Shown here one piece after another: positions 1 to 64,000 of a stretch of DNA of 64,000 nucleotides. A program made the position numbers and the translations under genes. Positions within the stretch are counted from its first letter, which is position 1, and each line of letters starts with the position of its first letter. Below the pieces are notes generated by a model, which saw only the letters and a list, made by a program, of their open reading frames with translations, made no database searches and was not told where the DNA came from. Source of the stretch: Microbacterium thalassium (GTDB taxonomy: Bacteria; Actinomycetota; Actinomycetes; Actinomycetales; Microbacteriaceae); the NCBI RefSeq assembly GCF_014208045.1, contig NZ_JACHML010000001.1, positions 1,674,001 to 1,738,000 of the forward strand. The letters run 5' to 3'.

Positions 1-735
1 CGCGCCGAGCGCGTCGTGCGATCGGCCCTGCGCGGCGGCGGCCGGCTCACCCGCGCCGAACTGTTCGCTCTGCTGGACGGCGGGGGAGTGCCGACGCAGG
101 GTCAGCGCGGCTACCACGTGCTCACGAGCCTGTCGCTTCGCCGCGTCGTCGTTCAGGGTCCGGTGGTCGAGCGCGGGGGTGCGCTTTCGCGCGAGCAGCA
201 CATCGTGCTGTTCGACGACTGGACCGCGGATGCCGCCTCCCCCGACGATCCGGTCGCGGAGCTGTTCGCGCGCTACATCGCCGGACACGGCCCGGCGACC
301 GCGGCCGATTTCGCGTGGTGGGCGGCGCTGCCGATCGGCGCGGCGCGTCAGGCCGCCGAGGCGGCCGCGGACGCCGTCGAGCAGGTCCCGGGGGAGGGCG
401 AGCCGCGCTTCGTGTCGGCATCCGCTCCACCTCGCCGCTCCGCCGCGGCATCCCGTGTGATCGCCCTGCCGCCGTTCGACGAGTACTACCTCTCGTACGC
501 GGATCGCACGGGCGTCTGCGACGCAGAGCTGCTCGACCGGGTCGGGCCCGGGAAGAACGGCATGGTCGCTGCCGTCCTCCTCGCCGACGGCGACGTTGTC
601 GGCCGGTGGACGCATGCGGCCGCGCTCGCCGGTCGGCGCGACGAGCCGGCAGGCCGGCTGTTCGCGCCGGACGCCGCCACGCCGGACGAGGTCGACGCGG
701 CGCTCGCCCGGTATCGCGCATTCGTCACCGTCTGA
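1..735 (+). CDS. Winged-helix DNA-binding protein, AlkZ/YcaQ type (3' part)
   Basis: The reading frame is open from the first base of the window, so the 5' end lies outside; about 244 residues are visible. The composition and the C-terminal run (PPFDEYYLSYADR, later GRWTH) match the winged-helix family (HTH_42, formerly DUF1006) that includes the E. coli interstrand-crosslink glycosylase YcaQ/AlkZ. Known members unhook or excise alkylated bases, but many actinobacterial paralogues have not been tested. The N-terminal part with the QxQ/QxD catalytic motif is not visible, so glycosylase activity cannot be judged here. An internal GTG at 16 is unlikely to be the true start because family members are usually over 350 residues. 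The gene converges on the RamB-like regulator with a gap of about 20 nt. Confidence 0.75.
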   Translation, partial: RAERVVRSALRGGGRLTRAELFALLDGGGVPTQGQRGYHVLTSLSLRRVVVQGPVVERGGALSREQHIVLFDDWTADAASPDDPVAELFARYIAGHGPATAADFAWWAALPIGAARQAAEAAADAVEQVPGEGEPRFVSASAPPRRSAAASRVIALPPFDEYYLSYADRTGVCDAELLDRVGPGKNGMVAAVLLADGDVVGRWTHAAALAGRRDEPAGRLFAPDAATPDEVDAALARYRAFVTV

Positions 736-755
736 CGGGCGCCGAGCCGCGCGCC

Positions 756-2192
756 CTACGCGTGCCGGTCGAGGAACGCGTACACGTCGTTGTCGTCCAC
801 GCCCGGGAACGCCCCGCGCGGAAGCGGTGTGAACATCTGCATGTGCACGCGGGCGCTCGGCCACGCCTTGCCCTGCCAGCGCTCGGTGCTCTGGGCCGGT
901 GCGCGGCGGCAGCACGACTCGTCCGGGCACGTCGAGACGGCGCGATTCTGCGTCTCGCGGCCTCGGAACCACCGCGCGTCGTCGAACGGCACACCCACGG
1001 TGATGGAGAACTCGCCGTCGGCGGTGGTGCCGGTCTGCGACGAGTCCCAGTACGTGCCGGCCGGGGTGTCGGTGTACTGGTAGTGCTCGGTCGTGCGGTT
1101 CTGCTCAGAGAACGCCTGGCGGGCCGAGAAGTTCCGGCACGCGATCTGCCCGTCGACCGCGCCGGTGACATCGATGGGCAGCGGCAGGTCGTCGTTCTCG
1201 TACACGCGGTTGATCGCTCCCGCCCCGTCGACGCGCATGAAGTGGAGGCGGATGCCGAGGTGGTGCGTCGCGAGATTGGTCAGGCGCATCCCGGCCGCCT
1301 CGTGGGTCACGCCGAATGCGTCGCGGAAGTCCTCGACCGCCAGGTCGCGTTCCTTCTTGGCCTGCTGGAGGAACGCGACCGACGCCGTCTCGGGCATCAG
1401 GCAGCACGCGGCGTAGTAGTTGATCTCGAGTCGCTGCTGCAGGAAGTCGGCGTAGTCGGTGGGCCGCCGGTGCCCGAGGAGCCGGTGGGCCATCGCCTGC
1501 AGCGCCATCGAGCGCAGGCCGTGTCCGCCCGGGATCGACGCCGGGGGCAGGTAGATGCGGCCGTTCTCGAGATCGGTGATCGACCGGGTCGAGCGCGGCA
1601 GGTCGCTGACGTAGATGAGCTCGAAGCCGAGCTGATCGGCCATGATGCTCACGGTGCGGTGGGTGAGCGCTCCCGAGACGTGCCCCGCGGCCTTGAGCTG
1701 CTTCTCGGCGAGCTTCTCGATGTCGGGCAGGTAGTTGTCGACGGCCCGCATCCGCAGGCGCAGCTCGGTGTTGGCCCGGCGCGCCTCCTCGGGCGTCGCG
1801 ATCGCCTCGCGCTCGCGGCGCTGCAGCTCGCGGTGCATGCCCAGGATCGACTCGATCGTCTCGTCGCTCATGCCCTTGGTGACCTTCACCGGCGCGATCC
1901 CGAGCTGACGGAACACCGTCGAGGACTGCGCCTTCTCGAGCTCGATCTCGAGGGCCGCGCGGCGGTTGGGGGGCTCCGACGACAGCAGCTCGGTGACCTC
2001 GACGCCCGTCGCCTGGGCGATGGCCTGCAGCAGCGACAGCTTCGGCTCGCGCTTGCCGTTCTCGATGAGGCTCAGCTGGGATCCGGCGACTCCGACCAGC
2101 TCGCCGAGCTCGTCGAGGGTGTAGCCGTGGGACACGCGCTCGTGTCGGATGCGGTGGCCGAGGGTCGACAGTTCCAGCTGCGTGGGCGTCAT
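756..2192 (-). CDS. RamB/PrpR-like short-chain fatty acyl transcriptional regulator
   Basis: A 478-residue protein. It has an N-terminal XRE helix-turn-helix (residues about 10-65, with GSQLSLIENGKREP), a central degenerate ImmA/IrrE-like domain (MAHRLLGH followed by EINYYAACCLMP) and a cysteine-containing C-terminal domain (IACRNFSA; CPDESCC). This is the layout of the actinobacterial RamB/PrpR/MccR family, which sense acyl-CoA or redox state and control acetate or propionate metabolism. The metalloprotease HExxH motif is not intact, fitting a ligand-sensing role. The C-terminal cysteines resemble those that hold an Fe-S cluster in mycobacterial PrpR; that parallel is inference. The ATG at 2192 is chosen because TATCAT lies 6 nt upstream (leaderless) and the HTH begins shortly after. 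It is divergent from pckG, its most likely target. Confidence 0.85.
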   Translation of the reverse strand: MTPTQLELSTLGHRIRHERVSHGYTLDELGELVGVAGSQLSLIENGKREPKLSLLQAIAQATGVEVTELLSSEPPNRRAALEIELEKAQSSTVFRQLGIAPVKVTKGMSDETIESILGMHRELQRREREAIATPEEARRANTELRLRMRAVDNYLPDIEKLAEKQLKAAGHVSGALTHRTVSIMADQLGFELIYVSDLPRSTRSITDLENGRIYLPPASIPGGHGLRSMALQAMAHRLLGHRRPTDYADFLQQRLEINYYAACCLMPETASVAFLQQAKKERDLAVEDFRDAFGVTHEAAGMRLTNLATHHLGIRLHFMRVDGAGAINRVYENDDLPLPIDVTGAVDGQIACRNFSARQAFSEQNRTTEHYQYTDTPAGTYWDSSQTGTTADGEFSITVGVPFDDARWFRGRETQNRAVSTCPDESCCRRAPAQSTERWQGKAWPSARVHMQMFTPLPRGAFPGVDDNDVYAFLDRHA

Positions 2193-2198
2193 TCCTTC

Positions 2199-2204
2199 AT
2201 GATA
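2199..2204 (-). promoter_or_regulatory. -10 box of the RamB-like regulator (leaderless)
   Basis: On the minus strand TATCAT is followed by six bases and then the ATG at 2192. The spacer reads GAAGGA and mimics a ribosome binding site, but it touches the start codon, which is too close for translation use. Transcription starting at or next to the A of the ATG explains both observations. Confidence 0.55.
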
Positions 2205-2207
2205 GTG

Positions 2208-2225
2208 AAAGAATCGCGACTCTTT
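2208..2225. promoter_or_regulatory. Palindromic operator candidate between regulator and pckG
   Basis: The 18-nt sequence aaagaatcgcgactcttt matches its own reverse complement at 16 of 18 positions (mismatch at one symmetric pair). It lies directly upstream of the regulator's -10 box, inside its -35/-10 region, and about 92 nt before the pckG start. The place suggests autorepression and/or control of pckG by the adjacent RamB-like protein. The RamB site known from Corynebacterium glutamicum is AAAGTTTGCAAA-like, so only the AAAG...CTTT ends are shared. Confidence 0.45.
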
Positions 2226-2316
2226 ACGCCCGGTTTGTGCCGAAAGAGGGGTTGGAGGCGGTGAAAGTGGACTCAGAACTCGAATCTGAACGCCCCGCAG
2301 ACAAAGGAGCACCGCG

Positions 2317-4194
2317 ATGGCCCTCGCCGACATCTTCACCCGGCCCGTCCAGACCGTCCCGTCGGGAGGAGCGCGCAGCACGTTCGGCGCGACGCCCGCC
2401 GTCGAGGGCGAGGGCATGGATGCCCTCCGGGCGTGGGTCGACGAGATCGCAGCGCTCACCAAGCCCGACGCCATCCACTGGGTCGACGGCTCGCGTGCCG
2501 AGAACGACGCGCTGCTTCGTCAGCAGGTCGACGAGGGCAAGCTCATCAAGCTGAACCCCGAGTGGCGCCCCGGCTCGTACCTCGCCCGTTCGCACCCGAG
2601 CGATGTCGCCCGCACCGAGTCGCGCACGTTCATCTCGTCCGAGCGCGAGGCGGACGCAGGTCCCACCAACAACTGGGTCGCCCCGGCGGAGATCCGCGAG
2701 ACCATCACGCCGCTCTTCGACGGATCGATGCGCGGACGCACGATGTACGTCGTGCCGTTCTCGATGGGCGCCGTCGGCGGTCCGCTGTCGCACATCGGCG
2801 TTCAGGTCACCGACAGCGCGTACGCGGTCACCTCGATCGAGGTCATGACCCGCGTCGGCACCGAGGTCCTGAAGGAGATCGCCGCGGGCGCCCCGTGGGT
2901 CAAGACGGTCCACTCCGTCGGCGCGCCGCTCGAGCCCGGCGAGAAGGACGTCGCGTGGCCCTGCAACGACGACAAGTACATCGTCCACTTCCCCGACACC
3001 CTCGAGGTCTGGTCGTACGGCTCCGGCTACGGCGGCAACGCCATCCTCGCGAAGAAGTGCTTCGCGCTGCGCATCGCCTCGGTGATCGGCCGCGACGAGG
3101 GCTGGCTCGCCGAGCACATGCTCCTCATCCGCGTCATCTCGCCGGCCGGCAAGGCGTACCACGTCGCGGCGGCCTTCCCGTCGGCCTGCGGCAAGACCAA
3201 CCTCGCGATGCTGCGTCCGACGATCCCCGGCTGGCGGGTCGAGACGCTCGGCGACGACATCGCGTGGCTGCGTCCCGGTGAGGACGGGCGCCTGTGGGCC
3301 ATCAACCCCGAGGCCGGCTTCTTCGGCGTCGCGCCCGGCACCGGCGAGTCCACGAACATCACCGCGGTCGAGACGCTGTGGGGCAACACGATCTTCACGA
3401 ACGTGGCGCTCCGCCCCGACGGCGACGTCTGGTGGGAGGGCCTGACCGACGAGGCCCCCGCAGAACTGATCGACTGGGAGGGCAACCACTGGACCCCGGA
3501 CTCGGGTCGTCCCGCCGCCCACCCCAACTCGCGCTTCACCGTCAGCGCCGGCCAGTGCCCGCAGATCGCGCCCGACTGGGAGCGCCCCGAGGGCGTGCCG
3601 CTGGACGCGATCCTGTTCGGCGGGCGCCGCGCGACGAACGTGCCGCTCGTGGTCGAGGCCACCGACTGGACCCACGGCGTGTTCATGGGCTCCAACATCT
3701 CCTCCGAGCGGACCGCCGCCGCCGAGGGCACGGTCGGCGAGCTGCGCCGCGACCCCTTCGCGATGCTGCCCTTCTGCGGCTACAACATGGCCGACTACTT
3801 CGGCCACTGGCTGAAGGTCGGGCAGGCCCTGCGCCACGACCGCGCGCCCCGCATCTTCCAGGTCAACTGGTTCCGCAAGGGCAGCGACGGCCGGTTCCTG
3901 TGGCCCGGGTTCGGCGACAACGCGCGCGTCATCGACTGGATCATCCGCCGAGTCGAGGGCGGCGTCGACGCGCAGGAGAGCGCGATCGGGCGCCTGCCGA
4001 AGACGGAGGACCTCAACCTCGACGGCGTCGAGGTGCCGCAGGAGGACCTCGACGAGCTGTTCTCGGTCGACACGGCCTCGTGGCTGCGCGAGACCGACCT
4101 CACGGAGGAGTTCTACGCGACGTTCGACGGCAAGGTGCCCGCGGCGCTGACGGCCGAGCTGGAGTCGCTGCGGTACCGCCTCAAGCGCGGCTGA
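2317..4194 (+). CDS. pckG: Phosphoenolpyruvate carboxykinase (GTP)
   Basis: Converts oxaloacetate and GTP to PEP, CO2 and GDP, the first committed step of gluconeogenesis from TCA intermediates; cytosolic. The 625 residues are the usual length for the GTP-dependent class. The P-loop (kinase-1a) motif [15 protein letters not shown] lies near residue 288, followed by the kinase-2 motif LGDDIAWLR and NWFRKG near the C-terminus. The ATG has AAGGAG 7 nt upstream (2304-2309). It is divergent from a RamB/PrpR-like regulator, a sensible partner because growth on acetate or propionate needs PEP carboxykinase. A hairpin follows the stop codon. Confidence 0.97.
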
Positions 4195-4210
4195 TGCCCT
4201 GACCGCCTGC

Positions 4211-4242
4211 CACGATGCGCCGCTTCCCGGCGGGGCATCGTG
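4211..4242. terminator. Bidirectional hairpin between pckG and the ABC exporter
   Basis: CACGATGC and GCATCGTG form an 8-bp stem extended after one G-G mismatch by CCGC/GCGG. The outer flanks (GCCTGC ... GCAGGC) can pair further across an internal loop. It sits in the 66-nt gap between convergent genes and has no U-tract, so it would serve both strands. Confidence 0.6.
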
Positions 4243-4260
4243 CATGGACGGCAGGCAGGG

Positions 4261-6183
4261 CTATACGAGCAGCTGGTGCTTGGCCAGGTCGCGGTACAGG
4301 GGCGTCGTCTCCACGAGCTCGGAGTGCGTGCCCTGGCCGACGACGCGTCCGTGCTCCATGACCACGATCAGGTCGCTGTCGACCACCGTCGAGAGGCGGT
4401 GGGCGATGACGACCAGGGTGCGGCCGGCGGCGACGGCGTCGATCGCCTCGCGCATGCGCTGCTCGTTGAGGCCGTCGAGCGACGACGTCGACTCGTCCAG
4501 CAGCAGGATCGGGGGAGCGGCCAGCAGCGCCCGGGCGATCGCGAGGCGCTGGCGCTCGCCGCCCGACAGCATGACACCCGACTCGCCGACCGGCGCCTCG
4601 AGCCCCAGGGGACTCCGGTCGAGCACCTCGCCGAGGTTGACGGCTCGCAGCACGCGCTCGCAGTCGGCATCCGTCGCATCGGGTGAGGCGAGACGCAGGT
4701 TGTCGGCGATGGTGCCGGCGAGCGTCGGCGCGTCCTGCTCGACGTAGCCGAGCTGCGCGCGCAGGTCGGCCCGGTCGAGGGTGCGCACGTCCTGCCCGTC
4801 GAGCAGGATCGCGCCTCCGGTCGGGTCGTAGAACCGCTCGATGAGGGCGAGGGTGGTGGACTTGCCGGCGCCCGACGGGCCGACGAGGGCCACCCGCGAT
4901 CCGCGCGGGACGTCGAACGAGACACCGTGCAGCACCTCGCCGCGATCGGATGCCGCCTCCGCCGCGCCGGCGTCGGCGGCATCCGCGTCGAGGGGCACCG
5001 AGGAGACGTCCACGTGGGCGTTCTCGAGCAGCGCGCGGGCCTCGGTCTCGGCCGTGCGGCGCGCGGCGACGACGTTCTCGGGGTACGCGAAGCGGACGTC
5101 GCGGAAGGCGATCGCGGCGGGCTCCTCGTCCCGGGGCTCGGCGGCCGGCTCCACGGATGCGGCGATCTCGGCATCCCGCGTCGTCTCGGTCGGGAGGTCC
5201 AGCACCTCCTGGATGCGGCCGAGGGCGCCGAGGGCCTGGTTGACCGACGTGATCGCGCCGAAGAAGGTGCCCAGCGGCGCGATCAGCATGAACAGGAACA
5301 TCACGAAGGTCACGAGGGCGGCGATCGTGATCGCACCCGACGCGACGCGGAAGCCGCCGAAGCCGAGCACGACCAGCAGCGACACCTGCAGGGCGATGCC
5401 GGCGATCGGCACGACGAGCGCCGAGACCTTCGCGATCCGCACGCCGATGCCGTACGCCTCGCGCGCGAGGCCGGTGACCGCGGCCTCCTCGCGCTCGCCG
5501 GCACCGGCGGCGCGCACCGTGCGGATCGAGCCGACGGCGCGCTCGACGCCCGACGCGAGCTCGCCCACCTTCTCCTGCTGCTGGGCGGTGGCGCGGCGGA
5601 TGCGGCCGCTGAGCAGCACGACTCCGGCCACCGAGATCCCGATGACCACCACGATCGCCAGCAGCAGCACGGGGTCGATGATCGCCATCGCCACGAGCGC
5701 CCCGAGGAAGATGAGGGAGTTTCCGACGGCATCCGCCAGCCCCTGCGTGAGGACCGCGTACAGGAGCGTCGTGTCGGTGCCCACGCGCGAGACGAGGTCG
5801 CCGGTGCGGCGCGCGTCGAACTCGCTGATCGGCAGGTGCAGGATGCGCGCGATGAGGCTGCGCCGGCTCGAGAACACCACGGCGGTGCCGGTGCGCTGCA
5901 GCAGGTAGTGCTGGAAGCCCGAGATGAGGGATGCCGTCACCACGAGCGCGACGAGGAGCCAGACGAGCATGCCGAGGGTGTCGCCGGCCTGCACGAGCGT
6001 GATGACCTGGCCGACCACGAGCGGCTGGGCGAGCGTGAGCACGGCGCCGACGACGCTCAGGATCGCGACGATGACGAGCACGCGGGAGTGCTCGAACAGG
6101 AACGGGAGCAGCTGGCGGAAGCTCGCGCGGGGGCCGTCCTGCTGGCGGCGGCCGCGGCGGCGCGCGCTGGTGGTGGTGGACAT
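4261..6183 (-). CDS. ABC transporter, fused permease and ATPase (exporter type)
   Basis: A 640-residue half-transporter with about six transmembrane segments (residues about 35-320) and a C-terminal nucleotide-binding domain: Walker A GPSGAGKST, signature LSGGERQRLAIARALL, Walker B ILLLDESTSSLD and H-loop VIAHRLSTV. This is the ABCB/MsbA-like exporter layout and would work as a homodimer in the membrane; the substrate cannot be told. Between the A-loop (VRFAYPENVV) and the next strand (LHGVSFDVPRGS) there is an unusual insertion of about 45-50 residues rich in Ala, Asp and Glu, where homologues have around ten. It stands alone, divergent from the DrrA-type ATPase gene. Confidence 0.9.
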   Translation of the reverse strand: MSTTTSARRRGRRQQDGPRASFRQLLPFLFEHSRVLVIVAILSVVGAVLTLAQPLVVGQVITLVQAGDTLGMLVWLLVALVVTASLISGFQHYLLQRTGTAVVFSSRRSLIARILHLPISEFDARRTGDLVSRVGTDTTLLYAVLTQGLADAVGNSLIFLGALVAMAIIDPVLLLAIVVVIGISVAGVVLLSGRIRRATAQQQEKVGELASGVERAVGSIRTVRAAGAGEREEAAVTGLAREAYGIGVRIAKVSALVVPIAGIALQVSLLVVLGFGGFRVASGAITIAALVTFVMFLFMLIAPLGTFFGAITSVNQALGALGRIQEVLDLPTETTRDAEIAASVEPAAEPRDEEPAAIAFRDVRFAYPENVVAARRTAETEARALLENAHVDVSSVPLDADAADAGAAEAASDRGEVLHGVSFDVPRGSRVALVGPSGAGKSTTLALIERFYDPTGGAILLDGQDVRTLDRADLRAQLGYVEQDAPTLAGTIADNLRLASPDATDADCERVLRAVNLGEVLDRSPLGLEAPVGESGVMLSGGERQRLAIARALLAAPPILLLDESTSSLDGLNEQRMREAIDAVAAGRTLVVIAHRLSTVVDSDLIVVMEHGRVVGQGTHSELVETTPLYRDLAKHQLLV

Positions 6184-6322
6184 GGATCGCGTCCTCGATT
6201 CGGCGGGAGGGGCCGGTTCGCCCGTCTCAATTCTCCCCGACGGCCGGAGCCCCCCGCGCCCGCGTGCCGCCGGTGGCCGGGTGCGCGCGAACCTGCGGTG
6301 AGTCGATGTCGGCCGTCGCGGC

Positions 6323-6328
6323 TAGAGT
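6323..6328 (+). promoter_or_regulatory. -10 box TAGAGT of the drrA-like operon (leaderless)
   Basis: TAGAGT is followed by six bases and the GTG start at 6335, with no ribosome binding site between them. The same layout occurs before many other genes here. Confidence 0.6.
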
Positions 6329-6334
6329 GTTCCG

Positions 6335-7272
<938 letters not shown>

Positions 7273-7276
<4 letters not shown>

Positions 7277-8172
7277 GCGCGCCCGATCCGGCGACGCGGG
7301 GCACGGATGCCGCGACCGCGGCCCCGACCCTCGACGAGCTGCGCGCCGAGGCGATGGAATGGGGGCGCAAGCCGCGCCTGCGTGGCACGTGGTACGTCAC
7401 CGAGCACATGGTCCGCGCGATGCGCGCCTACGGCTGGACGATCATCGTCGGAGCGTTCGGGCAGCCGGTGCTGTATCTGCTGGGCCTTGCCGTCGGTCTC
7501 GCCGCACTCATCCAGCAGCCGGTCGACGATGGCGGCCAGCAGGTGCCGTACCTGGTGTTCGTCGCTCCCGCGCTGCTGATGACCTCGGCGATCTCGGTGG
7601 CGACCGAGGAGTTCACGTATCCGGTCATGGCGGGCTTCAAGTGGCGCCGGTACTTCTTCGGCTTCAGCGCGTCGCCGCTGTCGTCACGCCAGATCGCGAA
7701 CGGCGTCGTGGCCGGCGCGATGGCGCGCATGGGCGTGACCGTCGTGTTGTACTTCGCCTTCGTCATGCTGTTCTTCACGTGGCTGCAGCCCGACGCGACG
7801 ACGCCCGCGACGGCCTGGCTCATGATCTTCATCGGCGTGCTCGGCGGTCTCGCGTTCGGCATTCCGCTGATGGCATACGCCGCCTCGATCGAGGACGACA
7901 AGGGCCAGTTCGCGCTCGTGCAGCGGTTCGTCTTCATGCCGATGTTCCTGTTCTCGGGCACGTTCTACCCGCTGACGGTGCTGCCGGTGTGGCTGCAGTG
8001 GATCGGCTGGATCTCGCCGCTGTGGCACGCCTCCGAACTCGGCCGCGTCGTCGCCTACGGCAAGGACGTCGACCCGGCGATGATCACCGTCCACATCGTG
8101 TACCTGCTCGTGCTCGCCACGGTCGGCCTCGTGCTGTCGTGGCGTCTGTTCGGACGGCGGCTGGCACGGTGA
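7273..8172 (+). CDS. ABC-2 type permease (first of pair)
   Basis: A 299-residue membrane protein with a cytosolic N-terminus of about 55 residues and about six hydrophobic segments, ending in the ABC-2 pattern FSGTFYPLTVLP followed by a last amphipathic segment and helix. It overlaps the upstream ATPase by ATGA and the downstream permease by GTGA, so the three are one transcription unit. It probably pairs as a heterodimer with the next gene product. Confidence 0.88.
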
Positions 8173-8996
8173 CCACGGCGCAGGCTCAGATCCCGGTCGC
8201 ATCCCGCGGCGGCGGCGTCCGTGCGCTGTGGGCGGGCAACCCCCAGTCGGTCATCCAGCGCGGCCTCATCGCGGCGCGCTCGTCGAGTTGGCTGATCGTG
8301 CTGTCCGGCTTCTTCGAGCCGGTGTTCTACCTGGCGTCGATGGGCATCGGCCTGGGGTCCATGATCGGCGACGTCGAGACCTCGCAGGGGGTGTCGGTGC
8401 CGTACGCCGCCTTCATCGCGCCGGCGCTGCTGGCCGTCGCGGCGATGAACGGCGCGATCTACGACTCCACGTGGAACGTCTTCTTCAAGCTCAACTACGG
8501 AAAGCTCTACGAAGGCATGCTGGCGACCTCGCTCGGGCCGCTCGACGTCGCCCTCGGGGAGATCCTCTACGCGCTGCTGCGCGGGCTGCTGTACGCCACC
8601 GGATTCATGATCATCATGCAGGTGCTGGGGCTCAACCTCGCCTGGACCGCCGTGCTGGCACTGCCGGCGGTGCTGCTCATCGCCTTCGGGTTCGCCAGCA
8701 TCGGCATGGCGGTCACGAGCTACATGAAGACCTTCCAGCACATGGACTGGATCAACATCGTGCTGCTGCCGATGTTCCTGTTCTCGGCGACCCTGTATCC
8801 GATCGCGATCTACCCCGAGTGGGTGCAGGGCGTCATCATGGCGTTCCCGCTGTGGCACGGTGTCGAGCTCGTCCGCGGACTCACCACCGGCATGCTGTCG
8901 GTCGATCTGCTGTGGCACGTGGCGTACTACCTCGTGATGATCGCGTTCGGCCTGGTCTTCACCACGCGGCGACTGCGCGCCCTGTTCCTCGATTGA
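8169..8996 (+). CDS. ABC-2 type permease (second of pair)
   Basis: A 275-residue membrane protein with about six transmembrane helices and the ABC-2 signature FSATLYPIAIYP near the C-terminus, paralogous to the preceding permease. The GTG start overlaps the upstream stop codon (GTGA at 8169-8172). The unit ATPase-permease-permease resembles DrrAB-like and NodIJ-like exporters in which two different membrane subunits share one ATPase. A strong hairpin follows. Confidence 0.88.
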   Translation: MTTAQAQIPVASRGGGVRALWAGNPQSVIQRGLIAARSSSWLIVLSGFFEPVFYLASMGIGLGSMIGDVETSQGVSVPYAAFIAPALLAVAAMNGAIYDSTWNVFFKLNYGKLYEGMLATSLGPLDVALGEILYALLRGLLYATGFMIIMQVLGLNLAWTAVLALPAVLLIAFGFASIGMAVTSYMKTFQHMDWINIVLLPMFLFSATLYPIAIYPEWVQGVIMAFPLWHGVELVRGLTTGMLSVDLLWHVAYYLVMIAFGLVFTTRRLRALFLD

Positions 8997-9015
8997 GCGA
9001 ACCGCCGAAGACGAC

Positions 9016-9047
9016 GGATGCCGCAGGCCCGGGGGCCTGCGGCATCC
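9016..9047 (+). terminator. Hairpin after the ABC-2 operon
   Basis: GGATGCCGCAGGCCC and its near-exact complement form a stem of about 14 bp with a minimal loop. There is no T-run. It lies between the permease stop codon and the convergent small membrane gene, so it may act on both strands. Confidence 0.65.
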
Positions 9048-9063
9048 GATCGAAAGGTGATGG

Positions 9064-9417
9064 TCAGCGCCAGAGCACGGCGATCGCGGCGTTGGCGAAC
9101 GTGAGCGCGCCCACCGACCAGAACAGTGCCGGCGACAGCGAATCGGTCCTGCGCTGGCGTGCCATGCCGATGCCCAGGAGCGCGCCGATGACGAGGAGGA
9201 TCACGAGCTTCACGCCGAGCTTGACGTAGTTGAGCTCCCACTCGATCCCGAAGGGCGCCGCGAGGATGATGCCGGCGACCGCGGCGATCAGCAGGCCCCA
9301 GTTCATCAGCTGCGTGAAGCGGATGCGGCGGTGGACCGCCTCGTTCACCCACGTTCCGAACAGGACGGCGAAGCCGATGAGGTGGACCAGCACGACGACG
9401 TGGCGAAGGATCTCCAT
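9064..9417 (-). CDS. Small four-helix membrane protein, unknown function
   Basis: A 117-residue protein with four predicted transmembrane segments (about 5-25, 37-55, 65-85 and 97-115) and basic loops. A conserved-looking His in the first helix (LVHLIGF) and Trp/Asn in the loop (GTWVNEAVHRR) recall small cytochrome-like or CopD-like membrane proteins, but no haem or metal motif is clear. It is not recognised. The ATG is supported by TAGGCT 6 nt upstream on the minus strand (9424-9429), a leaderless layout. Confidence 0.7.
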   Translation of the reverse strand: MEILRHVVVLVHLIGFAVLFGTWVNEAVHRRIRFTQLMNWGLLIAAVAGIILAAPFGIEWELNYVKLGVKLVILLVIGALLGIGMARQRRTDSLSPALFWSVGALTFANAAIAVLWR

Positions 9418-9544
9418 GCGTCGAGCCTAGTGGGCCGGGCGCCCGTGCCCTGTCAGCACAAGGGGTGGCGCGCATCCGCGTGCGCTGGCCATAATGGCGA
9501 GCGTCGGCCCCGTGGGAGCGGCCGGCGGGTCTAGGGAGTCGACG

Positions 9545-10234
9545 ATGGACGACGGGGGACCGGCGGTCGCCTTCTCGGGCGTGTACGAGGGCGTGGTCTC
9601 GGGTGCCGCCGCCACGCTGACGCTCGAGCGTCAGGGGGACCGCGCGGAAGGCGACCTGAACGTCGCCGGCTATGCGTACCGCGTCGTCGGAGCCGTCACC
9701 GGCGAGCGATTCTCCGGCGAACTGGTGGATCCGACGCTGGGCGGCCGGGTGCCGCTGCTGGGCGCCGCGATCCCCGAGGGGATCGCGCTCGACGCCGGCG
9801 GCGGTCCGATGCCGTTCCACCGCCCGGACGGCGACACGCCGGTGCCCGAGGCGACCGGGGAGCCCTCGACGGGGCGCATTCCCATTCCGCCCGCGGAGGA
9901 CGTCCCCGAGGGCCTGGATCCGGACGTCGTCGGCCAGTGGCGCCGCACCGAGACGATGGCGTCCGGTGACTTCACGATGGCGTCCGACTACTTCCTCGCG
10001 GTGGCCGGCGACGGGACGTTCGAGTCCGCCAACGGAGGCAGCGCGGGCAGCATGGGCACCGTGTCCAGCGGCGTCGAGGTCACCGCTCGCGGGCGCTGGC
10101 GCGTGCGGGGCGACCTGATCCTGCTCGACGAGGGCTGGGGCTACCAGCCGTTCGCGCACTACCAGGCGGCCGGGACCAAGCTGATGTTCGTCTTCGGGGA
10201 CGGCAGCCGTCAGATCTGGGATCGCATCGGCTGA
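9545..10234 (+). CDS. Unrecognised soluble protein with two beta-rich halves
   Basis: About 229 residues with no signal peptide or membrane segment. The first half (AATLTLERQGDRAEGDLNVAG) reads like a small beta-barrel that compares a substance against a reference. A Pro-rich linker (residues about 98-125) separates it from a second half beginning DPDVVGQWRRTE and ending GSRQIWDRIG, which has the W-x-G-x-W feel of lipocalin-like or DUF-type barrels. No family is claimed. The ATG at 9545 is preferred to an earlier ATG at 9494 because AGGGAG (9533-9538) sits 6 nt upstream and CATAAT (9490-9495) could be its -10 box. Confidence 0.65.
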   Translation: MDDGGPAVAFSGVYEGVVSGAAATLTLERQGDRAEGDLNVAGYAYRVVGAVTGERFSGELVDPTLGGRVPLLGAAIPEGIALDAGGGPMPFHRPDGDTPVPEATGEPSTGRIPIPPAEDVPEGLDPDVVGQWRRTETMASGDFTMASDYFLAVAGDGTFESANGGSAGSMGTVSSGVEVTARGRWRVRGDLILLDEGWGYQPFAHYQAAGTKLMFVFGDGSRQIWDRIG

Positions 10235-10248
10235 CGCGCCGTCGCCCG

Positions 10249-10731
10249 TCAGACCCTCGCGCGCAGCTCCCGCAGCGCGATCGCGGTCCGCAGCGCCGCA
10301 TCCGCCGCCTCGTGACCCTTGTCCTCCTTCGACCCGGGCAGGCCCGCCCGGTCGATGCCCTGCTGCTCGTCGTCCAGGGTGAGCACGCCGAAGCCGACGG
10401 GCTTGCCGGTGTCGAGCGCCACGCGGGTGAGCCCCTCGGTGGCGGCCGACGACACGAACTCGAAGTGGGGCGTGCCGCCGCGGATGATGACGCCGAGGGC
10501 GACGACCGCATCGGCTCCGGCCTCGAGTGCGGCCTTGCTGACGACCGGCAGCTCGAACGAGCCGGGGACGCGCACCAGGCGCCACGAAGCCCCGGCCGCC
10601 TCGAGCGTGCGCTCGGCGCCGGCGATCAGGCCGTCGCTGATCTCGTCATGCCAGGTCCCGGCGACGATCACGACGTCCAGGCCGGCTCCGTCGACGACGC
10701 CGGCGGCCTGCGGCGATCCCTTCCCGCTCAT
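10249..10731 (-). CDS. ribH: 6,7-dimethyl-8-ribityllumazine synthase
   Basis: Condenses 5-amino-6-ribitylaminouracil with 3,4-dihydroxy-2-butanone 4-phosphate to make lumazine, the penultimate riboflavin step. At 160 residues it has the expected length; motifs PGSFELP, ALGVIIRGGTPHFEFV (with the catalytic His) and GVLTLDDEQQ are present. It is the last gene of the rib operon, overlapping ribBA by ATGA at 10728-10731. Confidence 0.97.
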   Translation of the reverse strand: MSGKGSPQAAGVVDGAGLDVVIVAGTWHDEISDGLIAGAERTLEAAGASWRLVRVPGSFELPVVSKAALEAGADAVVALGVIIRGGTPHFEFVSSAATEGLTRVALDTGKPVGFGVLTLDDEQQGIDRAGLPGSKEDKGHEAADAALRTAIALRELRARV

Positions 10732-12023
10732 CGGGTCTCTCCTTCGGTGAGGTGGTTCTCGTGCATCCGGGCGATCGCGTCGGCGAAGTCGACGTCGTCG
10801 ATCACATGGCCCATGCGGTCGCGCTTGGTCGCCAGGTACTGGTGGTTGTTCGGGCCGACGCCGACCAGCAGCGGCACCTGCTCGACGATGTCGAGTCCGA
10901 GTTCGCGCAGCTGATCGACCTTGTCGGTGTTGTTGGTGAGCAGGCGCACCGCGTCGACCCCGAGGTCGGCGAGGATGCCCGCGGCGGCGGCGTAGTCGCG
11001 GGCGTCGGCGGGCAGGCCCAGCGCCAGATTCGCGTCGACGGTGTCGAGGCCGCGCTCCTGCAGGCTGTAGGCGCGCAGCTTGTTGATCAGGCCGATGCCG
11101 CGACCCTCGTGGCCGCGCATGTAGACGACGATCCCGCCGTCCCGCTCGATCGCGTCGAGCGCCGCGTTCAGCTGGGAGCCGCACTCGCACTTGAGCGAGC
11201 CGAACGCCTCACCGGTGAGGCACTCCGAGTGCACCCGCACGAGGGGCGGGTCCTCGGTCAGGTCGCCCGACACGACGGCGATGTGGTCGGTGCCGGTGAC
11301 GCGGTCCTTGTAGGCGAGGAACCGGAAGCTGCCGTGGACCGTCGGCACGACCGACTCGGCCCGCAGGCTCACGCGGCGCCGGTGGGGCACCGGGCGGGTG
11401 TCCTCGGTGAGCGGCTCCTGCTCTTCGAGGTACGCGATCAGCTGCTCGATCGTGATCACGGGCACGCCGTACTCGGCGCCCATCTCCTGCAGTCCCGGCA
11501 GGCGCATCATGCTGCCGTCCTCGGCGACGACCTCGCCGATCACGCCGACCGGGGCGAGCCCGGCCAGACGCGTGAGCTCGACGGCGGCCTCGGTGTGCCC
11601 GGCGCGTTCGCGGACGCCGCCGTCGACCGCGCGCAGCGGCAGCACGTGCCCGGGACGGATAACGCTCGACGGCGTCGACGCGGGGTCCGCGAGCACGTTG
11701 AGGGTGTGTGCGCGGTCTGCCGCGCTGATGCCCGTCGAGACGCGGTCGGCGGCATCCACGCTCACCGTGTACGCGGTGCCGCGCGCGTCTTCGTTGTTCT
11801 CCACCATCGGGGGGAGGTCGAGGCGGTCGGCCCAGTCCGCCGGCATCGGCGCGCACAGGAAGCCGCTCGTCCAGCGGACCGTCCAGGCGACCCACTCCGG
11901 TGTGGCCAGTTCCGCCGACAGGATGACATCGCCCTCGTTCTCGCGGTTCTCGTCGTCGGCGACGATGACCGGACGCCCCGCGCGCAGCGCGTCGAGGGCC
12001 TCGGGGATGGTGGCAAGGCTCAT
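10728..12023 (-). CDS. ribBA: Bifunctional DHBP synthase / GTP cyclohydrolase II
   Basis: A 431-residue fusion. The N-terminal RibB domain (residues about 1-205; DDENRENEGD acidic motif and RPGHVLPL) makes 3,4-dihydroxy-2-butanone 4-phosphate from ribulose 5-phosphate. The C-terminal RibA domain (about 210-405) opens GTP; its zinc ligands are visible in HSECLTGEAFGSLKCECG, followed by YMRGHEGRGIGL. GGAGG lies upstream of the ATG at 12023. Its start overlaps the ribE stop (ATGA) and its stop overlaps ribH, so the operon is tightly coupled. Confidence 0.97.
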   Translation of the reverse strand: MSLATIPEALDALRAGRPVIVADDENRENEGDVILSAELATPEWVAWTVRWTSGFLCAPMPADWADRLDLPPMVENNEDARGTAYTVSVDAADRVSTGISAADRAHTLNVLADPASTPSSVIRPGHVLPLRAVDGGVRERAGHTEAAVELTRLAGLAPVGVIGEVVAEDGSMMRLPGLQEMGAEYGVPVITIEQLIAYLEEQEPLTEDTRPVPHRRRVSLRAESVVPTVHGSFRFLAYKDRVTGTDHIAVVSGDLTEDPPLVRVHSECLTGEAFGSLKCECGSQLNAALDAIERDGGIVVYMRGHEGRGIGLINKLRAYSLQERGLDTVDANLALGLPADARDYAAAAGILADLGVDAVRLLTNNTDKVDQLRELGLDIVEQVPLLVGVGPNNHQYLATKRDRMGHVIDDVDFADAIARMHENHLTEGETR

Positions 12024-12664
12024 CGGGAGCCTCCTTCGGTCGGGACGGCCGCGGCCGTCGGGGTGAAAGCCAGCAGGCGCTGCACATGCCGCGCCAGGAT
12101 GTCGGTCTCGAGGTTGACGCGGTCGCCGGCGCCGCGCGCGCCCAGCGTCGTCGCGGCGAGCGTCTCGGGGATGAGCGAGACCTCGAACCATGCCGGGGAG
12201 GCCGACGCGTCCGAGACCGCACTCACGGTGAGCGAGACGCCGTCGACGGCGATCGAGCCCTTGTCGACCACGAGGGGCGCGAGGGCGGCCGGCAGGCCGA
12301 TGCGGACGACCTGCCACTGCTCGCCCGGACGCACCTCGAGCACGTCGCCGGTGCCGTCGATGTGGCCCTGCACGATGTGGCCGCCCAGGCGGCCGTGGGC
12401 GGCGGTGGCGCGCTCGATGTTCACCGGACGGCCGGCGGCGACGCCGGCGAGCGTCGACATGTCCAGCGTCTGCCGCATCACGTCGGCGGTGAACCAGTCC
12501 TCGCCCTGGTCGACGACCGTCAGGCACACGCCGCTGACGGCGATGGAGTCGCCGTGGGCGGCATCCGTCACCGCCTTCGGCGCGCGCACGGTCACGCGCA
12601 CGCCGTCGCCGGCGGGCTCGACCGCGGTGACCTCTCCGATCTCTTCGACGATGCCGGTGAACAT
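12020..12664 (-). CDS. ribE: Riboflavin synthase alpha chain
   Basis: Dismutates two 6,7-dimethyl-8-ribityllumazine molecules to riboflavin and the RibH substrate. At 214 residues it has two similar barrel halves: MFTGIVEEIG opens the first and GHIVQGHIDGTG the second, each with the SVxGxxLTV-type strand (AVSGVCLTV, AVDGVSLTV). The start overlaps the ribD stop by one base (TGATG at 12662-12666), and the stop overlaps ribBA. Confidence 0.97.
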   Translation of the reverse strand: MFTGIVEEIGEVTAVEPAGDGVRVTVRAPKAVTDAAHGDSIAVSGVCLTVVDQGEDWFTADVMRQTLDMSTLAGVAAGRPVNIERATAAHGRLGGHIVQGHIDGTGDVLEVRPGEQWQVVRIGLPAALAPLVVDKGSIAVDGVSLTVSAVSDASASPAWFEVSLIPETLAATTLGARGAGDRVNLETDILARHVQRLLAFTPTAAAVPTEGGSR

Positions 12665-13689
12665 CAGCTGTCTCCTTCGGTGACGGGGCGGGCGACGATC
12701 AGCAGATCGTCGCCGAGGGATTCGACGGCGGCGACGGCGAGCCGCCGGGCGTCGGCGATCGTGCCGACGCCGATGTCGTCGAGCGCGAGGCGGGGCCCGC
12801 CCAGCAGGACGGGGGCGATGTAGGCGAGGACCTCGTCGGCGAGGCCCGCCCGCAGGAAGGCGCTGGCGACGGTGGGCCCGCCCTCCACGAACACCCGCTG
12901 CACGCCGCGGGAGCGCAGGTCCTCGAGGGCGGCCGGAAGATCGCCGGGGTACTGCAGCAGGGGCCGCGGATGCCGGCGGACGGCGGCATCCGCCGGAATG
13001 TCGCGGCGGCCGAGCACCACCGGGATCGGCTGGTCGGGACCGAGTCCGCCGTCGGGTGTGCGGGCGGTGAGGGCGGGGTCGTCGGCGAGGACCGTGCCGA
13101 CGCCGGCGAGTATCGCGTCGGCCGCCGCGCGGCGACGATGGACGTCGGCGCGGGCGGCGGGCCCGGTGATCCACTGGCTCGTGCCGTCGGCGGCGGCCGC
13201 GCGACCGTCGAGGCTCTGGGCCCACTTGACGGTGACGTGCGGGCGCCCGAGCCGCTGGACCTCCAGCCACGATCCGAGCAGATCGACCGCGGCCTCGCTC
13301 TCGACATCCGCCTCGACCTCGACGTCGGCGGCGCGCAGACGCGCGGCGCCACCCGAGGAGTTCGCGCCCGGATCGGGCGTCGCATAGACGACGCGTGCGA
13401 TCCCGGCGGAGATGAGGGCCTCGGAGCAGGGACCGGTGCGACCGGTGTGGTTGCACGGCTCGAGGGTCACCACCGCGGTCGCGCCCTCGGCCGCGCGCGG
13501 GTCGAGGCGGGCCAGCGCGTCGACCTCGGCGTGCGCGGTGCCGGCGCCGCGGTGCCAGCCCTCGGCGACGATGTCTCCGGCGGGCGAGAGGATGACGGCG
13601 CCGACCTGCGGGTTCAGACCGCGCGGCCCGCGGCGGGCGAGCTGGAGCGCGCGCCGCATCGCCGCGCGCTCGATGTCGCTCGCCGCCAT
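12664..13689 (-). CDS. ribD: Bifunctional riboflavin deaminase/reductase
   Basis: A 341-residue fusion: the N-terminal deaminase (zinc motif GTAHAEVDAL and later TLEPCNHTGRTGPCSEAL) and the C-terminal reductase (from about residue 140; VKWAQSLDGR, EGGPTVASAFL). It carries out the second and third steps from GTP. The ATG at 13689 is taken because MAASDIERAAMRRAL matches the usual RibD N-terminus; an upstream in-frame start would run through the riboswitch leader. First gene of the operon, 74 nt after the riboswitch aptamer. Confidence 0.96.
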   Translation of the reverse strand: MAASDIERAAMRRALQLARRGPRGLNPQVGAVILSPAGDIVAEGWHRGAGTAHAEVDALARLDPRAAEGATAVVTLEPCNHTGRTGPCSEALISAGIARVVYATPDPGANSSGGAARLRAADVEVEADVESEAAVDLLGSWLEVQRLGRPHVTVKWAQSLDGRAAAADGTSQWITGPAARADVHRRRAAADAILAGVGTVLADDPALTARTPDGGLGPDQPIPVVLGRRDIPADAAVRRHPRPLLQYPGDLPAALEDLRSRGVQRVFVEGGPTVASAFLRAGLADEVLAYIAPVLLGGPRLALDDIGVGTIADARRLAVAAVESLGDDLLIVARPVTEGDS

Positions 13690-13740
13690 GTCCGCCGCCT
13701 CGTCTTCCGGTCCGCTCGGGCACCGGGGCAACGGGAAGCC

Positions 13741-13759
13741 GCGGCGCGTTGCGCGCCGC
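13741..13759 (-). promoter_or_regulatory. GC-rich hairpin in the rib leader (riboswitch expression platform candidate)
   Basis: GCGGCGCG and CGCGCCGC form a perfect 8-bp stem with a 3-nt loop, immediately downstream of the FMN aptamer and 52 nt before the ribD start. There is no U-run, so it may act as a Rho-linked or pausing element or by shaping access to the ribD start; which of these cannot be decided from sequence. Confidence 0.5.
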
Positions 13760-13762
13760 CTC

Positions 13763-13916
13763 GTGCTGCCTCCCATCCGGACTAGCGACGGATACCCGTC
13801 GCATCACCGTCGGTTCCGGATTTCCACCGGATCGGCCGGGACGACCCCTTTCGGATGCGTCGCCTCGGTTCGCGGACTGTCACCGCCGGTTCGGATTCCC
13901 ACCGACCCCGGAGCAC
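13763..13916 (-). promoter_or_regulatory. FMN riboswitch (RFN element)
   Basis: On the minus strand the conserved FMN aptamer blocks appear in order: GGTCGGTGGGAATCC, ACCGGCGGTGACAGTCCGCGA, the variable arm, CCGGTGGAAATCCGGAACC, GACGGTGATGC and the closing AGTCCGGATGGGAG. P1 is closed by GTGCT (13912-13916) with AGCAC (13763-13767). The aptamer binds FMN and lowers expression of the ribD-ribE-ribBA-ribH operon just downstream, giving end-product control of flavin synthesis. Confidence 0.95.
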
Positions 13917-13928
13917 GTTGATCTCTGA

Positions 13929-13934
13929 AGTCTA
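13929..13934 (-). promoter_or_regulatory. -10 box candidate of the rib operon
   Basis: TAGACT on the minus strand lies about 12 nt before the start of the riboswitch aptamer, the right place for the operon promoter. TTCGAC (13950-13955) with a short 15-nt spacer is a weak -35 candidate. Confidence 0.5.
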
Positions 13935-14066
13935 CCCAACGCACCGGCCGTCGAATCATTCCGGTTCGCGCGAACCTGCGCGTTCCATGTGCGTCTGCAC
14001 CGACGGGCCCCGGATCGGCCGCGACGTCCGCCGCCGGCCCTAGCCTGGAGCCATCGGAGGGGGAGC

Positions 14067-15779
14067 ATGGAACATCCTGCGTCACGGCGCGAGGAGCTCG
14101 CAGAGAGGCCGTACGCCGACGTGCTGGTGATCGGCGGCGGCATCAACGGGATCGCCGTCTTCCGGGATCTCGCCCTGCAGGGCGTCGATGTCGCGCTGGT
14201 CGAGCGCGGCGACTTCGTCGGCGGCGCCTCGGCCGCGTCCTCGCACATGATCCACGGCGGCATCCGGTACCTCGAGAACGGCGAATTCCGCCTCGTGCAC
14301 GAGGCCGTCACCGAGCGGAACGCGCTGCTGCGCATCGCGCCGCACTATGTGCGTCCGCTGCAGACGACGATCCCCATCTTCACCACGTTCGCCGGCGTGC
14401 TGACCGCTCCGCTGCGGTTCCTGCGCCACGGGGGCGCCCGGCGCGGCGCACGCGGCGCCGCGCTCATCAAGATCGGGCTGACGATCTACGACTCGTTCTC
14501 GTCCGGAGGCGGACGTGTGCCCCGCCACTCGTTCCACGGCCGGAGGGCGTCGCTGCGCATCCTGCCGCGGCTGAATCCCGACGTGAAGTACACCGCGACC
14601 TACTGGGACGCATCGCTCCACGATCCCGAGCGTCTCGCGCTCGACGTCCTCCGCGACGGACGGGAGGCCGGCGGCCATCGCGCACGCGCGGTCAACTACG
14701 TCCGGGCTGCGGGCGTCGAAGCCGGCAGGATCGTGCTCGAGGATGCCGTCACCGGCGTCCGCTGGGCCTTCGCGGCATCCGTCGTGATCAACGCCAGCGG
14801 GCCCTGGGTCGACGTGACCAACGCCGCCCTCGACGACCCGACGCGGTTCATGGGCGGGACCAAGGGCTCGCACATCGTGCTCGACCACCCCGAGCTGCTG
14901 GCGGCCACCGCCGGGCGCGAGCTGTTCTTCGAGCACAAGGACGGCCGCATCGTCCTCATCTACCCCCTCAAGGGCCGCGTGCTGGTGGGCACGACCGACC
15001 TCGAGCACGACATGGCGGATCCCGTCGTGTGCACCGAGGACGAGGTTGACTACTTCATCGACCTCATCGGTCACGTGCTGCCCGGCATCCGCGTCGACCG
15101 GTCCCACATCGTGCATCGGTTCTCGGGGGTGCGGCCGCTGCCCGGGCACGGCGACGTCGCGCCGGGGTTCGTCTCGCGCGACTATCGCATCGAGGAGGCG
15201 CCGCTGACCGGAGCCGACAGCCGCGTGCTGAGCCTCGTCGGCGGCAAGTGGACGACGTTCCGCGCTTCGGCGGAGTCCCTCGCCGATCGTGCGCTCGAGA
15301 TTCTCGCCCACCCGCGCCGCAGCTCCACGCGGGGCGTGCCGATCGGCGGCGGGCGCGGCTTCCCCACGACCGAGCGGCGGCGCCGCCAGTGGGCGATGGG
15401 CCATGACGACACCGTCGGCGCGGACCGCGCCGCAGTGCTGCTCGACCGGTACGGCACGCACGCGGCGGCGGTCATCGACGCGATCGTCGCCGACCCCGAC
15501 GACGCGCCGCTGCGGAGCCTGCCCGACTACAGCACCGGCGAACTGCGGCACCTCGCGCGCACCGAGGACGTCGTGCACCTCGACGACGTCCTGCTGCGTC
15601 GCACATCGATCGCGTTCACGGGCGGCGCGACGCTCGAGGCTGCGCGCGAGATCGCCGAGGCGATCGGAACGGCGGTCGGCTGGGATGCCGCGGCGCAGGC
15701 GGCCGAGGTGGCGCGGGCGCTGGCGAGTGTGCACGCCGCCGATCCGACGTGGGATCCGGCCTCGGTCGCGATAGCCTGA
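14067..15779 (+). CDS. glpD: Glycerol-3-phosphate dehydrogenase (FAD)
   Basis: Oxidises sn-glycerol 3-phosphate to dihydroxyacetone phosphate and passes electrons to the quinone pool at the membrane. 570 residues: FAD-binding VIGGGINGIAVFRDLALQG near residue 22, the conserved SHMIHGGIRYLE, GTKGSHIVLDHP and GGKWTTFR, then the C-terminal alpha domain. The ATG is preceded by GGAGGGGGAG (14055-14064), with TAGCCT (14041-14046) as a likely -10. It precedes glpK with a 66-nt gap, so glycerol phosphorylation and oxidation are co-transcribed. Confidence 0.95.
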   Translation: MEHPASRREELAERPYADVLVIGGGINGIAVFRDLALQGVDVALVERGDFVGGASAASSHMIHGGIRYLENGEFRLVHEAVTERNALLRIAPHYVRPLQTTIPIFTTFAGVLTAPLRFLRHGGARRGARGAALIKIGLTIYDSFSSGGGRVPRHSFHGRRASLRILPRLNPDVKYTATYWDASLHDPERLALDVLRDGREAGGHRARAVNYVRAAGVEAGRIVLEDAVTGVRWAFAASVVINASGPWVDVTNAALDDPTRFMGGTKGSHIVLDHPELLAATAGRELFFEHKDGRIVLIYPLKGRVLVGTTDLEHDMADPVVCTEDEVDYFIDLIGHVLPGIRVDRSHIVHRFSGVRPLPGHGDVAPGFVSRDYRIEEAPLTGADSRVLSLVGGKWTTFRASAESLADRALEILAHPRRSSTRGVPIGGGRGFPTTERRRRQWAMGHDDTVGADRAAVLLDRYGTHAAAVIDAIVADPDDAPLRSLPDYSTGELRHLARTEDVVHLDDVLLRRTSIAFTGGATLEAAREIAEAIGTAVGWDAAAQAAEVARALASVHAADPTWDPASVAIA

Positions 15780-15845
15780 CCGCAGCCGCCTGCCGGGCGG
15801 GTCATCGACGACGATGTGCGGGGCTCCCGCCGGGAAGGAGACGCC

Positions 15846-17387
15846 GTGCCCGGGCACGTGCTGGCCATCGATCAGGGGACCACGTCCACGCGGGCGATCG
15901 TGTTCGACGCGCACGGCGTGCCGCGCGCGGACGCGCAGCGGGAGCACGAGCAGATCCTGCCGCGCGCGGGATGGGTCGAGCACGATCCGGTCGAGATCTG
16001 GACGAACACCGAGTTCGTCGTGTCGGCGGCGCTGTCGCGGGCGCACCTGACGGCATCCGACATCGCCGGCATCGGCGTGACCAACCAGCGCGAGACGGTG
16101 ATCGTGTGGGACCGGCGCACCGGGCGGCCCGTCCACCACGCCATCGTGTGGCAGGACACCCGGACGCAGGCCCGGGTGGACGAGATGGCGTCGGGCGAGC
16201 TCGGAACCCACCGGTTCGCCGAGCAGACGGGCCTGCCGCTGGCGACCTACTTCTCGGCCTCGAAGATCGCGTGGCTGCTCGATCGCGTGCCGGGTGCGCG
16301 CGAGGCGGCGGAGCGCGGCGAGGTGCTGTTCGGCACCCCCGACACGTGGGTGGTGTGGAACCTGACCGGCGGCACCCGCGGGGGCATCCACGTCACCGAC
16401 GTCACGAACGCCAGCCGCACGCTGCTGATGGACCTGCAGACCCTGGACTGGGCCGACGAGCTCCTCGAGGTGTGGGGGATCCCGCGCGCGATGATGCCCG
16501 AGATCCGCTCGTCGAGCGAGGTCGTCGGCCGGACGCAGCTGCCGTCGGTCGCGAACGACGTCCCGATCGCCGGCATCCTCGGCGACCAGCAGGCGGCGAC
16601 CTTCGGGCAGGCCGCGTTCGAGGCGGGGGAGTCGAAGAACACGTACGGCACCGGGAACTTCCTGCTCGTGGGGACCGGCACCGAGATCGTCCGCTCCGAG
16701 CGCGGACTCATCACGACCGTCGCATACCGGTGCGGCGACGAGCCCGCCCACTACGCCCTCGAGGGCTCCATCGCGGTCACGGGCTCTCTCGTGCAGTGGC
16801 TGCGCGACAACCTCGGGATCATCCAGCGGTCGGAGGACGTCGAGAAGCTCGCCGGAACCGTCGCCGACGCGGGCGGGGCGTACTTCGTGCCGGCGTTCTC
16901 GGGGCTGTTCGCGCCGTACTGGCGCCCGGATGCGCGCGGCGCCCTCGTCGGCCTCACCCGCTACGTCAACAAGGCGCACATCGCCCGGGCCGCGCTGGAG
17001 TCCACGGCGTTCCAGAGCCGGGACGTCATCGAGGCGGTCGTCGCCGACACCGGCCGCGAGCTCGACGAGCTGCGCGTGGACGGCGGCATGACCCGCGACG
17101 ACCTGCTGATGCAGTTCCAGGCCGACATCCTGGGGCTGCCGGTCGTGCGCCCGAAGGTCGTCGAGACGACGGCGCTCGGCGCCGCCTACGCCGCCGGACT
17201 CGCCACCGGCGTGTGGGGGAGCCGCGACGAGCTGCGCGCCCACTGGCAGGAGGATGCGCGGTTCGAGCCGCGCATGGGCGAGGACGAGCGCGAGCGCCGG
17301 TACCGCATGTGGAAGAAGGCGGTGTCGAAGTCGCTGGACTGGGTCGACGAGGACGCGCGCGAGCTGATGGGGACGACCGGGCGCTGA
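15846..17387 (+). CDS. glpK: Glycerol kinase
   Basis: Phosphorylates glycerol with ATP to glycerol 3-phosphate, the GlpD substrate. 513 residues with the FGGY-family signatures: [15 protein letters not shown] at the N-terminus, [17 protein letters not shown], and the C-terminal [20 protein letters not shown]. The GTG start at 15846 has AAGGAG 5 nt upstream (15835-15840). No glycerol facilitator gene is adjacent in this window. It converges on the Fpg-family gene with a 4-nt gap. Confidence 0.96.
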
Positions 17388-17391
17388 GCCG

Positions 17392-18264
17392 TCACTTGAG
17401 CAGGCGCGAGAGGCGCCGGTCGGCGAGGATCTTGCCGCCCGTCTGGCACGTGGGGCAGTACTCGAGGGAGTTGTCGGCGAAGAAGACGCTGCGGACCTCG
17501 TCGCCGCACACCGGGCACGCTTCGCCGCGGCGTCCGTGCACCTGCATCCCGCGGCGCTTGGCGTCCTTCAGGTCTGCGGGGGGTTTGCCGGAGGCGGTGG
17601 CCACGGCATCCGTCAGCGTGTCGGTCATCGCCTGGAAGAGGCGGTCGATCTCGGCGTCGTCGAGGCTCGCCGCCAGGGCGTACGGCGACATCTTCGCGGC
17701 ATGCAGGATCTCGTCGCTGTACGCGTTGCCGACTCCCGCGATGATGGCCTGGTCGCGCAGCACGCCCTTGATCTGGGTGCGTCTGCCCGCGAGCAGCGCC
17801 GCGAACGCGTCGCGGTCGAACGCCGGATCGAGGGGATCGGGGCCGAGGCGCGCGATCCCGGGCACGTCCGCGGCCGAGCGCGCGGCGTAGACCGCGAGCG
17901 ACTTCTTGGTGCCGGCCTCGGTCAGGTCGAAGCCCGATCCGTCGTCGAAGCCGACGCGCAGGGCGATCGGCGTGCGGCCGGGCTTGATCACCGTCTTCGG
18001 CAGCTCGTCGTACCACCGCAGCCACCCGGCCTTGGCGAGGTGGAAGACGAGGTGCAGCTCATCGCCCGCGGCATCCGCTCGGAGGTCGACGAACTTGCCG
18101 TGGCGTTCCGCGCCGGCGATCTTCGCGCCGTGGAGCGCGGTCAGCGGGGGGTCGTACGTCTTCAGCGCGGCGATGTTCGCGACGGTCGCGCGGGTGACGG
18201 CGAGCCCCGTCGCGCGGCCGCGCAGGAACTCGACGAGTCCCTGCACCTCCGGCATCTCGGGCAT
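17392..18264 (-). CDS. Fpg/Nei-family DNA glycosylase/AP lyase
   Basis: A base-excision repair enzyme of 290 residues. The N-terminus MPEMPEV gives the catalytic Pro2-Glu3 pair; HGKFVDLR carries the conserved lysine; the helix-two-turn-helix region (VGNAYSDEILHAAKMSP) holds the DNA-binding Asn. The C-terminal zinc finger is CPVCG ... EYCPTCQTGGK. The usual finger residues around GRGTxYCPxCQ of MutM are replaced by NSLEYCPTCQTGG, as in a divergent actinobacterial branch, so substrate preference may differ from 8-oxoguanine/FapyG. CAGGAT 6 nt before the ATG suggests leaderless expression. Confidence 0.9.
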   Translation of the reverse strand: MPEMPEVQGLVEFLRGRATGLAVTRATVANIAALKTYDPPLTALHGAKIAGAERHGKFVDLRADAAGDELHLVFHLAKAGWLRWYDELPKTVIKPGRTPIALRVGFDDGSGFDLTEAGTKKSLAVYAARSAADVPGIARLGPDPLDPAFDRDAFAALLAGRRTQIKGVLRDQAIIAGVGNAYSDEILHAAKMSPYALAASLDDAEIDRLFQAMTDTLTDAVATASGKPPADLKDAKRRGMQVHGRRGEACPVCGDEVRSVFFADNSLEYCPTCQTGGKILADRRLSRLLK

Positions 18265-18297
18265 GCGCCCATCCTGGCACGCGCCGCCGACGGCGGG

Positions 18298-18861
18298 TCA
18301 GTCCTCGAGCACCGGCCAGGGCTGCGGCGTGCGGTCGTCGGTGCGCAGAAGACCCGCGATCCAGCCGTCGTCGCGGCCGTGGCCGTTCACGAGCGACTGC
18401 CGCATCGTCCCCTCGTACCGGAAGCCGAGGGTGCGCGCGACGCGCGCCGAGCCGACGTTCCCCGCCACCGCACGCCACGAGATCCGGACGAGGTCGAGTC
18501 CCTCCTGCGCGAACCCCCAGTCGATGACCGCCGTGGCCGCCTCGCGCAGGCGTCCGCCGCCGCGGAAGGACGGCGCCATCCAGTAGCCGAGCTCGCCGAT
18601 GCCGTCCGCGATGCGGTACAGCCCGATCGTGCCGATCATCCTCGCGCGCTGGTGGATGCCCCACGAGAGGTTCTCGCCCGTCGCCCAGTCCTTGGGGATC
18701 TGTGCGACGTACCCTTCGGCGTGGCGACGCTCGTAGGGCGAGGGCACGGTCGTGTAGCGCTGGATGTCCCTCGCCTGGCAGGCGGCGTAGATCGCGTCGA
18801 CATCCGCCGCCGTGGGCACCGACAGCTCCAAGCGCGGAGTGCGGAGGATGACGGGATGCAC
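18298..18861 (-). CDS. GNAT-family N-acetyltransferase (RimJ/RimL-like)
   Basis: A 187-residue protein of the Acetyltransf_3 type: LRTPRLELSVPTAADVDAIY at the N-terminus, ELGYWMAPSFRGGG for acetyl-CoA pyrophosphate binding, and N-x-x-S-x-R-V-A-R-T-L-G-F-R-Y-E-G near the C-terminus. Known relatives acetylate protein N-termini or small molecules; the substrate here is unknown. The GTG start at 18861 is preceded by TAGGGT with a 6-nt spacer (18868-18873), a clean leaderless arrangement. Confidence 0.88.
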   Translation of the reverse strand: MHPVILRTPRLELSVPTAADVDAIYAACQARDIQRYTTVPSPYERRHAEGYVAQIPKDWATGENLSWGIHQRARMIGTIGLYRIADGIGELGYWMAPSFRGGGRLREAATAVIDWGFAQEGLDLVRISWRAVAGNVGSARVARTLGFRYEGTMRQSLVNGHGRDDGWIAGLLRTDDRTPQPWPVLED

Positions 18862-18942
18862 ACCCCCACCCTAGGGGCGGGGACTCGGATGCCGACCGCC
18901 TCCGGCGGCGCCGCGGCCCCCGGACCTCGCGGCCTCCAGCGC

Positions 18943-19020
18943 GTGCACGAACTCAGGCAGCGTCGCACGACACGCCGGGTGGGCGTGACCCCGCCCGCGT
19001 GTCTGCCTGAGTTCCGGCAC
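18943..19020. repeat. 78-nt hairpin repeat R1 upstream of the DUF559 gene
   Basis: The left arm gtgcacgaactcaggcag (18943-18960) pairs with the right arm at 19003-19020 at 16 of 18 positions. The 42-nt middle can fold further (ACACG...CGTGT with CGGGTGGG/CCCCGCCCG). A second element of exactly the same length, with an identical left arm, lies at 20098-20175 beyond the gene between them. Confidence 0.8.
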
Positions 19021-19083
19021 AGGTGGGTCTCCTCCCCAGGGGACCGGCGTCCGTGACTCATCCACCGGTGCAGGGCCGGTCGG

Positions 19084-20025
19084 GTGGCCCACCGCGACGA
19101 TGCCGAGGATCGCGGTGTGACTGAGGCGGACGATGATGCGAGCCGGGATGCCGCGGCCGGGCCGGGTGCCGCCTGTGCCGAGGCGGGCATCCGCGTGCGA
19201 TCGCGCGCGGAGCTTCTGGCGGAGTTCGGCCGCCGGGGACTCGCGCGCGCGGTCGCGCACGGCGACTGGATCCGCGCCCGGCAGGGTGCGTATCTGCCAG
19301 GAGACGCTCCGTCGGCCTTCGTGCGCGCGGTGCGCGTGGGCGGCAGACTCACGTGCCTGTCGCTGCTGCGGCACCACGGCGTTTTCGTGCAGTCCCGCGG
19401 GCCGATCCACATCCACCTGCCGCGCTCCATGAGTCGCATGCGCGACCCCGACTCGCGCCGCCGCAAGCTGGCGGGCCGATCGCGTCGGGCGCCCGTCCTG
19501 CACTGGCACCGCACGATCCGCCCTCTGCCGGATGACGGCGCAGCCGTCCATCCCGTCGACGCGCTCGCGCATGCTGTGCGGTGTCAGTCTCCCCGTGAGG
19601 CGATCGCCTCGATCGACAGCGCGCTCTTCACCGGATTCATCGCGGAGTCAGATCTGGGGGTGCTCTTCGAGGCGCTGCCGAGGAAGTACCGCGCGCTCCG
19701 ACCCCATATCGACGGTCGCGCGGAGTCGGGCCCCGAGACGCTGGTGCGGTTGATGCTCCGCGCCCTCGGCTGCACGGTGGAGCTGCAGGTGGAGTTCGTC
19801 GGCGTCGGGCGCGTCGACCTCGTCGCCGATGGCTGGCTGGTCATCGAGTGCGACAGCAGGCAGTTCCACTCGTCCTGGGAGGAGCAGCTGCGCGACCGGG
19901 CGCGCGACATCGAGCTCGCCGCGCAGGGGTTCTTGACGCTCCGGTTCACCGCGACGCAGATCATGCACCGCCCGCACGAGGTCGTCGACGCCCTGCGCGG
20001 CGTCCTCGCGGCCCGTCGTCTCTAG
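19084..20025 (+). CDS. DUF559 (Vsr-like) nuclease-fold protein with AbiEi-type N-terminus
   Basis: 313 residues. The N-terminal part (RSRAELLAEFGRRGLARAV, then RQGAYLPG) looks like the winged-helix start of AbiEi_4-type antitoxin proteins. The C-terminal part is a DUF559 domain of the Vsr/PD-(D/E)xK fold: VGRVDLVADG, VIECDSRQFH, RDRARDIELAAQG, LTLRFTATQI. The acidic pair D and E-x-D fits this nuclease fold, though activity of DUF559 proteins is largely unproven. An alternative GTG at 19117, preceded by GAGGAT six nt upstream, would remove 11 residues and fits the leaderless style of the genome. The gene is bracketed by two 78-nt hairpin repeats and followed by its own terminator-like stem. 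It does not belong to the neighbouring operons. Confidence 0.8.
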   Translation: MAHRDDAEDRGVTEADDDASRDAAAGPGAACAEAGIRVRSRAELLAEFGRRGLARAVAHGDWIRARQGAYLPGDAPSAFVRAVRVGGRLTCLSLLRHHGVFVQSRGPIHIHLPRSMSRMRDPDSRRRKLAGRSRRAPVLHWHRTIRPLPDDGAAVHPVDALAHAVRCQSPREAIASIDSALFTGFIAESDLGVLFEALPRKYRALRPHIDGRAESGPETLVRLMLRALGCTVELQVEFVGVGRVDLVADGWLVIECDSRQFHSSWEEQLRDRARDIELAAQGFLTLRFTATQIMHRPHEVVDALRGVLAARRL

Positions 20026-20052
20026 CGGCCGGTCGTCCCTAGCGGCCGTCGT

Positions 20053-20078
20053 CCGGAGCGGGCCGTGCCCCGCTCCGG
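20053..20078 (+). terminator. Hairpin after the DUF559 gene
   Basis: CCGGAGCGG and CCGCTCCGG form a perfect 9-bp stem with an 8-nt loop, 27 nt after the stop codon. It lies between the gene and the downstream repeat R2, with no T-run. Confidence 0.5.
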
Positions 20079-20097
20079 CCGCTGCCGCTTCGCCCGG

Positions 20098-20175
20098 GTG
20101 CACGAACTCAGGCAGTCGCACGCGGCGCGCCGAGGGTCGGCGGCGTGTCGTCCAGGACTGCCTGAATCCGTGCAC
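20098..20175. repeat. 78-nt hairpin repeat R2 downstream of the DUF559 gene
   Basis: The left arm gtgcacgaactcaggcag (20098-20115) is identical to that of R1 and in the same orientation. The right arm (20158-20175) pairs with it at 16 of 18 positions. The 42-nt middle begins TCGCACG as in R1 but has otherwise diverged. Confidence 0.8.
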
Positions 20176-20225
20176 GCGCGGTCGAGGCGGGAGCGACCCC
20201 GACCCCGGACGGGGCGGTGGGGCCT

Positions 20226-21278
<1,053 letters not shown>

Positions 21279-21499
21279 TCAATCCTGCCACGGCGATCGG
21301 TCGCCCCCGCGACGCGCGACGGCTTCCATCAGGCCCAAGGTCCCTGGCGCGGCGGGCCGGCCGCCTCCATGCTGGAGGGGTGAGCGCGTGCGGCGATGAG
21401 CAGGCGAGCGAGGACGGCATGGGCGCCGGTTCTTCGCGAGGAGCAAGAACATGAGAAGTTTCGCTCCCATTTGGCCGGAAGGTCCCCGTGAGAGGTGCG

Positions 21500-21505
21500 T
21501 AGGGT
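21500..21505 (+). promoter_or_regulatory. -10 box candidate for ppsR-ppsA
   Basis: TAGGGT lies 43 nt before the ppsR start and would give a leader of about 37 nt carrying the AAGGGAG ribosome binding site (21537-21543). Upstream, in the trpS-ppsR gap, no further gene is visible. Confidence 0.45.
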
Positions 21506-21548
21506 GAGTTCACCGCAGTTCTTGACTCATCCCCAGAAGGGAGAGCCG

Positions 21549-22406
21549 GTGATCGATCCGCGCGTCCCCATCGCCACGGGCGCTGTGCCGACGGTGTCCG
21601 GCCGCCGCGCCGCCTACTTCGTCTCCGACAGCACGGGCATCACCGCCGAGACGCTCGGCAGCGCTCTGCTGGTGAACTTCCCCGCGATCAGCTTCGAGCA
21701 CCGCACGATCCCGTTCGTCGACACCGAGGCCGGTGCGCGCGACGTCGTCTCGGAGATCGACCGGGCCGCCGACGCGGGCCTCGCGCCGGTCGTGTTCACG
21801 ACCGTCAAGCAGGCTCAGCTGCGCGCCATCCTCGCCGAGGCGCGCGCCGTCACGATCGATCTGCTCGCCGGTCACCTCACCGAGCTCGAAGAGGCGCTCG
21901 GAGCGGATGCCTCGGAGCAGATGGGGCAGTACCACGGCGTCGGCGACATGCAGCGCTACCAGGCGCGCATGCGCGCCGTCGAATACGCCATCGAGCACGA
22001 CGACGGCCAGAGCATGCGGGCTCTCGACATTGCGGACATCATCATCGTGGCGCCCTCCCGCTGCGGCAAGACCCCGACCACGATGTACCTCGCGCTGCAG
22101 TACGGGCTGCTGGTGGCGAACTATCCGCTCACCGACGACGACTTCCCGACCGACTCGCTGCCGAAGATGGTGGCGCCGTACGCCGAGCGATGCTTCGGCC
22201 TCACGACCACGCCGCTGCGGTTGAGCCAGGTGCGCCACGAGCGCCGTCCCAGCTCGCGTTACTCCAGCCTCGAGCAGTGCACGCTCGAGCTGCGGCGTGC
22301 CGAAGACCTGTATCGGCGCAACCGCGTGCCGTTCCTGAACTCATCGACGAAGAGCGTCGAGGAGATGTCCGCGGTCATCATGCAGACCATGAAGCTGCGT
22401 GCGTGA
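21549..22406 (+). CDS. ppsR: PEP synthase regulatory protein (kinase/pyrophosphorylase)
   Basis: 285 residues of the DUF299/PPSR family. These enzymes inactivate PEP synthase (or PPDK) by ADP-dependent phosphorylation of a threonine next to the catalytic histidine and reactivate it by Pi-dependent removal. [15 protein letters not shown] opens the protein and the P-loop-like [15 protein letters not shown] lies near residue 168. The GTG at 21549 is chosen for AAGGGAG 5 nt upstream. ppsA follows after 26 nt, and the enzyme is therefore next to its only expected substrate. Confidence 0.94.
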
Positions 22407-22432
22407 CCCGAGTCCGAGAGAGGTTCGAACGA

Positions 22433-24823
22433 ATGAGCAACATTCTGTGGTTCCAGGACATCGGCATGGCCGATCTTCCCCAGGTGGGTGGCAAGAACGC
22501 GTCGCTCGGAGAGATGGTCTCCCACCTGTCGGAGGCGGGCGTGAAGGTGCCCGGCGGATTCGCGACGACCGCCGACGCGTATCGCCGATTCCTGGAACAC
22601 GACGGCCTCATGCAGCGCATCAAGTCCGCGGTCGAGTCCCTGGACATGGACGACGTCACCGAGCTCGCCCGTGTCGGCGCCGACGTGCGCGCGTGGATCG
22701 AGGACCAGCCGTTCCCGCCGGACCTGGAGCAGGACCTGCGGGACGCCTACGCGAAGATCGTCGCGGACGACCCCGACCCCGAGGGCGTGACCTGGGCCGT
22801 GCGCTCCAGCGCGACGGCGGAGGACCTCCCCGACGCCTCGTTCGCCGGGCAGCAGGAGACCTTCCTGAACATCGGCGGCGTCGACAACATCCTCCACGCC
22901 GTTCGGGCGGTGTTCGCCTCGCTCTACAACGACCGCGCGATCGACTATCGCGCCCACCACGGATTCGAGCACCACGACGTCTTCCTCTCAGCGGGAGTGC
23001 AGCGCATGGTGCGCTCCGACGTCGGTGCATCGGGTGTCATGTTCACCGTCGACACCGAGTCGGGCTTCGACCGGGCCGTCTTCGTGACCGGGTCGTACGG
23101 GCTCGGCGAGGCCGTCGTGCAGGGCGCGGTCAACCCGGACGAGTTCTACGTCTACAAGCCCGCGCTGCGCGCCGGGCGCCCGGCCATCCTGAAGCGTCAG
23201 GTCGGCGAGAAGGCGGTCGCGATGCGCTACACCTCGGGCGTCAACGTCGGCGGATCGACCGCGTTCGAGGACGTCCCCGAGGCGGACCGGCAGCACTTCT
23301 GCATCACCGACGCCGATGTCGAGGAGCTGGCGCGGCAGGCGCTCACCATCGAGGAGCACTACGGTCGCCCGATGGACATCGAGTGGGCCAAGGACGGCGT
23401 GACCGGCGAGCTGTTCGTGGTGCAGGCGCGCCCCGAGACGGTGGTCTCGCGCGCGGACGGCAACGTCATGCGTCGCTTCGTCCTGCGCGAGGGCGGCGAC
23501 GTGCTGGTGGCCGGTCGCGCGATCGGTCAGAAGATCGGGGCCGGCAAGGTGCGCGTGCTGACGAGCCTCGATCAGATGACGCAGTTCCAGACCGGCGACG
23601 TGCTGGTGGCCGACATGACCGACCCCGACTGGGAGCCGATCATGAAGAAGGCGGCCGCGATCGTGACCGACCGCGGCGGGCGCACGTGTCACGCCGCGAT
23701 CATCGCGCGCGAGCTCGGCATCCCCGCCGTCGTGGGAACCGGCAGCGCCACCCGTGCTCTGCATGACGGCACCCCGGTGACCGTCTCGTGCGCGGAGGGC
23801 GACGACGGCCTCGTCTACGACGGCCTGCTCGACTTCGTCGAGGAGGAGACCCACCTCGACCAGATGCCCGAGATCCCGGTGAAGCTGATGATGAACGTGG
23901 GCACCCCCGACCAGGCGTTCTCGTTCTCGAAGCTGCCCAACCGCGGCGTGGGACTGGCGCGGCTGGAGTTCATCATCAACCGTCAGATCGGCATCCACCC
24001 GCGCGCTCTGCTCGAGCACGACACGCTGCCGGCGGACCTGCGCGCCGAGATCGATGAGCGCATCGCGTCCTACCCGTCGCCGCGCGAGTACTTCGTCGAC
24101 CGCGTCGCCGAAGGCGTGTCGATGATCGCGGCGGCCTTCGCCCCCGAGCCCGTGATCGTGCGGATGAGCGACTTCAAGTCGAACGAGTACGCCAACCTGA
24201 TCGGCGGCAGCCGCTACGAGCCGGAGGAGGAGAACCCGATGCTCGGGTGGCGCGGGGCGTCGCGCTACGTCGCCCCCGACTTCCGGGAGTGCTTCGAGAT
24301 GGAGTGCGAGGCCATGAAGCGCGTGCGCGACGACATGGGCCTGACGAACGTGAAGATCATGGTGCCGTTCGTGCGGACGGTGGCCGAGGGTGCCGGCGTC
24401 GTGGAGCTGCTCGCCGAGAACGGCCTGCGCCGCGGCGAGAACGGGCTCGAAGTCGTGATGATGTGCGAGCTGCCTTCCAACGCCCTGCTGGCGGACGAGT
24501 TCCTCGACCACTTCGACGGGTTCTCGATCGGCTCGAACGACATGACCCAGCTCGTGCTGGGGCTCGACCGGGATTCGTCGCTGGTCGCATCGACGTTCGA
24601 CGAGCGCAACCCCGCGGTCCTGAAGGTCCTCGAGATGGCGATCAGCGCGTGCAAGCGGCGCGGCAAGTACATCGGCATCTGCGGGCAGGGCCCGTCGGAC
24701 CACCCCGATCTCGCCGAGTGGCTGCTGGATCAGGGCATCGAGTCCATGTCGCTGAACCCCGACACCGTCGTGGAGACGTGGCTGGCGCTCGCGCGCAAGG
24801 CGGCGCTTCAGCCGACGGCGTAG
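22433..24823 (+). CDS. ppsA: Phosphoenolpyruvate synthase (pyruvate, water dikinase)
   Basis: Makes PEP from pyruvate and ATP, giving AMP and Pi, for gluconeogenesis from pyruvate or lactate. 796 residues: N-terminal ATP-grasp domain ([31 protein letters not shown]), a central swivelling domain with the catalytic His420 in [10 protein letters not shown], and a C-terminal PEP-binding barrel ([18 protein letters not shown]). Thr418, two residues before the histidine, is the position PpsR is expected to phosphorylate. AGAGAGG precedes the ATG. The last 16 nt overlap the end of the convergent xthA. Confidence 0.95.
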
Positions 24824-25668
24824 TCCGCGACGACGGGGGCGTGATCGCTCCACCGGGTGTCCCACGCGTCGGCGCGGTGCACCCGGTAGTCGGTCACGCG
24901 CTCAGCGAGCTCGGGGGTCGCGACGTGGTAGTCGATGCGCCATCCGGTGTCGTTGTCGAAGGCGCGTCCGCGCATGGACCACCACGTGTAGGGCCCGTCG
25001 ACGTCACCGGCGAAGCGTCGGCCGACATCCACCCAGCCGAGACCGGTTCCCGTGGTCCCGTCGGCGCACGCGATCTCGGCGCCGGCCGCTCCGAAGAAGC
25101 GGTCGAAGTAGGCGCGCTCGCGCGGCAGGAACCCGGACTTCTTGACGTTGCCCTTCCAGTTGCGGATGTCGAGCTCGCGGTGTCCGACGTTCAGGTCGCC
25201 CATGACGACGGCGAGCGGGCAGTGCTGCCGGAGCTGCGGCAGGCGCACCTCGAGCGCGTCGAGGAACGCCCACTTCGGATCCTGCTTGGGGGTGTCGGCC
25301 TCGCCGGTGTGCACGTAGGCGCTCACGACGGTGAGGCGCTCGTCGCCGACGGCGAAGTCGGCCTCGATCCATCGACCCGCCGTGTCGAGCGGTTCGGCGC
25401 CCGCGTCCTCGTCGCGCAGCGCCCGCCGCACCGCGATCGCCGGCATCCGGCTCGCGATCGCCACGCCCGCCCGGCCCTTCGCCGCGGCCTCGTCGTTCAC
25501 GATGTGCCAGCCCGGCAGCGCCTCCGCCAGCTGCGCCTCGGTCGCGCGCACCTCCTGCAGCGCCATGATGTCGACGTCCGCCTCGTCGAGCCACTCGATC
25601 ATGCCCTTGCGGACGGCGGCGCGGATGCCGTTGACGTTGATGGAGGCGATGCGGAGTCGTGAAGGCAC
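24808..25668 (-). CDS. xthA: Exodeoxyribonuclease III / AP endonuclease
   Basis: 286 residues of the ExoIII family, which cuts 5' of abasic sites and trims blocked 3' ends in base-excision repair. Catalytic elements are present in order: INVNGIR, LQEVRA (metal-binding Glu), [11 protein letters not shown], and WSDHAPV at the C-terminus (Asp-His). The GTG at 25668 is preceded by TAGGCT with a 7-nt spacer, so it is probably leaderless. It overlaps the ppsA 3' end by 16 nt in convergent orientation. Confidence 0.94.
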
Positions 25669-25704
25669 GACCGACAGCCTAACCGCGGCCGCGGACAGCG
25701 TCGG

Positions 25705-26943
25705 TCACTCGAAGAGGGACCCGCGCTTGGGCTCGGGGGGCTTCTCCGCCTCGACCTGGGCGAGCTCGTCCTCGGCCTCGTGGACGGCCCGCTGCGCCTG
25801 CCAGCGCCGGTACCACGGCGAGTGCTCCAGCGCCTCCTCGGCGGTGCGCAGCCGCACGCGCGCCGCGAGCAGCAGCGCCCGGTGCTCGGCGATCAGGCGG
25901 TCGGCCTCGGACTGCTCCAGGATCGGCATGTCGGCGTCGCCCGCCGACACCGCCATCCACGATGCCGCCACGAGCAGCACGATGCCGACCAGCCGGAACC
26001 ACAGCAGCAGACCGATGAAGACGGCGAACGTGGCCAGCAGCACGTTCGTGGGCGTGTAGGCCAGCGCGATGCCGGCGCCGATCTGGAGCACGGCGGTCGC
26101 GACGCCGCCGAGCATCGCGCCCGGCCAGATCTGACGCCAGCGCAGGGCGGTGCCGGTGAGGAACTTCACCAGGCTCGCGATCACGCCCGTGTTGAGCGCG
26201 ATCAGGAGCGTGAACGCGATGAGCGCGCCCGCGACGTTGTACCAGACCGAGCTCCGGCTCCAGTCGAACAGACCGAAGACCCAGTCCAGCGCGAACGTGC
26301 CGGCCGAGGTGAGTCCCCACCCGAGCAGCAGCGCGGTGCCGAACGCTGCCGCGGCGACGAAGTCGGTGGACTTCAGCAGCAGGTAGTTGCGACGGTCGGG
26401 CGGGATGCCGAAGATGTCGCGCACCGCGCGGCGGGCGAACGTGATGGATCCGATCGCGGTCCAGATCAGGGTGGCGAGGGCGATCACACCGGTGATCCCC
26501 AGCACGCCCGTCGTCGAGTCGGCGACCGACTCCACCTCCTCGGGGGTGAAGACGCCGCCCTCGGGGGCGATGAGGCCCGGGATGTAGCTGTTGATGAAGT
26601 CGATGAGCCCGTCGATCGCCTGCTGGCTGCCGCCGAGCCAGATGCCGGCGGCGGCGAAGGCGACGTAGATCGCGGCGAAGGCCGCGAACAGCGCCTGGTA
26701 GCTCACGCCGGCGGCGAGCAGGAATCCGTTGTGCTGCAGGAAGTGCCGCCAGACGCGGATGGGGAACCACCCGAGCGTGACGCGCGTGATCGCGGTCGCG
26801 CGTTCGATGGGCTGGTCGAAGCGCTCCTTGAGGCTCTCCTGCGTCGTCTCCCAACGGTGGCGGAGCGTCTGCTCCTCGAGGGCCGCGGCGTCGGCGGCGC
26901 CGCGCGCCTGCCTGTGCCGCTCGCGTCCGCCTTTCGCTGCCAC
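25705..26943 (-). CDS. YihY/BrkB-family inner-membrane protein
   Basis: 412 residues with a charged N-terminus, six hydrophobic segments between about residues 65 and 345, and a charged, partly coiled-coil C-terminal tail (EEALEHSPWYRRWQAQRAVHEAE). The family motif GVSYQALFAAFAAIYVAF marks the first helices. The family was once called ribonuclease BN but has no demonstrated nuclease role; function is unknown. GTG start with TAGTCT 6 nt upstream on the minus strand, indicating leaderless expression. Confidence 0.85.
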   Translation of the reverse strand: MAAKGGRERHRQARGAADAAALEEQTLRHRWETTQESLKERFDQPIERATAITRVTLGWFPIRVWRHFLQHNGFLLAAGVSYQALFAAFAAIYVAFAAAGIWLGGSQQAIDGLIDFINSYIPGLIAPEGGVFTPEEVESVADSTTGVLGITGVIALATLIWTAIGSITFARRAVRDIFGIPPDRRNYLLLKSTDFVAAAAFGTALLLGWGLTSAGTFALDWVFGLFDWSRSSVWYNVAGALIAFTLLIALNTGVIASLVKFLTGTALRWRQIWPGAMLGGVATAVLQIGAGIALAYTPTNVLLATFAVFIGLLLWFRLVGIVLLVAASWMAVSAGDADMPILEQSEADRLIAEHRALLLAARVRLRTAEEALEHSPWYRRWQAQRAVHEAEDELAQVEAEKPPEPKRGSLFE

Positions 26944-26952
26944 CGCGCCAGA

Positions 26953-28116
26953 CTATCGAGGAGCGGATGCCGCCTGCACGGTGCTGTCCGCACCGGCGCG
27001 TCGGAACCGGGGGAGCGCGACCAGCGCGATGAGGAGCACGACCGCGGGCACGATGAACGCCGGCCCCAGCCCGGTGCCCTCGGCGAGGACGCCGACGCCG
27101 ACGGCGCCGAAGATCGCGCCGGCGTAGTTGAAGATGTTGACCCGCGCGATGACCTGGTCGGCGTGCAACGGTGCCGCGTCGCCGGCGGCGCCGAAGGCGA
27201 CGGGCACGAGGATGCCGGTGGCGAGCCCCGCGAGGGCGAAGCCGGCGACGGCGACCGCGGGCGACGGGACGAGGGCGACTGCGCCGCAGCCGATCGCCGA
27301 CACCGTCACGGCGACGGCGACCAGCCGCGCCCGCCCGAAGCGGGGGAGGAGCCGGTCGGTCACGAGGCGTGTGACGAGGACGACCGCCTGATAGGCGGCG
27401 TAGCCGAGCGGCGCCAGCCATGCCGCCGCCGAGAGGCCGTCCTGCAGGTACACCGCGCTCCAGGTGCTCACGGCCGAGTCCACGACGAACGCGGCGAGGA
27501 TCACCAGGCCGAAGGCCCAGATCGCCCCGCGGGGGAGCACGCCTCGCTCGGCGCGGGGGAGCGCCGCGTCGACGGGCACGTCGCGCACGAAGCCGCGGAT
27601 GCCGAACGCCGCGATGCCGAGCGCGATCGCGCCGGCGGCCGCGAGCGCCACCCCTGCGGCGGTCGCCGTCGCCGCGACCGCGGAGACGAGCAGCGCGCCG
27701 ACGATCGCCGCGGCCGTGAGTGCTGCGAAGAACCCGCCGAGCAGCTGGCGGCCCGTGGCGCGCTGCACGGCGACGCCCTGCATCGCCGACGCCGCGTCGA
27801 CGCAGCCGAGGCCCGCGCCGAAGACCGCGAAGGCGGCCACGAAGACGGGGAAGGGGGTCGGCACCGCGATGAGCGGCAGCGCCACGCCCTGCAGCGCGAG
27901 CCCGAGCACGAGCGCGATGCGGCTGCCGAAGCGCACCGCCACGGCATTGGCGAGCACGGACCCCGCCGCGGCGAAGAGCGCGACGCCGAGCACGATCGCG
28001 GTCACGACGATGTCGTCGACCGACTGGCGCTCCTTGAGCGCGGGCAGCGACGTCACGACCACGGCGTAGCCGAGGCCCTGCGCCGCGTAGGCGGCGGTGA
28101 CCGCCGCCCGGTTCAG
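26953..28116 (-). CDS. Major facilitator superfamily transporter
   Basis: 387 residues with about twelve transmembrane segments. The start is unusual: the frame begins at a CTG (28116) overlapping the sdhB stop codon (CTGA), giving an N-terminus (NRAAVTAAYAAQGLGYAVVV) that matches the usual start of helix 1. There is no ATG or GTG until 28062, which would cut into helix 1. Either a CTG start coupled to sdhB or a truncated product from 28062 has to be assumed. The substrate is unknown; no link to succinate is evident beyond adjacency. Confidence 0.8.
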   Translation of the reverse strand: MNRAAVTAAYAAQGLGYAVVVTSLPALKERQSVDDIVVTAIVLGVALFAAAGSVLANAVAVRFGSRIALVLGLALQGVALPLIAVPTPFPVFVAAFAVFGAGLGCVDAASAMQGVAVQRATGRQLLGGFFAALTAAAIVGALLVSAVAATATAAGVALAAAGAIALGIAAFGIRGFVRDVPVDAALPRAERGVLPRGAIWAFGLVILAAFVVDSAVSTWSAVYLQDGLSAAAWLAPLGYAAYQAVVLVTRLVTDRLLPRFGRARLVAVAVTVSAIGCGAVALVPSPAVAVAGFALAGLATGILVPVAFGAAGDAAPLHADQVIARVNIFNYAGAIFGAVGVGVLAEGTGLGPAFIVPAVVLLIALVALPRFRRAGADSTVQAASAPR

Positions 28117-28901
28117 CGCCCGCCGCCCCGGATGACCGCCTGCTTGACCTCGGCGATGGCCTTGGTGACCTCGATGCCGCGCGGGCACGCCTCGGTGCAG
28201 TTGAAGGTCGTGCGGCAGCGCCACACGCCCTCCTTGTCGTTGAGGATGTCCAGGCGCACATCGCCGGCGTCGTCGCGCGAGTCGAAGATGAACCGGTGCG
28301 CGTTCACGATCGCGGCGGGGCCGAAGTACTGCCCGTCGGTCCAGAACACCGGGCACGAGGACGTGCACGCGGCGCACAGGATGCACTTGGTGGTGTCGTC
28401 GAAGACCTCGCGGTCGACGATCGACTGCACGCGCTCCTTGCCGGGCTCGGGCGCCGAGTTCGAGATCAGGAACGGCTGCACCTCGCGGAAGGAGGCGAAG
28501 AACGGCTCCATGTCGACGATGAGGTCCTTCTCGAGCGGCAGGCCCTTGATCGCCTCGACGTAGATGGGCTTGGAGATGTCGAGGTCCTTGATGAGCGTCT
28601 TGCACGCGAGCCGGTTGCGGCCGTTGATGCGCATCGCGTCCGAGCCGCAGATGCCGTGGGCGCACGAGCGGCGGAAGCTCAGCGACCCGTCGACCTCCCA
28701 CTTGATCTTGTGCAGGGCGTCCAGGACGCGGTCGGTGGAGTACAGCTCCACGTCGTAGTCGACCCAGCGCGGCTCCTCGTCGACCTCGGGGTCGAAGCGG
28801 CGCACGATGAAGGTGACCAGGAACGACTGGATGCCGGTGTCGCCGCCGGTCTCCTCGGCGGGAGTCTCAGCGGCCTCGACGGCCTCGACGACCTGCGCCA
28901 T
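28113..28901 (-). CDS. sdhB: Succinate dehydrogenase iron-sulfur subunit
   Basis: 262 residues carrying electrons from SdhA to quinone. The [2Fe-2S] ligands lie in RRSCAHGICGSDAM with LACKT; the [4Fe-4S] motif is CILCAACTSSCP; the [3Fe-4S] motif is CRTTFNCTEACPRGI. The start overlaps the sdhA stop (TGATG). An N-terminal stretch of about 20 acidic residues precedes the ferredoxin domain. Last gene of sdhCDAB. Confidence 0.97.
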   Translation of the reverse strand: MAQVVEAVEAAETPAEETGGDTGIQSFLVTFIVRRFDPEVDEEPRWVDYDVELYSTDRVLDALHKIKWEVDGSLSFRRSCAHGICGSDAMRINGRNRLACKTLIKDLDISKPIYVEAIKGLPLEKDLIVDMEPFFASFREVQPFLISNSAPEPGKERVQSIVDREVFDDTTKCILCAACTSSCPVFWTDGQYFGPAAIVNAHRFIFDSRDDAGDVRLDILNDKEGVWRCRTTFNCTEACPRGIEVTKAIAEVKQAVIRGGGR

Positions 28902-30727
28902 CAGTACTTCCTCTCCAGCGGCGGGTAACGCAACTCGCCGGCTTCGTTCTTGGTGAAGACGACGGGCTTCCAGCCCAGGCGGATGTGGTCCTCGGCGTTC
29001 GAGGAGCCGGCGTCGCCCGACAGGTAGGCCATCGTGTGCTGCATGTACTTCTCGTCGTCGCGCGTGGGGAAGTCGTCGCGCATGTGACCGCCGCGGCTCT
29101 CTTCGCGGTTCTTCGCGGTGACGACCACGACCTCGGCGATGTCGAGCAGGAAGCCGAGCTCCACCGCCTCGAGCAGATCGGTGTTGTACCGCTTGCCCTT
29201 GTCATCGACGTGGATGTTCCGGTAGCGCGCGCGGAGCTCCTCGATGACCTCGAGCACCTCGCTGAGGGACTCGTCGGTGCGGAACACCTGGGCCTTGCGG
29301 TCCATCTCGTCCTGCAGCTTCTTGCGCAGGACCGCGATGCGCTCGGTGCCGGTGTTGCTCCGCAGGCCCTCGATCATGTCGCGGACCTCCTTCGCGGGAT
29401 CTTCGGGCAGCGGGACGAAGTCGGCGGTCTGCACGTATTCGACCGCGTTGCGGCCGGCGCGCTTGCCGAAGACGTTGATGTCCAGCAGCGAGTTGGTGCC
29501 CAGGCGGTTCGAGCCGTGCACCGACACGCACGCGCACTCCCCTGCGGCGTAGAGGCCGGGGACGACGGTGGTGTTGTCGGCGAGGACCTGCGCATCGTTG
29601 TTGGTCGGGATGCCGCCCATCGCGTAATGGGCCGTCGGCATGACCGGCACGGGCTCGACGACGGGGTCGACGCCGAGGTACGTGCGGGCGAACTCGGTGA
29701 TGTCGGGGAGCTTGGTCTCGAGCACCTCGGCGCCCAGGTGCGTGCAGTCCAGCAGCACGTAGTCGCGGTGCGGGCCGGCGCCGCGTCCCTCGGCGACCTC
29801 CTGCACCATGCAGCGGCTGACGATGTCGCGCGGCGCGAGGTCCTTGATGGTGGGGGCGTAGCGCTCCATGAAGCGCTCGCCCGAGACGTTGCGCAGGATC
29901 GCGCCCTCGCCGCGGGCGCCCTCGGTCAGGAGGATGCCGAGGCCGGCGAGGCCGGTCGGGTGGAACTGGAAGAACTCCATGTCCTCCAGCGGCAGGCCCT
30001 TGCGCCAGACGATCCCGACGCCGTCGCCGGTGAGGGTGTGGGCGTTGGAGGTCGTCTTGAAGATCTTGCCGAAGCCGCCGGTGGCGAACACGACCGCCTT
30101 GGAGTGGAAGACGTGCAGGTCGCCGGTGGCCAGCTCGTACGCGACGACGCCGGCGACGCCGGTCTTGCCCTCGTCGTCCTTCACCGTGATCAGGTCGAGG
30201 ACGTAGAACTCGTTGAAGAAGTTGATGCCGAGCTTGACGCAGTTCTGGAACAGCGTCTGGAGGATCATGTGGCCGGTGCGGTCGGCGGCGTAGCACGCGC
30301 GGCGCACGGGCGACTTGCCGTGGTCGGCGGTGTGGCCGCCGAAGCGGCGCTGGTCGATCTTGCCCTCGGGGGTTCGGTTGAACGGCAGACCCATGTTCTC
30401 GAGGTCGATGACCGCGTCGATCGCCTCTCTCGCGAGGATCTCGGCGGCGTCCTGGTCGACGAGGTAGTCGCCGCCCTTGACGGTGTCGAAGGTGTGCCAC
30501 TCCCACGAGTCCTCCTCGACGTTGGCCAGGGCCGCGGCCATGCCGCCCTGCGCCGCGCCGGTGTGGGAGCGCGTGGGGTAGAGCTTCGTGATGACGGCGG
30601 TCTTGGCGCCGGGGCCCGCCTCGATGGCGGCGCGCATGCCGGCGCCGCCGGCGCCGACGATGACGACGTCGAACTGGTGGTAGTGGACGCCGTCCTTGAC
30701 GTAGCTGTCTGTGGTCTCAGTGGTCAC
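28901..30727 (-). CDS. sdhA: Succinate dehydrogenase flavoprotein subunit
   Basis: 608 residues, the catalytic subunit oxidising succinate to fumarate. FAD binding [16 protein letters not shown] at the N-terminus, the covalent-FAD histidine in [11 protein letters not shown], catalytic Arg/His region [20 protein letters not shown], and [23 protein letters not shown] start. A gap of 46 nt separates it from sdhD. Confidence 0.97.
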
Positions 30728-30773
30728 TGTGATGCTTTCCGCTGCGCTGTTCAGTCGAAGAGATGGCCGGGGG

Positions 30774-31223
30774 TCAGCCGCAGATCTCGATCATGGTCTC
30801 GGAGGCGGTGCTCGCGTCGAAGCCCAGGCAGGGGTCGAACGTGAACACGACGAGCGTGCCGAGGAGGATGAGGAAGGCCGCGGCGAGCCCGATCGCCCAC
30901 ACCAGCACGCGGCGGGTGCCGCCGTGCGTCACGTAGTCGTTGACGATCGTGCGCATGCCGTTGGCGCCGTGGATGAGCGCCAGCCACAGCATCAGCACGT
31001 CCCACCACTGCCAGAACGGGGTGGTGTACTTGCCGGCCACGAAGGCGAAGTCGATGGCGTGGATGCCGTCGCCGACCATCAGGTTGACGAAGAGGTGGCC
31101 GAAGATGAGCACCACGAGCGCGAGGCCCGAGATGCGCATGTACAGCCAGCCCCACTTCTCGAGGTTGGGTCCCCTGCGGCGCGGGGCGGAGTGCGGTGCG
31201 CGGGGTTCGGCGATCGCGGTCAT
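30774..31223 (-). CDS. sdhD: Succinate dehydrogenase membrane anchor subunit
   Basis: 149 residues with three transmembrane segments (about 33-53, 75-95 and 110-130). The haem-ligand histidine candidate is in [13 protein letters not shown]. It anchors SdhAB and contributes to the quinone site. Start overlaps the sdhC stop (TGATG). It ends in [21 protein letters not shown], an acidic, cysteine-containing tail. Confidence 0.93.
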
Positions 31224-31657
31224 CAGTGCCCGCCTCCGATCTGCGAGAAGACGTTGATGAGATGGCGGGGCGTGAAGCCGGCCATCGTGACGACCCACAG
31301 TCCCAGCACGCCCCACCACAGCTGGCGCTGATGGCGCGTGGCCCACGACCACATGTCCACCAGGATGATCCGGAGGCCGTTGTAGGCGTGGTACGCGATC
31401 GCGCCGACGAGGGCGACCTCGCCGACGCCCATGATCGGGTTCTTGTAGGTGCCGATCACGGCGTCGTACGCCTCGGGCGACACGCGGATGAGGGCGGTGT
31501 CGAGCACGTGCACCAGCAGGAAGAAGAAGATCGCGATGCCGGTGATGCGGTGCAGCACCCAGGACCACATGCCCTCATGGCCGCGATAGAGCGTTCCGCG
31601 CGGCGTCTTGGACGTGGTCTCGGATACCTCCGGTGTGACGCGTGCTGGTGCAGACAC
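31223..31657 (-). CDS. sdhC: Succinate dehydrogenase cytochrome b556 subunit
   Basis: 144 residues with three transmembrane segments; GMWSWVLHRITGIAIFFFLL matches the SdhC signature around the first helix, and AIAYHAYNGLRII carries the haem-ligand histidine. GTG start with GGGAGGA upstream, so unlike many genes here it has a leader. First gene of sdhCDAB. Confidence 0.93.
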   Translation of the reverse strand: MSAPARVTPEVSETTSKTPRGTLYRGHEGMWSWVLHRITGIAIFFFLLVHVLDTALIRVSPEAYDAVIGTYKNPIMGVGEVALVGAIAYHAYNGLRIILVDMWSWATRHQRQLWWGVLGLWVVTMAGFTPRHLINVFSQIGGGH

Positions 31658-31758
31658 GGCCGTCCTCCCTGGGTTCGAACTGGTGGGGCGACGCGAAGCC
31701 GTGTCCGTGCGGTCGGTCGAACCGCCTCGTTCGCCGGCATCGCGCGGGCGTTGCGGCC

Positions 31759-31764
31759 ATCCTA
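31759..31764 (-). promoter_or_regulatory. -10 box candidate of the sdhCDAB operon
   Basis: TAGGAT on the minus strand would start transcription near 31752, leaving a leader of about 95 nt before sdhC. The iron-box-like sequence lies at roughly -33 to -51 relative to that start. Confidence 0.5.
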
Positions 31765-31784
31765 TTCCCGTCCGGCGGCCCGGC

Positions 31785-31803
31785 GCGGATTAGGCTCACC
31801 TAA
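31785..31803. promoter_or_regulatory. DtxR/IdeR-type iron box candidate
   Basis: The core TTAGGCTCACCTAA (31790-31803) matches the inner and right part of the DtxR consensus (TTAGGCTAACCTAA) at 13 of 14 positions; over the full 19 nt the match is 14. It overlaps the -35 region expected for sdhC. Iron-dependent control of the iron-rich succinate dehydrogenase is the natural reading. Confidence 0.55.
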
Positions 31804-31884
31804 CTGTCTCGACGTCGAGAGAAGTCGGATGCCGCGTCACCTGCCCGACATGCGCCCGCCATCCCCGTGTGACCGGCATCCGGC

Positions 31885-31890
31885 TACCCT
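31885..31890 (+). promoter_or_regulatory. -10 box TACCCT of manC (leaderless)
   Basis: TACCCT is followed by a 6-nt spacer and the ATG at 31897, with no ribosome binding site between them. Confidence 0.5.
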
Positions 31891-31896
31891 GTCGGC

Positions 31897-33012
31897 ATGC
31901 CCGACCCCATCGACGACTTCTACGCGATCATCCCCGCCGGCGGGATCGGCAGCAGGCTGTGGCCGCTGTCGCGTGCGGACGCGCCCAAGTTCCTCCACGA
32001 TCTGACGGGTTCGGGGCAGACGCTGCTGGCCGACACGTGGGACCGGCTCGAGCCGCTCGCCGGTCCCGAGCGCATCGCCGTCGTGACCGGCCGCGCCCAC
32101 CGCGCGGCCGTCGAGAAGGAGCTGCCGGGGGTCCCCGATCACAACGTGTTCCTCGAGTCCGAGCCGCGCGACTCGACGGCGGCCATCGGCCTGGCCGCCG
32201 CGATCCTGTCCCGCCGCGAGCCGGACGTCATCATCGGATCGTTCGCGGCCGACCACGTCATCCGCGTGCCCCACCTGTTCGACTGGGCGGTGCGCCAGGC
32301 GGTCGCCGTCGCGCGCGAGGGGTACATCTGCACCATCGGCATCCAGCCGTCCGAGCCCTCGATCGGATTCGGCTACATCAAGAAGGGCGACGGGATCGTC
32401 ATCGACGGGGCGCCCGAGGCGGCCCTCGTGGACAGCTTCGTGGAGAAGCCCGACCTCGACACCGCGAAGGAGTACTTCGCAGACCGGTCGTACCTGTGGA
32501 ACGCCGGCATGTTCATCGCCCGCGCCGACGTCATCCTCGGCGAGATCGCCGAGCAGGAGCCCCACCTGTACGCGGGGCTGATGGATCTCGCGGAGGCGTG
32601 GGACGACCGCGACGCGCGCGGACCCGTCGTCGACCGCGTGTGGCCCACGCTGAAGAAGATCGCGATCGACTACTCCGTCGCCGAGCCGGCCGCCCAGAAG
32701 GGACGGCTCGCGGTGATCCCGGGGCACTTCGACTGGGACGACGTGGGGGATTTCGCCAGCCTCGCCAAGCTCAACTCCCACGGGCGCAAGAACGACCTGG
32801 CGATCCTCGGAGAGAACGCCCGAATCCTCGCCGACGCCGCCAGCGGCATCGTCGTCAGTCAGACGAACCGCGTGATCAGCCTCGTGGGCGTCAAGGACAT
32901 CGTGGTGGTCGATACGGCGGACGCGCTGCTGGTCACCACGAGCGAGCACGCGCAGCGCGTCAAGGGGGTTGTGGACGCCCTCAAGCTGACCGGTCGCGGC
33001 GACGTGCTGTGA
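31897..33012 (+). CDS. manC: Mannose-1-phosphate guanylyltransferase
   Basis: 371 residues making GDP-mannose from GTP and mannose 1-phosphate for cell-envelope glycans. The nucleotidyltransferase signature AGGIGSRLWPLSR lies near residue 14; later EPRDSTAAIGLAA, FVEKPD and the C-terminal left-handed helix part (ILGENARILADAASGIVVS) are as expected. It lacks the isomerase domain of the bifunctional ManC/AlgA type. It stands alone, divergent from sdhCDAB. Confidence 0.92.
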   Translation: MPDPIDDFYAIIPAGGIGSRLWPLSRADAPKFLHDLTGSGQTLLADTWDRLEPLAGPERIAVVTGRAHRAAVEKELPGVPDHNVFLESEPRDSTAAIGLAAAILSRREPDVIIGSFAADHVIRVPHLFDWAVRQAVAVAREGYICTIGIQPSEPSIGFGYIKKGDGIVIDGAPEAALVDSFVEKPDLDTAKEYFADRSYLWNAGMFIARADVILGEIAEQEPHLYAGLMDLAEAWDDRDARGPVVDRVWPTLKKIAIDYSVAEPAAQKGRLAVIPGHFDWDDVGDFASLAKLNSHGRKNDLAILGENARILADAASGIVVSQTNRVISLVGVKDIVVVDTADALLVTTSEHAQRVKGVVDALKLTGRGDVL

Positions 33013-33135
33013 CCTGCTTCTGATCGGGCATTCTGTGGCGTCGGTGTGTCCGGATATTGCGGCTTTGTAACCATTCGGGCCCAGGGAGCCTCCTGAAAGG
33101 CAAGTTCCCCGTCATGCGAGGTAACTTCGATGCGC

Positions 33136-33154
33136 ACCCGCGAGGTACGCGGGT
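33136..33154 (+). promoter_or_regulatory. Leader hairpin before the BMP lipoprotein gene
   Basis: ACCCGCG and CGCGGGT form a perfect 7-bp stem with loop AGGTA, ending 21 nt before the GTG start. It lies in the leader of the first gene of the nucleoside-uptake block, possibly stabilising the mRNA for the abundant binding protein. Confidence 0.35.
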
Positions 33155-33175
33155 CCCCTTGCACGTGGAGGCACA

Positions 33176-34279
33176 GTGACCACCATTACGACCCGAAAGA
33201 GCCTGCTGGCCGGCCTCGCCGCCGTGACCACGGCCGTCGCCCTCGCGGGCTGCGCGGCAGCTCCCGACGAGACCACCGAGACCGAGGCGGCCGGCGCCGC
33301 CGTCGAGGGCTTCCTGCCCTGCATGGTCTCCGACGCGGGCGGCTTCGACGACAAGTCGTTCAACCAGCTCGGCTACGAGGGCCTCGAGGCCGCCGCCGAC
33401 GCTCTGGGCGTCGAGTTCAAGGCCGTCGAGTCCGGCTCGGAGTCCGACTACGCGCCGAACCTCACCAGCCTCGTCGACCAGGGCTGCTCGCTGATCATCA
33501 CGGTCGGCTTCGCGCTGGCCGCCGCGGCCGGCGAGTCGGCCATCGCCAACCCCGACGTCGAGTACGTCTCGATCGACGACATGGTCGACAACGACTTCGA
33601 CGGCGTCACCGACTCCGAGAACATCAAGCCCATCGTGTTCGACACCGCGCAGGCGGCGTTCCTCGCCGGCTACGCCTCGGCGTCGTACTCCGAGGCCGGC
33701 AAGGTCGGCACCTTCGGCGGCATGAACTTCCCGACGGTCTCGATCTTCATGGACGGCTTCAAGCAGGGCGTGGAGTACTACAACTCCGAGAACGGCGCCG
33801 ACGTCGAGGTCCTCGGCTGGGACGGCGAGGACGGTGTCTTCACCGGTGGCTTCGAGGCCAACCAGGACGCCATCAACGCCGCCCAGGGTCTCGTCGACCA
33901 GGGTGTCGACGTGCTCCTGCCCGTCGGCGGCCCGATCTACCAGAGCGCCGCATCCGTCATCCGCTCGTCGGGTCGCGACATCGCGCTGCTCGGTGTCGAC
34001 GCCGACGTCTACGAGACCGACCCCAGCGTCTCGGACCTGCTGCTCACCTCGATCCGCAAGCTGATCGACGTGGGTGTCGAGGAGGCCGTGCTCGCCGCCG
34101 GTCAGGGCGAGTTCGACGCGACGCCGTTCGTCGGCACGCTCGAGAACGAGGGCGTGGGCCTCGCACCGTTCCACGACTTCGAGGACCTCGTCTCGCCCGA
34201 CCTGCAGGGTGAGCTGGACGCGATCGCCGCCGGCATCATCGACGGCTCCATCGAGGTCACGTCGTACCTCGCGGGCTGA
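33176..34279 (+). CDS. BMP-family lipoprotein, nucleoside-binding component
   Basis: 367 residues. A lipoprotein signal peptide with lipobox LAGC gives lipidated Cys25, so the protein is anchored outside the membrane. The Bmp/PnrA/Med fold is seen in MVSDAGGFDDKSFNQLGYEG, TVGFALAAAAGESA and DVLLPVGGPIYQSA. Known members (PnrA, RnsB) bind purine and pyrimidine nucleosides for ABC import, and the salvage genes downstream support that role. GTG start with GTGGAGG upstream. A strong terminator follows, so its transcript can exceed that of the ABC genes. Confidence 0.93.
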   Translation: MTTITTRKSLLAGLAAVTTAVALAGCAAAPDETTETEAAGAAVEGFLPCMVSDAGGFDDKSFNQLGYEGLEAAADALGVEFKAVESGSESDYAPNLTSLVDQGCSLIITVGFALAAAAGESAIANPDVEYVSIDDMVDNDFDGVTDSENIKPIVFDTAQAAFLAGYASASYSEAGKVGTFGGMNFPTVSIFMDGFKQGVEYYNSENGADVEVLGWDGEDGVFTGGFEANQDAINAAQGLVDQGVDVLLPVGGPIYQSAASVIRSSGRDIALLGVDADVYETDPSVSDLLLTSIRKLIDVGVEEAVLAAGQGEFDATPFVGTLENEGVGLAPFHDFEDLVSPDLQGELDAIAAGIIDGSIEVTSYLAG

Positions 34280-34290
34280 TCCCGCACCCG

Positions 34291-34327
34291 AGTGGGGAGG
34301 CCGGTGACGGCCTCCCCACTTTCTTTT
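34291..34327 (+). terminator. Rho-independent terminator after the BMP lipoprotein gene
   Basis: AGTGGGGAGGCCG and its exact complement form a 13-bp stem closing a GTGA loop, followed by TTCTTTT. It is the only hairpin here on the plus strand with a clear T-tract. Confidence 0.92.
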
Positions 34328-34357
34328 CGCCCGGTGCGGCCAGCGCACCCTCGTCAC

Positions 34358-34363
34358 TAGGAT
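34358..34363 (+). promoter_or_regulatory. -10 box TAGGAT of the nucleoside ABC operon (leaderless)
   Basis: TAGGAT lies 8 nt before the ATG at 34372, just after the terminator, giving the transporter and salvage genes their own promoter. Confidence 0.65.
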
Positions 34364-34371
34364 CGGGGAAC

Positions 34372-35892
34372 ATGAAGCTCGAACTCCGCGGGATCACGAA
34401 GCGGTTCGGCAGTCTCGTCGCCAACGACCACATCGACCTCGTGGTCGAGCCGGGTGAGATCCACTGTCTTCTGGGTGAGAACGGCGCCGGCAAGTCGACG
34501 CTGATGAACGTCCTCTACGGGCTGTACCGCGCCGACGAGGGCACCATCCTGCTCGACGACCATCCGCAGAACTTCGCCGGGCCGGGCGACGCGATGCGCG
34601 CCGGCATCGGCATGGTGCACCAGCACTTCATGCTCGTGCCGGTCTTCACCGTCGCCGAGAACGTCATGCTCGGCCACGAGTCGACCAAGGCCGGCGGCTT
34701 CCTCGACCTCGAGGCCGCACGCGCGCGGGTCCGCGAGATCTCGGCGCGGTTCGGGTTCGACGTCGACCCCGACGCCATCGTCGAGGACCTCCCGGTGGGC
34801 GTCCAGCAGCGCGTCGAGATCATCAAGGCGCTCTCGCGCGATGCGAAGGTCCTCGTGTTCGACGAGCCGACCGCGGTGCTCACGCCGCAGGAGACCGACG
34901 AGCTGATGGGCATCATGCGCCAGCTCAAGGAGTCGGGCGCCTCCATCGTCTTCATCACGCACAAGCTGCGCGAGGTCCGCGAAGTGGCGGACCGGATCAC
35001 CGTCATCCGCCTCGGCAAGGTCGTCGGCGAGGCCTCGCCCACGGCGAGCAACAGCGAGCTGGCGTCGATGATGGTCGGGCGCGCCGTCGAGCTCACCGTG
35101 CAGAAGGACCCGCCGCAGCTCGGCGACAAGGCGCTCGTGGTCGAGAACCTCACGGTGCTCGACCACAACGGCCAGCGTGTGGTCAACGACGTCAGCTTCG
35201 ACGTGCGCGGCGGCGAGATCCTGGCCGTCGCGGGCGTCCAGGGCAACGGTCAGACCGAGCTCACCGAGGCGCTCCTGGCCCTGCAGCACCAGATCGAGGG
35301 CTCCATCACCCTCAACGGACAGGAGCTGAACGGACGCTCCGTGCGCAGGATCCTCGACGAGGGCGTCGGATTCGTCCCCGAGGACCGCAAGGAGGACGGT
35401 CTGGTCGGCGCGTTCACGATCTCGGAGAACCTCATGCTCGACCGCTCCAACGGCGAGCCCTTCGTCAAGCGCGCGACGGTGCAGCGGGCGGCCCTCGAGG
35501 CGTTCGCGACCGAGAAGCTCGAGGAGTTCGACGTGCGCGCCCAGGGCATCGACACGCTCGTGGGCAACCTGTCCGGCGGAAACCAGCAGAAGGTCGTGCT
35601 CGCCCGCGAGCTCAGCCGAGACCTGTCGCTCCTGGTGGCGGCGCAGCCGACGCGCGGCGTCGACGTCGGATCGATCGAGTTCATCCACAAGCGCATCGTC
35701 GAGACGCGCGACGAGGGCGTGCCCGTGATCGTGGTGTCCACCGAGCTGGATGAGGTCGCCGCCCTGGCCGACCGCATCATGGTGATGTACCGCGGCCGGA
35801 TCGTGGGCATCGTCCCCGGCGACACCCCGCGCGAGGTGCTGGGTCTGATGATGGCGGGCGAGACGCCCGCCGGAGAGGGGGCTGCCGCGTGA
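34372..35892 (+). CDS. Nucleoside ABC transporter ATPase (two NBDs)
   Basis: 506 residues with two ATPase domains as in ribose/nucleoside importers. Domain 1: Walker A GENGAGKST, signature VGVQQRVEIIKAL, Walker B VLVFDEPTAVL. Domain 2: a degenerate Walker A (GVQGNGQTEL), signature LSGGNQQKVVLAREL and a Walker B-like LLVAAQPTRGVD in which the usual Asp/Glu are changed, as is common in this family. Leaderless start. Stop overlaps the first permease (GTGA). Confidence 0.94.
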   Translation: MKLELRGITKRFGSLVANDHIDLVVEPGEIHCLLGENGAGKSTLMNVLYGLYRADEGTILLDDHPQNFAGPGDAMRAGIGMVHQHFMLVPVFTVAENVMLGHESTKAGGFLDLEAARARVREISARFGFDVDPDAIVEDLPVGVQQRVEIIKALSRDAKVLVFDEPTAVLTPQETDELMGIMRQLKESGASIVFITHKLREVREVADRITVIRLGKVVGEASPTASNSELASMMVGRAVELTVQKDPPQLGDKALVVENLTVLDHNGQRVVNDVSFDVRGGEILAVAGVQGNGQTELTEALLALQHQIEGSITLNGQELNGRSVRRILDEGVGFVPEDRKEDGLVGAFTISENLMLDRSNGEPFVKRATVQRAALEAFATEKLEEFDVRAQGIDTLVGNLSGGNQQKVVLARELSRDLSLLVAAQPTRGVDVGSIEFIHKRIVETRDEGVPVIVVSTELDEVAALADRIMVMYRGRIVGIVPGDTPREVLGLMMAGETPAGEGAAA

Positions 35893-37166
35893 GCGCCGCG
35901 ACCGAAACGGCCACGGGGGCTCCGCCTCCCTCCAAATGGCATGACACGTTCCTGAGGATCACGCAGGGCAACGCCCTGATCTCCGTCCTCGCGGTCGTCC
36001 TCGCCCTCATCGTCGGCGGAATCATGATCGCCTTCACCGACGAGGACGTGCAGACGGCGTCGGTGTACTTCTTCGCCCGCCCGGGCGACACCATCGTCGC
36101 CGTCTGGGAGGCCGTGTCGGGCGCGTACATCGCGCTGTTCCAGGGGTCGATCTACAACTTCCAGGCGCCGACGTTCGCTCGCGGCATCCGCCCCCTCACC
36201 GAGACGCTCACGTTCGCGACGCCGCTGATCGCGGCGGGGCTCGGCGTCGCGCTGGCGTTCCGCATCGGCATGTTCAACATCGGCGGTCGCGGCCAGATGC
36301 TCATGGCCTCCGCCGCCGCCGGGTGGGTCGCGTTCGCTCTCGACCTGCCGTGGGGCATCCACATGATCGTCGCGCTCGTCGCCGGTCTCATCGCCGGTGC
36401 GCTGTGGGGCGGCATCGCCGGATTCCTCAAGGCCCGCACCGGTGCGCACGAGGTCATCGTGACGATCATGCTCAACTACGTCGCGTTCTATCTCATCTCG
36501 TGGATGCTGCGCACACCGGGCCTCCTCCAGGCGCCGGGCTCCAGCAACCCGAAGACCCCCGCCATGAAGGACACCGCGGTCTTCCCCGACCTGCTCGGGC
36601 CGCAGTACAACCTGCACTTCGGCTTCGTCCTGGTGATCGGCGCGACGATCCTGGTGTGGTGGATCCTGAGCCGCTCGAGCCTCGGCTTCAAGTTCCGGGC
36701 GGTCGGCGAGAACCCGCACGCGGCCCGCGTCGCCGGCATCGACGTGAAGAACATGTACGTGTACGGCATGCTCATCGCCGGAGCCCTGGTGGGTCTCGCG
36801 GGCGTCAGCCAGGTGCTCGGCACGATCACGACCGGCTTCACCGCGGGCATCGACGCCGGCATCGGATTCGACGCGATCACGGTGGCGCTGCTGGGCCGCT
36901 CCACCCCGTGGGGCACGTTCGCGGCGGGCGTGCTGTTCGGCGCGTTCAAGGCGGGCGGCTTCGCGATGCAGGCCGGCGAGCAGATTCCGATCGAGATCGT
37001 CACGGTCGTCCAGGCCCTCATCGTGCTGTTCATCGCGGCGCCGCCCCTGGTGCGCACGATCTTCTTCCTGCCCTCGCCCGAGCGTGACCGTCGACGTGCC
37101 GAGAAGGCCCGTCAGAAGGCGCTCAAGGCCGAGGTCAGCGCCGACGCGGCGGAGGTGTCCAAGTGA
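35889..37166 (+). CDS. Nucleoside ABC transporter permease (first)
   Basis: 425 residues of the BPD_transp_2 family, about ten transmembrane segments, with a cytosolic N-terminus and a basic C-terminal tail (ERDRRRAEKARQKALKAE). GGRGQMLMASAAAGWVAF and the EAA-like region FRAVGENPHAARVAGIDVKN are typical. Overlaps both neighbours by 4 nt. Works with the next permease and the two-domain ATPase. Confidence 0.92.
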   Translation: MSAATETATGAPPPSKWHDTFLRITQGNALISVLAVVLALIVGGIMIAFTDEDVQTASVYFFARPGDTIVAVWEAVSGAYIALFQGSIYNFQAPTFARGIRPLTETLTFATPLIAAGLGVALAFRIGMFNIGGRGQMLMASAAAGWVAFALDLPWGIHMIVALVAGLIAGALWGGIAGFLKARTGAHEVIVTIMLNYVAFYLISWMLRTPGLLQAPGSSNPKTPAMKDTAVFPDLLGPQYNLHFGFVLVIGATILVWWILSRSSLGFKFRAVGENPHAARVAGIDVKNMYVYGMLIAGALVGLAGVSQVLGTITTGFTAGIDAGIGFDAITVALLGRSTPWGTFAAGVLFGAFKAGGFAMQAGEQIPIEIVTVVQALIVLFIAAPPLVRTIFFLPSPERDRRRAEKARQKALKAEVSADAAEVSK

Positions 37167-38443
37167 GCACGATCGCCCAGGCCCCGACGGGGGCGACCGC
37201 GTCCGAGACGACGGTGATCCGCAGCTGGAAGGCGCCGATCGCCCTCGCGGTGTTCACCGCGCTGTTCGCGATCCTGCTGCTGGCCGCGCCGCGCGCCGGC
37301 GAGACCACCTTCCGGCTGTCGTCTGCGGGCGACCCGCTGCAGCTGCCGGATCTCGTGGTCCCCGTGGTGCTGACGAGCTGGGTCTGCCTGGCGCTGATGG
37401 CCCTGCTCACGCTCGCATCGGCGTACTTCGTCCGCGCGAGCGGACGGAGCCCCCTGTGGATCGTGATCGTCTACATCGTCGTCATCATCTGGGGCTTCCT
37501 CACGTGGGCGGCCTCGGGTGCGGCGATCCCCGTCACGGGACTCCTCGCCGGGTCGCTCGGCCTCGCGGTCCCCATCATCTACGGTGCGCTCGGCGGCGTC
37601 ATCGGCGAGCGTGCGGGCGTGGTCAACATCGCGATCGAGGGGCAGCTGCTCTCGGGCGCGTTCACCGCGGCCGTGGTGGCGAGCATCACCGGCATCCCGT
37701 TCCTCGGGCTCCTCGCGGCGATGGTCGCGGGCGTCCTGGTCGGCGCGGTCCTGGCGGCGTTCGCGATCAAGTACCTCGTCGAGCAGGTCATCGTCGGCGT
37801 CGTGCTGAACGTCCTCGTGATCGGCCTGACGGGCTTCTTCTACTCGCAGGTGCTGCAGCCGAACGCCGCGCTGCTGAACACGCCCCCGCGGTTCGGCCGC
37901 ATCGCCATCCCGCTGCTGGCGGACATCCCCGTCATCGGCCCGGTGCTGTTCAACCAGACGCTGATCGTGTACATCATGTACTTCGTCATCGCGGCGGTGT
38001 ACATCGGCATGTTCCACACACGCTGGGGACTGCGCCTGCGCGCCGTGGGCGAGCACCCGCAGGCGGCCGACACCGTCGGCATCAAGGTCAACGCGACCCG
38101 GTTCTGGAACGTGCTCCTCGCCGGCGCCATCGCCGGCCTGGGCGGATCGGTCTTCACGATCGGCAACGGCATCGCCTTCAACAAGGAGATGACCGCCGGT
38201 GCGGGCTTCATCGCCCTCGCCGCCGTCATCTTCGGTCAGTGGGATCCGATCAAGGCCACGCTGGCGGCGCTGCTGTTCGGGTTCGCGTCGAGCCTGCAGA
38301 ACACGCTGAGCGTCATCGGGTCGCCCGTGCCGAGCGAGTTCATGCTGATGCTGCCGTACCTCGTGACGATCTTCGTCGTCGCCGGTGTCGTCGGCCGCTC
38401 GAGACCGCCCGCCGCAGACGGCGTGCCGTACATCAAGGGGTGA
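37163..38443 (+). CDS. Nucleoside ABC transporter permease (second)
   Basis: 426 residues, BPD_transp_2 family, about ten transmembrane segments; GERAGVVNIAIEGQLLSGAF and RAVGEHPQAADTVGIKVN match the family. GTG start overlapping the previous stop. cdd begins 2 nt after the stop codon, so uptake and catabolism are one transcription unit. Confidence 0.92.
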   Translation: MSTIAQAPTGATASETTVIRSWKAPIALAVFTALFAILLLAAPRAGETTFRLSSAGDPLQLPDLVVPVVLTSWVCLALMALLTLASAYFVRASGRSPLWIVIVYIVVIIWGFLTWAASGAAIPVTGLLAGSLGLAVPIIYGALGGVIGERAGVVNIAIEGQLLSGAFTAAVVASITGIPFLGLLAAMVAGVLVGAVLAAFAIKYLVEQVIVGVVLNVLVIGLTGFFYSQVLQPNAALLNTPPRFGRIAIPLLADIPVIGPVLFNQTLIVYIMYFVIAAVYIGMFHTRWGLRLRAVGEHPQAADTVGIKVNATRFWNVLLAGAIAGLGGSVFTIGNGIAFNKEMTAGAGFIALAAVIFGQWDPIKATLAALLFGFASSLQNTLSVIGSPVPSEFMLMLPYLVTIFVVAGVVGRSRPPAADGVPYIKG

Positions 38444-38445
38444 CG

Positions 38446-38883
38446 ATGGGCAAGAAGGACAAGAAGGCCCGTCGAGGGCCCAGCGACGACATCGACTGGG
38501 ACGAGCTGCGCGCGGCGGCCGTCGAGGCGATGCAGCGCGCGTACGCCCCGTACTCGCGGTACAAGGTCGGCGCGGCCGCGCTCGTGTCGGACGGCCGCAT
38601 CGTGACCGGCTGCAACGTCGAGAACGCCTCGTACGGGGTCGGGCTGTGCGCCGAGTGCGGACTGGTGAGCGACCTGCAGATGTCGGGCGGCGGCGAGCTC
38701 ATCGCGTTCGTGTGCGTCAACGGCCACGAGGAGACCATCATGCCCTGCGGCCGGTGCCGTCAGCTGCTGTACGAGTTCGCGATGCCCGGCATGCTGCTCG
38801 AGACGGTGTCCGGCATCCGCACCATCGACGAGGTGCTGCCCGACGCGTTCGGGCCCAAGGACCTCGAGGAAGCGACCCGATGA
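38446..38883 (+). CDS. cdd: Cytidine deaminase
   Basis: 145 residues, homotetrameric type. Deaminates cytidine and deoxycytidine to uridine and deoxyuridine. Zinc site: C68-A-E70 with the catalytic Glu and PCGRC (C101, C104); NVENASYG binds the ribose. A basic N-terminal extension (MGKKDKKARRGPS) precedes the core. It follows the transporter and overlaps deoA by ATGA. Confidence 0.95.
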   Translation: MGKKDKKARRGPSDDIDWDELRAAAVEAMQRAYAPYSRYKVGAAALVSDGRIVTGCNVENASYGVGLCAECGLVSDLQMSGGGELIAFVCVNGHEETIMPCGRCRQLLYEFAMPGMLLETVSGIRTIDEVLPDAFGPKDLEEATR

Positions 38884-40172
38884 GCGCCGTCGAGACCCAC
38901 GACGCCGTCGACGTCATCCGCACCAAGCGCGACGGGGGAGCGGTCGACGAGGACGCCCTGCGGTGGATGGTGGATGCCTACACGCGCGGCTACGTCGCAG
39001 ACTCGCAGATGGCGGCGTTCGCGATGGCGGTGCTCCTCAACGGCATGGAGCGCGACGAGATCCGCGTGCTCACCGACGCGATGATCGCGTCGGGGGAGCG
39101 CATGAGCTTCGACGGGCTCGGAAAGCCGACCGTCGACAAGCACTCCACGGGCGGCGTGGGCGACAAGATCACCCTGCCGCTGGCACCGCTGGTGGCCTCG
39201 TTCGGCGTCGCCGTGCCGCAGCTGTCCGGGCGCGGGCTCGGCCACACCGGCGGGACGCTCGACAAGCTCGAGTCGATCCCGGGCTGGCGTGCGGCGCTGA
39301 CGAACGAGGAGCTGTTCGCGCAGCTTCAGGGCGTCGGCGCCGTCGTGTGCGCCGCGGGGTCCGGTCTCGCCCCGGCGGACAAGAAGCTGTACGCCCTGCG
39401 GGACGTCACCGGAACCGTCGAGGCGATCCCGCTGATCGCGTCGAGCATCATGTCGAAGAAGATCGCCGAGGGGACCGACTCGCTCGTCCTCGACGTGAAG
39501 TTCGGTTCCGGCGCCTTCATGAAGGACGTCGACCGGGCACGCGAGCTCGCCCGCACGATGGTCGCGCTCGGCACCGACTCGGGTGTGTCGACCACCGCGC
39601 TGCTGACCGACATGAACACGCCGCTCGGACTCGCGATCGGCAACGCGAACGAGGTGCGCGAGTCGGTCGAGGTCCTCGCCGGCGGCGGACCGGCGGATGT
39701 CGTCGAGCTCACCGTCGCTCTGGCCCGCGAGATGCTGACGCTCGCCGGTCACCCGGATGCCGACGTCGAGGACGCTCTGGCCGACGGCCGCGCCATGGAC
39801 AGCTGGCGGGCCATGATCCGCGCACAGGGCGGGGACCCGGATGCCGCACTTCCCGAGCCGTGCGAGTCGCACACCGTGACCGCCCCGGCATCCGGCTTCG
39901 TCACGCGCCTGGAGGCGCTGCCGTTCGGCGTCGCCGCCTGGCGCCTGGGGGCCGGCCGTGCGCGCGCCGAGGACCCCGTCGTGCACTCCGCGGGCATCGA
40001 CCTGCACGTCAAGCCCGGTGACGAGGTCACCGCAGGACAGCCGCTGTTCACCCTGGTCGGCGAGGATGCCGCCCGGTTCGACCGCGCCCTCGACGCCCTC
40101 GAGGGCGCGTGGGAGCTGGGGGCCGACGCCCCCGAGACCGCGCCGCTCGTGCTCGAGCGCATCACGGCCTGA
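38880..40172 (+). CDS. deoA: Thymidine phosphorylase
   Basis: 430 residues. Splits thymidine and deoxyuridine with phosphate to base and deoxyribose 1-phosphate. The phosphate-binding signature KHSTGGVGDKITLPLAPL and SGRGLGHTGGTLDKLESIPG are intact; the C-terminal lobe is present (LHVKPGDEVTAGQPLF). It may also take uridine, as some bacterial enzymes do. The start overlaps the cdd stop codon. Confidence 0.95.
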   Translation: MSAVETHDAVDVIRTKRDGGAVDEDALRWMVDAYTRGYVADSQMAAFAMAVLLNGMERDEIRVLTDAMIASGERMSFDGLGKPTVDKHSTGGVGDKITLPLAPLVASFGVAVPQLSGRGLGHTGGTLDKLESIPGWRAALTNEELFAQLQGVGAVVCAAGSGLAPADKKLYALRDVTGTVEAIPLIASSIMSKKIAEGTDSLVLDVKFGSGAFMKDVDRARELARTMVALGTDSGVSTTALLTDMNTPLGLAIGNANEVRESVEVLAGGGPADVVELTVALAREMLTLAGHPDADVEDALADGRAMDSWRAMIRAQGGDPDAALPEPCESHTVTAPASGFVTRLEALPFGVAAWRLGAGRARAEDPVVHSAGIDLHVKPGDEVTAGQPLFTLVGEDAARFDRALDALEGAWELGADAPETAPLVLERITA

Positions 40173-40228
40173 GCGACATCCCGCATCCACCCGCATCCGC
40201 ACCGACGCACCGACCGAGGAGTACGCAC

Positions 40229-41344
40229 ATGGCCATCGATCAGCACGGCGACGCCGTCCTGGAGGGGGTCTCCATCCGGAGCCTGCCCAAGGTCTCGCTC
40301 CACGACCACCTCGACGGCGCGCTACGGCCGGAGACGATCATCGAGCTGGCCGGCGAAGCGGGCATCGAGGTCCCCGAGGAGGACCCGGACGACCTCGCCG
40401 ACTGGTTCGCCGAGAAGAGCGACTCGGGCTCGCTCGTGGAGTACCTCAAGACCTTCGATCTGACCACGTCGGTCATGCAGAGCCGCGAGGCGCTCACGCG
40501 CGTGGCACGGGAGTTCGTCGAGGACCTCGCCGCCGACGGCGTGATCTACGGCGAGGTGCGCTGGGCTCCGGAGCAGCACCTGCAGGGCGCGCTGACGCTG
40601 GACGAGGCCGTCGAGGCCGTGCAGGAGGGCATCGAGGAGGGCGAGGACGCCGCCGCCGCCGACGGCGTCGACATCCGCGTCGGCCAGCTGATCACGGCGA
40701 TGCGGCACACCGACCGCTCGCCGGAGATCGCCAAGCTCGCCGTGCGCTGGCGCACGCGCGGTGCCGTCGGGTTCGACATCGCGGGGCCCGAGGACGGCTT
40801 CCCGCCGTCGCGCCACCGCAAGGCGTTCGACTACCTCGCCGCGAAGTTCTTCCCGACCACGGTGCACGCCGGCGAAGCGGCCGGGCTCGACTCCATCCGC
40901 TCGGCGCTCATCGACGGACGCGCCCTGCGGCTCGGCCACGGCGTGCGCCTCGCCGAGGACCTCGAGATCGTCTCGCGCGAGGGCGAGGAGGTCTTCGTGC
41001 AGTTCGGCGACCTCGCGCGCTGGGTGCGCGACCGCGAGATCCCCCTCGAGCTGTCGCCGTCGTCGAACCTGCAGACCGGCGCCATCGCCCGCTGGGGCGA
41101 GACGATGGAGGACCACCCGTTCGACCTGCTGTACCAGCTCGGGTTCGCCGTGACGGTCAACGTGGACAACCGCACGATGAGCGCGACGTCGCTCACGCGC
41201 GAGCTCGCGCTGCTCGCGTCGACCTTCGACTACACCCTCGACGACCTCGAGGAGTTCCAGCTCAACGCCGCCGCCGGCGCGTTCCTGCCGGTCGAGGAGC
41301 GCGAGGAGCTCATCGAGCTGATCGGCGAGGGCTTCGCGCAGTAG
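40229..41344 (+). CDS. add: Adenosine deaminase
   Basis: 371 residues. Converts adenosine and deoxyadenosine to inosine forms. Metal and catalytic residues: LHDHLDG (H25, H27), TVHAGEA with the catalytic Glu, and LGHGVRL. Near the C-terminus SPSSNLQTG and NVDNRTMSAT match, the latter with D replaced in the family's NTDDP by NVDNR, as in other actinobacterial Add. GAGGAG precedes the ATG. Last gene of the salvage unit, 56 nt after deoA. Confidence 0.93.
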   Translation: MAIDQHGDAVLEGVSIRSLPKVSLHDHLDGALRPETIIELAGEAGIEVPEEDPDDLADWFAEKSDSGSLVEYLKTFDLTTSVMQSREALTRVAREFVEDLAADGVIYGEVRWAPEQHLQGALTLDEAVEAVQEGIEEGEDAAAADGVDIRVGQLITAMRHTDRSPEIAKLAVRWRTRGAVGFDIAGPEDGFPPSRHRKAFDYLAAKFFPTTVHAGEAAGLDSIRSALIDGRALRLGHGVRLAEDLEIVSREGEEVFVQFGDLARWVRDREIPLELSPSSNLQTGAIARWGETMEDHPFDLLYQLGFAVTVNVDNRTMSATSLTRELALLASTFDYTLDDLEEFQLNAAAGAFLPVEEREELIELIGEGFAQ

Positions 41345-41356
41345 CCCGGTGACGGC

Positions 41357-42310
41357 TCAGACGCGGGAGACGCCGGGGTGCGTCTCGAGGTACGCCTCGA
41401 ACGCCTCGGCCGAGGTCTTCGCGGGCGTGTACCCGAAGTCCGCCTTCAGCGCGTCGTTGGCGAGCACCGGGCGGTAGCGCAGGAACCCGACCTGCTCGGG
41501 CCCGTGCACCGTCAGCCGCAGCGCGCGGCCGACGCGCAGGGCTCCGGCCAGCAGGGCCGGCGGCACGGTGATGGTGGGCTTCCCGAGGCGCCGCGACAGC
41601 TCGTGCACGGTGACGCGGCCGTCGCCGGCGACGTTGTAGATGCCGGCGGGGCCGTCGGTCGCCGCGCGCGCCATGGCGCCGGCGACGTCGTCGACCCACA
41701 CGAAGACGAACGGCGACTCCGAGCCGCGGATCGCGAGGATGCGCGGGCCGTCCCACAGCGCCGTGATCTGGTTGCGCACGGTGGGCCCCAGGATCGTGCC
41801 GATGCGGAACACGACCTGCTCGAGCTCGGGGTGGGCCTCGCGGTAGCCGCCGAGCAGCTGCTCGACGAGTCGCTTGTGCTTGGAGTACGGGAACTCGTCG
41901 TTGCCGCGCACCGGGTCGGACTCGCGCAGCCACTCCGGGTTGTCGGGGTGGTAGCCGTACGCCGCCCCCGACGACGACACCACGATGCGGCGGACGCCGT
42001 GCTCGACGCAGGCCTCGAGCACGTGGCGCGTGCCCTCGACGTCGACGAGCCGCTCCATGTCGTGGTCGCGGCCGGGGTTCACGATCGCGGCGAGATGCAC
42101 GACCACGTCGATGTCGTGCCGCTCGAGCACGGGTCCCACGCTCTCGGCGCGCGTGACGTCGCACTGGTCGTACACGACGTGCTCGATCGGGTGCTCGGGA
42201 ACGCGCACGTCGCCGGCGACCACGAGATCGATGTCGGGTCGCGCCACGAGGGCCGCGGCGACGTGGCTGCCGAGGAAGCCGGCGCCGCCGGTGATCAGGA
42301 CGCGGGTCAT
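41357..42310 (-). CDS. NAD-dependent epimerase/dehydratase family protein
   Basis: 317 residues of the extended SDR family: TGGAGFLGSHVAAAL at the N-terminus, Ser and YSKHK of the catalytic set (SSSGAAYGYH; FPYSKHKRLVEQ). The substrate-binding C-terminal half resembles nucleoside-sugar or 3-beta-hydroxysteroid dehydrogenase-like SDRs; the substrate is unknown. Its ATG overlaps the symporter stop (ATGA), so it belongs to the operon starting with the flavin monooxygenase. Confidence 0.88.
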   Translation of the reverse strand: MTRVLITGGAGFLGSHVAAALVARPDIDLVVAGDVRVPEHPIEHVVYDQCDVTRAESVGPVLERHDIDVVVHLAAIVNPGRDHDMERLVDVEGTRHVLEACVEHGVRRIVVSSSGAAYGYHPDNPEWLRESDPVRGNDEFPYSKHKRLVEQLLGGYREAHPELEQVVFRIGTILGPTVRNQITALWDGPRILAIRGSESPFVFVWVDDVAGAMARAATDGPAGIYNVAGDGRVTVHELSRRLGKPTITVPPALLAGALRVGRALRLTVHGPEQVGFLRYRPVLANDALKADFGYTPAKTSAEAFEAYLETHPGVSRV

Positions 42311-43275
42311 GCGCCGGCCCCCGCGCCCTCGCCGCCGACGATCGCGTGGCGGCTCGCGTCGCCCTTGACCGACCCGGTCCGACGACGCGTGTGCCGTCCC
42401 CACAGGGTCGCGACGACCAGGCCCGCGATGATGTCCCAGATGCCCCACCAGCCGGCCACGATGGCCATGCCGCCGAGACCGCCGAAGAACGCGAACACGA
42501 GTCCCAGCCCGAGGCCGGCGTTGCGGATGCCGACCTCGAACGTCATCGCCTTGCGCTCGCGGGTGCCCAGGCCCCCGACGACGGCGGTGCCGTAGCCGAT
42601 CGCGAGGGCGACGGCGTCGTGCACCGTCACGACCAGGAGGATGATGCCGAGGAACGCGATGAAGTAGGACCAGTTGCCCACGAGCGCCGCGACGATGAAG
42701 CCGAACAGCGCCAGCAGCGAGAACCAGCGCACGAACGGCTGCGTCTTCTTCGAGAACTCGGGGAAGCGCGCGCGGATGACGAGGCCCAGCAGGAACGGCA
42801 GCCCGATGATGAGGAAGATGTCCAGCAGCATCTGCCACGGGTTGAGCTCGACCGCTTCCAGGAGCGTCCGGGCGGTCGGGTGCAGCGAGCCCCAGAACGC
42901 GATGTTCAGCGGGAGCATCACGATGTAGAGCAGGTTTCCGACCGCCGTCATCGACACCGACAGGGCGACGTTGCCGCCGGAGCGGTGCGTCAGCACCTGC
43001 GAGATGTTCCCGGGCGGGCAGCTGGCGACGAGGATCATGCCGAGCGCCATCGACGGGGTCACCGGCAGGATGAGCGTCAGGCCGAACGTGACGGCCGGGA
43101 GCACCACGAGCTGCGCGAGGATCGCGATGAGGAACGGCTTGGGCTTTCGCAGGACGACCTTGAAGTCGTCGATCGTGGTGTCCAGCGCGATGCCGAACAT
43201 GATCAGCCCGAGGACGACGTTCAGCAGCAGCAGCGACCCGGGGTTGAAGTTCAGCAGGACGTCATCGGGATTCAT
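42307..43275 (-). CDS. Bile acid:sodium symporter family (BASS) transporter
   Basis: 322 residues, about nine to ten transmembrane segments, BASS/SBF fold. GIALDTTIDDFKVVLRKPKP and ASCPPGNISQVLTHRSGGNVALS (sodium-site crossover region) are characteristic. Known bacterial members carry bile acids, pantoate or other organic anions with sodium. Placed between a flavin monooxygenase and an SDR, it may import the substrate those enzymes act on. Starts overlapping the upstream stop codon. Confidence 0.88.
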   Translation of the reverse strand: MNPDDVLLNFNPGSLLLLNVVLGLIMFGIALDTTIDDFKVVLRKPKPFLIAILAQLVVLPAVTFGLTLILPVTPSMALGMILVASCPPGNISQVLTHRSGGNVALSVSMTAVGNLLYIVMLPLNIAFWGSLHPTARTLLEAVELNPWQMLLDIFLIIGLPFLLGLVIRARFPEFSKKTQPFVRWFSLLALFGFIVAALVGNWSYFIAFLGIILLVVTVHDAVALAIGYGTAVVGGLGTRERKAMTFEVGIRNAGLGLGLVFAFFGGLGGMAIVAGWWGIWDIIAGLVVATLWGRHTRRRTGSVKGDASRHAIVGGEGAGAGA

Positions 43276-44696
43276 GCCCGTGCCTTCGTCTTCGTCTTCG
43301 TCTGCGGGTTGAGCCGCACGGTGACCTCGAGGTCGCGGCGACCGCGCCGCCACGACACGAAGCGCCCGCCGTGGGCGGCGCCCGCGTCGGCGTCGGTCTC
43401 CGGCTCCGCGCGGAGCTCCTCGGTCGCGTGGCGCACGGCGCGGCGGTAGGCGTCCTTGTTGACGTAGTACGACATGCGCTCGAGCCCGAGGTACTTGTAG
43501 CCGCCGGTCAGGTCGGGCCAGGCGTCCTCGGCGACGTGACGGCGGAAGGCCGCGGCGCGCTCGGGGTGCTCCTCGAGCGCGGCCACGTACTCGGCGATGA
43601 GCTCGGCCTGCTCGTAGCGCCCCTGCCAGCCGATGCCCGAGGCCTCGATCATGCCCATGACGTACAGCCCGTTGAAGTCGGGGGTGAAGACGTTCAGGTA
43701 CAGGCTCGGGCTCATGCCGGTCCAGTTCAGGTGGGACTTGTCGACGAAGGGGTAGTCGAGCTTGTACCCGGTGGCGAGCAGGATCATGTCGTACTCGCCG
43801 CTCGAGCCGTCGCGGAAGTGCACGGTGTTCCCGTCGAACCGGTCGATGTCGGCGCGGATGCCGAGGTCGCCCTGACCCAGGTGGTTGAGGATCAGGGTGT
43901 TCACGATCGGGTGGGACTCGTAGATCTTGTAGTCGGGCTTGGGGAAGCCGAACCGCACCGGGTCGCCGGTGAACGCCTGCAGCACGCGCTTGTCGATGAA
44001 CTGCTTGAGGGGTGCGGGGAGCGGCTTGCCCTGGTTGAGGGTGTCGGAGGGCTTGCCGAACAGGTAGCGGGGCACGAAGTAGTAGCCGCGGCGCACGCTC
44101 ATGTCGACGGAGGCGGCGTGGTGGACGGCGTCCACCGCGATGTCGCAGCCGGAGTTGCCCGCGCCGATGATGAGGACGCGCTTGCCGGTCAGCTGCGTCG
44201 CGCGCTTGTAGGCGCTCGTGTGCATCAGCTCGCCGGCGAACTCGCCGCGGAAGACGGGGACGTTCGGCTCGGCCAGCGTGCCGTTGGCGAGGACGACGCC
44301 GTCGTAGCGCTGCTCGATGTCGCCGTCGGGACCGCTCGCGCGCAGGGTCCAGCCGCCGTCGGGATCCTGCTCGAGGGCGGTCACCCGGGTGTCGAACCGG
44401 AAGTGCTCGGTCAGCCCGAAGTGGTCGGCGTAGTCGCGGAAGTACCGGATGAGCGTCCGGTGGCTCGGGTAGTCCGCCTTCGTGTCCATGGGGAACTCGG
44501 CGAACTCGGTCGTGGTGCGCGACGAGATCAGGTGCGCCGACTCGTACATCGTCGACCGCGGGTTGTCGATGTCCCACAGTCCGCCCACGCCCTGCGACGT
44601 CTCGAACCCGTCGAACGCGATCCCGGCCTTCTGCAGCGCGCGCGCCGCAGACAGTCCCGACGGCCCCGCCCCGATGATGGCAATGCGCTGCTCCAT
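43272..44696 (-). CDS. Flavin-containing monooxygenase
   Basis: 474 residues, class B flavoprotein monooxygenase. FAD site IIGAGPSGLSAARAL at residue 6, the FMO signature FAGELMHTSAYK (FxGxxxHxxxY), and NADPH site IIGAGNSGCDIA; ATGYKLDYPF follows. Members oxygenate heteroatoms or ketones using NADPH and O2. The ATG at 44696 has GGAGAGGA upstream. It is the first gene of the three-gene operon with the BASS transporter and SDR. Confidence 0.9.
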   Translation of the reverse strand: MEQRIAIIGAGPSGLSAARALQKAGIAFDGFETSQGVGGLWDIDNPRSTMYESAHLISSRTTTEFAEFPMDTKADYPSHRTLIRYFRDYADHFGLTEHFRFDTRVTALEQDPDGGWTLRASGPDGDIEQRYDGVVLANGTLAEPNVPVFRGEFAGELMHTSAYKRATQLTGKRVLIIGAGNSGCDIAVDAVHHAASVDMSVRRGYYFVPRYLFGKPSDTLNQGKPLPAPLKQFIDKRVLQAFTGDPVRFGFPKPDYKIYESHPIVNTLILNHLGQGDLGIRADIDRFDGNTVHFRDGSSGEYDMILLATGYKLDYPFVDKSHLNWTGMSPSLYLNVFTPDFNGLYVMGMIEASGIGWQGRYEQAELIAEYVAALEEHPERAAAFRRHVAEDAWPDLTGGYKYLGLERMSYYVNKDAYRRAVRHATEELRAEPETDADAGAAHGGRFVSWRRGRRDLEVTVRLNPQTKTKTKARA

Positions 44697-44726
44697 ACGT
44701 CCTCTCCGCACGTCGTCGTGCCGGCG

Positions 44727-44784
44727 TTCGGTGCCGACCCCAGGGAAGAACCCTAAGCGTTACACGGGATTAACTGAAATCCGT
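44727..44784 (-). promoter_or_regulatory. Promoter and operator candidate of the monooxygenase operon
   Basis: TAGGGT on the minus strand (44749-44754) is a good -10. An imperfect inverted repeat (ACGGATT ... AATCCCGT, 44764-44784) lies over the -35 region and could bind a TetR-like repressor; no such regulator gene is adjacent. Confidence 0.4.
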
Positions 44785-44795
44785 TTGTGGGGTCT

Positions 44796-45518
44796 CTACA
44801 TCCACAGTGCCAGGATGCCCCGCACGAGCACCACGGTGGCGCCCGCCCACGCGATCGCGAGCATCGCGAGGCGCGCGATGCTCGCGGGCACGAAGCGGAC
44901 CAGGAGAGTGCCGAGGAGGATGCCGCCGATGGTCGCCGCGACCAGGATGCCGACATCCGGCACGGGGGTGACCGGCAGCCCGCGGAGGGCGACCGAGATG
45001 GCGCTGAGGACCGCGAAGATGACCTGCGCGCTCGCGGCGAACCGGCGCTGCTCCCACTTGTCGCCCACCGCGTAGGCGGCCAGCGGCGGGCCGGACAGCC
45101 CGCTCGCGACGTGCATGAAGCCGGCGGACGAACCCGCCACGACGGCGCCCATCCTGCCTTGCAGCGACGCCGACAGCGCCGGGATCCACCCCGCGACGAG
45201 GGCGAAGTACGCCATCGCCGAGATCAGCAGCAGCAGCGCGGCATCGGGGAGCACGCTGACCAGCAGGGCGCCGAAGGGCGCTGCGACCAGGCCGGGCCAG
45301 ATCAGCCACCACGCGCGCCGCCAGTCCACGTCGCGCCACACCAGCGGGATCGCCGCGAGGGCTGCGACCAGCGCGAGCAGCACGCCGATCGTCACCCCCT
45401 CGAACGGGCCGTACAGAAGCACGATGGGGCCGACGAGGACGAGCATGAAGCCGAGTCCGGTGATGCGCTGGATGAGCGCCGACACGAACGCGGCGATGGC
45501 GGCGAGGACGAGAGTCAC
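44796..45518 (-). CDS. TSUP/TauE-SafE family membrane transporter
   Basis: 240 residues, seven to eight transmembrane segments. The family transports sulfite, sulfoacetate or other organosulfur anions. QRITGLGFMLVLVGP and GFMHVASGLSGPPLAAYAV are the two half-repeats typical of the family. The GTG at 45518 is chosen over an upstream TTG because TAGGGT lies 8 nt before it (45527-45532) and would overlap the TTG. Confidence 0.85.
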   Translation of the reverse strand: MTLVLAAIAAFVSALIQRITGLGFMLVLVGPIVLLYGPFEGVTIGVLLALVAALAAIPLVWRDVDWRRAWWLIWPGLVAAPFGALLVSVLPDAALLLLISAMAYFALVAGWIPALSASLQGRMGAVVAGSSAGFMHVASGLSGPPLAAYAVGDKWEQRRFAASAQVIFAVLSAISVALRGLPVTPVPDVGILVAATIGGILLGTLLVRFVPASIARLAMLAIAWAGATVVLVRGILALWM

Positions 45519-45557
45519 GAGCGTCAACCCTAAGCGACGCTCGCGCCTCCCCCCGAC

Positions 45558-46712
45558 TCAGCCCGCGAGCTGCGCCTGCCGTTCCGCCACGACGGCGGCC
45601 ACGCGATCGAACAGCGGATGCTGCGGCTCGAGCCCCGTCACCTCGGCGGTCAGCGTCGCGGCGTCCTGTTCGCGCAGCATCCGCTGGAGGTCCAGCGACT
45701 GCGCGTCCTCGGGGTCGTCGAACGCCAGCGCCGCGCCGATCGCGTCGACGAGCGCCTCGACCGACAGACCCCGCTCGGCCGCCTCGGCCGCGGGCCCGAT
45801 GAACCGCTCATGACGCGACAGCTTGCGCAGCGGCTGCCGTCCCACCCGCCACACCGTGTCGGGCAGCGCGGGGTTGCGGAAGCGCTCCAGGATCGTCGCG
45901 CGGTACTCGGCCAGCTCGTCCTCCGGCAGCCCGTGCTTGGCGGCCAGCAGCGCCGAGGTCTCCTCGAGCGCCGCGGCGACGTGCGCCGCGATGGCCGGCG
46001 TCGCGAGGGCGTCCGAGATGCGGTCGATGCCCGCGGCGGCACCGAAGTACGCCGTCGTGGCGTGCCCGGTGTTGACGGTGAAGAGCTTGCGCTCGATGTA
46101 CGGCGCGAGGTCGTCCACGAAGTGCGCGCCCGGGATGCGGGGCGGTGCATCGCCGAACGGGCCGGACTCGATCGCCCATTCGAAGAACGGCTCGACCGTC
46201 ACGTCGATGCCCGAGCCCGGGGGCTGCGCGGGCACGATGCGGTCCACCGCGGTGTTGGCGAAGACCGCGCGCCCGGAGAGCGCCTCCCAGGCTTCGCCGG
46301 CCTGCGCCTCCATCTCGTCGCGCAGCGCGTCGGTGGCGTTGATCGCGTTCTCGCACGCCATCACCTGCAGCGGAGCCGCCGCCGGAGCACGCAGCGCGAG
46401 CCCCGCGATGATGTGCGGCGCGACGAACTTCAGGATGGTCGGGCCCACCGCCGTGGTCACGACGTTCGCGGTCGCGATCTCGTCGGCCACGGCCTGCGGA
46501 TCCTGGCCGCTGTCGACCGCGCGGAAGCCCGTGATCACGCGTTCGCGCCCGCCCTCGCCGACCTCGTGGACGGTGTACGACGATGCCCCGTTGATGGCCT
46601 TGACCAGCGGCGACGCGACATCGGAGAACACCAGGTCGTAGCCGCCCTCGTGCAACAGCATCCCGACGAACCCGCGGCCGATGTTGCCGGCGCCGAAGTG
46701 GACGGCCTTCAT
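45558..46712 (-). CDS. mtlD: Mannitol-1-phosphate 5-dehydrogenase
   Basis: 384 residues. Oxidises the mannitol 1-phosphate delivered by the PTS to fructose 6-phosphate with NAD. AVHFGAGNIGRGFVGMLL is the Rossmann motif; RKLFTVNTGHATTAYFG carries the catalytic region and CENAINATD the conserved Asn. The ATG at 46712 overlaps the mtlF stop (TGATG). Last gene of the PTS operon. Confidence 0.96.
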   Translation of the reverse strand: MKAVHFGAGNIGRGFVGMLLHEGGYDLVFSDVASPLVKAINGASSYTVHEVGEGGRERVITGFRAVDSGQDPQAVADEIATANVVTTAVGPTILKFVAPHIIAGLALRAPAAAPLQVMACENAINATDALRDEMEAQAGEAWEALSGRAVFANTAVDRIVPAQPPGSGIDVTVEPFFEWAIESGPFGDAPPRIPGAHFVDDLAPYIERKLFTVNTGHATTAYFGAAAGIDRISDALATPAIAAHVAAALEETSALLAAKHGLPEDELAEYRATILERFRNPALPDTVWRVGRQPLRKLSRHERFIGPAAEAAERGLSVEALVDAIGAALAFDDPEDAQSLDLQRMLREQDAATLTAEVTGLEPQHPLFDRVAAVVAERQAQLAG

Positions 46713-47149
46713 CACACGCCCGCCGCCGAGACGATCTCGAACAGCTCCTCGGGCGTCGCCGCCCGCTTGAGCCGTGCGACGTCGTCCTCCTCCGAGAACA
46801 GGATCGCGATCTGCGACAGGATCTCGAGGTGCTCGTCGCCCTTGCCGGCGATGCCGACCACGAAGGTCACCCGTTCGCCGTCCCAGTCGATGCCGCCGTC
46901 GTACCGCACGACCGACAGGGCGGATTCGAGGATCTCGTCCTTGGTGTCGTTGGTGCCGTGGGGGATCGCCAGCTCGTTGCCCATGTAGGTCGAGACGGTC
47001 TCCTCGCGCTGCAGCATCGCATCGAGGTATGCGCTCGTCACCGCGCCCGCGGACTCGAGGATGCCGGCGGCCTCGGCCATCGCCTCCTCCTTGGACGCCC
47101 CGCCGGAGTGGATCCGGACCTGACCGAGCGTCAGAACATCACGTGCCAT
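46712..47149 (-). CDS. mtlF: PTS mannitol EIIA component
   Basis: 145 residues. Takes phosphate from HPr on His64 (NELAIPHGTND) and passes it to the EIIB domain of MtlA. Length and fold match the fructose/mannitol EIIA family. It follows mtlA after an 87-nt gap that contains a long hairpin. Confidence 0.95.
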   Translation of the reverse strand: MARDVLTLGQVRIHSGGASKEEAMAEAAGILESAGAVTSAYLDAMLQREETVSTYMGNELAIPHGTNDTKDEILESALSVVRYDGGIDWDGERVTFVVGIAGKGDEHLEILSQIAILFSEEDDVARLKRAATPEELFEIVSAAGV

Positions 47150-47184
47150 TTCTTCTCGCCTTTCGTCGTCGTGGATATGCGAGG

Positions 47185-47225
47185 GCTGCGGAGCCGGGGG
47201 CGTCCCGCCGTCCCGGCTCCGCAGC
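47185..47225 (-). promoter_or_regulatory. Intercistronic 14-bp hairpin between mtlA and mtlF
   Basis: GCTGCGGAGCCGGG and its exact complement flank a 13-nt loop, 11 nt after the mtlA stop. There is no U-run. It may protect the upstream mtlA message or partly terminate transcription before mtlF-mtlD. Confidence 0.65.
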
Positions 47226-47236
47226 GGCTCGTGCGG

Positions 47237-48919
47237 CTACGCGCCGCTGTCGTGCTGCTCGCGCACCAGCTCCACGACCTCGTCGTACTTCGGCGAGTTC
47301 ATGAAGTTGTCCACCGACACGTGGATGGCGTCGGGGTGCTTCTGGCGCGCCCGGTCGGTGAGCTGGTTCTGCGTGATGATCAGGTCCTCGGAGCCGTCGA
47401 GGTTCGCGACCGCCTTGTTGACGACGGTGACGTCCTCGATGCCGATCTTCTTGATCTTGTTGCGCAGGACGCTGGCGCCCATCGCCGACGATCCCATGCC
47501 CGCGTCGCACGCGAACACGATGGACGAGACCTTGCGGATCGTGACCGTGCCGCCGCTGAGCTGCCCGCCGGTCTCGGCCTCGGTCTCGAGCTTGTCGACG
47601 GCCTCTTCGGCCTCGCGGACCGCTTCGCGGTCCTGGCCGTCCGAGACGCGCAGCGCGTCCAGGGCGGCCGAGGACTTGCCCTTGTTCGCCTCGGTCTGGT
47701 CGATCGCCGACGAGAACTTGTCGCCCTCGGCGAGCAGGTCGCGCTTGCGCGTGGCCCGCAGCATGATCGCGGTGAGGATGAACGTCACCGCCGCCGCCAG
47801 GATCACCGACAGGTACACCACCATCAGGTTTCCGACGCCTGGCCCGATGCCGGCGAAGGTCACCGCGATGATGCTTCCGGGTGCGGCCGGGAACGCCAGT
47901 CCGCCGCCGAGGAGCATGTTCGTGGTCACGCCGGTCGCACCTCCCGCGATCAGGGCCAGCAGCGTGATCGGCTTGCTCAGTGCGTACGGGAAGTAGATCT
48001 CGTGGATGCCCCCGAAGAACTGGATGATGATCGCACCCGGAGCGGACGCCTTGGCGGCTCCGACACCGAAGAAGGTGAAGGCGAGGAGGAGTCCGACACC
48101 GGGGCCGGGGTTGGCCTCGATGAGGAACAGGATCGACTTGCCCGCCTCCGCGGCCTGCTCGATGCCCAGCGGCGTGAACACGCCGTGGTTGATCGCGTTG
48201 TTGAGGAACAGGACCTTCGCCGGCTCCACGATCACCGACAGGAACGGCAGCAGGTTGTAGTCGACCAGCCAGCCGACGATGAGGCCGAGGAACGCGCTGA
48301 TGCCGAGCATGACCGGGCCGAAGACGAAGAACCCGACGATGGCGAGGATCATGCCGAGGATTCCGGCGGAGAAGTTGTTCACCAGCATCTCGAACCCGGG
48401 CTTGATCTTGCCGTCCCAGATGCGGTCCATCCACTTCGTGGCCAGGCCCGCGAACGGTCCCATGATCATCGCGCCGAGGAACATCGGGATGTCGGTGCCG
48501 ACGATGACGCCCATCACGGCGATCGTCGCCACCACGCCGCCTCGCTCGCCGTAGACCATGCGACCTGCGGTGTTGGCGATGAGCAGCGGCAGCAGGTAGA
48601 CGATCATCGGGCCGACGAGACCGACGTAGGCGAAGAAGTTGCCGTTCTCGCCCTCGGCGAGCGCCAGCATGGCGCCGTCCCAGCCGATCTGCGCCGCGTC
48701 GCCGCCGCTGCCCAGGATGTCCGACACCGGATACCAGTGCCAGCCGAACGGGCTGTTCGGCCCGAGGAACCCGGACGGGATGAAGAGCATCGTGATGAAG
48801 CCCCAGGCGATGAATGCCGCGATGTTCGGCATGATCATGCCGGAGAGGAACGTGCCGAAGCGCTGGACGTGGATCTGCGCCTTCTTCGCTCCTGAAACGG
48901 ATTGTGACGCCGTTGTCAT
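47237..48919 (-). CDS. mtlA: PTS mannitol EIICB permease
   Basis: 560 residues. The N-terminal EIIC part (about residues 15-345) has the membrane segments and the sugar-binding motif GGIHEIYFPY. A linker rich in Glu/Asp follows, then EIIB (from about 460) with the phosphocysteine in VFACDAGMGSSAMG. No EIIA domain is fused, matching the separate mtlF. The ATG overlaps the ptsI stop (ATGA), so permease and Enzyme I are translationally coupled. Confidence 0.95.
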   Translation of the reverse strand: MTTASQSVSGAKKAQIHVQRFGTFLSGMIMPNIAAFIAWGFITMLFIPSGFLGPNSPFGWHWYPVSDILGSGGDAAQIGWDGAMLALAEGENGNFFAYVGLVGPMIVYLLPLLIANTAGRMVYGERGGVVATIAVMGVIVGTDIPMFLGAMIMGPFAGLATKWMDRIWDGKIKPGFEMLVNNFSAGILGMILAIVGFFVFGPVMLGISAFLGLIVGWLVDYNLLPFLSVIVEPAKVLFLNNAINHGVFTPLGIEQAAEAGKSILFLIEANPGPGVGLLLAFTFFGVGAAKASAPGAIIIQFFGGIHEIYFPYALSKPITLLALIAGGATGVTTNMLLGGGLAFPAAPGSIIAVTFAGIGPGVGNLMVVYLSVILAAAVTFILTAIMLRATRKRDLLAEGDKFSSAIDQTEANKGKSSAALDALRVSDGQDREAVREAEEAVDKLETEAETGGQLSGGTVTIRKVSSIVFACDAGMGSSAMGASVLRNKIKKIGIEDVTVVNKAVANLDGSEDLIITQNQLTDRARQKHPDAIHVSVDNFMNSPKYDEVVELVREQHDSGA

Positions 48920-50589
48920 TGCTGTGTCTCCTTCGTTCGGGCCGCGGCCTCCTGTGCCGCGACTCGGGCAGACGCCGCGTCGTCCGCGGCGAGGGCTGCC
49001 TCGGCGATGCGGGACGCATCGTCGAGGGTGTGGTCGAGCAGGGTCGCTCGAACATCTGCGAGGGCCGTGGGGGCCATGGACAGGCTCGTCGCGCCGAGGC
49101 CGACGAGGACGACGGCCAGCAGCGGGTCGGCGGCGGCTTCGCCGCAGATCCCGACGGGCTTGCCGTTGGTGCGGCCGGCGTCGCCGGTCGCCTTCACCAG
49201 GCGCAGCACCGCGGGGTGCCACGGATCCTGGAACGAGGCCACCGAGCCGAGCAGGCGGTCGGCGGCCATCGTGTACTGGGTCAGGTCGTTGGTGCCGATC
49301 GAGGCGAAGTCGGCGTGGGCGAGGATGCGGTCGGCCAGCAGCGCCGACGACGGAACCTCGACCATGACGCCGGCGGTCTTGATGTCGTACTCGCGGGCGA
49401 GGGTCACGAAGTACTCGGTCTCCTCGACGGTCGCGACCATCGGGGCCATGACCCACAGGTCCGCCTCGGTGGCGGCATCCGCCTCGGCGAGCGCCGTCAG
49501 CTGCTCGCGCAGGATGTCCTCGCTGGCCCGGAGGGCGCGCAGGCCTCGAAGGCCGAGCGCCGGGTTCTCCTCGTGCGCGTCGTTGAGGAACGCCAGCGGC
49601 TTGTCGGCGCCGGCGTCCAGCGCCCGCACGACGACCTTCTTGCCGGGGAACGCCTGCAGCAGCTTGGTGTACGCCTCGCGCTGCTGGGCGACGGTCGGCG
49701 CCTGATTGGCGCTGAGGAACAGGAACTCGGTGCGGAACAGGCCCACGCCCTCGGCGCCCAGCGCGACGGCCTCCTCGGCGCCGTCGGCGTTGCCGAGGTT
49801 CGCCAGCAGCGGCACCGCGGTGCCGTCGGCGAGCGCGCCGGGCGTGCGGGGAGCGGATGCCGCGTCGGCGCGCGCCGCGGCGCGTTTCTGCGCCCGGTCG
49901 AGCTCGTCGGCGGTCGGCTCGGTCGTCACGACCCCGCCCGCGGCGTCGACGATCACCGTCTCGCCGTCGGCGAGCCCGGTCGCCGCCGTCGCGCCGACGA
50001 TCGCGACGATCGCCTTCTCCCGCGCGAGGATCGCCGTGTGCGACGTGGGCCCGCCCTCGGTCGTGACCAGCGCGAGCACCATGTCGAGGTCCAGGAGCGC
50101 CGTGTCGGCGGGGGCGAGGTCCTTCGCGACGAGCACGAACGGATGACCCGGCTCGGGGACGCCCGGCGCCGGCACGCCGCGCAGGCGCGCGATGACGCGC
50201 TGAGCGACGTCGTCGAGGTCGGCGGCGCGCTCGCCGAGGTAGCCGCCGAGCGCGGTCAGCTGGTCGCGGAACGACGCGAAGGCGTCGAAGACCGCGAACT
50301 CGCCGTTCTTGCCCTGGGCGATGCGGGCGTTCACCTCGTCGGCGAGCGTGGGATCCTCGGCCATCATGGCCTGCGCCTCGAGCACGTCGCGAGCCGCCCC
50401 GCCCGCCTGCTCGCCGCGCTGCTCCAGCTCGCGTGCGACGGCGCCGACGGCCTCGGTCACGCGGGCCTTCTCCGCGTCGGCGCCGAGCGTGCTCGGCTCG
50501 TCGGCCGGCGCCGGCAGCGGCTCGGCCATGCGCGCGACCGGGCCCTGCGCGACGCCCAGCCCGATTCCGACTCCTCTGATCTCGGCCAT
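48916..50589 (-). CDS. ptsI: PTS Enzyme I
   Basis: 557 residues. Autophosphorylates with PEP at the histidine of EGGPTSHTAILAREK (about residue 183) and passes phosphate to HPr. The PEP-binding barrel shows LFRTEFLFL, MVEVPSSALLADRIL and SIGTNDLTQYTMAADR, with the active Cys in VGICGEAAADP. The ATG at 50589 is preferred to a GTG six bases upstream; GAGGAG lies within the ptsH tail. Confidence 0.96.
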   Translation of the reverse strand: MAEIRGVGIGLGVAQGPVARMAEPLPAPADEPSTLGADAEKARVTEAVGAVARELEQRGEQAGGAARDVLEAQAMMAEDPTLADEVNARIAQGKNGEFAVFDAFASFRDQLTALGGYLGERAADLDDVAQRVIARLRGVPAPGVPEPGHPFVLVAKDLAPADTALLDLDMVLALVTTEGGPTSHTAILAREKAIVAIVGATAATGLADGETVIVDAAGGVVTTEPTADELDRAQKRAAARADAASAPRTPGALADGTAVPLLANLGNADGAEEAVALGAEGVGLFRTEFLFLSANQAPTVAQQREAYTKLLQAFPGKKVVVRALDAGADKPLAFLNDAHEENPALGLRGLRALRASEDILREQLTALAEADAATEADLWVMAPMVATVEETEYFVTLAREYDIKTAGVMVEVPSSALLADRILAHADFASIGTNDLTQYTMAADRLLGSVASFQDPWHPAVLRLVKATGDAGRTNGKPVGICGEAAADPLLAVVLVGLGATSLSMAPTALADVRATLLDHTLDDASRIAEAALAADDAASARVAAQEAAARTKETQQ

Positions 50590-50591
50590 GG

Positions 50592-50867
50592 TCACTCCTC
50601 GTCGTGGTCGGTGGACAGCAGTTCTGCGAGCGCGTCGAGCACCGACTCGGCGCCGTCGCCGTCGGCGGTGAGGGTGACGTAGTCGCCCTGCTCGGCGCCG
50701 AGCGAGATCACGCCGAGGATGCTCGCGGCGTTCACCGGAGCACCGGAGCCCTTCGCGACGGTGACGGGGATGCCGGCATCCCGCGCGGCCTGGGCGAAGA
50801 GCTTCGCCGGGCGCGCGTGGAGCCCGTGTGACGATCCGATGCGTACGGTCCGCGATTCGGCAGCCAT
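50592..50867 (-). CDS. ptsH: PTS phosphocarrier protein HPr
   Basis: 91 residues. Phosphorylated by Enzyme I on His17 (SSHGLHARPA). Ser49 (NAASILGVISLG) is in the place of the regulatory serine of Firmicutes HPr, but no HPr kinase is seen here. AGAGAGG precedes the ATG. Followed by ptsI. Confidence 0.95.
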   Translation of the reverse strand: MAAESRTVRIGSSHGLHARPAKLFAQAARDAGIPVTVAKGSGAPVNAASILGVISLGAEQGDYVTLTADGDGAESVLDALAELLSTDHDEE

Positions 50868-50916
50868 GGCTTGACCTCTCTGTCTGGGTGGTTCTGTTCG
50901 GTTGTCGGTCCGGCGG

Positions 50917-51225
50917 CTACGGCTTGCCGATCGCCTCCTGGAGCAGGGCGAGCGTCCGGCTCCCGTCGAGATCCTGGAAGATGTCGTCGGGCAGCAGCAC
51001 GACCGTCGTCCCGCGCACGGCCGCATCGTGTCGGATGCGCTCCAGCGCATGAGACAGGTGCGGCCCCACCAGGACCACGTCCGCGGCGTCGAGATCGATC
51101 GGAAGCGACTGCTCGGTGCCGGCGAACGCGGAGTAGGCGAGCCCTTCGGCATGCGCCGCGTGGCGCACGCGCTGTGCGACGAATGTGCTGGACGCACCGG
51201 CGCCGCAGACAACCAGGATCCTCAT
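50917..51225 (-). CDS. Orphan PTS EIIB-like protein (lactose/cellobiose type)
   Basis: 102 residues starting MRILVVCGAGASSTFVAQ, the phosphocysteine loop of Lac/cellobiose EIIB (CxxGxSS). No matching EIIC or EIIA is nearby: mtlA already carries its own EIIB. It may have a regulatory role or serve a distant permease. GGAGG lies before the ATG. First gene of the operon ending in mtlD. Confidence 0.85.
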   Translation of the reverse strand: MRILVVCGAGASSTFVAQRVRHAAHAEGLAYSAFAGTEQSLPIDLDAADVVLVGPHLSHALERIRHDAAVRGTTVVLLPDDIFQDLDGSRTLALLQEAIGKP

Positions 51226-51247
51226 CGACCCGCCTCCTCTTGTGGCC

Positions 51248-51276
51248 ATTCTTGTGAGTTGCCTGGGAGCGGACAA
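51248..51276 (-). promoter_or_regulatory. Sigma-A promoter of the PTS operon
   Basis: TTGTCC (51271-51276) and AAGAAT (51248-51253) are spaced by exactly 17 nt on the minus strand, starting transcription near 51241. GTTG ... CAAC half-sites straddle the spacer and may be where MtlR acts. Confidence 0.6.
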
Positions 51277-51304
51277 CCACTCCTCTTTCCGCAGGGGCGG
51301 AAAA

Positions 51305-51338
51305 CGAAGCGGCCCCCGGAAACCCGGGGGCCGCTTCG
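51305..51338 (-). terminator. Rho-independent terminator after the small membrane protein gene
   Basis: A perfect 15-bp GC-rich stem (CGAAGCGGCCCCCGG and complement) with a 4-nt loop, followed on the minus strand by TTTT. It insulates the upstream small membrane gene from the PTS operon. Confidence 0.9.
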
Positions 51339-51351
51339 TGGGAGCGCTCCA

Positions 51352-51696
51352 TCAGCTGAAGAACGCGTTCGCCTTCTTCGTGTAGAGGATGATCAGACCG
51401 ATGAGGGGGAGGATGCTCGCCCCGATGGTCGCCCACAGGCCGAAGCCGTCGACGGTGAACCACGCGACGATCGCGAGGATGATGTCGATCGCGAACACGA
51501 TCGCGAGGATCGTTCGGGAGGTGTTGCTGCCGCGGAAGAGCCCCAGGCTCACCGCGATCGTGATGACGCCGAGGATGATGCTCACCCACCCCGCCCACGA
51601 GAAGATGTGGAAGATGCCGCTGATGATCGTGAAGAGACCGTTGATCCACGCGATGATCGCGACGAGTGTGACGCCGAACGGGCGCTGACCTGCCAT
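51352..51696 (-). CDS. Small four-helix membrane protein, unknown function
   Basis: 114 residues with four hydrophobic segments and almost no loops; GVTLVAIIAWINGLFTIISG and a second WINGLF-like half (FAIDIILAIVAWF) hint at internal duplication. It resembles short, widespread actinobacterial membrane proteins with no known role. GAAGGAG precedes the ATG. It lies between the PTS operon and mtlR but has its own terminator, so it may be unrelated. Confidence 0.75.
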   Translation of the reverse strand: MAGQRPFGVTLVAIIAWINGLFTIISGIFHIFSWAGWVSIILGVITIAVSLGLFRGSNTSRTILAIVFAIDIILAIVAWFTVDGFGLWATIGASILPLIGLIILYTKKANAFFS

Positions 51697-51866
51697 GTGC
51701 TGCTACTCCTTCGGGGGAGGACCGGATGGGCGGACTGCCCGCATCGCTCACGCTAGCGGTGGATGACCCCCGCCGCGACGAGGCGGGGCCCGCCGTCGCC
51801 GATCGTGGTTGACTTGGCAGGATCGGCGGTCGCTGCGCGGCACCGCCGCGAGACGCAGGGAGCACC

Positions 51867-53798
51867 GTGACCCGAGCCAGACAGGATCGTCTGATGAGCC
51901 TGCTCCTGCGCGACGGCGACTGGGTAACCGCCGGAGCCCTCGCCGACACTCTGGGCGTGACGCCGCGCAGCATCCGCTCGTACGTGACGGCGCTCAACGA
52001 GCGCGTGCCGACCGGCGTCGCCGTCGAGTCGGGCCCCCACGGCTACCGCGCCGGAGCGGATGCCGGCGCGGCGATGCGCAGCGTGCCGACCGTGACGGGA
52101 ACGCCGCGCGACCGGCTCCACACGCTCGTCCGCGCGCTCCTGGATGCTCCCGACGGCATCGACGTGTTCGCCACCGCCGATGCGCTGTTCGTCAGTCCCG
52201 CCACGCTCGACGCCGACCTCGCACGCGTGCGCGCCCTGCTGGGCGGGACGCAGCTGACCCTGGAGCGCTCGGCATCGACCGCCCGGCTGCGGGGCACCGA
52301 GGCCGCGCAGCGCCGCCTGCTGTCGACGCTCGCGCACGACGAGATGGAGGCCGGCTCGTTCGACCTGGCGGCGCTGCGGCGCACCCTCGGAACGGAATCG
52401 GTCGGCGCCGCCGCGTTCGGCCCGTTCAAGGCGGACCTCGTCGCGCAGCTGGGCGAGCTGGGCTACTTCGTCAACGAGATCGGCATCGCCGACGTGCTGA
52501 TGCACATCGCGATCGCGATCGACCGCGTGTCGCAGGACCGGCCGCTCGCGGCGACCGAACAGCCGGCATCCGAGGCGCAGACCGAGGTGGCCGGCATGCT
52601 GGCCGAGCTCGTCGCCCGCGACCTGGATGTGGTGCTGGGCGCCGGCGACCTGCAGCACCTGGCGACGCTCGTGCTCACGCGCGTGGTCGCACCCGGCGCC
52701 GGCGACGCGGGGCGGCGCGACTCCACCCGCGCGGCGCTGGACCCCGCCGTGGAGCATGCGGTCCGCGAGACCGTCGAGCGGGCCGCGGCGGAGTTCCTCG
52801 TCGACATCGCCCACGAGGACTTCGTCCTGCGCCTGGCCCTGCACGTGCAGAATCTCCGCCTGCGGGCGCGCGAGCAGGCGTGGTCGCGCAACCCGCTCAC
52901 CCGTTCGCTGAAGTCGACGTACCCGATGATCTTCGAGGTGGCGGTCTTCATCGCCAGCGAGCTGGCGGAGCGGCTCGAGATCCCCCTCATGGACGATGAG
53001 ATCGCCTACATCGCGATGCACGTCGGCGGTCGGCTCGAGCGCAGCCGTCGCGGCGACCAGCTGCTGACGGCGACGATCGTGTGCCCCGGCTACTACGAGC
53101 TGCACGAGCTGCTGCGCTCGAGCGTCGACCGATCCCTCGGGCAGGCGATCGAGGTCGTGGGCGTCGAGACGCGCGTCGACCCCGACTGGGACACGATCGG
53201 CACCGATCTGGTCCTGACCACGATCGATCCCGTCGCCTCGGGCGAGAGGTTCGTGCGCATCCAGCCGTTCCTCACCGACGCCGACATCGAGCGCGTCCAG
53301 TCCGCGGCCGGCCGCATCCGGCGGGCGCGCCGGCTGGCGCGGCTGCGCACCGAGCTCGAACGGTACTTCGACGCCTCGGCGTTCGTGCACGGGCTGGACG
53401 CCTCGGGCGCTCCCGAGGCGGTGATCCGGCGCCTCGGCGACCTCCTGATCACCCAGGGCGTGGTCGACGAGGCCTACGTCGAACGCGCGCTGCAGCGGGA
53501 GGAGCTCTCGTCGACCGCCTTCACCGACGCGCTGGCCGTCCCGCACGCCATCGGGATGACCGCCACCCGCACGGCCATCGCGATCGGCATCGCCGACCCG
53601 TCGATCCCGTGGGGGGACCGGCGCGTGCAGGTGGTCGCGCTCGTGGCGTTCTCGGAGAGCGACCGCGAGGCGTTCCAGACCGTGTTCGAGCAGTTCGTCG
53701 AGGTCTTCAACGAGCGCGAGAGCGCGCAGCGCATCGTGCGCCGCGCGACCGACTTCTCGGGCTTCCTCGACGAGCTCGTCGCCGTCATCGACGGCTGA
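51867..53798 (+). CDS. mtlR: PRD-containing PTS-dependent transcriptional regulator (MtlR type)
   Basis: 643 residues. N-terminal HTH (LADTLGVTPRSIRSYVTALN), PRD1 (His near 212, LMHIAIAID), PRD2 (His near 325 and 384, LALHVQN and IAMHVGG), an EIIB-like domain (Cys near 405, VCPGYYELHEL) and a C-terminal EIIA-like domain with LAVPHAIG (His near 559). Phosphorylation by HPr and PTS partners at the PRDs and EIIA tunes DNA binding in this family, linking mannitol-operon expression to sugar supply. The GTG at 51867 has a GCAGGGAG upstream. It is divergent from the PTS operon, with the small membrane gene between. Confidence 0.92.
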   Translation: MTRARQDRLMSLLLRDGDWVTAGALADTLGVTPRSIRSYVTALNERVPTGVAVESGPHGYRAGADAGAAMRSVPTVTGTPRDRLHTLVRALLDAPDGIDVFATADALFVSPATLDADLARVRALLGGTQLTLERSASTARLRGTEAAQRRLLSTLAHDEMEAGSFDLAALRRTLGTESVGAAAFGPFKADLVAQLGELGYFVNEIGIADVLMHIAIAIDRVSQDRPLAATEQPASEAQTEVAGMLAELVARDLDVVLGAGDLQHLATLVLTRVVAPGAGDAGRRDSTRAALDPAVEHAVRETVERAAAEFLVDIAHEDFVLRLALHVQNLRLRAREQAWSRNPLTRSLKSTYPMIFEVAVFIASELAERLEIPLMDDEIAYIAMHVGGRLERSRRGDQLLTATIVCPGYYELHELLRSSVDRSLGQAIEVVGVETRVDPDWDTIGTDLVLTTIDPVASGERFVRIQPFLTDADIERVQSAAGRIRRARRLARLRTELERYFDASAFVHGLDASGAPEAVIRRLGDLLITQGVVDEAYVERALQREELSSTAFTDALAVPHAIGMTATRTAIAIGIADPSIPWGDRRVQVVALVAFSESDREAFQTVFEQFVEVFNERESAQRIVRRATDFSGFLDELVAVIDG

Positions 53799-53815
53799 CC
53801 CGGCATCCGCCCCCG

Positions 53816-54400
53816 TCAGCCTCGCGCGAGACGTTCGCGCAGACCGATCCGCACCGCGGGCCACTCGTGCGGCAGGATCGAGTAGACGACCGTGTCGCGC
53901 AGCGAGCCGTCGGGGCCGAGGCGGTGGTTGCGCAGCACGCCGTCCTGCCGCGCGCCCAGCCGTTCGATCGCCGCGCGGGACTGCCGGTTGTGCCAGTGGG
54001 TGCGGAACTCCACGGCGATCGCATCGCACTCCTCGAACGCGTGCGAGAGCAGCAGCAGCTTCGCCGCGGTGTTGACGGCGGTGCGCTGGGCGTCCGCCCC
54101 GATCCAGGTGTGGCCGATCTCGACGTGCCGGTTGGGCTGATCGATGTTGCAGTACGTCGTCATGCCGACCGCGCGGCCGGTGTCCAGGCGCCGCACCGCC
54201 CACGGGTTCATGCCGCCCGCGGCATGCTGCTCCCGGCGCCACGAGATCTCCGCGGGCACGGCGTCGGGGCGGGGCACCGACGTGTACCAGGCGTGCTCGA
54301 GTCCCGCCGCCGCCTCGGCGAGGTCGCCGGCGTGCTCGGGGCCGAGCGGCTCGAGCCGCACGACGGCGTTCTCCAGGGTGACCGGGTCGTCGAGGCGCAC
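53816..54400 (-). CDS. GNAT-family N-acetyltransferase (RimJ/RimL-like)
   Basis: 194 residues. VRLEPLGPEHAGDLAEAA opens the domain; VEIGHTWIGADAQRTAVNTAAKLLLL carries acetyl-CoA binding and RTHWHNRQSRAAIERLGARQDG the last strand pair. Substrate unknown. GTG start with TACGCT 6 nt upstream. Convergent with mtlR, 17 nt apart. Confidence 0.88.
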   Translation of the reverse strand: MRLDDPVTLENAVVRLEPLGPEHAGDLAEAAAGLEHAWYTSVPRPDAVPAEISWRREQHAAGGMNPWAVRRLDTGRAVGMTTYCNIDQPNRHVEIGHTWIGADAQRTAVNTAAKLLLLSHAFEECDAIAVEFRTHWHNRQSRAAIERLGARQDGVLRNHRLGPDGSLRDTVVYSILPHEWPAVRIGLRERLARG

Positions 54401-54442
54401 ACGTCGAGCGTAGGGCCTGCGGCGCGCCCGGGAGCGCCGGGG

Positions 54443-56440
54443 TCAGCCGATGCGGTCCAGCAGCTCGCGTGCGCCGGCCGTCACAGCGTCGAGGCGCGCC
54501 CGGGCCTCCTCGGCCGAGTCGGCGCGGACGTCCAGATACACCTTGAGCTTGGGCTCGGTGCCGCTCGGGCGCACGATGACGCGCGAGCCGTCGGTCAGCC
54601 AGTACCGCAGGACGTCCCCGGGCGGCAGTCCGTCGACACCGTCGCGCAGGTCGTCCGCATGGTGCACCGCGACATCGCCGATGGACTCGGGCTGCTTCTT
54701 GCGCAGCTTCTTCATCATGCGGCGGATCGTGTCGAGCTCCTCGACCCGGATCGAGATCTGGTCGCTCGCGAACGCGCCGAACGTGGCGTCGAACTCGTCC
54801 AGGAGGTCGCCGATCGACTGCCCGCGCCCGCGCGCCTCGGCGGCGAGACCCAGCATCGCCACGGCGGCCGAGATGCCGTCCTTGTCGCGCACCGTCTCGG
54901 GGTTCACGAGGTAGCCGAGCGCCTCCTCGAAGCCGAACACGATGCCCGGCGCTCGTGAGATCCACTTGAAGCCGGTGAGCGTCGCGACGAAGTCCAGCCC
55001 GTAGCGTTCGGCGATGACCTCCAGGCCGGGGCTCGACACGAGCGAACACGCCAGCGAGGCGCCCTCGGTCGCGCCCGCGTCGGCGGCGAGCCGTGCCGCG
55101 CGCCACCCGAGGAGCATGCCGATCTGGTTGCCGGTGAGCCGGCGCCAGCCGCCCTCGGCATCCGGGTCGGGCACCGCCACCGCGAGGCGGTCGGCGTCGG
55201 GGTCGTTCGCGATGATGAGCTCCGCGCCCACGTCGCTCGCCGTCTCGAAGGCGAGATCCATCGCTCCCGGCTCCTCCGGATTCGGGAACGACACCGTGGG
55301 GAAGGTGCCGTCGGGCTGGGCCTGCGCCTGCACCAGGACCGGCTGCGGGTACCCCGCCGCCTCGAGCACCTTCGAGAAGGTCTCGAGGCCGACGCCGTGC
55401 ATGGCCGTGTACACCCACGTCATGCCGGCCGCGCCGGTCGACGCGGGGGCGACGGCCGCCGTGGCCTGGATGTACGCCTCGACGAGCTCCTCGGGCGCCT
55501 GCTCGAACGCGAGCGAGCGCGGCAGCGTCGTCACGTCGGCCTCATCGGCCATACGCTGGATGTGCGCGGCGATCTCGGCGTCGGCCGGCGGCACGATCTG
55601 AGCGCCCTCGTCGGCGCCGCCCAGGTACACCTTGTACCCGTTGTCGTTCGGCGGGTTGTGGCTCGCGGTGACCATCACGCCCGCGGCGGCGCCGAGGTGC
55701 CGCACGGCGAAGGCGAGCACGGGCGTCGGAAGCAGGCGCGGGAGCAGCACCGCGCGGAGCCCGGCGCCGGCGAACAGCTCCGCCGAGTCCTTCGCGAACA
55801 CGTCGGAGTTGCGCCGGCCGTCGTAGCCGATGACCACGAGCGGCCCCTCGGCGATCGCCGGTCCCTCGGCCGCCGCGCCGTCGCCGACGGGTTCGGCGTC
55901 CTCGGGCGCCCAGTCCTCCGCGGCGGCCGCGTCCTCGTCCAGCCCGGTCTCGTCCTCGGGCTCGGTCTCCTCCTCCGCGTCCGCGGAGCCGGCGGCGACG
56001 GGCTCATCGGCCTCGAACTCCGCGTTCTCGGCCTCGAGGCGCTCGGCATCCGCGTCCGCCGCATCCGCATCCTCGACGGGGACGGCCTCGGCATTCGCCG
56101 GCGCAGCCTCGCCCGCCTTCTCGAGCAGGTACGCTGCGAGCCCCGCGGCCGCCTGCGCGACGAGCACGCGGTTCATGCGGTTGCTGCCGGCTCCCAGCGC
56201 TCCGCGCAGCCCGGCGGTGCCGAACGCCAGCCGGCTGCCGAAGCGGTCGTCGAGGACCGCGGCGGCGTCGGCGTCGCCGCGCTCGGCCGTCTCGATGATG
56301 GCGCGCAGCTCGGTGCGCGTCTCGCCGTCGGGATCCTGGGCCAGCCACGCGTGCGCCCGCGCGATCATCTCGGCGGCGTGCGGCCCGATCTCGGTGCTCG
56401 TCACCCCCGTCAGCGGCTCGTCGCCGCCCCACTCGCTCAC
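54443..56440 (-). CDS. Phosphosugar mutase (phosphoglucomutase/phosphomannomutase family)
   Basis: 665 residues, about 90 more than usual. FGTAGLRGALGAGSNRMN marks domain 1; GVMVTASHNPPNDNGYKVY (phosphoserine near 259) and NDPDADRLAVAV (Mg site) are intact; RPSGTEPKLKVYLDV is the phosphate-binding C-terminus. Residues about 111-199 form an acidic low-complexity insertion placed before LVVIGYDGRRNSD, where homologues have a short loop. It overlaps the PNP gene by GTGA, suggesting it turns ribose 1-phosphate into ribose 5-phosphate as a phosphopentomutase; the annotation as PGM/PMM rests on family only. Confidence 0.92.
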   Translation of the reverse strand: MSEWGGDEPLTGVTSTEIGPHAAEMIARAHAWLAQDPDGETRTELRAIIETAERGDADAAAVLDDRFGSRLAFGTAGLRGALGAGSNRMNRVLVAQAAAGLAAYLLEKAGEAAPANAEAVPVEDADAADADAERLEAENAEFEADEPVAAGSADAEEETEPEDETGLDEDAAAAEDWAPEDAEPVGDGAAAEGPAIAEGPLVVIGYDGRRNSDVFAKDSAELFAGAGLRAVLLPRLLPTPVLAFAVRHLGAAAGVMVTASHNPPNDNGYKVYLGGADEGAQIVPPADAEIAAHIQRMADEADVTTLPRSLAFEQAPEELVEAYIQATAAVAPASTGAAGMTWVYTAMHGVGLETFSKVLEAAGYPQPVLVQAQAQPDGTFPTVSFPNPEEPGAMDLAFETASDVGAELIIANDPDADRLAVAVPDPDAEGGWRRLTGNQIGMLLGWRAARLAADAGATEGASLACSLVSSPGLEVIAERYGLDFVATLTGFKWISRAPGIVFGFEEALGYLVNPETVRDKDGISAAVAMLGLAAEARGRGQSIGDLLDEFDATFGAFASDQISIRVEELDTIRRMMKKLRKKQPESIGDVAVHHADDLRDGVDGLPPGDVLRYWLTDGSRVIVRPSGTEPKLKVYLDVRADSAEEARARLDAVTAGARELLDRIG
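55844..56110 (-). other. Acidic low-complexity insertion in the mutase gene
   Basis: The insertion encodes Ala, Asp, Glu, Pro and Gly almost exclusively, with short repeats of GAC/GCG/GAG-type codons. It has no membrane or catalytic motif and is bounded by well-conserved family sequence on both sides, so it is an added, probably disordered, surface loop. Confidence 0.8.
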
Positions 56441-57270
56441 AGCGCCTCGATCACGCGGGCCAGCAGGGACGTGATCACCGGCTCGGCCTCGCGGCCCGCA
56501 TCGATGACCTCCTGATGGCTGAGCGGCGTGGTCTGGATGCCGGCGGCCATGTTGGTGATGAGCGAGAATCCGAGGATCTCCATGCCGGCCTGCCGCGCGG
56601 CGATCGCCTCGAGCGCCGTCGACATGCCGACGATGTGCCCGCCGATCGTCCCCGCCATCCGCACTTCGGCGGGCGTCTCGTACTGGGGCCCCCGGAACTG
56701 GCAGTACACGCCTTCGTCGAGCGAGGGGTCGATCGTGCGCGCGAGATCGCGCAGTCGCATCGAGTACAGATCGGTCAGGTCGACGAAGGTCGCGCCCTCG
56801 AGGGGCGAGTCGCCGGTGAGGTTGATGTGGTCGGCGATGAGGACGGGCTGCCCGGGACGCCAGCCCCTCTTGATCCCGCCGGCCCCGTTGGTCAGCACCA
56901 TCGTCGTGGCGCCCGTCGCCGCGGCGGTGCGCACGCTGTGGACGACGCGCCGGACGCCGTGACCCTCGTAGTAGTGCGTGCGCGCGCCGATGACGAGGAC
57001 GTGCTTGCCGCGCGGGGTCGCGATGCTGCGGAGCGTCCCGACGTGCCCCTCGAGCGCGGGCTTGCTGAAGCCGGTGATCTCGGTGGCGGGGATGGTGGCG
57101 GTGACCTCGCCGAGCAGCTCGGCGGCCTTGCCCCACCCGCTTCCGAGCGTGAGGGCGATGTCGTGGTGGTCGACTCCGGTGATCCGCGCGATGTCGGCGG
57201 CGGCGGCCGCCGCGATCTCGAACGGGTCGGCGGCCGGGTCATCCAGCGGATGGTCGTACGTGTCGGACAT
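56437..57270 (-). CDS. Purine-nucleoside phosphorylase
   Basis: 277 residues of the trimeric PNP family. Splits inosine, guanosine and deoxy forms with phosphate to base and (deoxy)ribose 1-phosphate. LTLGSGWGKAAELLG, ARTHYYEGHGVRRVVHSV, TNGAGGIKRGW and the base-binding SLITNMAAGI (Asn) are present. ATG at 57270 with TAGAGT 6 nt upstream. The next gene is a phosphosugar mutase, consistent with ribose recovery. Confidence 0.94.
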   Translation of the reverse strand: MSDTYDHPLDDPAADPFEIAAAAAADIARITGVDHHDIALTLGSGWGKAAELLGEVTATIPATEITGFSKPALEGHVGTLRSIATPRGKHVLVIGARTHYYEGHGVRRVVHSVRTAAATGATTMVLTNGAGGIKRGWRPGQPVLIADHINLTGDSPLEGATFVDLTDLYSMRLRDLARTIDPSLDEGVYCQFRGPQYETPAEVRMAGTIGGHIVGMSTALEAIAARQAGMEILGFSLITNMAAGIQTTPLSHQEVIDAGREAEPVITSLLARVIEAL

Positions 57271-57356
57271 GCACCCACTCTAGGAAGGCGGGCCCGTCAG
57301 GGCCAGAGACACCCCGGGGGCGCGCTCGCAGCGTCGGACAGGGAAGAATGGGGAGC

Positions 57357-58805
57357 ATGTCCCTGAGCTTCGAGCGCACGCAGTCCGTCGCGATCATCGG
57401 CGGCGGACCCGGTGGATACGAGGCGGCGCTCGCCGCGGCCCAGCTGGGCGCCGAAGTGACGCTCGTCGAGCGCGCCGGCGTCGGGGGCGCGGCCGTGATC
57501 ACCGACGTCGTGCCGTCGAAGTCGCTCATCGCGACGGCGGATGCCGCGGTCGCCATCGCCGGCGCGAGCGACCTCGGGGTCCAGCTGTTCGCCCGGGGCG
57601 AGTCGGGCAGGCCGCTCAAGCCCGAGATCGCGATCAACCTGGGCGCCGTCAACAAGCGACTGCTGGCCCTCGCACGCCAGCAGTCCGACGACATGCGCGC
57701 GTCGCTGGTCGAGGCGGGCGTGCGCATCATCTCCGGCCAGGGACGCCTCGACGGCCCCGGCGCCGTCGTGGTGTCGACCGGGCCGGGCGGGACCGACTTC
57801 GACCGCGTCGAGGCCGACACGCTCGTGGTGTCCGTCGGCGCGTCGCCGCGCGAGCTGCCCAGCGCGAAGCCCGACGGCGAGCGGATCCTCACGTGGACCC
57901 AGCTGTACGACATGCCGGCCCTGCCCGAGCATCTCATCGTGGTCGGCTCGGGCGTGACGGGCGCCGAGTTCGCGGGCGCCTACATGAACCTCGGCGCGAA
58001 GGTGACGCTCGTCTCCAGCCGCGACCAGGTGCTGCCCGGCGAGGACAAGGACGCCGCGGCCGTGCTCGAGAAGGTCTTCAAGCGCGGTGGCATGACGCTG
58101 CTGTCGAAGTCGCGCGCCTCGACGGTGGAGCGCGACGGCGACGGTGTGACGGTGACGCTGTCGGACGGCCGTGTCGTCGAGGGCAGCCACTGCCTCATGG
58201 CGGTCGGCTCGATCCCCAACACCGCCGGCATCGGGCTCGAGGAGGCGGGCGTCCAGATGACGGAGTCCGGCCACATCCAGGTCAACAAGGTCGCCCGCAC
58301 GTCGGTGCCGAACATCTACGCCGCCGGCGACTGCACCACCTTCTTCCCGCTCGCGTCGGTCGCGTCCATGCAGGGCCGCACCGCGATCTTCCACGCCCTC
58401 GGCGACACCGTGATCCCGCTCGAGAAGCGCCGCATCACGTCGAACATCTTCACGGCGCCCGAGATCGCCTCGGTCGGGTGGCAGGAGCACCACCTCGAGG
58501 CCGGGCACATCAACGGCGTCGTCCACAAGCTGCCGCTGGCCGCCAACGCGCGCGCGAAGATGATGGGCGTCAAGGACGGCTTCGTCAAGCTCATCGCGCG
58601 CGAGGGATCGGGCACCATGATCGGCGGCGTCATCGTGGGCCCCCGTGCCTCGGAGCTCATCTATCCGGTCGCGATCGCCGTCGAGCGGCGCCTGACGGTC
58701 GACCAGCTCTCGCGCGTGTTCGCCGTGTACCCGTCGCTCACGGGCGGCATCACGGACGTCGCCCGCGCGATGCATCCCGTCGACCGCGACGACCCCGAGG
58801 ACTGA
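57357..58805 (+). CDS. lpdA: LpdA-like NAD(P)H-quinone dehydrogenase (class I flavoprotein disulfide reductase fold)
   Basis: 482 residues. FAD site VAIIGGGPGGYEAALAAAQLG, NAD site VVGSGVTGAEFAGAYMNLG, YAAGDCTTFFPL and a dimerisation domain as in lipoamide dehydrogenase. The CxxxxC redox pair is absent: the site reads GVGGAAVITDVVPSKS. That matches mycobacterial Rv3303c (LpdA), an NAD(P)H-quinone reductase without disulfide activity. Start at ATG 57357 rather than 57348; a possible AAGAAT -10 lies 7 nt upstream. Confidence 0.9.
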   Translation: MSLSFERTQSVAIIGGGPGGYEAALAAAQLGAEVTLVERAGVGGAAVITDVVPSKSLIATADAAVAIAGASDLGVQLFARGESGRPLKPEIAINLGAVNKRLLALARQQSDDMRASLVEAGVRIISGQGRLDGPGAVVVSTGPGGTDFDRVEADTLVVSVGASPRELPSAKPDGERILTWTQLYDMPALPEHLIVVGSGVTGAEFAGAYMNLGAKVTLVSSRDQVLPGEDKDAAAVLEKVFKRGGMTLLSKSRASTVERDGDGVTVTLSDGRVVEGSHCLMAVGSIPNTAGIGLEEAGVQMTESGHIQVNKVARTSVPNIYAAGDCTTFFPLASVASMQGRTAIFHALGDTVIPLEKRRITSNIFTAPEIASVGWQEHHLEAGHINGVVHKLPLAANARAKMMGVKDGFVKLIAREGSGTMIGGVIVGPRASELIYPVAIAVERRLTVDQLSRVFAVYPSLTGGITDVARAMHPVDRDDPED

Positions 58806-58808
58806 GGG

Positions 58809-58833
58809 CGGATGCCGGCGGCCCCGGCATCCG
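58809..58833 (+). terminator. Hairpin after the LpdA-like gene
   Basis: CGGATGCCGG and CCGGCATCCG form a perfect 10-bp stem with a 5-nt loop immediately after the stop codon. No T-run. Confidence 0.6.
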
Positions 58834-58836
58834 TGC

Positions 58837-58868
58837 GTCGGAGATTCGGCGCTGCGACGGAGCTCGCG
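58837..58868 (+). repeat. Left arm of a disrupted palindrome flanking the IS30 element
   Basis: This 32-nt segment begins gtcggagattcg and ends ctcgcg. Its inverted counterpart at 60125-60158 has about 24 of 32 bases in common, with a 2-nt gap. The arms are now 1.25 kb apart with the insertion sequence between them. Confidence 0.45.
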
Positions 58869-58875
58869 GTCAAGT

Positions 58876-60100
58876 GGTGGATGCATCAGGCGGCGGTGGC
58901 GAGGTATTCGTTGAGTGCTTGGGCGGGGGTCTTCATGCCCAGGGTGGGGCGGGGGCGGCTGTTGATCTTGTCGGCGACCGTCCGTAGACCGTTCGCGTCC
59001 CAGGTCGAGAGGTCGCTGCCCTTGGTGAACCAGTGGCGCAGGAGCCGGTTGGTGTTCTCGTTCGTACCGCGCTGCCAGGGCGAGTGCGGGTCGCAGAAGT
59101 ACACCGGCGCCTGCAGCTCGAGCTGGATGTCGGCGTAGTCGGCCAGTTCGGTGCCGCGGTCCCAGGTGATCGAGCGTCGCAGATGCCAGGGCAGCTGGTT
59201 CATCTCGCGGATCATCGCGTTCGCGACCTCGTCCGCGGTATGCCGTCCGGGCAGGTGCAGCAGCACCGCGAACCGTGTGGTGCGCTCGACCAGCGTTCCG
59301 ATCGCTGACCGGCCGCCGGCGCCGAGGATCAGGTCCCCTTCCCAGTGGCCGGGCACGGCACGGTCCTCGACCTGCGCGGGACGGTCGCTGATCGTCAAAG
59401 CGTCCTTGAACGGGCTCGGTCCGCGGGCTCCGCTGCCATTGCGGCTCCTGCGCGTCACCCGCCCGGTCGACAGCCGACGGGCGAGATCCTGCCGCAACTG
59501 GCCGCGTCCCTGCACATACAGCGCCTGGTAGATCGTCTCGTGACTCACCCGCCAAGTCTTGTCGTCCGGATGGTCGCGTTCGAGCACCTCGGCGATCAGC
59601 TTCGGACTCCACCCGTCATCGATCCACTCCTCGACCCGCGCCGCCAAGCTGGCATTGGCGATCAGCTTGAACGGTTTCGGCCGACGGCGGGCACGCTGCG
59701 CATCCAACTCCGCGACCGCGGCCCGGTAGTGACCGTCACGGCCCCGATGACGGGCGAGTTCACGGGAGATGACCGACTGGTCACGCCCGATCCGACGCGC
59801 GATCTCACGCTGCGACAACCCCACCCGCCGCCCGGCCTGGATCTCGATCCGCTCCTCCAAACTCAACCCGCGACCGGGCCGCGCGCCAGGCCGCAAAGGA
59901 TCGGGCACCGGGATGTGACTGCGACGTGTCGGCATGCCGACAGTGTCACGCCACCAGATCCCCACCGCGTCACCAGACGCGCCGATCAACGCCCCCGCCC
60001 GCACGAACGACAACCCCTGACACACCGCCAGGAACGCCGCGTCCTTCGCCGCCACCGTGAACCGCATCGCCGCCCCCCACCCTCAGGTGATGCAACGACC
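58876..60100 (-). mobile_element. IS30-family insertion sequence
   Basis: About 1.2 kb containing one transposase gene. Terminal inverted repeats are imperfect: 58876-58899 against 60077-60100 match at 17 of 24 positions, sharing TGCATCA and GGTGG. Both ends are followed outward by GT, a possible 2-bp target duplication. An alternative right end at 60113 (GGTGGATTCAT) also resembles the left end. The transposase stop codon lies inside the left repeat, as is common in this family. Confidence 0.75.
58886..60067 (-). CDS. IS30-family transposase
   Basis: 393 residues. Two N-terminal HTH segments (LSLEERIEIQAGRRVGLSQR, REIARRIGRDQSVISREL) bind the ends. The DDE catalytic domain shows GHWEGDLILG (first Asp), TWDRGTEL (second Asp) and CDPHSPWQRGTNENTNRL (Glu). 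All three catalytic acids and the full frame are intact, so the element may be active. ATG at 60067 with a G-rich stretch upstream. Confidence 0.93.
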   Translation of the reverse strand: MRFTVAAKDAAFLAVCQGLSFVRAGALIGASGDAVGIWWRDTVGMPTRRSHIPVPDPLRPGARPGRGLSLEERIEIQAGRRVGLSQREIARRIGRDQSVISRELARHRGRDGHYRAAVAELDAQRARRRPKPFKLIANASLAARVEEWIDDGWSPKLIAEVLERDHPDDKTWRVSHETIYQALYVQGRGQLRQDLARRLSTGRVTRRSRNGSGARGPSPFKDALTISDRPAQVEDRAVPGHWEGDLILGAGGRSAIGTLVERTTRFAVLLHLPGRHTADEVANAMIREMNQLPWHLRRSITWDRGTELADYADIQLELQAPVYFCDPHSPWQRGTNENTNRLLRHWFTKGSDLSTWDANGLRTVADKINSRPRPTLGMKTPAQALNEYLATAA

Positions 60101-60124
60101 GTATGAATCCACCGAGGATCCGTG

Positions 60125-60158
60125 CGCGAGTCCTCCGACGATCGCGCGATTCTCCGAC
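60125..60158 (-). repeat. Right arm of a disrupted palindrome flanking the IS30 element
   Basis: Inverted counterpart of 58837-58868. It lies just before the end of the convergent carboxylase gene, in the place where a bidirectional terminator or intergenic palindrome would be expected. Confidence 0.45.
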
Positions 60159-60186
60159 GTTCGCGACGCGGAAGCGGGTGAGGGCG

Positions 60187-61953
60187 TCAGCTGATCGTGA
60201 GCAGCAGGTGGCCGGCCGACACGGTCGTGCCGGGGGTCGCGCCGATCGCGCCCACGACGCCGTCCTTGTGCGCCTGGATGGGCTGCTCCATCTTCATCGC
60301 CTCGAGCACCACCACGAGGTCGCCCTTGACGACCTGCTGACCCTCGTCGACGGCGATCTTGACGACGGTGGCCTGCATGGGGCTCTTGACGGCGTCGCCG
60401 GATGCGCCGGCGACGACCGTCGGCGCGTGCGTGCGACGCGACGGCGGGACGGCCGCGGGGCGCCCCTTGACACCGGGAGCCGCGACCACGCGGTCGGGGA
60501 GGCTCACCTCGAGGCGCTTGCCGGCGACCTCGACGACGACCGTGTGGCGCGTCTCGGCGGGCTTGGGAGCCTCGAGCTCGCCGTCCCACGGGGCGATGTC
60601 GTTGTCGAACTCGGTCTCGATCCAGCGCGTGAACACGCCGAAGTCTCCGTCCTCGGCCGCGAACGCGGGGTCGCGCACCACCTTGCGGTGGAACGGCAGC
60701 ACGGTGGGCAGGCCCGCGACCTCGAACTCGTCGAGCGCGCGGCGCGAGCGCTCGAGCGCCTCGGCGCGGTTGCGCCCGGTGACGATGATCTTCGCCAGGA
60801 GCGAGTCGAAGGCGCCCGAGACGGCGTCGCCGGCGGTGACGCCGGAGTCGAGGCGGATGCCGGGGCCGCCGAACGTCTTGAACACGTGGATCGGGCCGGG
60901 CTGGGGCAGGAAGTTGCGCCCCGGGTCCTCACCGTTGATGCGGAACTCGATCGAGTGGCCCTCGGGCGTCGGGTCGTCGTAGTCGAGCGTGCCGCCCTCG
61001 GCGAGGCGGAACTGCTCGCGCACGAGGTCGATGCCGGTGACCTCCTCGGACACCGGGTGCTCCACCTGCAGACGCGTGTTGACCTCGAGGAACGAGATGG
61101 TGCCGTCGGCGCCGATGAGGAACTCGCACGTGCCCGCCCCGACGTAGCCGACCTCGCGGAGGATGGCCTTGGAGGCGGCGTAGAGGATCTCGTTCTGCTC
61201 GTCGGTCAGGAACGGCGCGGGGGCCTCCTCGACGAGCTTCTGGTGGCGGCGCTGCAGCGAGCAGTCGCGCGTGGAGACCACGATCACGTTCCCGGCGATG
61301 TCGGCCAGGCACTGCGTCTCGACGTGGCGCGGCTTGTCGAGGTACTTCTCGACGAAGCACTCGCCGCGGCCGAAGGCCGTGATCGCCTCGCGCGTGGCCG
61401 ACTCGAACATCTCGGCGACCTCGTCGAACTCGCGCGCGACCTTGAGCCCGCGCCCGCCGCCGCCGTACGCGGCCTTGATCGCGATGGGCAGGCCGTGCTC
61501 CTCGGCGAACGCGACGACCTCCTCGGCGCCGGCGACCGGGCCCGGGGTTCCGGGGGCCAGCGGCGCGCCGACCTTCTCGGCGACGTGGCGGGCGGTGACC
61601 TTGTCGCCCAGGGCCTCGATGGCCTCGGGGCTCGGGCCGATCCACACGAGACCGGCGTTCATGACCGCGCGCGCGAAGTCGGCGTTCTCGGCGAGGAAGC
61701 CGTAGCCGGGGTGCACGGCGTCGGCGCCGGAGCGGCGGGCGACGGAGAGGATCTTGTCGATCGACAGGTAGGTCTCGGCGCTGGTGTCGCCGTCGAGCGC
61801 GTACGCCTCGTCGGCGAGGCGTGCGTGGAGGGCGTCGCGGTCCTGATCGGCGTAGACGGCGACCGAGCCCTTGCCGGCGTCTCGCGCGGCACGGATGACA
61901 CGGACGGCGATCTCGCCACGGTTGGCGATGAGCACCTTGGCGATCTGAGGCAT
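60187..61953 (-). CDS. Acetyl/propionyl-CoA carboxylase alpha chain (biotin carboxylase plus BCCP)
   Basis: 588 residues. Biotin carboxylase (about 1-450): [24 protein letters not shown]-grasp [18 protein letters not shown], catalytic [20 protein letters not shown]. The C-terminal biotin carboxyl carrier domain carries EAMKMEQP with the biotinyl lysine near residue 554. It carboxylates biotin, then a separate beta subunit (not in this window) transfers CO2 to acetyl- or propionyl-CoA for fatty-acid or mycolate-type lipid synthesis. ATG with TAGGCT 7 nt upstream, leaderless. It follows maf on the same strand, a common actinobacterial arrangement. Confidence 0.94.
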
Positions 61954-62031
61954 GACTGTCAGCCTACCGACGGGCTCGTTCGGTCCTTTGAGTGCTTTGT
62001 ACAAGAACCGACGAGAAACGTGGGGCTCCAA

Positions 62032-62733
62032 CTACAAGGATTGGAGGTTCTCGCCGGTGGCGCCGTCGGACCCGCCCACCGAGGGGTCGACCGTGTTCCA
62101 CAGCGCCGTCCAGTCGGCGCCGACCTCGCGCACGAGACGCCGCAGCGTCGACACCGACATGCCGACCACCGTCGACGGATCGCCGTCCACGTGCGTGATG
62201 AACGCGCCGCCGAGACTGTCGACGGTGAAGGCTCCCGCCACCTGCAGCGGCTCGCCGGTGGCGACGTAGGCGTCGATCTCGGCGTCGGTGATGTCGCCCG
62301 CGAACGTGACGGCTGCCGCCGCGACGGCGTGCACCTCGTGCGGCGCGGCATCCGGCGATACGCGAACGACCGCGTGACCGGAGTGGAGGATGCCGGTGCG
62401 CCCGCGCATGTCGTGCCACCGCGCGGCGGCGTTCTCGGGCGTGTACGGCTTTCCCAGCACCCTGCCGTCGATCTCGAACATCGAGTCGCCGCCGATGACG
62501 ATGCCGTCGAAGCCCGGGATGTCGTCGGCGAGCCGGGCGGCCACGTCCGCGGCCTTGCGCCGCGCGAGCAGCAGAACGTGCTCGTCGGGGGCGAGCACGC
62601 GCGCCTCGGCCTCCTCCACCGCGGCGATCACGGCCTCCTCGTCGACGGCGGGCGCAACGGTGAGGGGACGGATGCCGAACTGCTGGAGCAGCATGAGGCG
62701 GGCGGGCGACGTGGAGGCGAGGCAGACGCGCAT
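62032..62733 (-). CDS. maf: Maf-family nucleoside triphosphate pyrophosphatase
   Basis: 233 residues. Hydrolyses non-canonical or excess nucleoside triphosphates to monophosphates. RVCLASTSPARLMLLQQFGI, the conserved Glu loop APAVDEEAV, KAADVAARL, and VIGGDSMFEIDGRVLGKP are family motifs. The ATG at 62733 is chosen over a GTG at 62742 because TACGGT lies 7 nt upstream of it. Confidence 0.93.
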   Translation of the reverse strand: MRVCLASTSPARLMLLQQFGIRPLTVAPAVDEEAVIAAVEEAEARVLAPDEHVLLLARRKAADVAARLADDIPGFDGIVIGGDSMFEIDGRVLGKPYTPENAAARWHDMRGRTGILHSGHAVVRVSPDAAPHEVHAVAAAAVTFAGDITDAEIDAYVATGEPLQVAGAFTVDSLGGAFITHVDGDPSTVVGMSVSTLRRLVREVGADWTALWNTVDPSVGGSDGATGENLQSL

Positions 62734-62740
62734 GCATCCC

Positions 62741-62750
62741 ACCGTAGGCT
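62741..62750. promoter_or_regulatory. Overlapping divergent -10 boxes of maf and the RNA methyltransferase gene
   Basis: In accgtaggct the plus strand gives TAGGCT (62745-62750), 6 nt before the GTG at 62757. The minus strand gives TACGGT (62741-62746), 7 nt before the ATG at 62733. The two boxes share two base pairs, and only 23 nt separate the start codons. Confidence 0.6.
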
Positions 62751-62756
62751 CAAGGG

Positions 62757-64000
62757 GTGACGGATTCGACCGCGGGGGCAGGCGACCTCATCGACCTCGA
62801 CATCACCGGCGTCGCGCACGGCGGCGTGTTCGTGGGGCGGCACGAGGGGCGCGTCGTGTTCGTCCCCGATGCGATCCCCGGCGAGCGCGTGCGGGTGCGC
62901 CTGACCGACACCGGCAAGAAGTCCTTCTGGCGTGGCGAGACGCTCGAGGTCCTCACCGCCTCGCCCCATCGCCGTCCGCACATCTGGGCGGCCGCCGACG
63001 TGTCCGCCGCCCCCGCGGATCGGCCCGGCGGCGCCGACTTCGGCCACATCGACCTCGACCACCAGCGCGAGCTGAAGCTGCACGTGCTGCGGGACGCGCT
63101 CGACCGCATCGGCGGGCTGCCGGAGCTCGAGGCCACGATCGACGCCGCGAGCCCGATCCTCGGCGACGCCGGCGAGGTGGTCGCCGCCGAGAGCCCCGAC
63201 GGCACCGGCTGGCGCACGCGCGTGAGCCTGCACGTCGACGACGACGGCCGCATCGGCCCCTACGCCGCGCGCAGTCACCGCGTCATCGCCGTCGACGACA
63301 TGCCGCTGGCCACGGGGGCGATCGAGCGAGCGGCGGCGAAGCTCACGTCGCGCGAGCCTGGGCGCATCGACCTCGTCCAGCCCGCGGACGGGCGCGTCCG
63401 CGTCCTGCCGCGGCCGCGCCACGTCGGCCGTCCGTCCGGCCCGCGCAGCCGGGCCGTGCGCGAGACCGTCGTCGAGCGGGCGGGCGGCCGCGAGTTCCGG
63501 GTCGACGCGGGCGGGTTCTGGCAGGTGCACCGGCTCGCGGCGCACAACCTCGTCGAGCGCGTGGGCGCAGCGCTGAGCGGCACGGGCGTCGCGCCCGATC
63601 CGGATGCCTGGCATCTCGACCTGTACGGCGGCGTGGGCCTTCTGGCCACCGCCCTCGGGGACTGGGCGGGCCCGGCCATCCGGATGACGAGCGTCGAGTC
63701 GGACGTGCGGGCGACCGAGCACGCGGGGGAGAACCTCGCGGAGTGGATCGGTGCGCGCGCCGAGACGGACCGGGTCGACAGATGGCTCGCACGCCTCGCG
63801 CAGACCGCGTCCGCGCGCGACCGCGAACGGCTCGCGCGCGGCGCGATCGTGCTGGACCCGCCGCGCTCGGGCGCCGGCCGCGACGTCGTGGAGAGCCTGG
63901 TGACCCTGGGCCCGGCGGCCGTGGTGTACGTCGCGTGCGACCCGGTCGCGCTCGCGCGCGACCTCGCGACGTTCCGCGAAGCCGGCTACGAGGCCGATGC
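62757..64000 (+). CDS. SAM-dependent RNA m5U methyltransferase, TrmA/RlmD type (5' part)
   Basis: The frame is open from the GTG at 62757 to the end of the window (about 414 residues). An N-terminal TRAM domain (LIDLDITGVAHGGVFVGRHE) precedes a SAM-binding methyltransferase domain: WHLDLYGGVGLLATALG, AIVLDPPRSGAGRDVV and the catalytic Cys in VVYVACDPVALARDL. Relatives methylate uridine C5 in tRNA or 23S rRNA. The four-cysteine Fe-S cluster of RlmD is not seen in the visible part. It is leaderless, divergent from maf. Confidence 0.93.
   Translation, partial: MTDSTAGAGDLIDLDITGVAHGGVFVGRHEGRVVFVPDAIPGERVRVRLTDTGKKSFWRGETLEVLTASPHRRPHIWAAADVSAAPADRPGGADFGHIDLDHQRELKLHVLRDALDRIGGLPELEATIDAASPILGDAGEVVAAESPDGTGWRTRVSLHVDDDGRIGPYAARSHRVIAVDDMPLATGAIERAAAKLTSREPGRIDLVQPADGRVRVLPRPRHVGRPSGPRSRAVRETVVERAGGREFRVDAGGFWQVHRLAAHNLVERVGAALSGTGVAPDPDAWHLDLYGGVGLLATALGDWAGPAIRMTSVESDVRATEHAGENLAEWIGARAETDRVDRWLARLAQTASARDRERLARGAIVLDPPRSGAGRDVVESLVTLGPAAVVYVACDPVALARDLATFREAGYEAD

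What the first reader, a model, noticed from the sequence alone, without database searches (positions are those of the whole stretch)
18943..20175. DUF559 nuclease-fold gene bracketed by two equal-length hairpin repeats
Seen: two 78-nt elements (18943-19020 and 20098-20175), each with an 18-nt left arm gtgcacgaactcaggcag identical between copies, a right arm pairing 16 of 18, and a 42-nt centre that has partly diverged (both keep TCGCACG). They face the same way and enclose one gene and its terminator-like stem. Known: DUF559 belongs to the Vsr/PD-(D/E)xK nuclease fold; REP palindromes paired around a dedicated nuclease gene (RAYT) occur in Proteobacteria. Inference: this may be an analogous unit in which a non-RAYT nuclease lives with, mobilises or is mobilised by its hairpins. 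The unit sits between otherwise ordinary housekeeping genes, as an insertion would.
Basis: partly seen in the sequence, partly recalled or inferred. Interest (0 to 1): 0.75.

Follow-up and report, generated by a model that had tools for sequence, protein, structure and literature searches.

The report
Nuclease gene with matching hairpin repeats
A DNA-cutting enzyme gene in Microbacterium and some related bacteria is often bracketed by hairpin-like repeats that match that particular enzyme and, in some genomes, also lie scattered elsewhere, resembling a known transposase-repeat partnership but built on an unrelated enzyme.

Summary
Observation confirmed, and it is general. Window 19084-20025 encodes an AbiEi-like module fused to a Vsr/DUF559-type nuclease, bracketed by two 78-nt inverted-repeat elements; the genome holds seven. 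In 60 Microbacterium loci such elements occur beside the gene at 0.93-1.08/kb versus 0.04/kb further away. Upstream and downstream arms match in 22 of 25 two-sided loci, paralogues in one genome differ, and arms track the nuclease (partial Mantel r 0.27, p 2e-4), not the host (r 0.04). Genomes with AACTCAGG arms at an examined nuclease have AACTCAGG elements elsewhere in 9 of 11 cases versus 5 of 39. Arm-to-arm lengths cluster at 62-65, 72-75 and 84-87 nt, about one helical turn apart, suggesting that both arms are read together on duplex DNA. It resembles RAYT/REPIN with a non-homologous enzyme. Movement by the nuclease is inferred; no clean target-site duplication was seen. No earlier description turned up in the searches listed.

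The parts
18943..19020 (.). Upstream inverted-repeat element E1 (78 nt; arms 18943-18960 and 19003-19020; AACTCAGG-to-CCTGAGTT core 18950-19013, 64 nt)
19084..20025 (+). Nuclease gene, 313 aa: AbiEi-like N-terminal module (about residues 39-210) and Vsr/DUF559-type nuclease domain (about 214-313)
   Evidence: Pfam; AlphaFold model pLDDT 87.1, pTM 0.83; fold comparison; E218 and H262 invariant, D245, E255, D257, D271 nearly so in 26 sequences
20098..20175 (.). Downstream inverted-repeat element E2 (78 nt; arms 20098-20115 and 20158-20175), same left arm as E1

Best explanation
The gene and its hairpins are two halves of one system. SHOWN: in this genus, and in some loci of other actinobacterial families, DUF559/AbiEi-type nuclease genes are bracketed by elements made of two inverted arms around a variable centre. 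The arms usually match on both sides of one gene, differ between paralogues, follow the nuclease and not the host, and recur elsewhere in some genomes. Arm-to-arm length comes in steps of about one helical turn. INFERRED: a dimer of the protein, through its AbiEi-like module, binds the two arms as a phased pair on duplex DNA, and its Vsr-like domain nicks there. At low rate this lets the element be copied to new intergenic places and keeps the flanking copies alike, while the nuclease gene itself stays put. That would be the logic of RAYT/REPIN, reached with an unrelated enzyme.
For: Strict hairpins: 28 in 30 kb upstream, 26 in 24 kb downstream, 15 in 362 kb far, 1 in 50 kb inside genes, over 60 loci, the top 60 non-own places of the listing. 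Up/down arms agree at >=12 of 14 in 22 of 25 two-sided loci, between-locus mean 9.6, 0 of 20000 permutations as good. Paralogues of one genome: cross scores 9-11 of 14 in all 12 comparisons, matched loci 13-14. Arms versus nuclease distance r 0.26 p 2e-4, versus trpS distance r 0.04 p 0.29, partial r 0.27 p 2e-4, 33 loci. Dispersed AACTCAGG elements: 28 of 149 genomes, reversed-pattern control 1 of 149, up to 23 in one genome; link to arms at examined nucleases 9 of 11 versus 5 of 39 genomes, Fisher 3.5e-5. Lengths: 80 of 80 listed AACTCAGG elements at 62-64, 72-75 or 84-86; other arm words 31 of 37 at 62-65, 72-75, 84-87; near-gene 43 of 47 in phase bins versus 12 of 22 far. In G065 and G028, closest by trpS, only 25 bp separate GNAT and trpS. 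dN/dS 0.09 between G050 and G140. Own copies E3-E7 lie between ORFs with coding-like composition.
Against: No cleavage, binding or movement was observed. Presence/absence cases show no clean target-site duplication, and one looks like decay rather than gain. 14 of 74 loci have no hairpin by the relaxed scan, though at least five of them (window, L132, L154, L086, L088) have an element by other scans; about 0.16 chance hits per locus are expected at the far rate. 3 of 25 two-sided loci do not match. The third own DUF559 gene has only an unmatched upstream candidate. G060 has 2 dispersed elements but no relative of the gene at E 1e-10; G069 has 8, but its one nuclease examined lacks those arms; five genomes without the motif at an examined nuclease have 1-2 copies, and two of the eleven with it (G073, G130) have none elsewhere. 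Centres fold only slightly better than shuffles (mean z -0.72 versus -0.09 for controls), so 'hairpin' may matter less than 'two inverted sites'. The correlation of arms with nuclease is modest.
Confidence: 0.55

Rival explanations
1. Regulatory or immunity sites: the AbiEi-like module uses the inverted arms as operators beside its own gene, and the nuclease is a defence or stress effector whose sites are spread by ordinary recombination; it does not mobilise them.
For: AbiEi of Streptococcus agalactiae binds inverted repeats (PMC7319586, start of abstract in the listing). The N-terminal half resembles AbiEi. Helical phasing of the arms fits a dimer on duplex DNA.
Against: Matched elements lie downstream of the gene too, up to 21 copies lie away from the examined nucleases of one genome, and local doubles are frequent. 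An operator alone does not need these.
Confidence: 0.27
2. Homing-like unit: the Vsr-type nuclease cuts alleles that lack the unit, for example the bare GNAT-trpS junction, and the whole gene with its elements is copied in; the elements are the ends of the unit.
Against: Does not explain solo elements elsewhere whose arms match the nuclease, or different arms at the same site. Remnants without the gene exist at the site (G112, G068).
Confidence: 0.12
3. Ordinary intergenic palindromes or terminators with no link to the nuclease.
For: Bacterial genomes hold many intergenic palindromes (general knowledge); the own genome has only seven copies.
Against: 23- to 26-fold enrichment beside the gene, matched arms, arm/nuclease correlation. 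Where the gene is missing at trpS, 1 of 16 recognisable intervals has a hairpin, with unrelated arms.
Confidence: 0.02

Closest known systems
RAYT / REPIN (REPtron)
   Same: Enzyme gene flanked by its own palindromic repeats; conserved arms as inverted doublets with a less conserved spacer; dispersed extragenic copies; tandem clusters; each enzyme with its own repeat type; vertically inherited gene (PMC3116915 abstract and passages; PMC8049555 passages).
   Different: Enzyme is a Vsr-like nuclease with an AbiEi-like module; no Y1 transposase family in Pfam up to E 1. No GTAG in the seven own elements. Arm spacing in helical steps suggests duplex rather than single-strand recognition. Seven copies in the own genome, 23 at most by one exact pattern, versus 430 REP doublets in P. 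fluorescens SBW25 (PMC3116915 passage).
Vsr endonuclease and Vsr-type homing endonuclease I-Bth0305I
   Different: Carries an AbiEi-like module and is paired with dispersed inverted-repeat elements; the gene is a free-standing ORF between GNAT and trpS.
AbiEi antitoxins (AbiE type IV toxin-antitoxin)
   Different: No toxin of the AbiEii kind among the neighbours tested in the window (GNAT, Fpg/Nei-type, trpS); fused to a nuclease.
CGTC REPs without a dedicated transposase (PMC3733652 passages)
   Same: Palindromic repeat families not flanking RAYTs; Caulobacter crescentus is listed with such repeats and also has a DUF559 protein, VsrA (PMC12907096 passage).
   Different: No link between those repeats and DUF559 was tested here; a lead only.

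Membership tests
RAYT/REPIN | HUH/Y1 tyrosine transposase domain | tested here: not met
   Pfam up to E 1 on 26 relatives lists 12 families, none a Y1 transposase; MTES_1575 in 25, DUF559 in 23. A sequence test only.
RAYT/REPIN | gene flanked by its own palindromic repeat type | tested here: met
RAYT/REPIN | dispersed extragenic copies as inverted doublets with variable spacer | tested here: met
   extragenic position checked for the five own off-locus copies only
RAYT/REPIN | GTAG tag at the REP foot | tested here: not met
   No GTAG or CTAC in any of the seven own elements; other genomes not counted
RAYT/REPIN | excision or transposition intermediates | not testable with these tools
   needs population sequencing
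Vsr endonuclease | Vsr-type nuclease fold | tested here: met
Vsr endonuclease | T:G mismatch nicking beside a cytosine methylase | not tested
   no assay; methylases not searched
EDxHD homing endonuclease | fold with conserved E, D, H, D | tested here: inconclusive
EDxHD homing endonuclease | cleaves the uninvaded allele | not testable with these tools
   needs enzyme assay
AbiE toxin-antitoxin | adjacent AbiEii nucleotidyltransferase toxin | tested here: not met
   Window neighbours are GNAT, Fpg/Nei-type and trpS; other loci not tested
Insertion sequence / MITE | target-site duplication | tested here: inconclusive
   Presence/absence alignments too diverged

The most novel reading that the evidence does not exclude
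A second, independent invention of the RAYT/REPIN arrangement: an AbiEi-Vsr fusion nuclease reads two inverted arms set a whole number of helical turns apart on duplex DNA and seeds copies of this element through the chromosome, each nuclease with its own arm code, across several actinobacterial families.
Probability: 0.45. Interest if true: 0.92.

Novelty: categorically new. Interest (0 to 1): 0.85.

Why it matters
If right, palindromic repeat populations kept by a dedicated enzyme are not peculiar to HUH transposases. It would give a role to many members of a family still called 'unknown function' in Pfam (relatives in 138 of 149 Microbacterium genomes searched), explain why these nucleases come with hairpins, and supply many naturally diverged nuclease/arm pairs for reading a recognition code. 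It also offers a candidate enzyme class to test for other palindromes that have no known transposase.

Tried and rejected
Insertion of the gene: rejected, conserved place beside trpS. Rfam match of the hairpins: none at E up to 1. Terminator: the scan lists none at the elements. Element as one long folded structure with paired centre: only weakly supported. Double elements as tandem repeats: TRF found only short repeats in 3 of 6 loci and none in 3, which does not exclude local duplication. PADLOC: best hit E 0.0017. Family PF18741 over the order listed mostly open frames above 1000 aa and was uninformative. Clean empty site with target duplication between G140, G050 and G051: not obtained. 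My guess of the G140 region orthologous to G050 C1:48681 (L193) was wrong.

Of 20 genomes taken because no near relative of the gene showed at trpS, 13 have a GNAT-trpS and 3 more an fpg-trpS interval; 4 lack both neighbours. One interval (G064) holds a hairpin, with unrelated arms, between two ORFs that look to me like an oxygenase and a TetR regulator. Five other hairpin hits lie inside fpg, GNAT or trpS. A profile of the family finds nothing in the 20 or in G112's trpS stretch at E 1; the same profile finds the gene in 7 of 7 control loci. The first run had no control; one search has. G112, looked at because one search put an element at its trpS site, has elements there without the gene, and G068 keeps a single arm; I read both as remnants.

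Foldseek 'pdb' was never run, so fold results come only from the VIA-align second look, in which the N-terminal half is little tested.

Literature, listings unless said otherwise: DUF559 14 papers, MTES_1575 4, RAYT+REPIN 18, 15 listed, further combinations, EDxHD and AbiEi. Passages read: PMC3710099, PMC12907096, PMC3733652, PMC8049555, PMC3116915 (also abstract). None described DUF559 genes with hairpins. The library lacks most subscription journals and bioRxiv proper.

Full report
What is there. The window lies at 1674001-1738000 of a 3.70-Mb single-contig genome. The two 78-nt elements and the 313-aa gene between them are real and exactly placed. Left are GNAT and Fpg/Nei-type genes, right is trpS. 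The genome carries seven such elements of 77-78 nt: E1 and E2 in the window, E3 1559112, E4 463281, E5 3319598, E6 1195745, E7 3316398. E3-E7 lie between ORFs with coding-like composition.

Association with hairpins. 138 of 149 genus genomes (own included) have relatives at E <= 1e-10. I took the top 60 listed places outside the own genome, so a sample biased to near relatives, with 3.5 kb on each side where the contig allowed. With 18-nt arms pairing at 16 or more and span 54-125, hairpins occur at 0.93/kb upstream, 1.08/kb downstream, 0.041/kb far and 0.02/kb inside the gene; 34 of 60 loci have one or more, 15 on both sides. With 14-nt arms pairing at 13 or more, 60 of 74 loci (the 60, three own genes, 11 of the 26 named-record loci) have one or more; near 1.09/kb, far 0.134/kb.

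Specificity. In 25 loci with elements on both sides, the arms of the two sides agree at 12 or more of 14 positions in 22 (three score 8-9); the between-locus mean is 9.6. In ten genomes with two or three nucleases bearing elements, all 12 cross-paralogue scores are 9-11 of 14; loci scored within themselves give 13-14, except G047 (9) and G062 (8). In the own genome, window and second DUF559 gene score 14 and 13 within and 10 across. Near trpS 38 loci (37 of the 60, and the window) could be compared, 33 with elements. Nuclease and trpS distances correlate (r 0.38); arms correlate with the nuclease (r 0.26, p 2e-4), not with trpS (r 0.04, p 0.29), and the partial correlation stays (0.27, p 2e-4). 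The effect is modest.

Dispersed copies. The exact pattern AACTCAGG-40..70-CCTGAGTT hits 28 of 149 genomes; the reversed control hits 1. Counts reach 23 (G085), 14 (G117), 12 (G140), 11 (G050), 10 (G144). Of 50 genomes with examined nuclease flanks, 9 of 11 with at least two motif copies there have off-locus elements versus 5 of 39 others. Of 13 further hit genomes I fetched listed nucleases of nine: G117 and G144 carry the same motif at the nuclease; G146, G077 and G121 show single or one-sided motif copies; G069, G075, G108 and G112 do not carry it at the nuclease fetched, G075 and G112 having AACTCCGGAGA arms. G041, G060, G079 and G134 were not checked; G060 has no relative of the gene at E 1e-10.

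Length steps. All 80 listed AACTCAGG elements (of 133 counted) have arm-to-arm length 62-64, 72-75 or 84-86; uniform lengths gave no such concentration at period 10.5 in 100000 draws, also after reducing to 32 genome-length pairs. The pattern's upper limit is 86, so longer classes could not be seen. Other arm words near nucleases, a separate set of 37, fall at 62-65, 72-75 or 84-87 in 31 cases; the rest are 66, 76, 78, 95, 100 and 106. The best period tried is 10.5 in the first set and 11-11.5 in the second. Near-gene elements lie in phase bins in 43 of 47 cases, far ones in 12 of 22; the bins cover 39% of the range. In 16 G085 elements the centre is only slightly more alike than shuffled, yet lengths are 75-76. 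I read this as two sites that must face the same side of duplex DNA; extruded hairpins alone would not need it.

Presence and absence. Of 20 genomes taken for lacking a near relative of the gene at trpS, 16 have a recognisable GNAT- or fpg-to-trpS interval; one holds a hairpin, with unrelated arms; a family profile finds no member in any of the 20 stretches, with 7 of 7 positive controls. In the two closest by trpS, G065 and G028, 25 bp separate GNAT and trpS. G112 (looked at separately) and G068 show remnants. Whether the unit was gained or lost is open. Orthologous elements in G140 and G050 mostly keep arms better than centres, though some centres are also well kept. One G140 element looks decayed in G050 and is missing in G051; one G050 element is missing in G051. 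No clean duplication was seen.

Range. In an order-level sample 116 of 198 genomes have a relative at E <= 1e-15. Of 27 such loci scanned (5 of the same genus), L257, L262, L271 and L272 outside the genus have up/down elements that match by eye, with unrelated arms; the L262 gene has an internal stop. An Actinomyces oris plasmid record has the gene between two 122-nt elements with identical arms; a Tsukamurella record has only an upstream candidate (slightly laxer scan). So the arrangement is wider than Microbacterium, not universal.

How it most likely works, and what it is not. See Best explanation. By architecture it works like RAYT/REPIN (PMC3116915 abstract and passages; PMC8049555 passages), but it is not a member: no Y1 domain was found and the seven own elements carry no GTAG. 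AbiEi of S. agalactiae binds inverted repeats (PMC7319586, start of abstract), which fits the N-terminal module reading the arms. In my judgement the association is near certain, action of the enzyme on the arms likely, copying by it about even.

Noticed in passing
window 20219-20286: Three head-to-tail copies of a ~20-nt GGGGCCTCAGACG-type unit across the 3' end of trpS.
   Followed up: no
G007, G018, G019, G037, G062, G080, G081, G120, G130, G138 (coordinates): Pairs of DUF559 paralogues facing each other 17.6-21.7 kb apart, one of each pair being the gene beside trpS.
   Followed up: no
L051 7399-10676 (G000 3316398-3319675): Elements E7 and E5 bracket a TetR-type and an MFS-type ORF (labels by eye) at 3.2 kb spacing, like a larger unit.
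   Followed up: no
window 18968-18977, L191 2005-2014, L315 1651-1772: Recurring centre motifs, CGACACGCCG or a CGGAATTCCGCGG-like stretch, in elements of different species and arms.
   Followed up: partly
L159, L172, L155, L175, L147, L167; G085, G050, G140: Elements often occur as local doubles about 150-460 nt apart, some nearly identical.
   Followed up: partly
L052 7867-8859: Third own DUF559 gene lacks a matched element pair.
   Followed up: partly
L309 1304-2127 (G121): DUF559 gene beside trpS is split over two frames, so apparently broken, while an element with CGTTCAC.ATTCAGGAAGA arms persists downstream.
   Followed up: no
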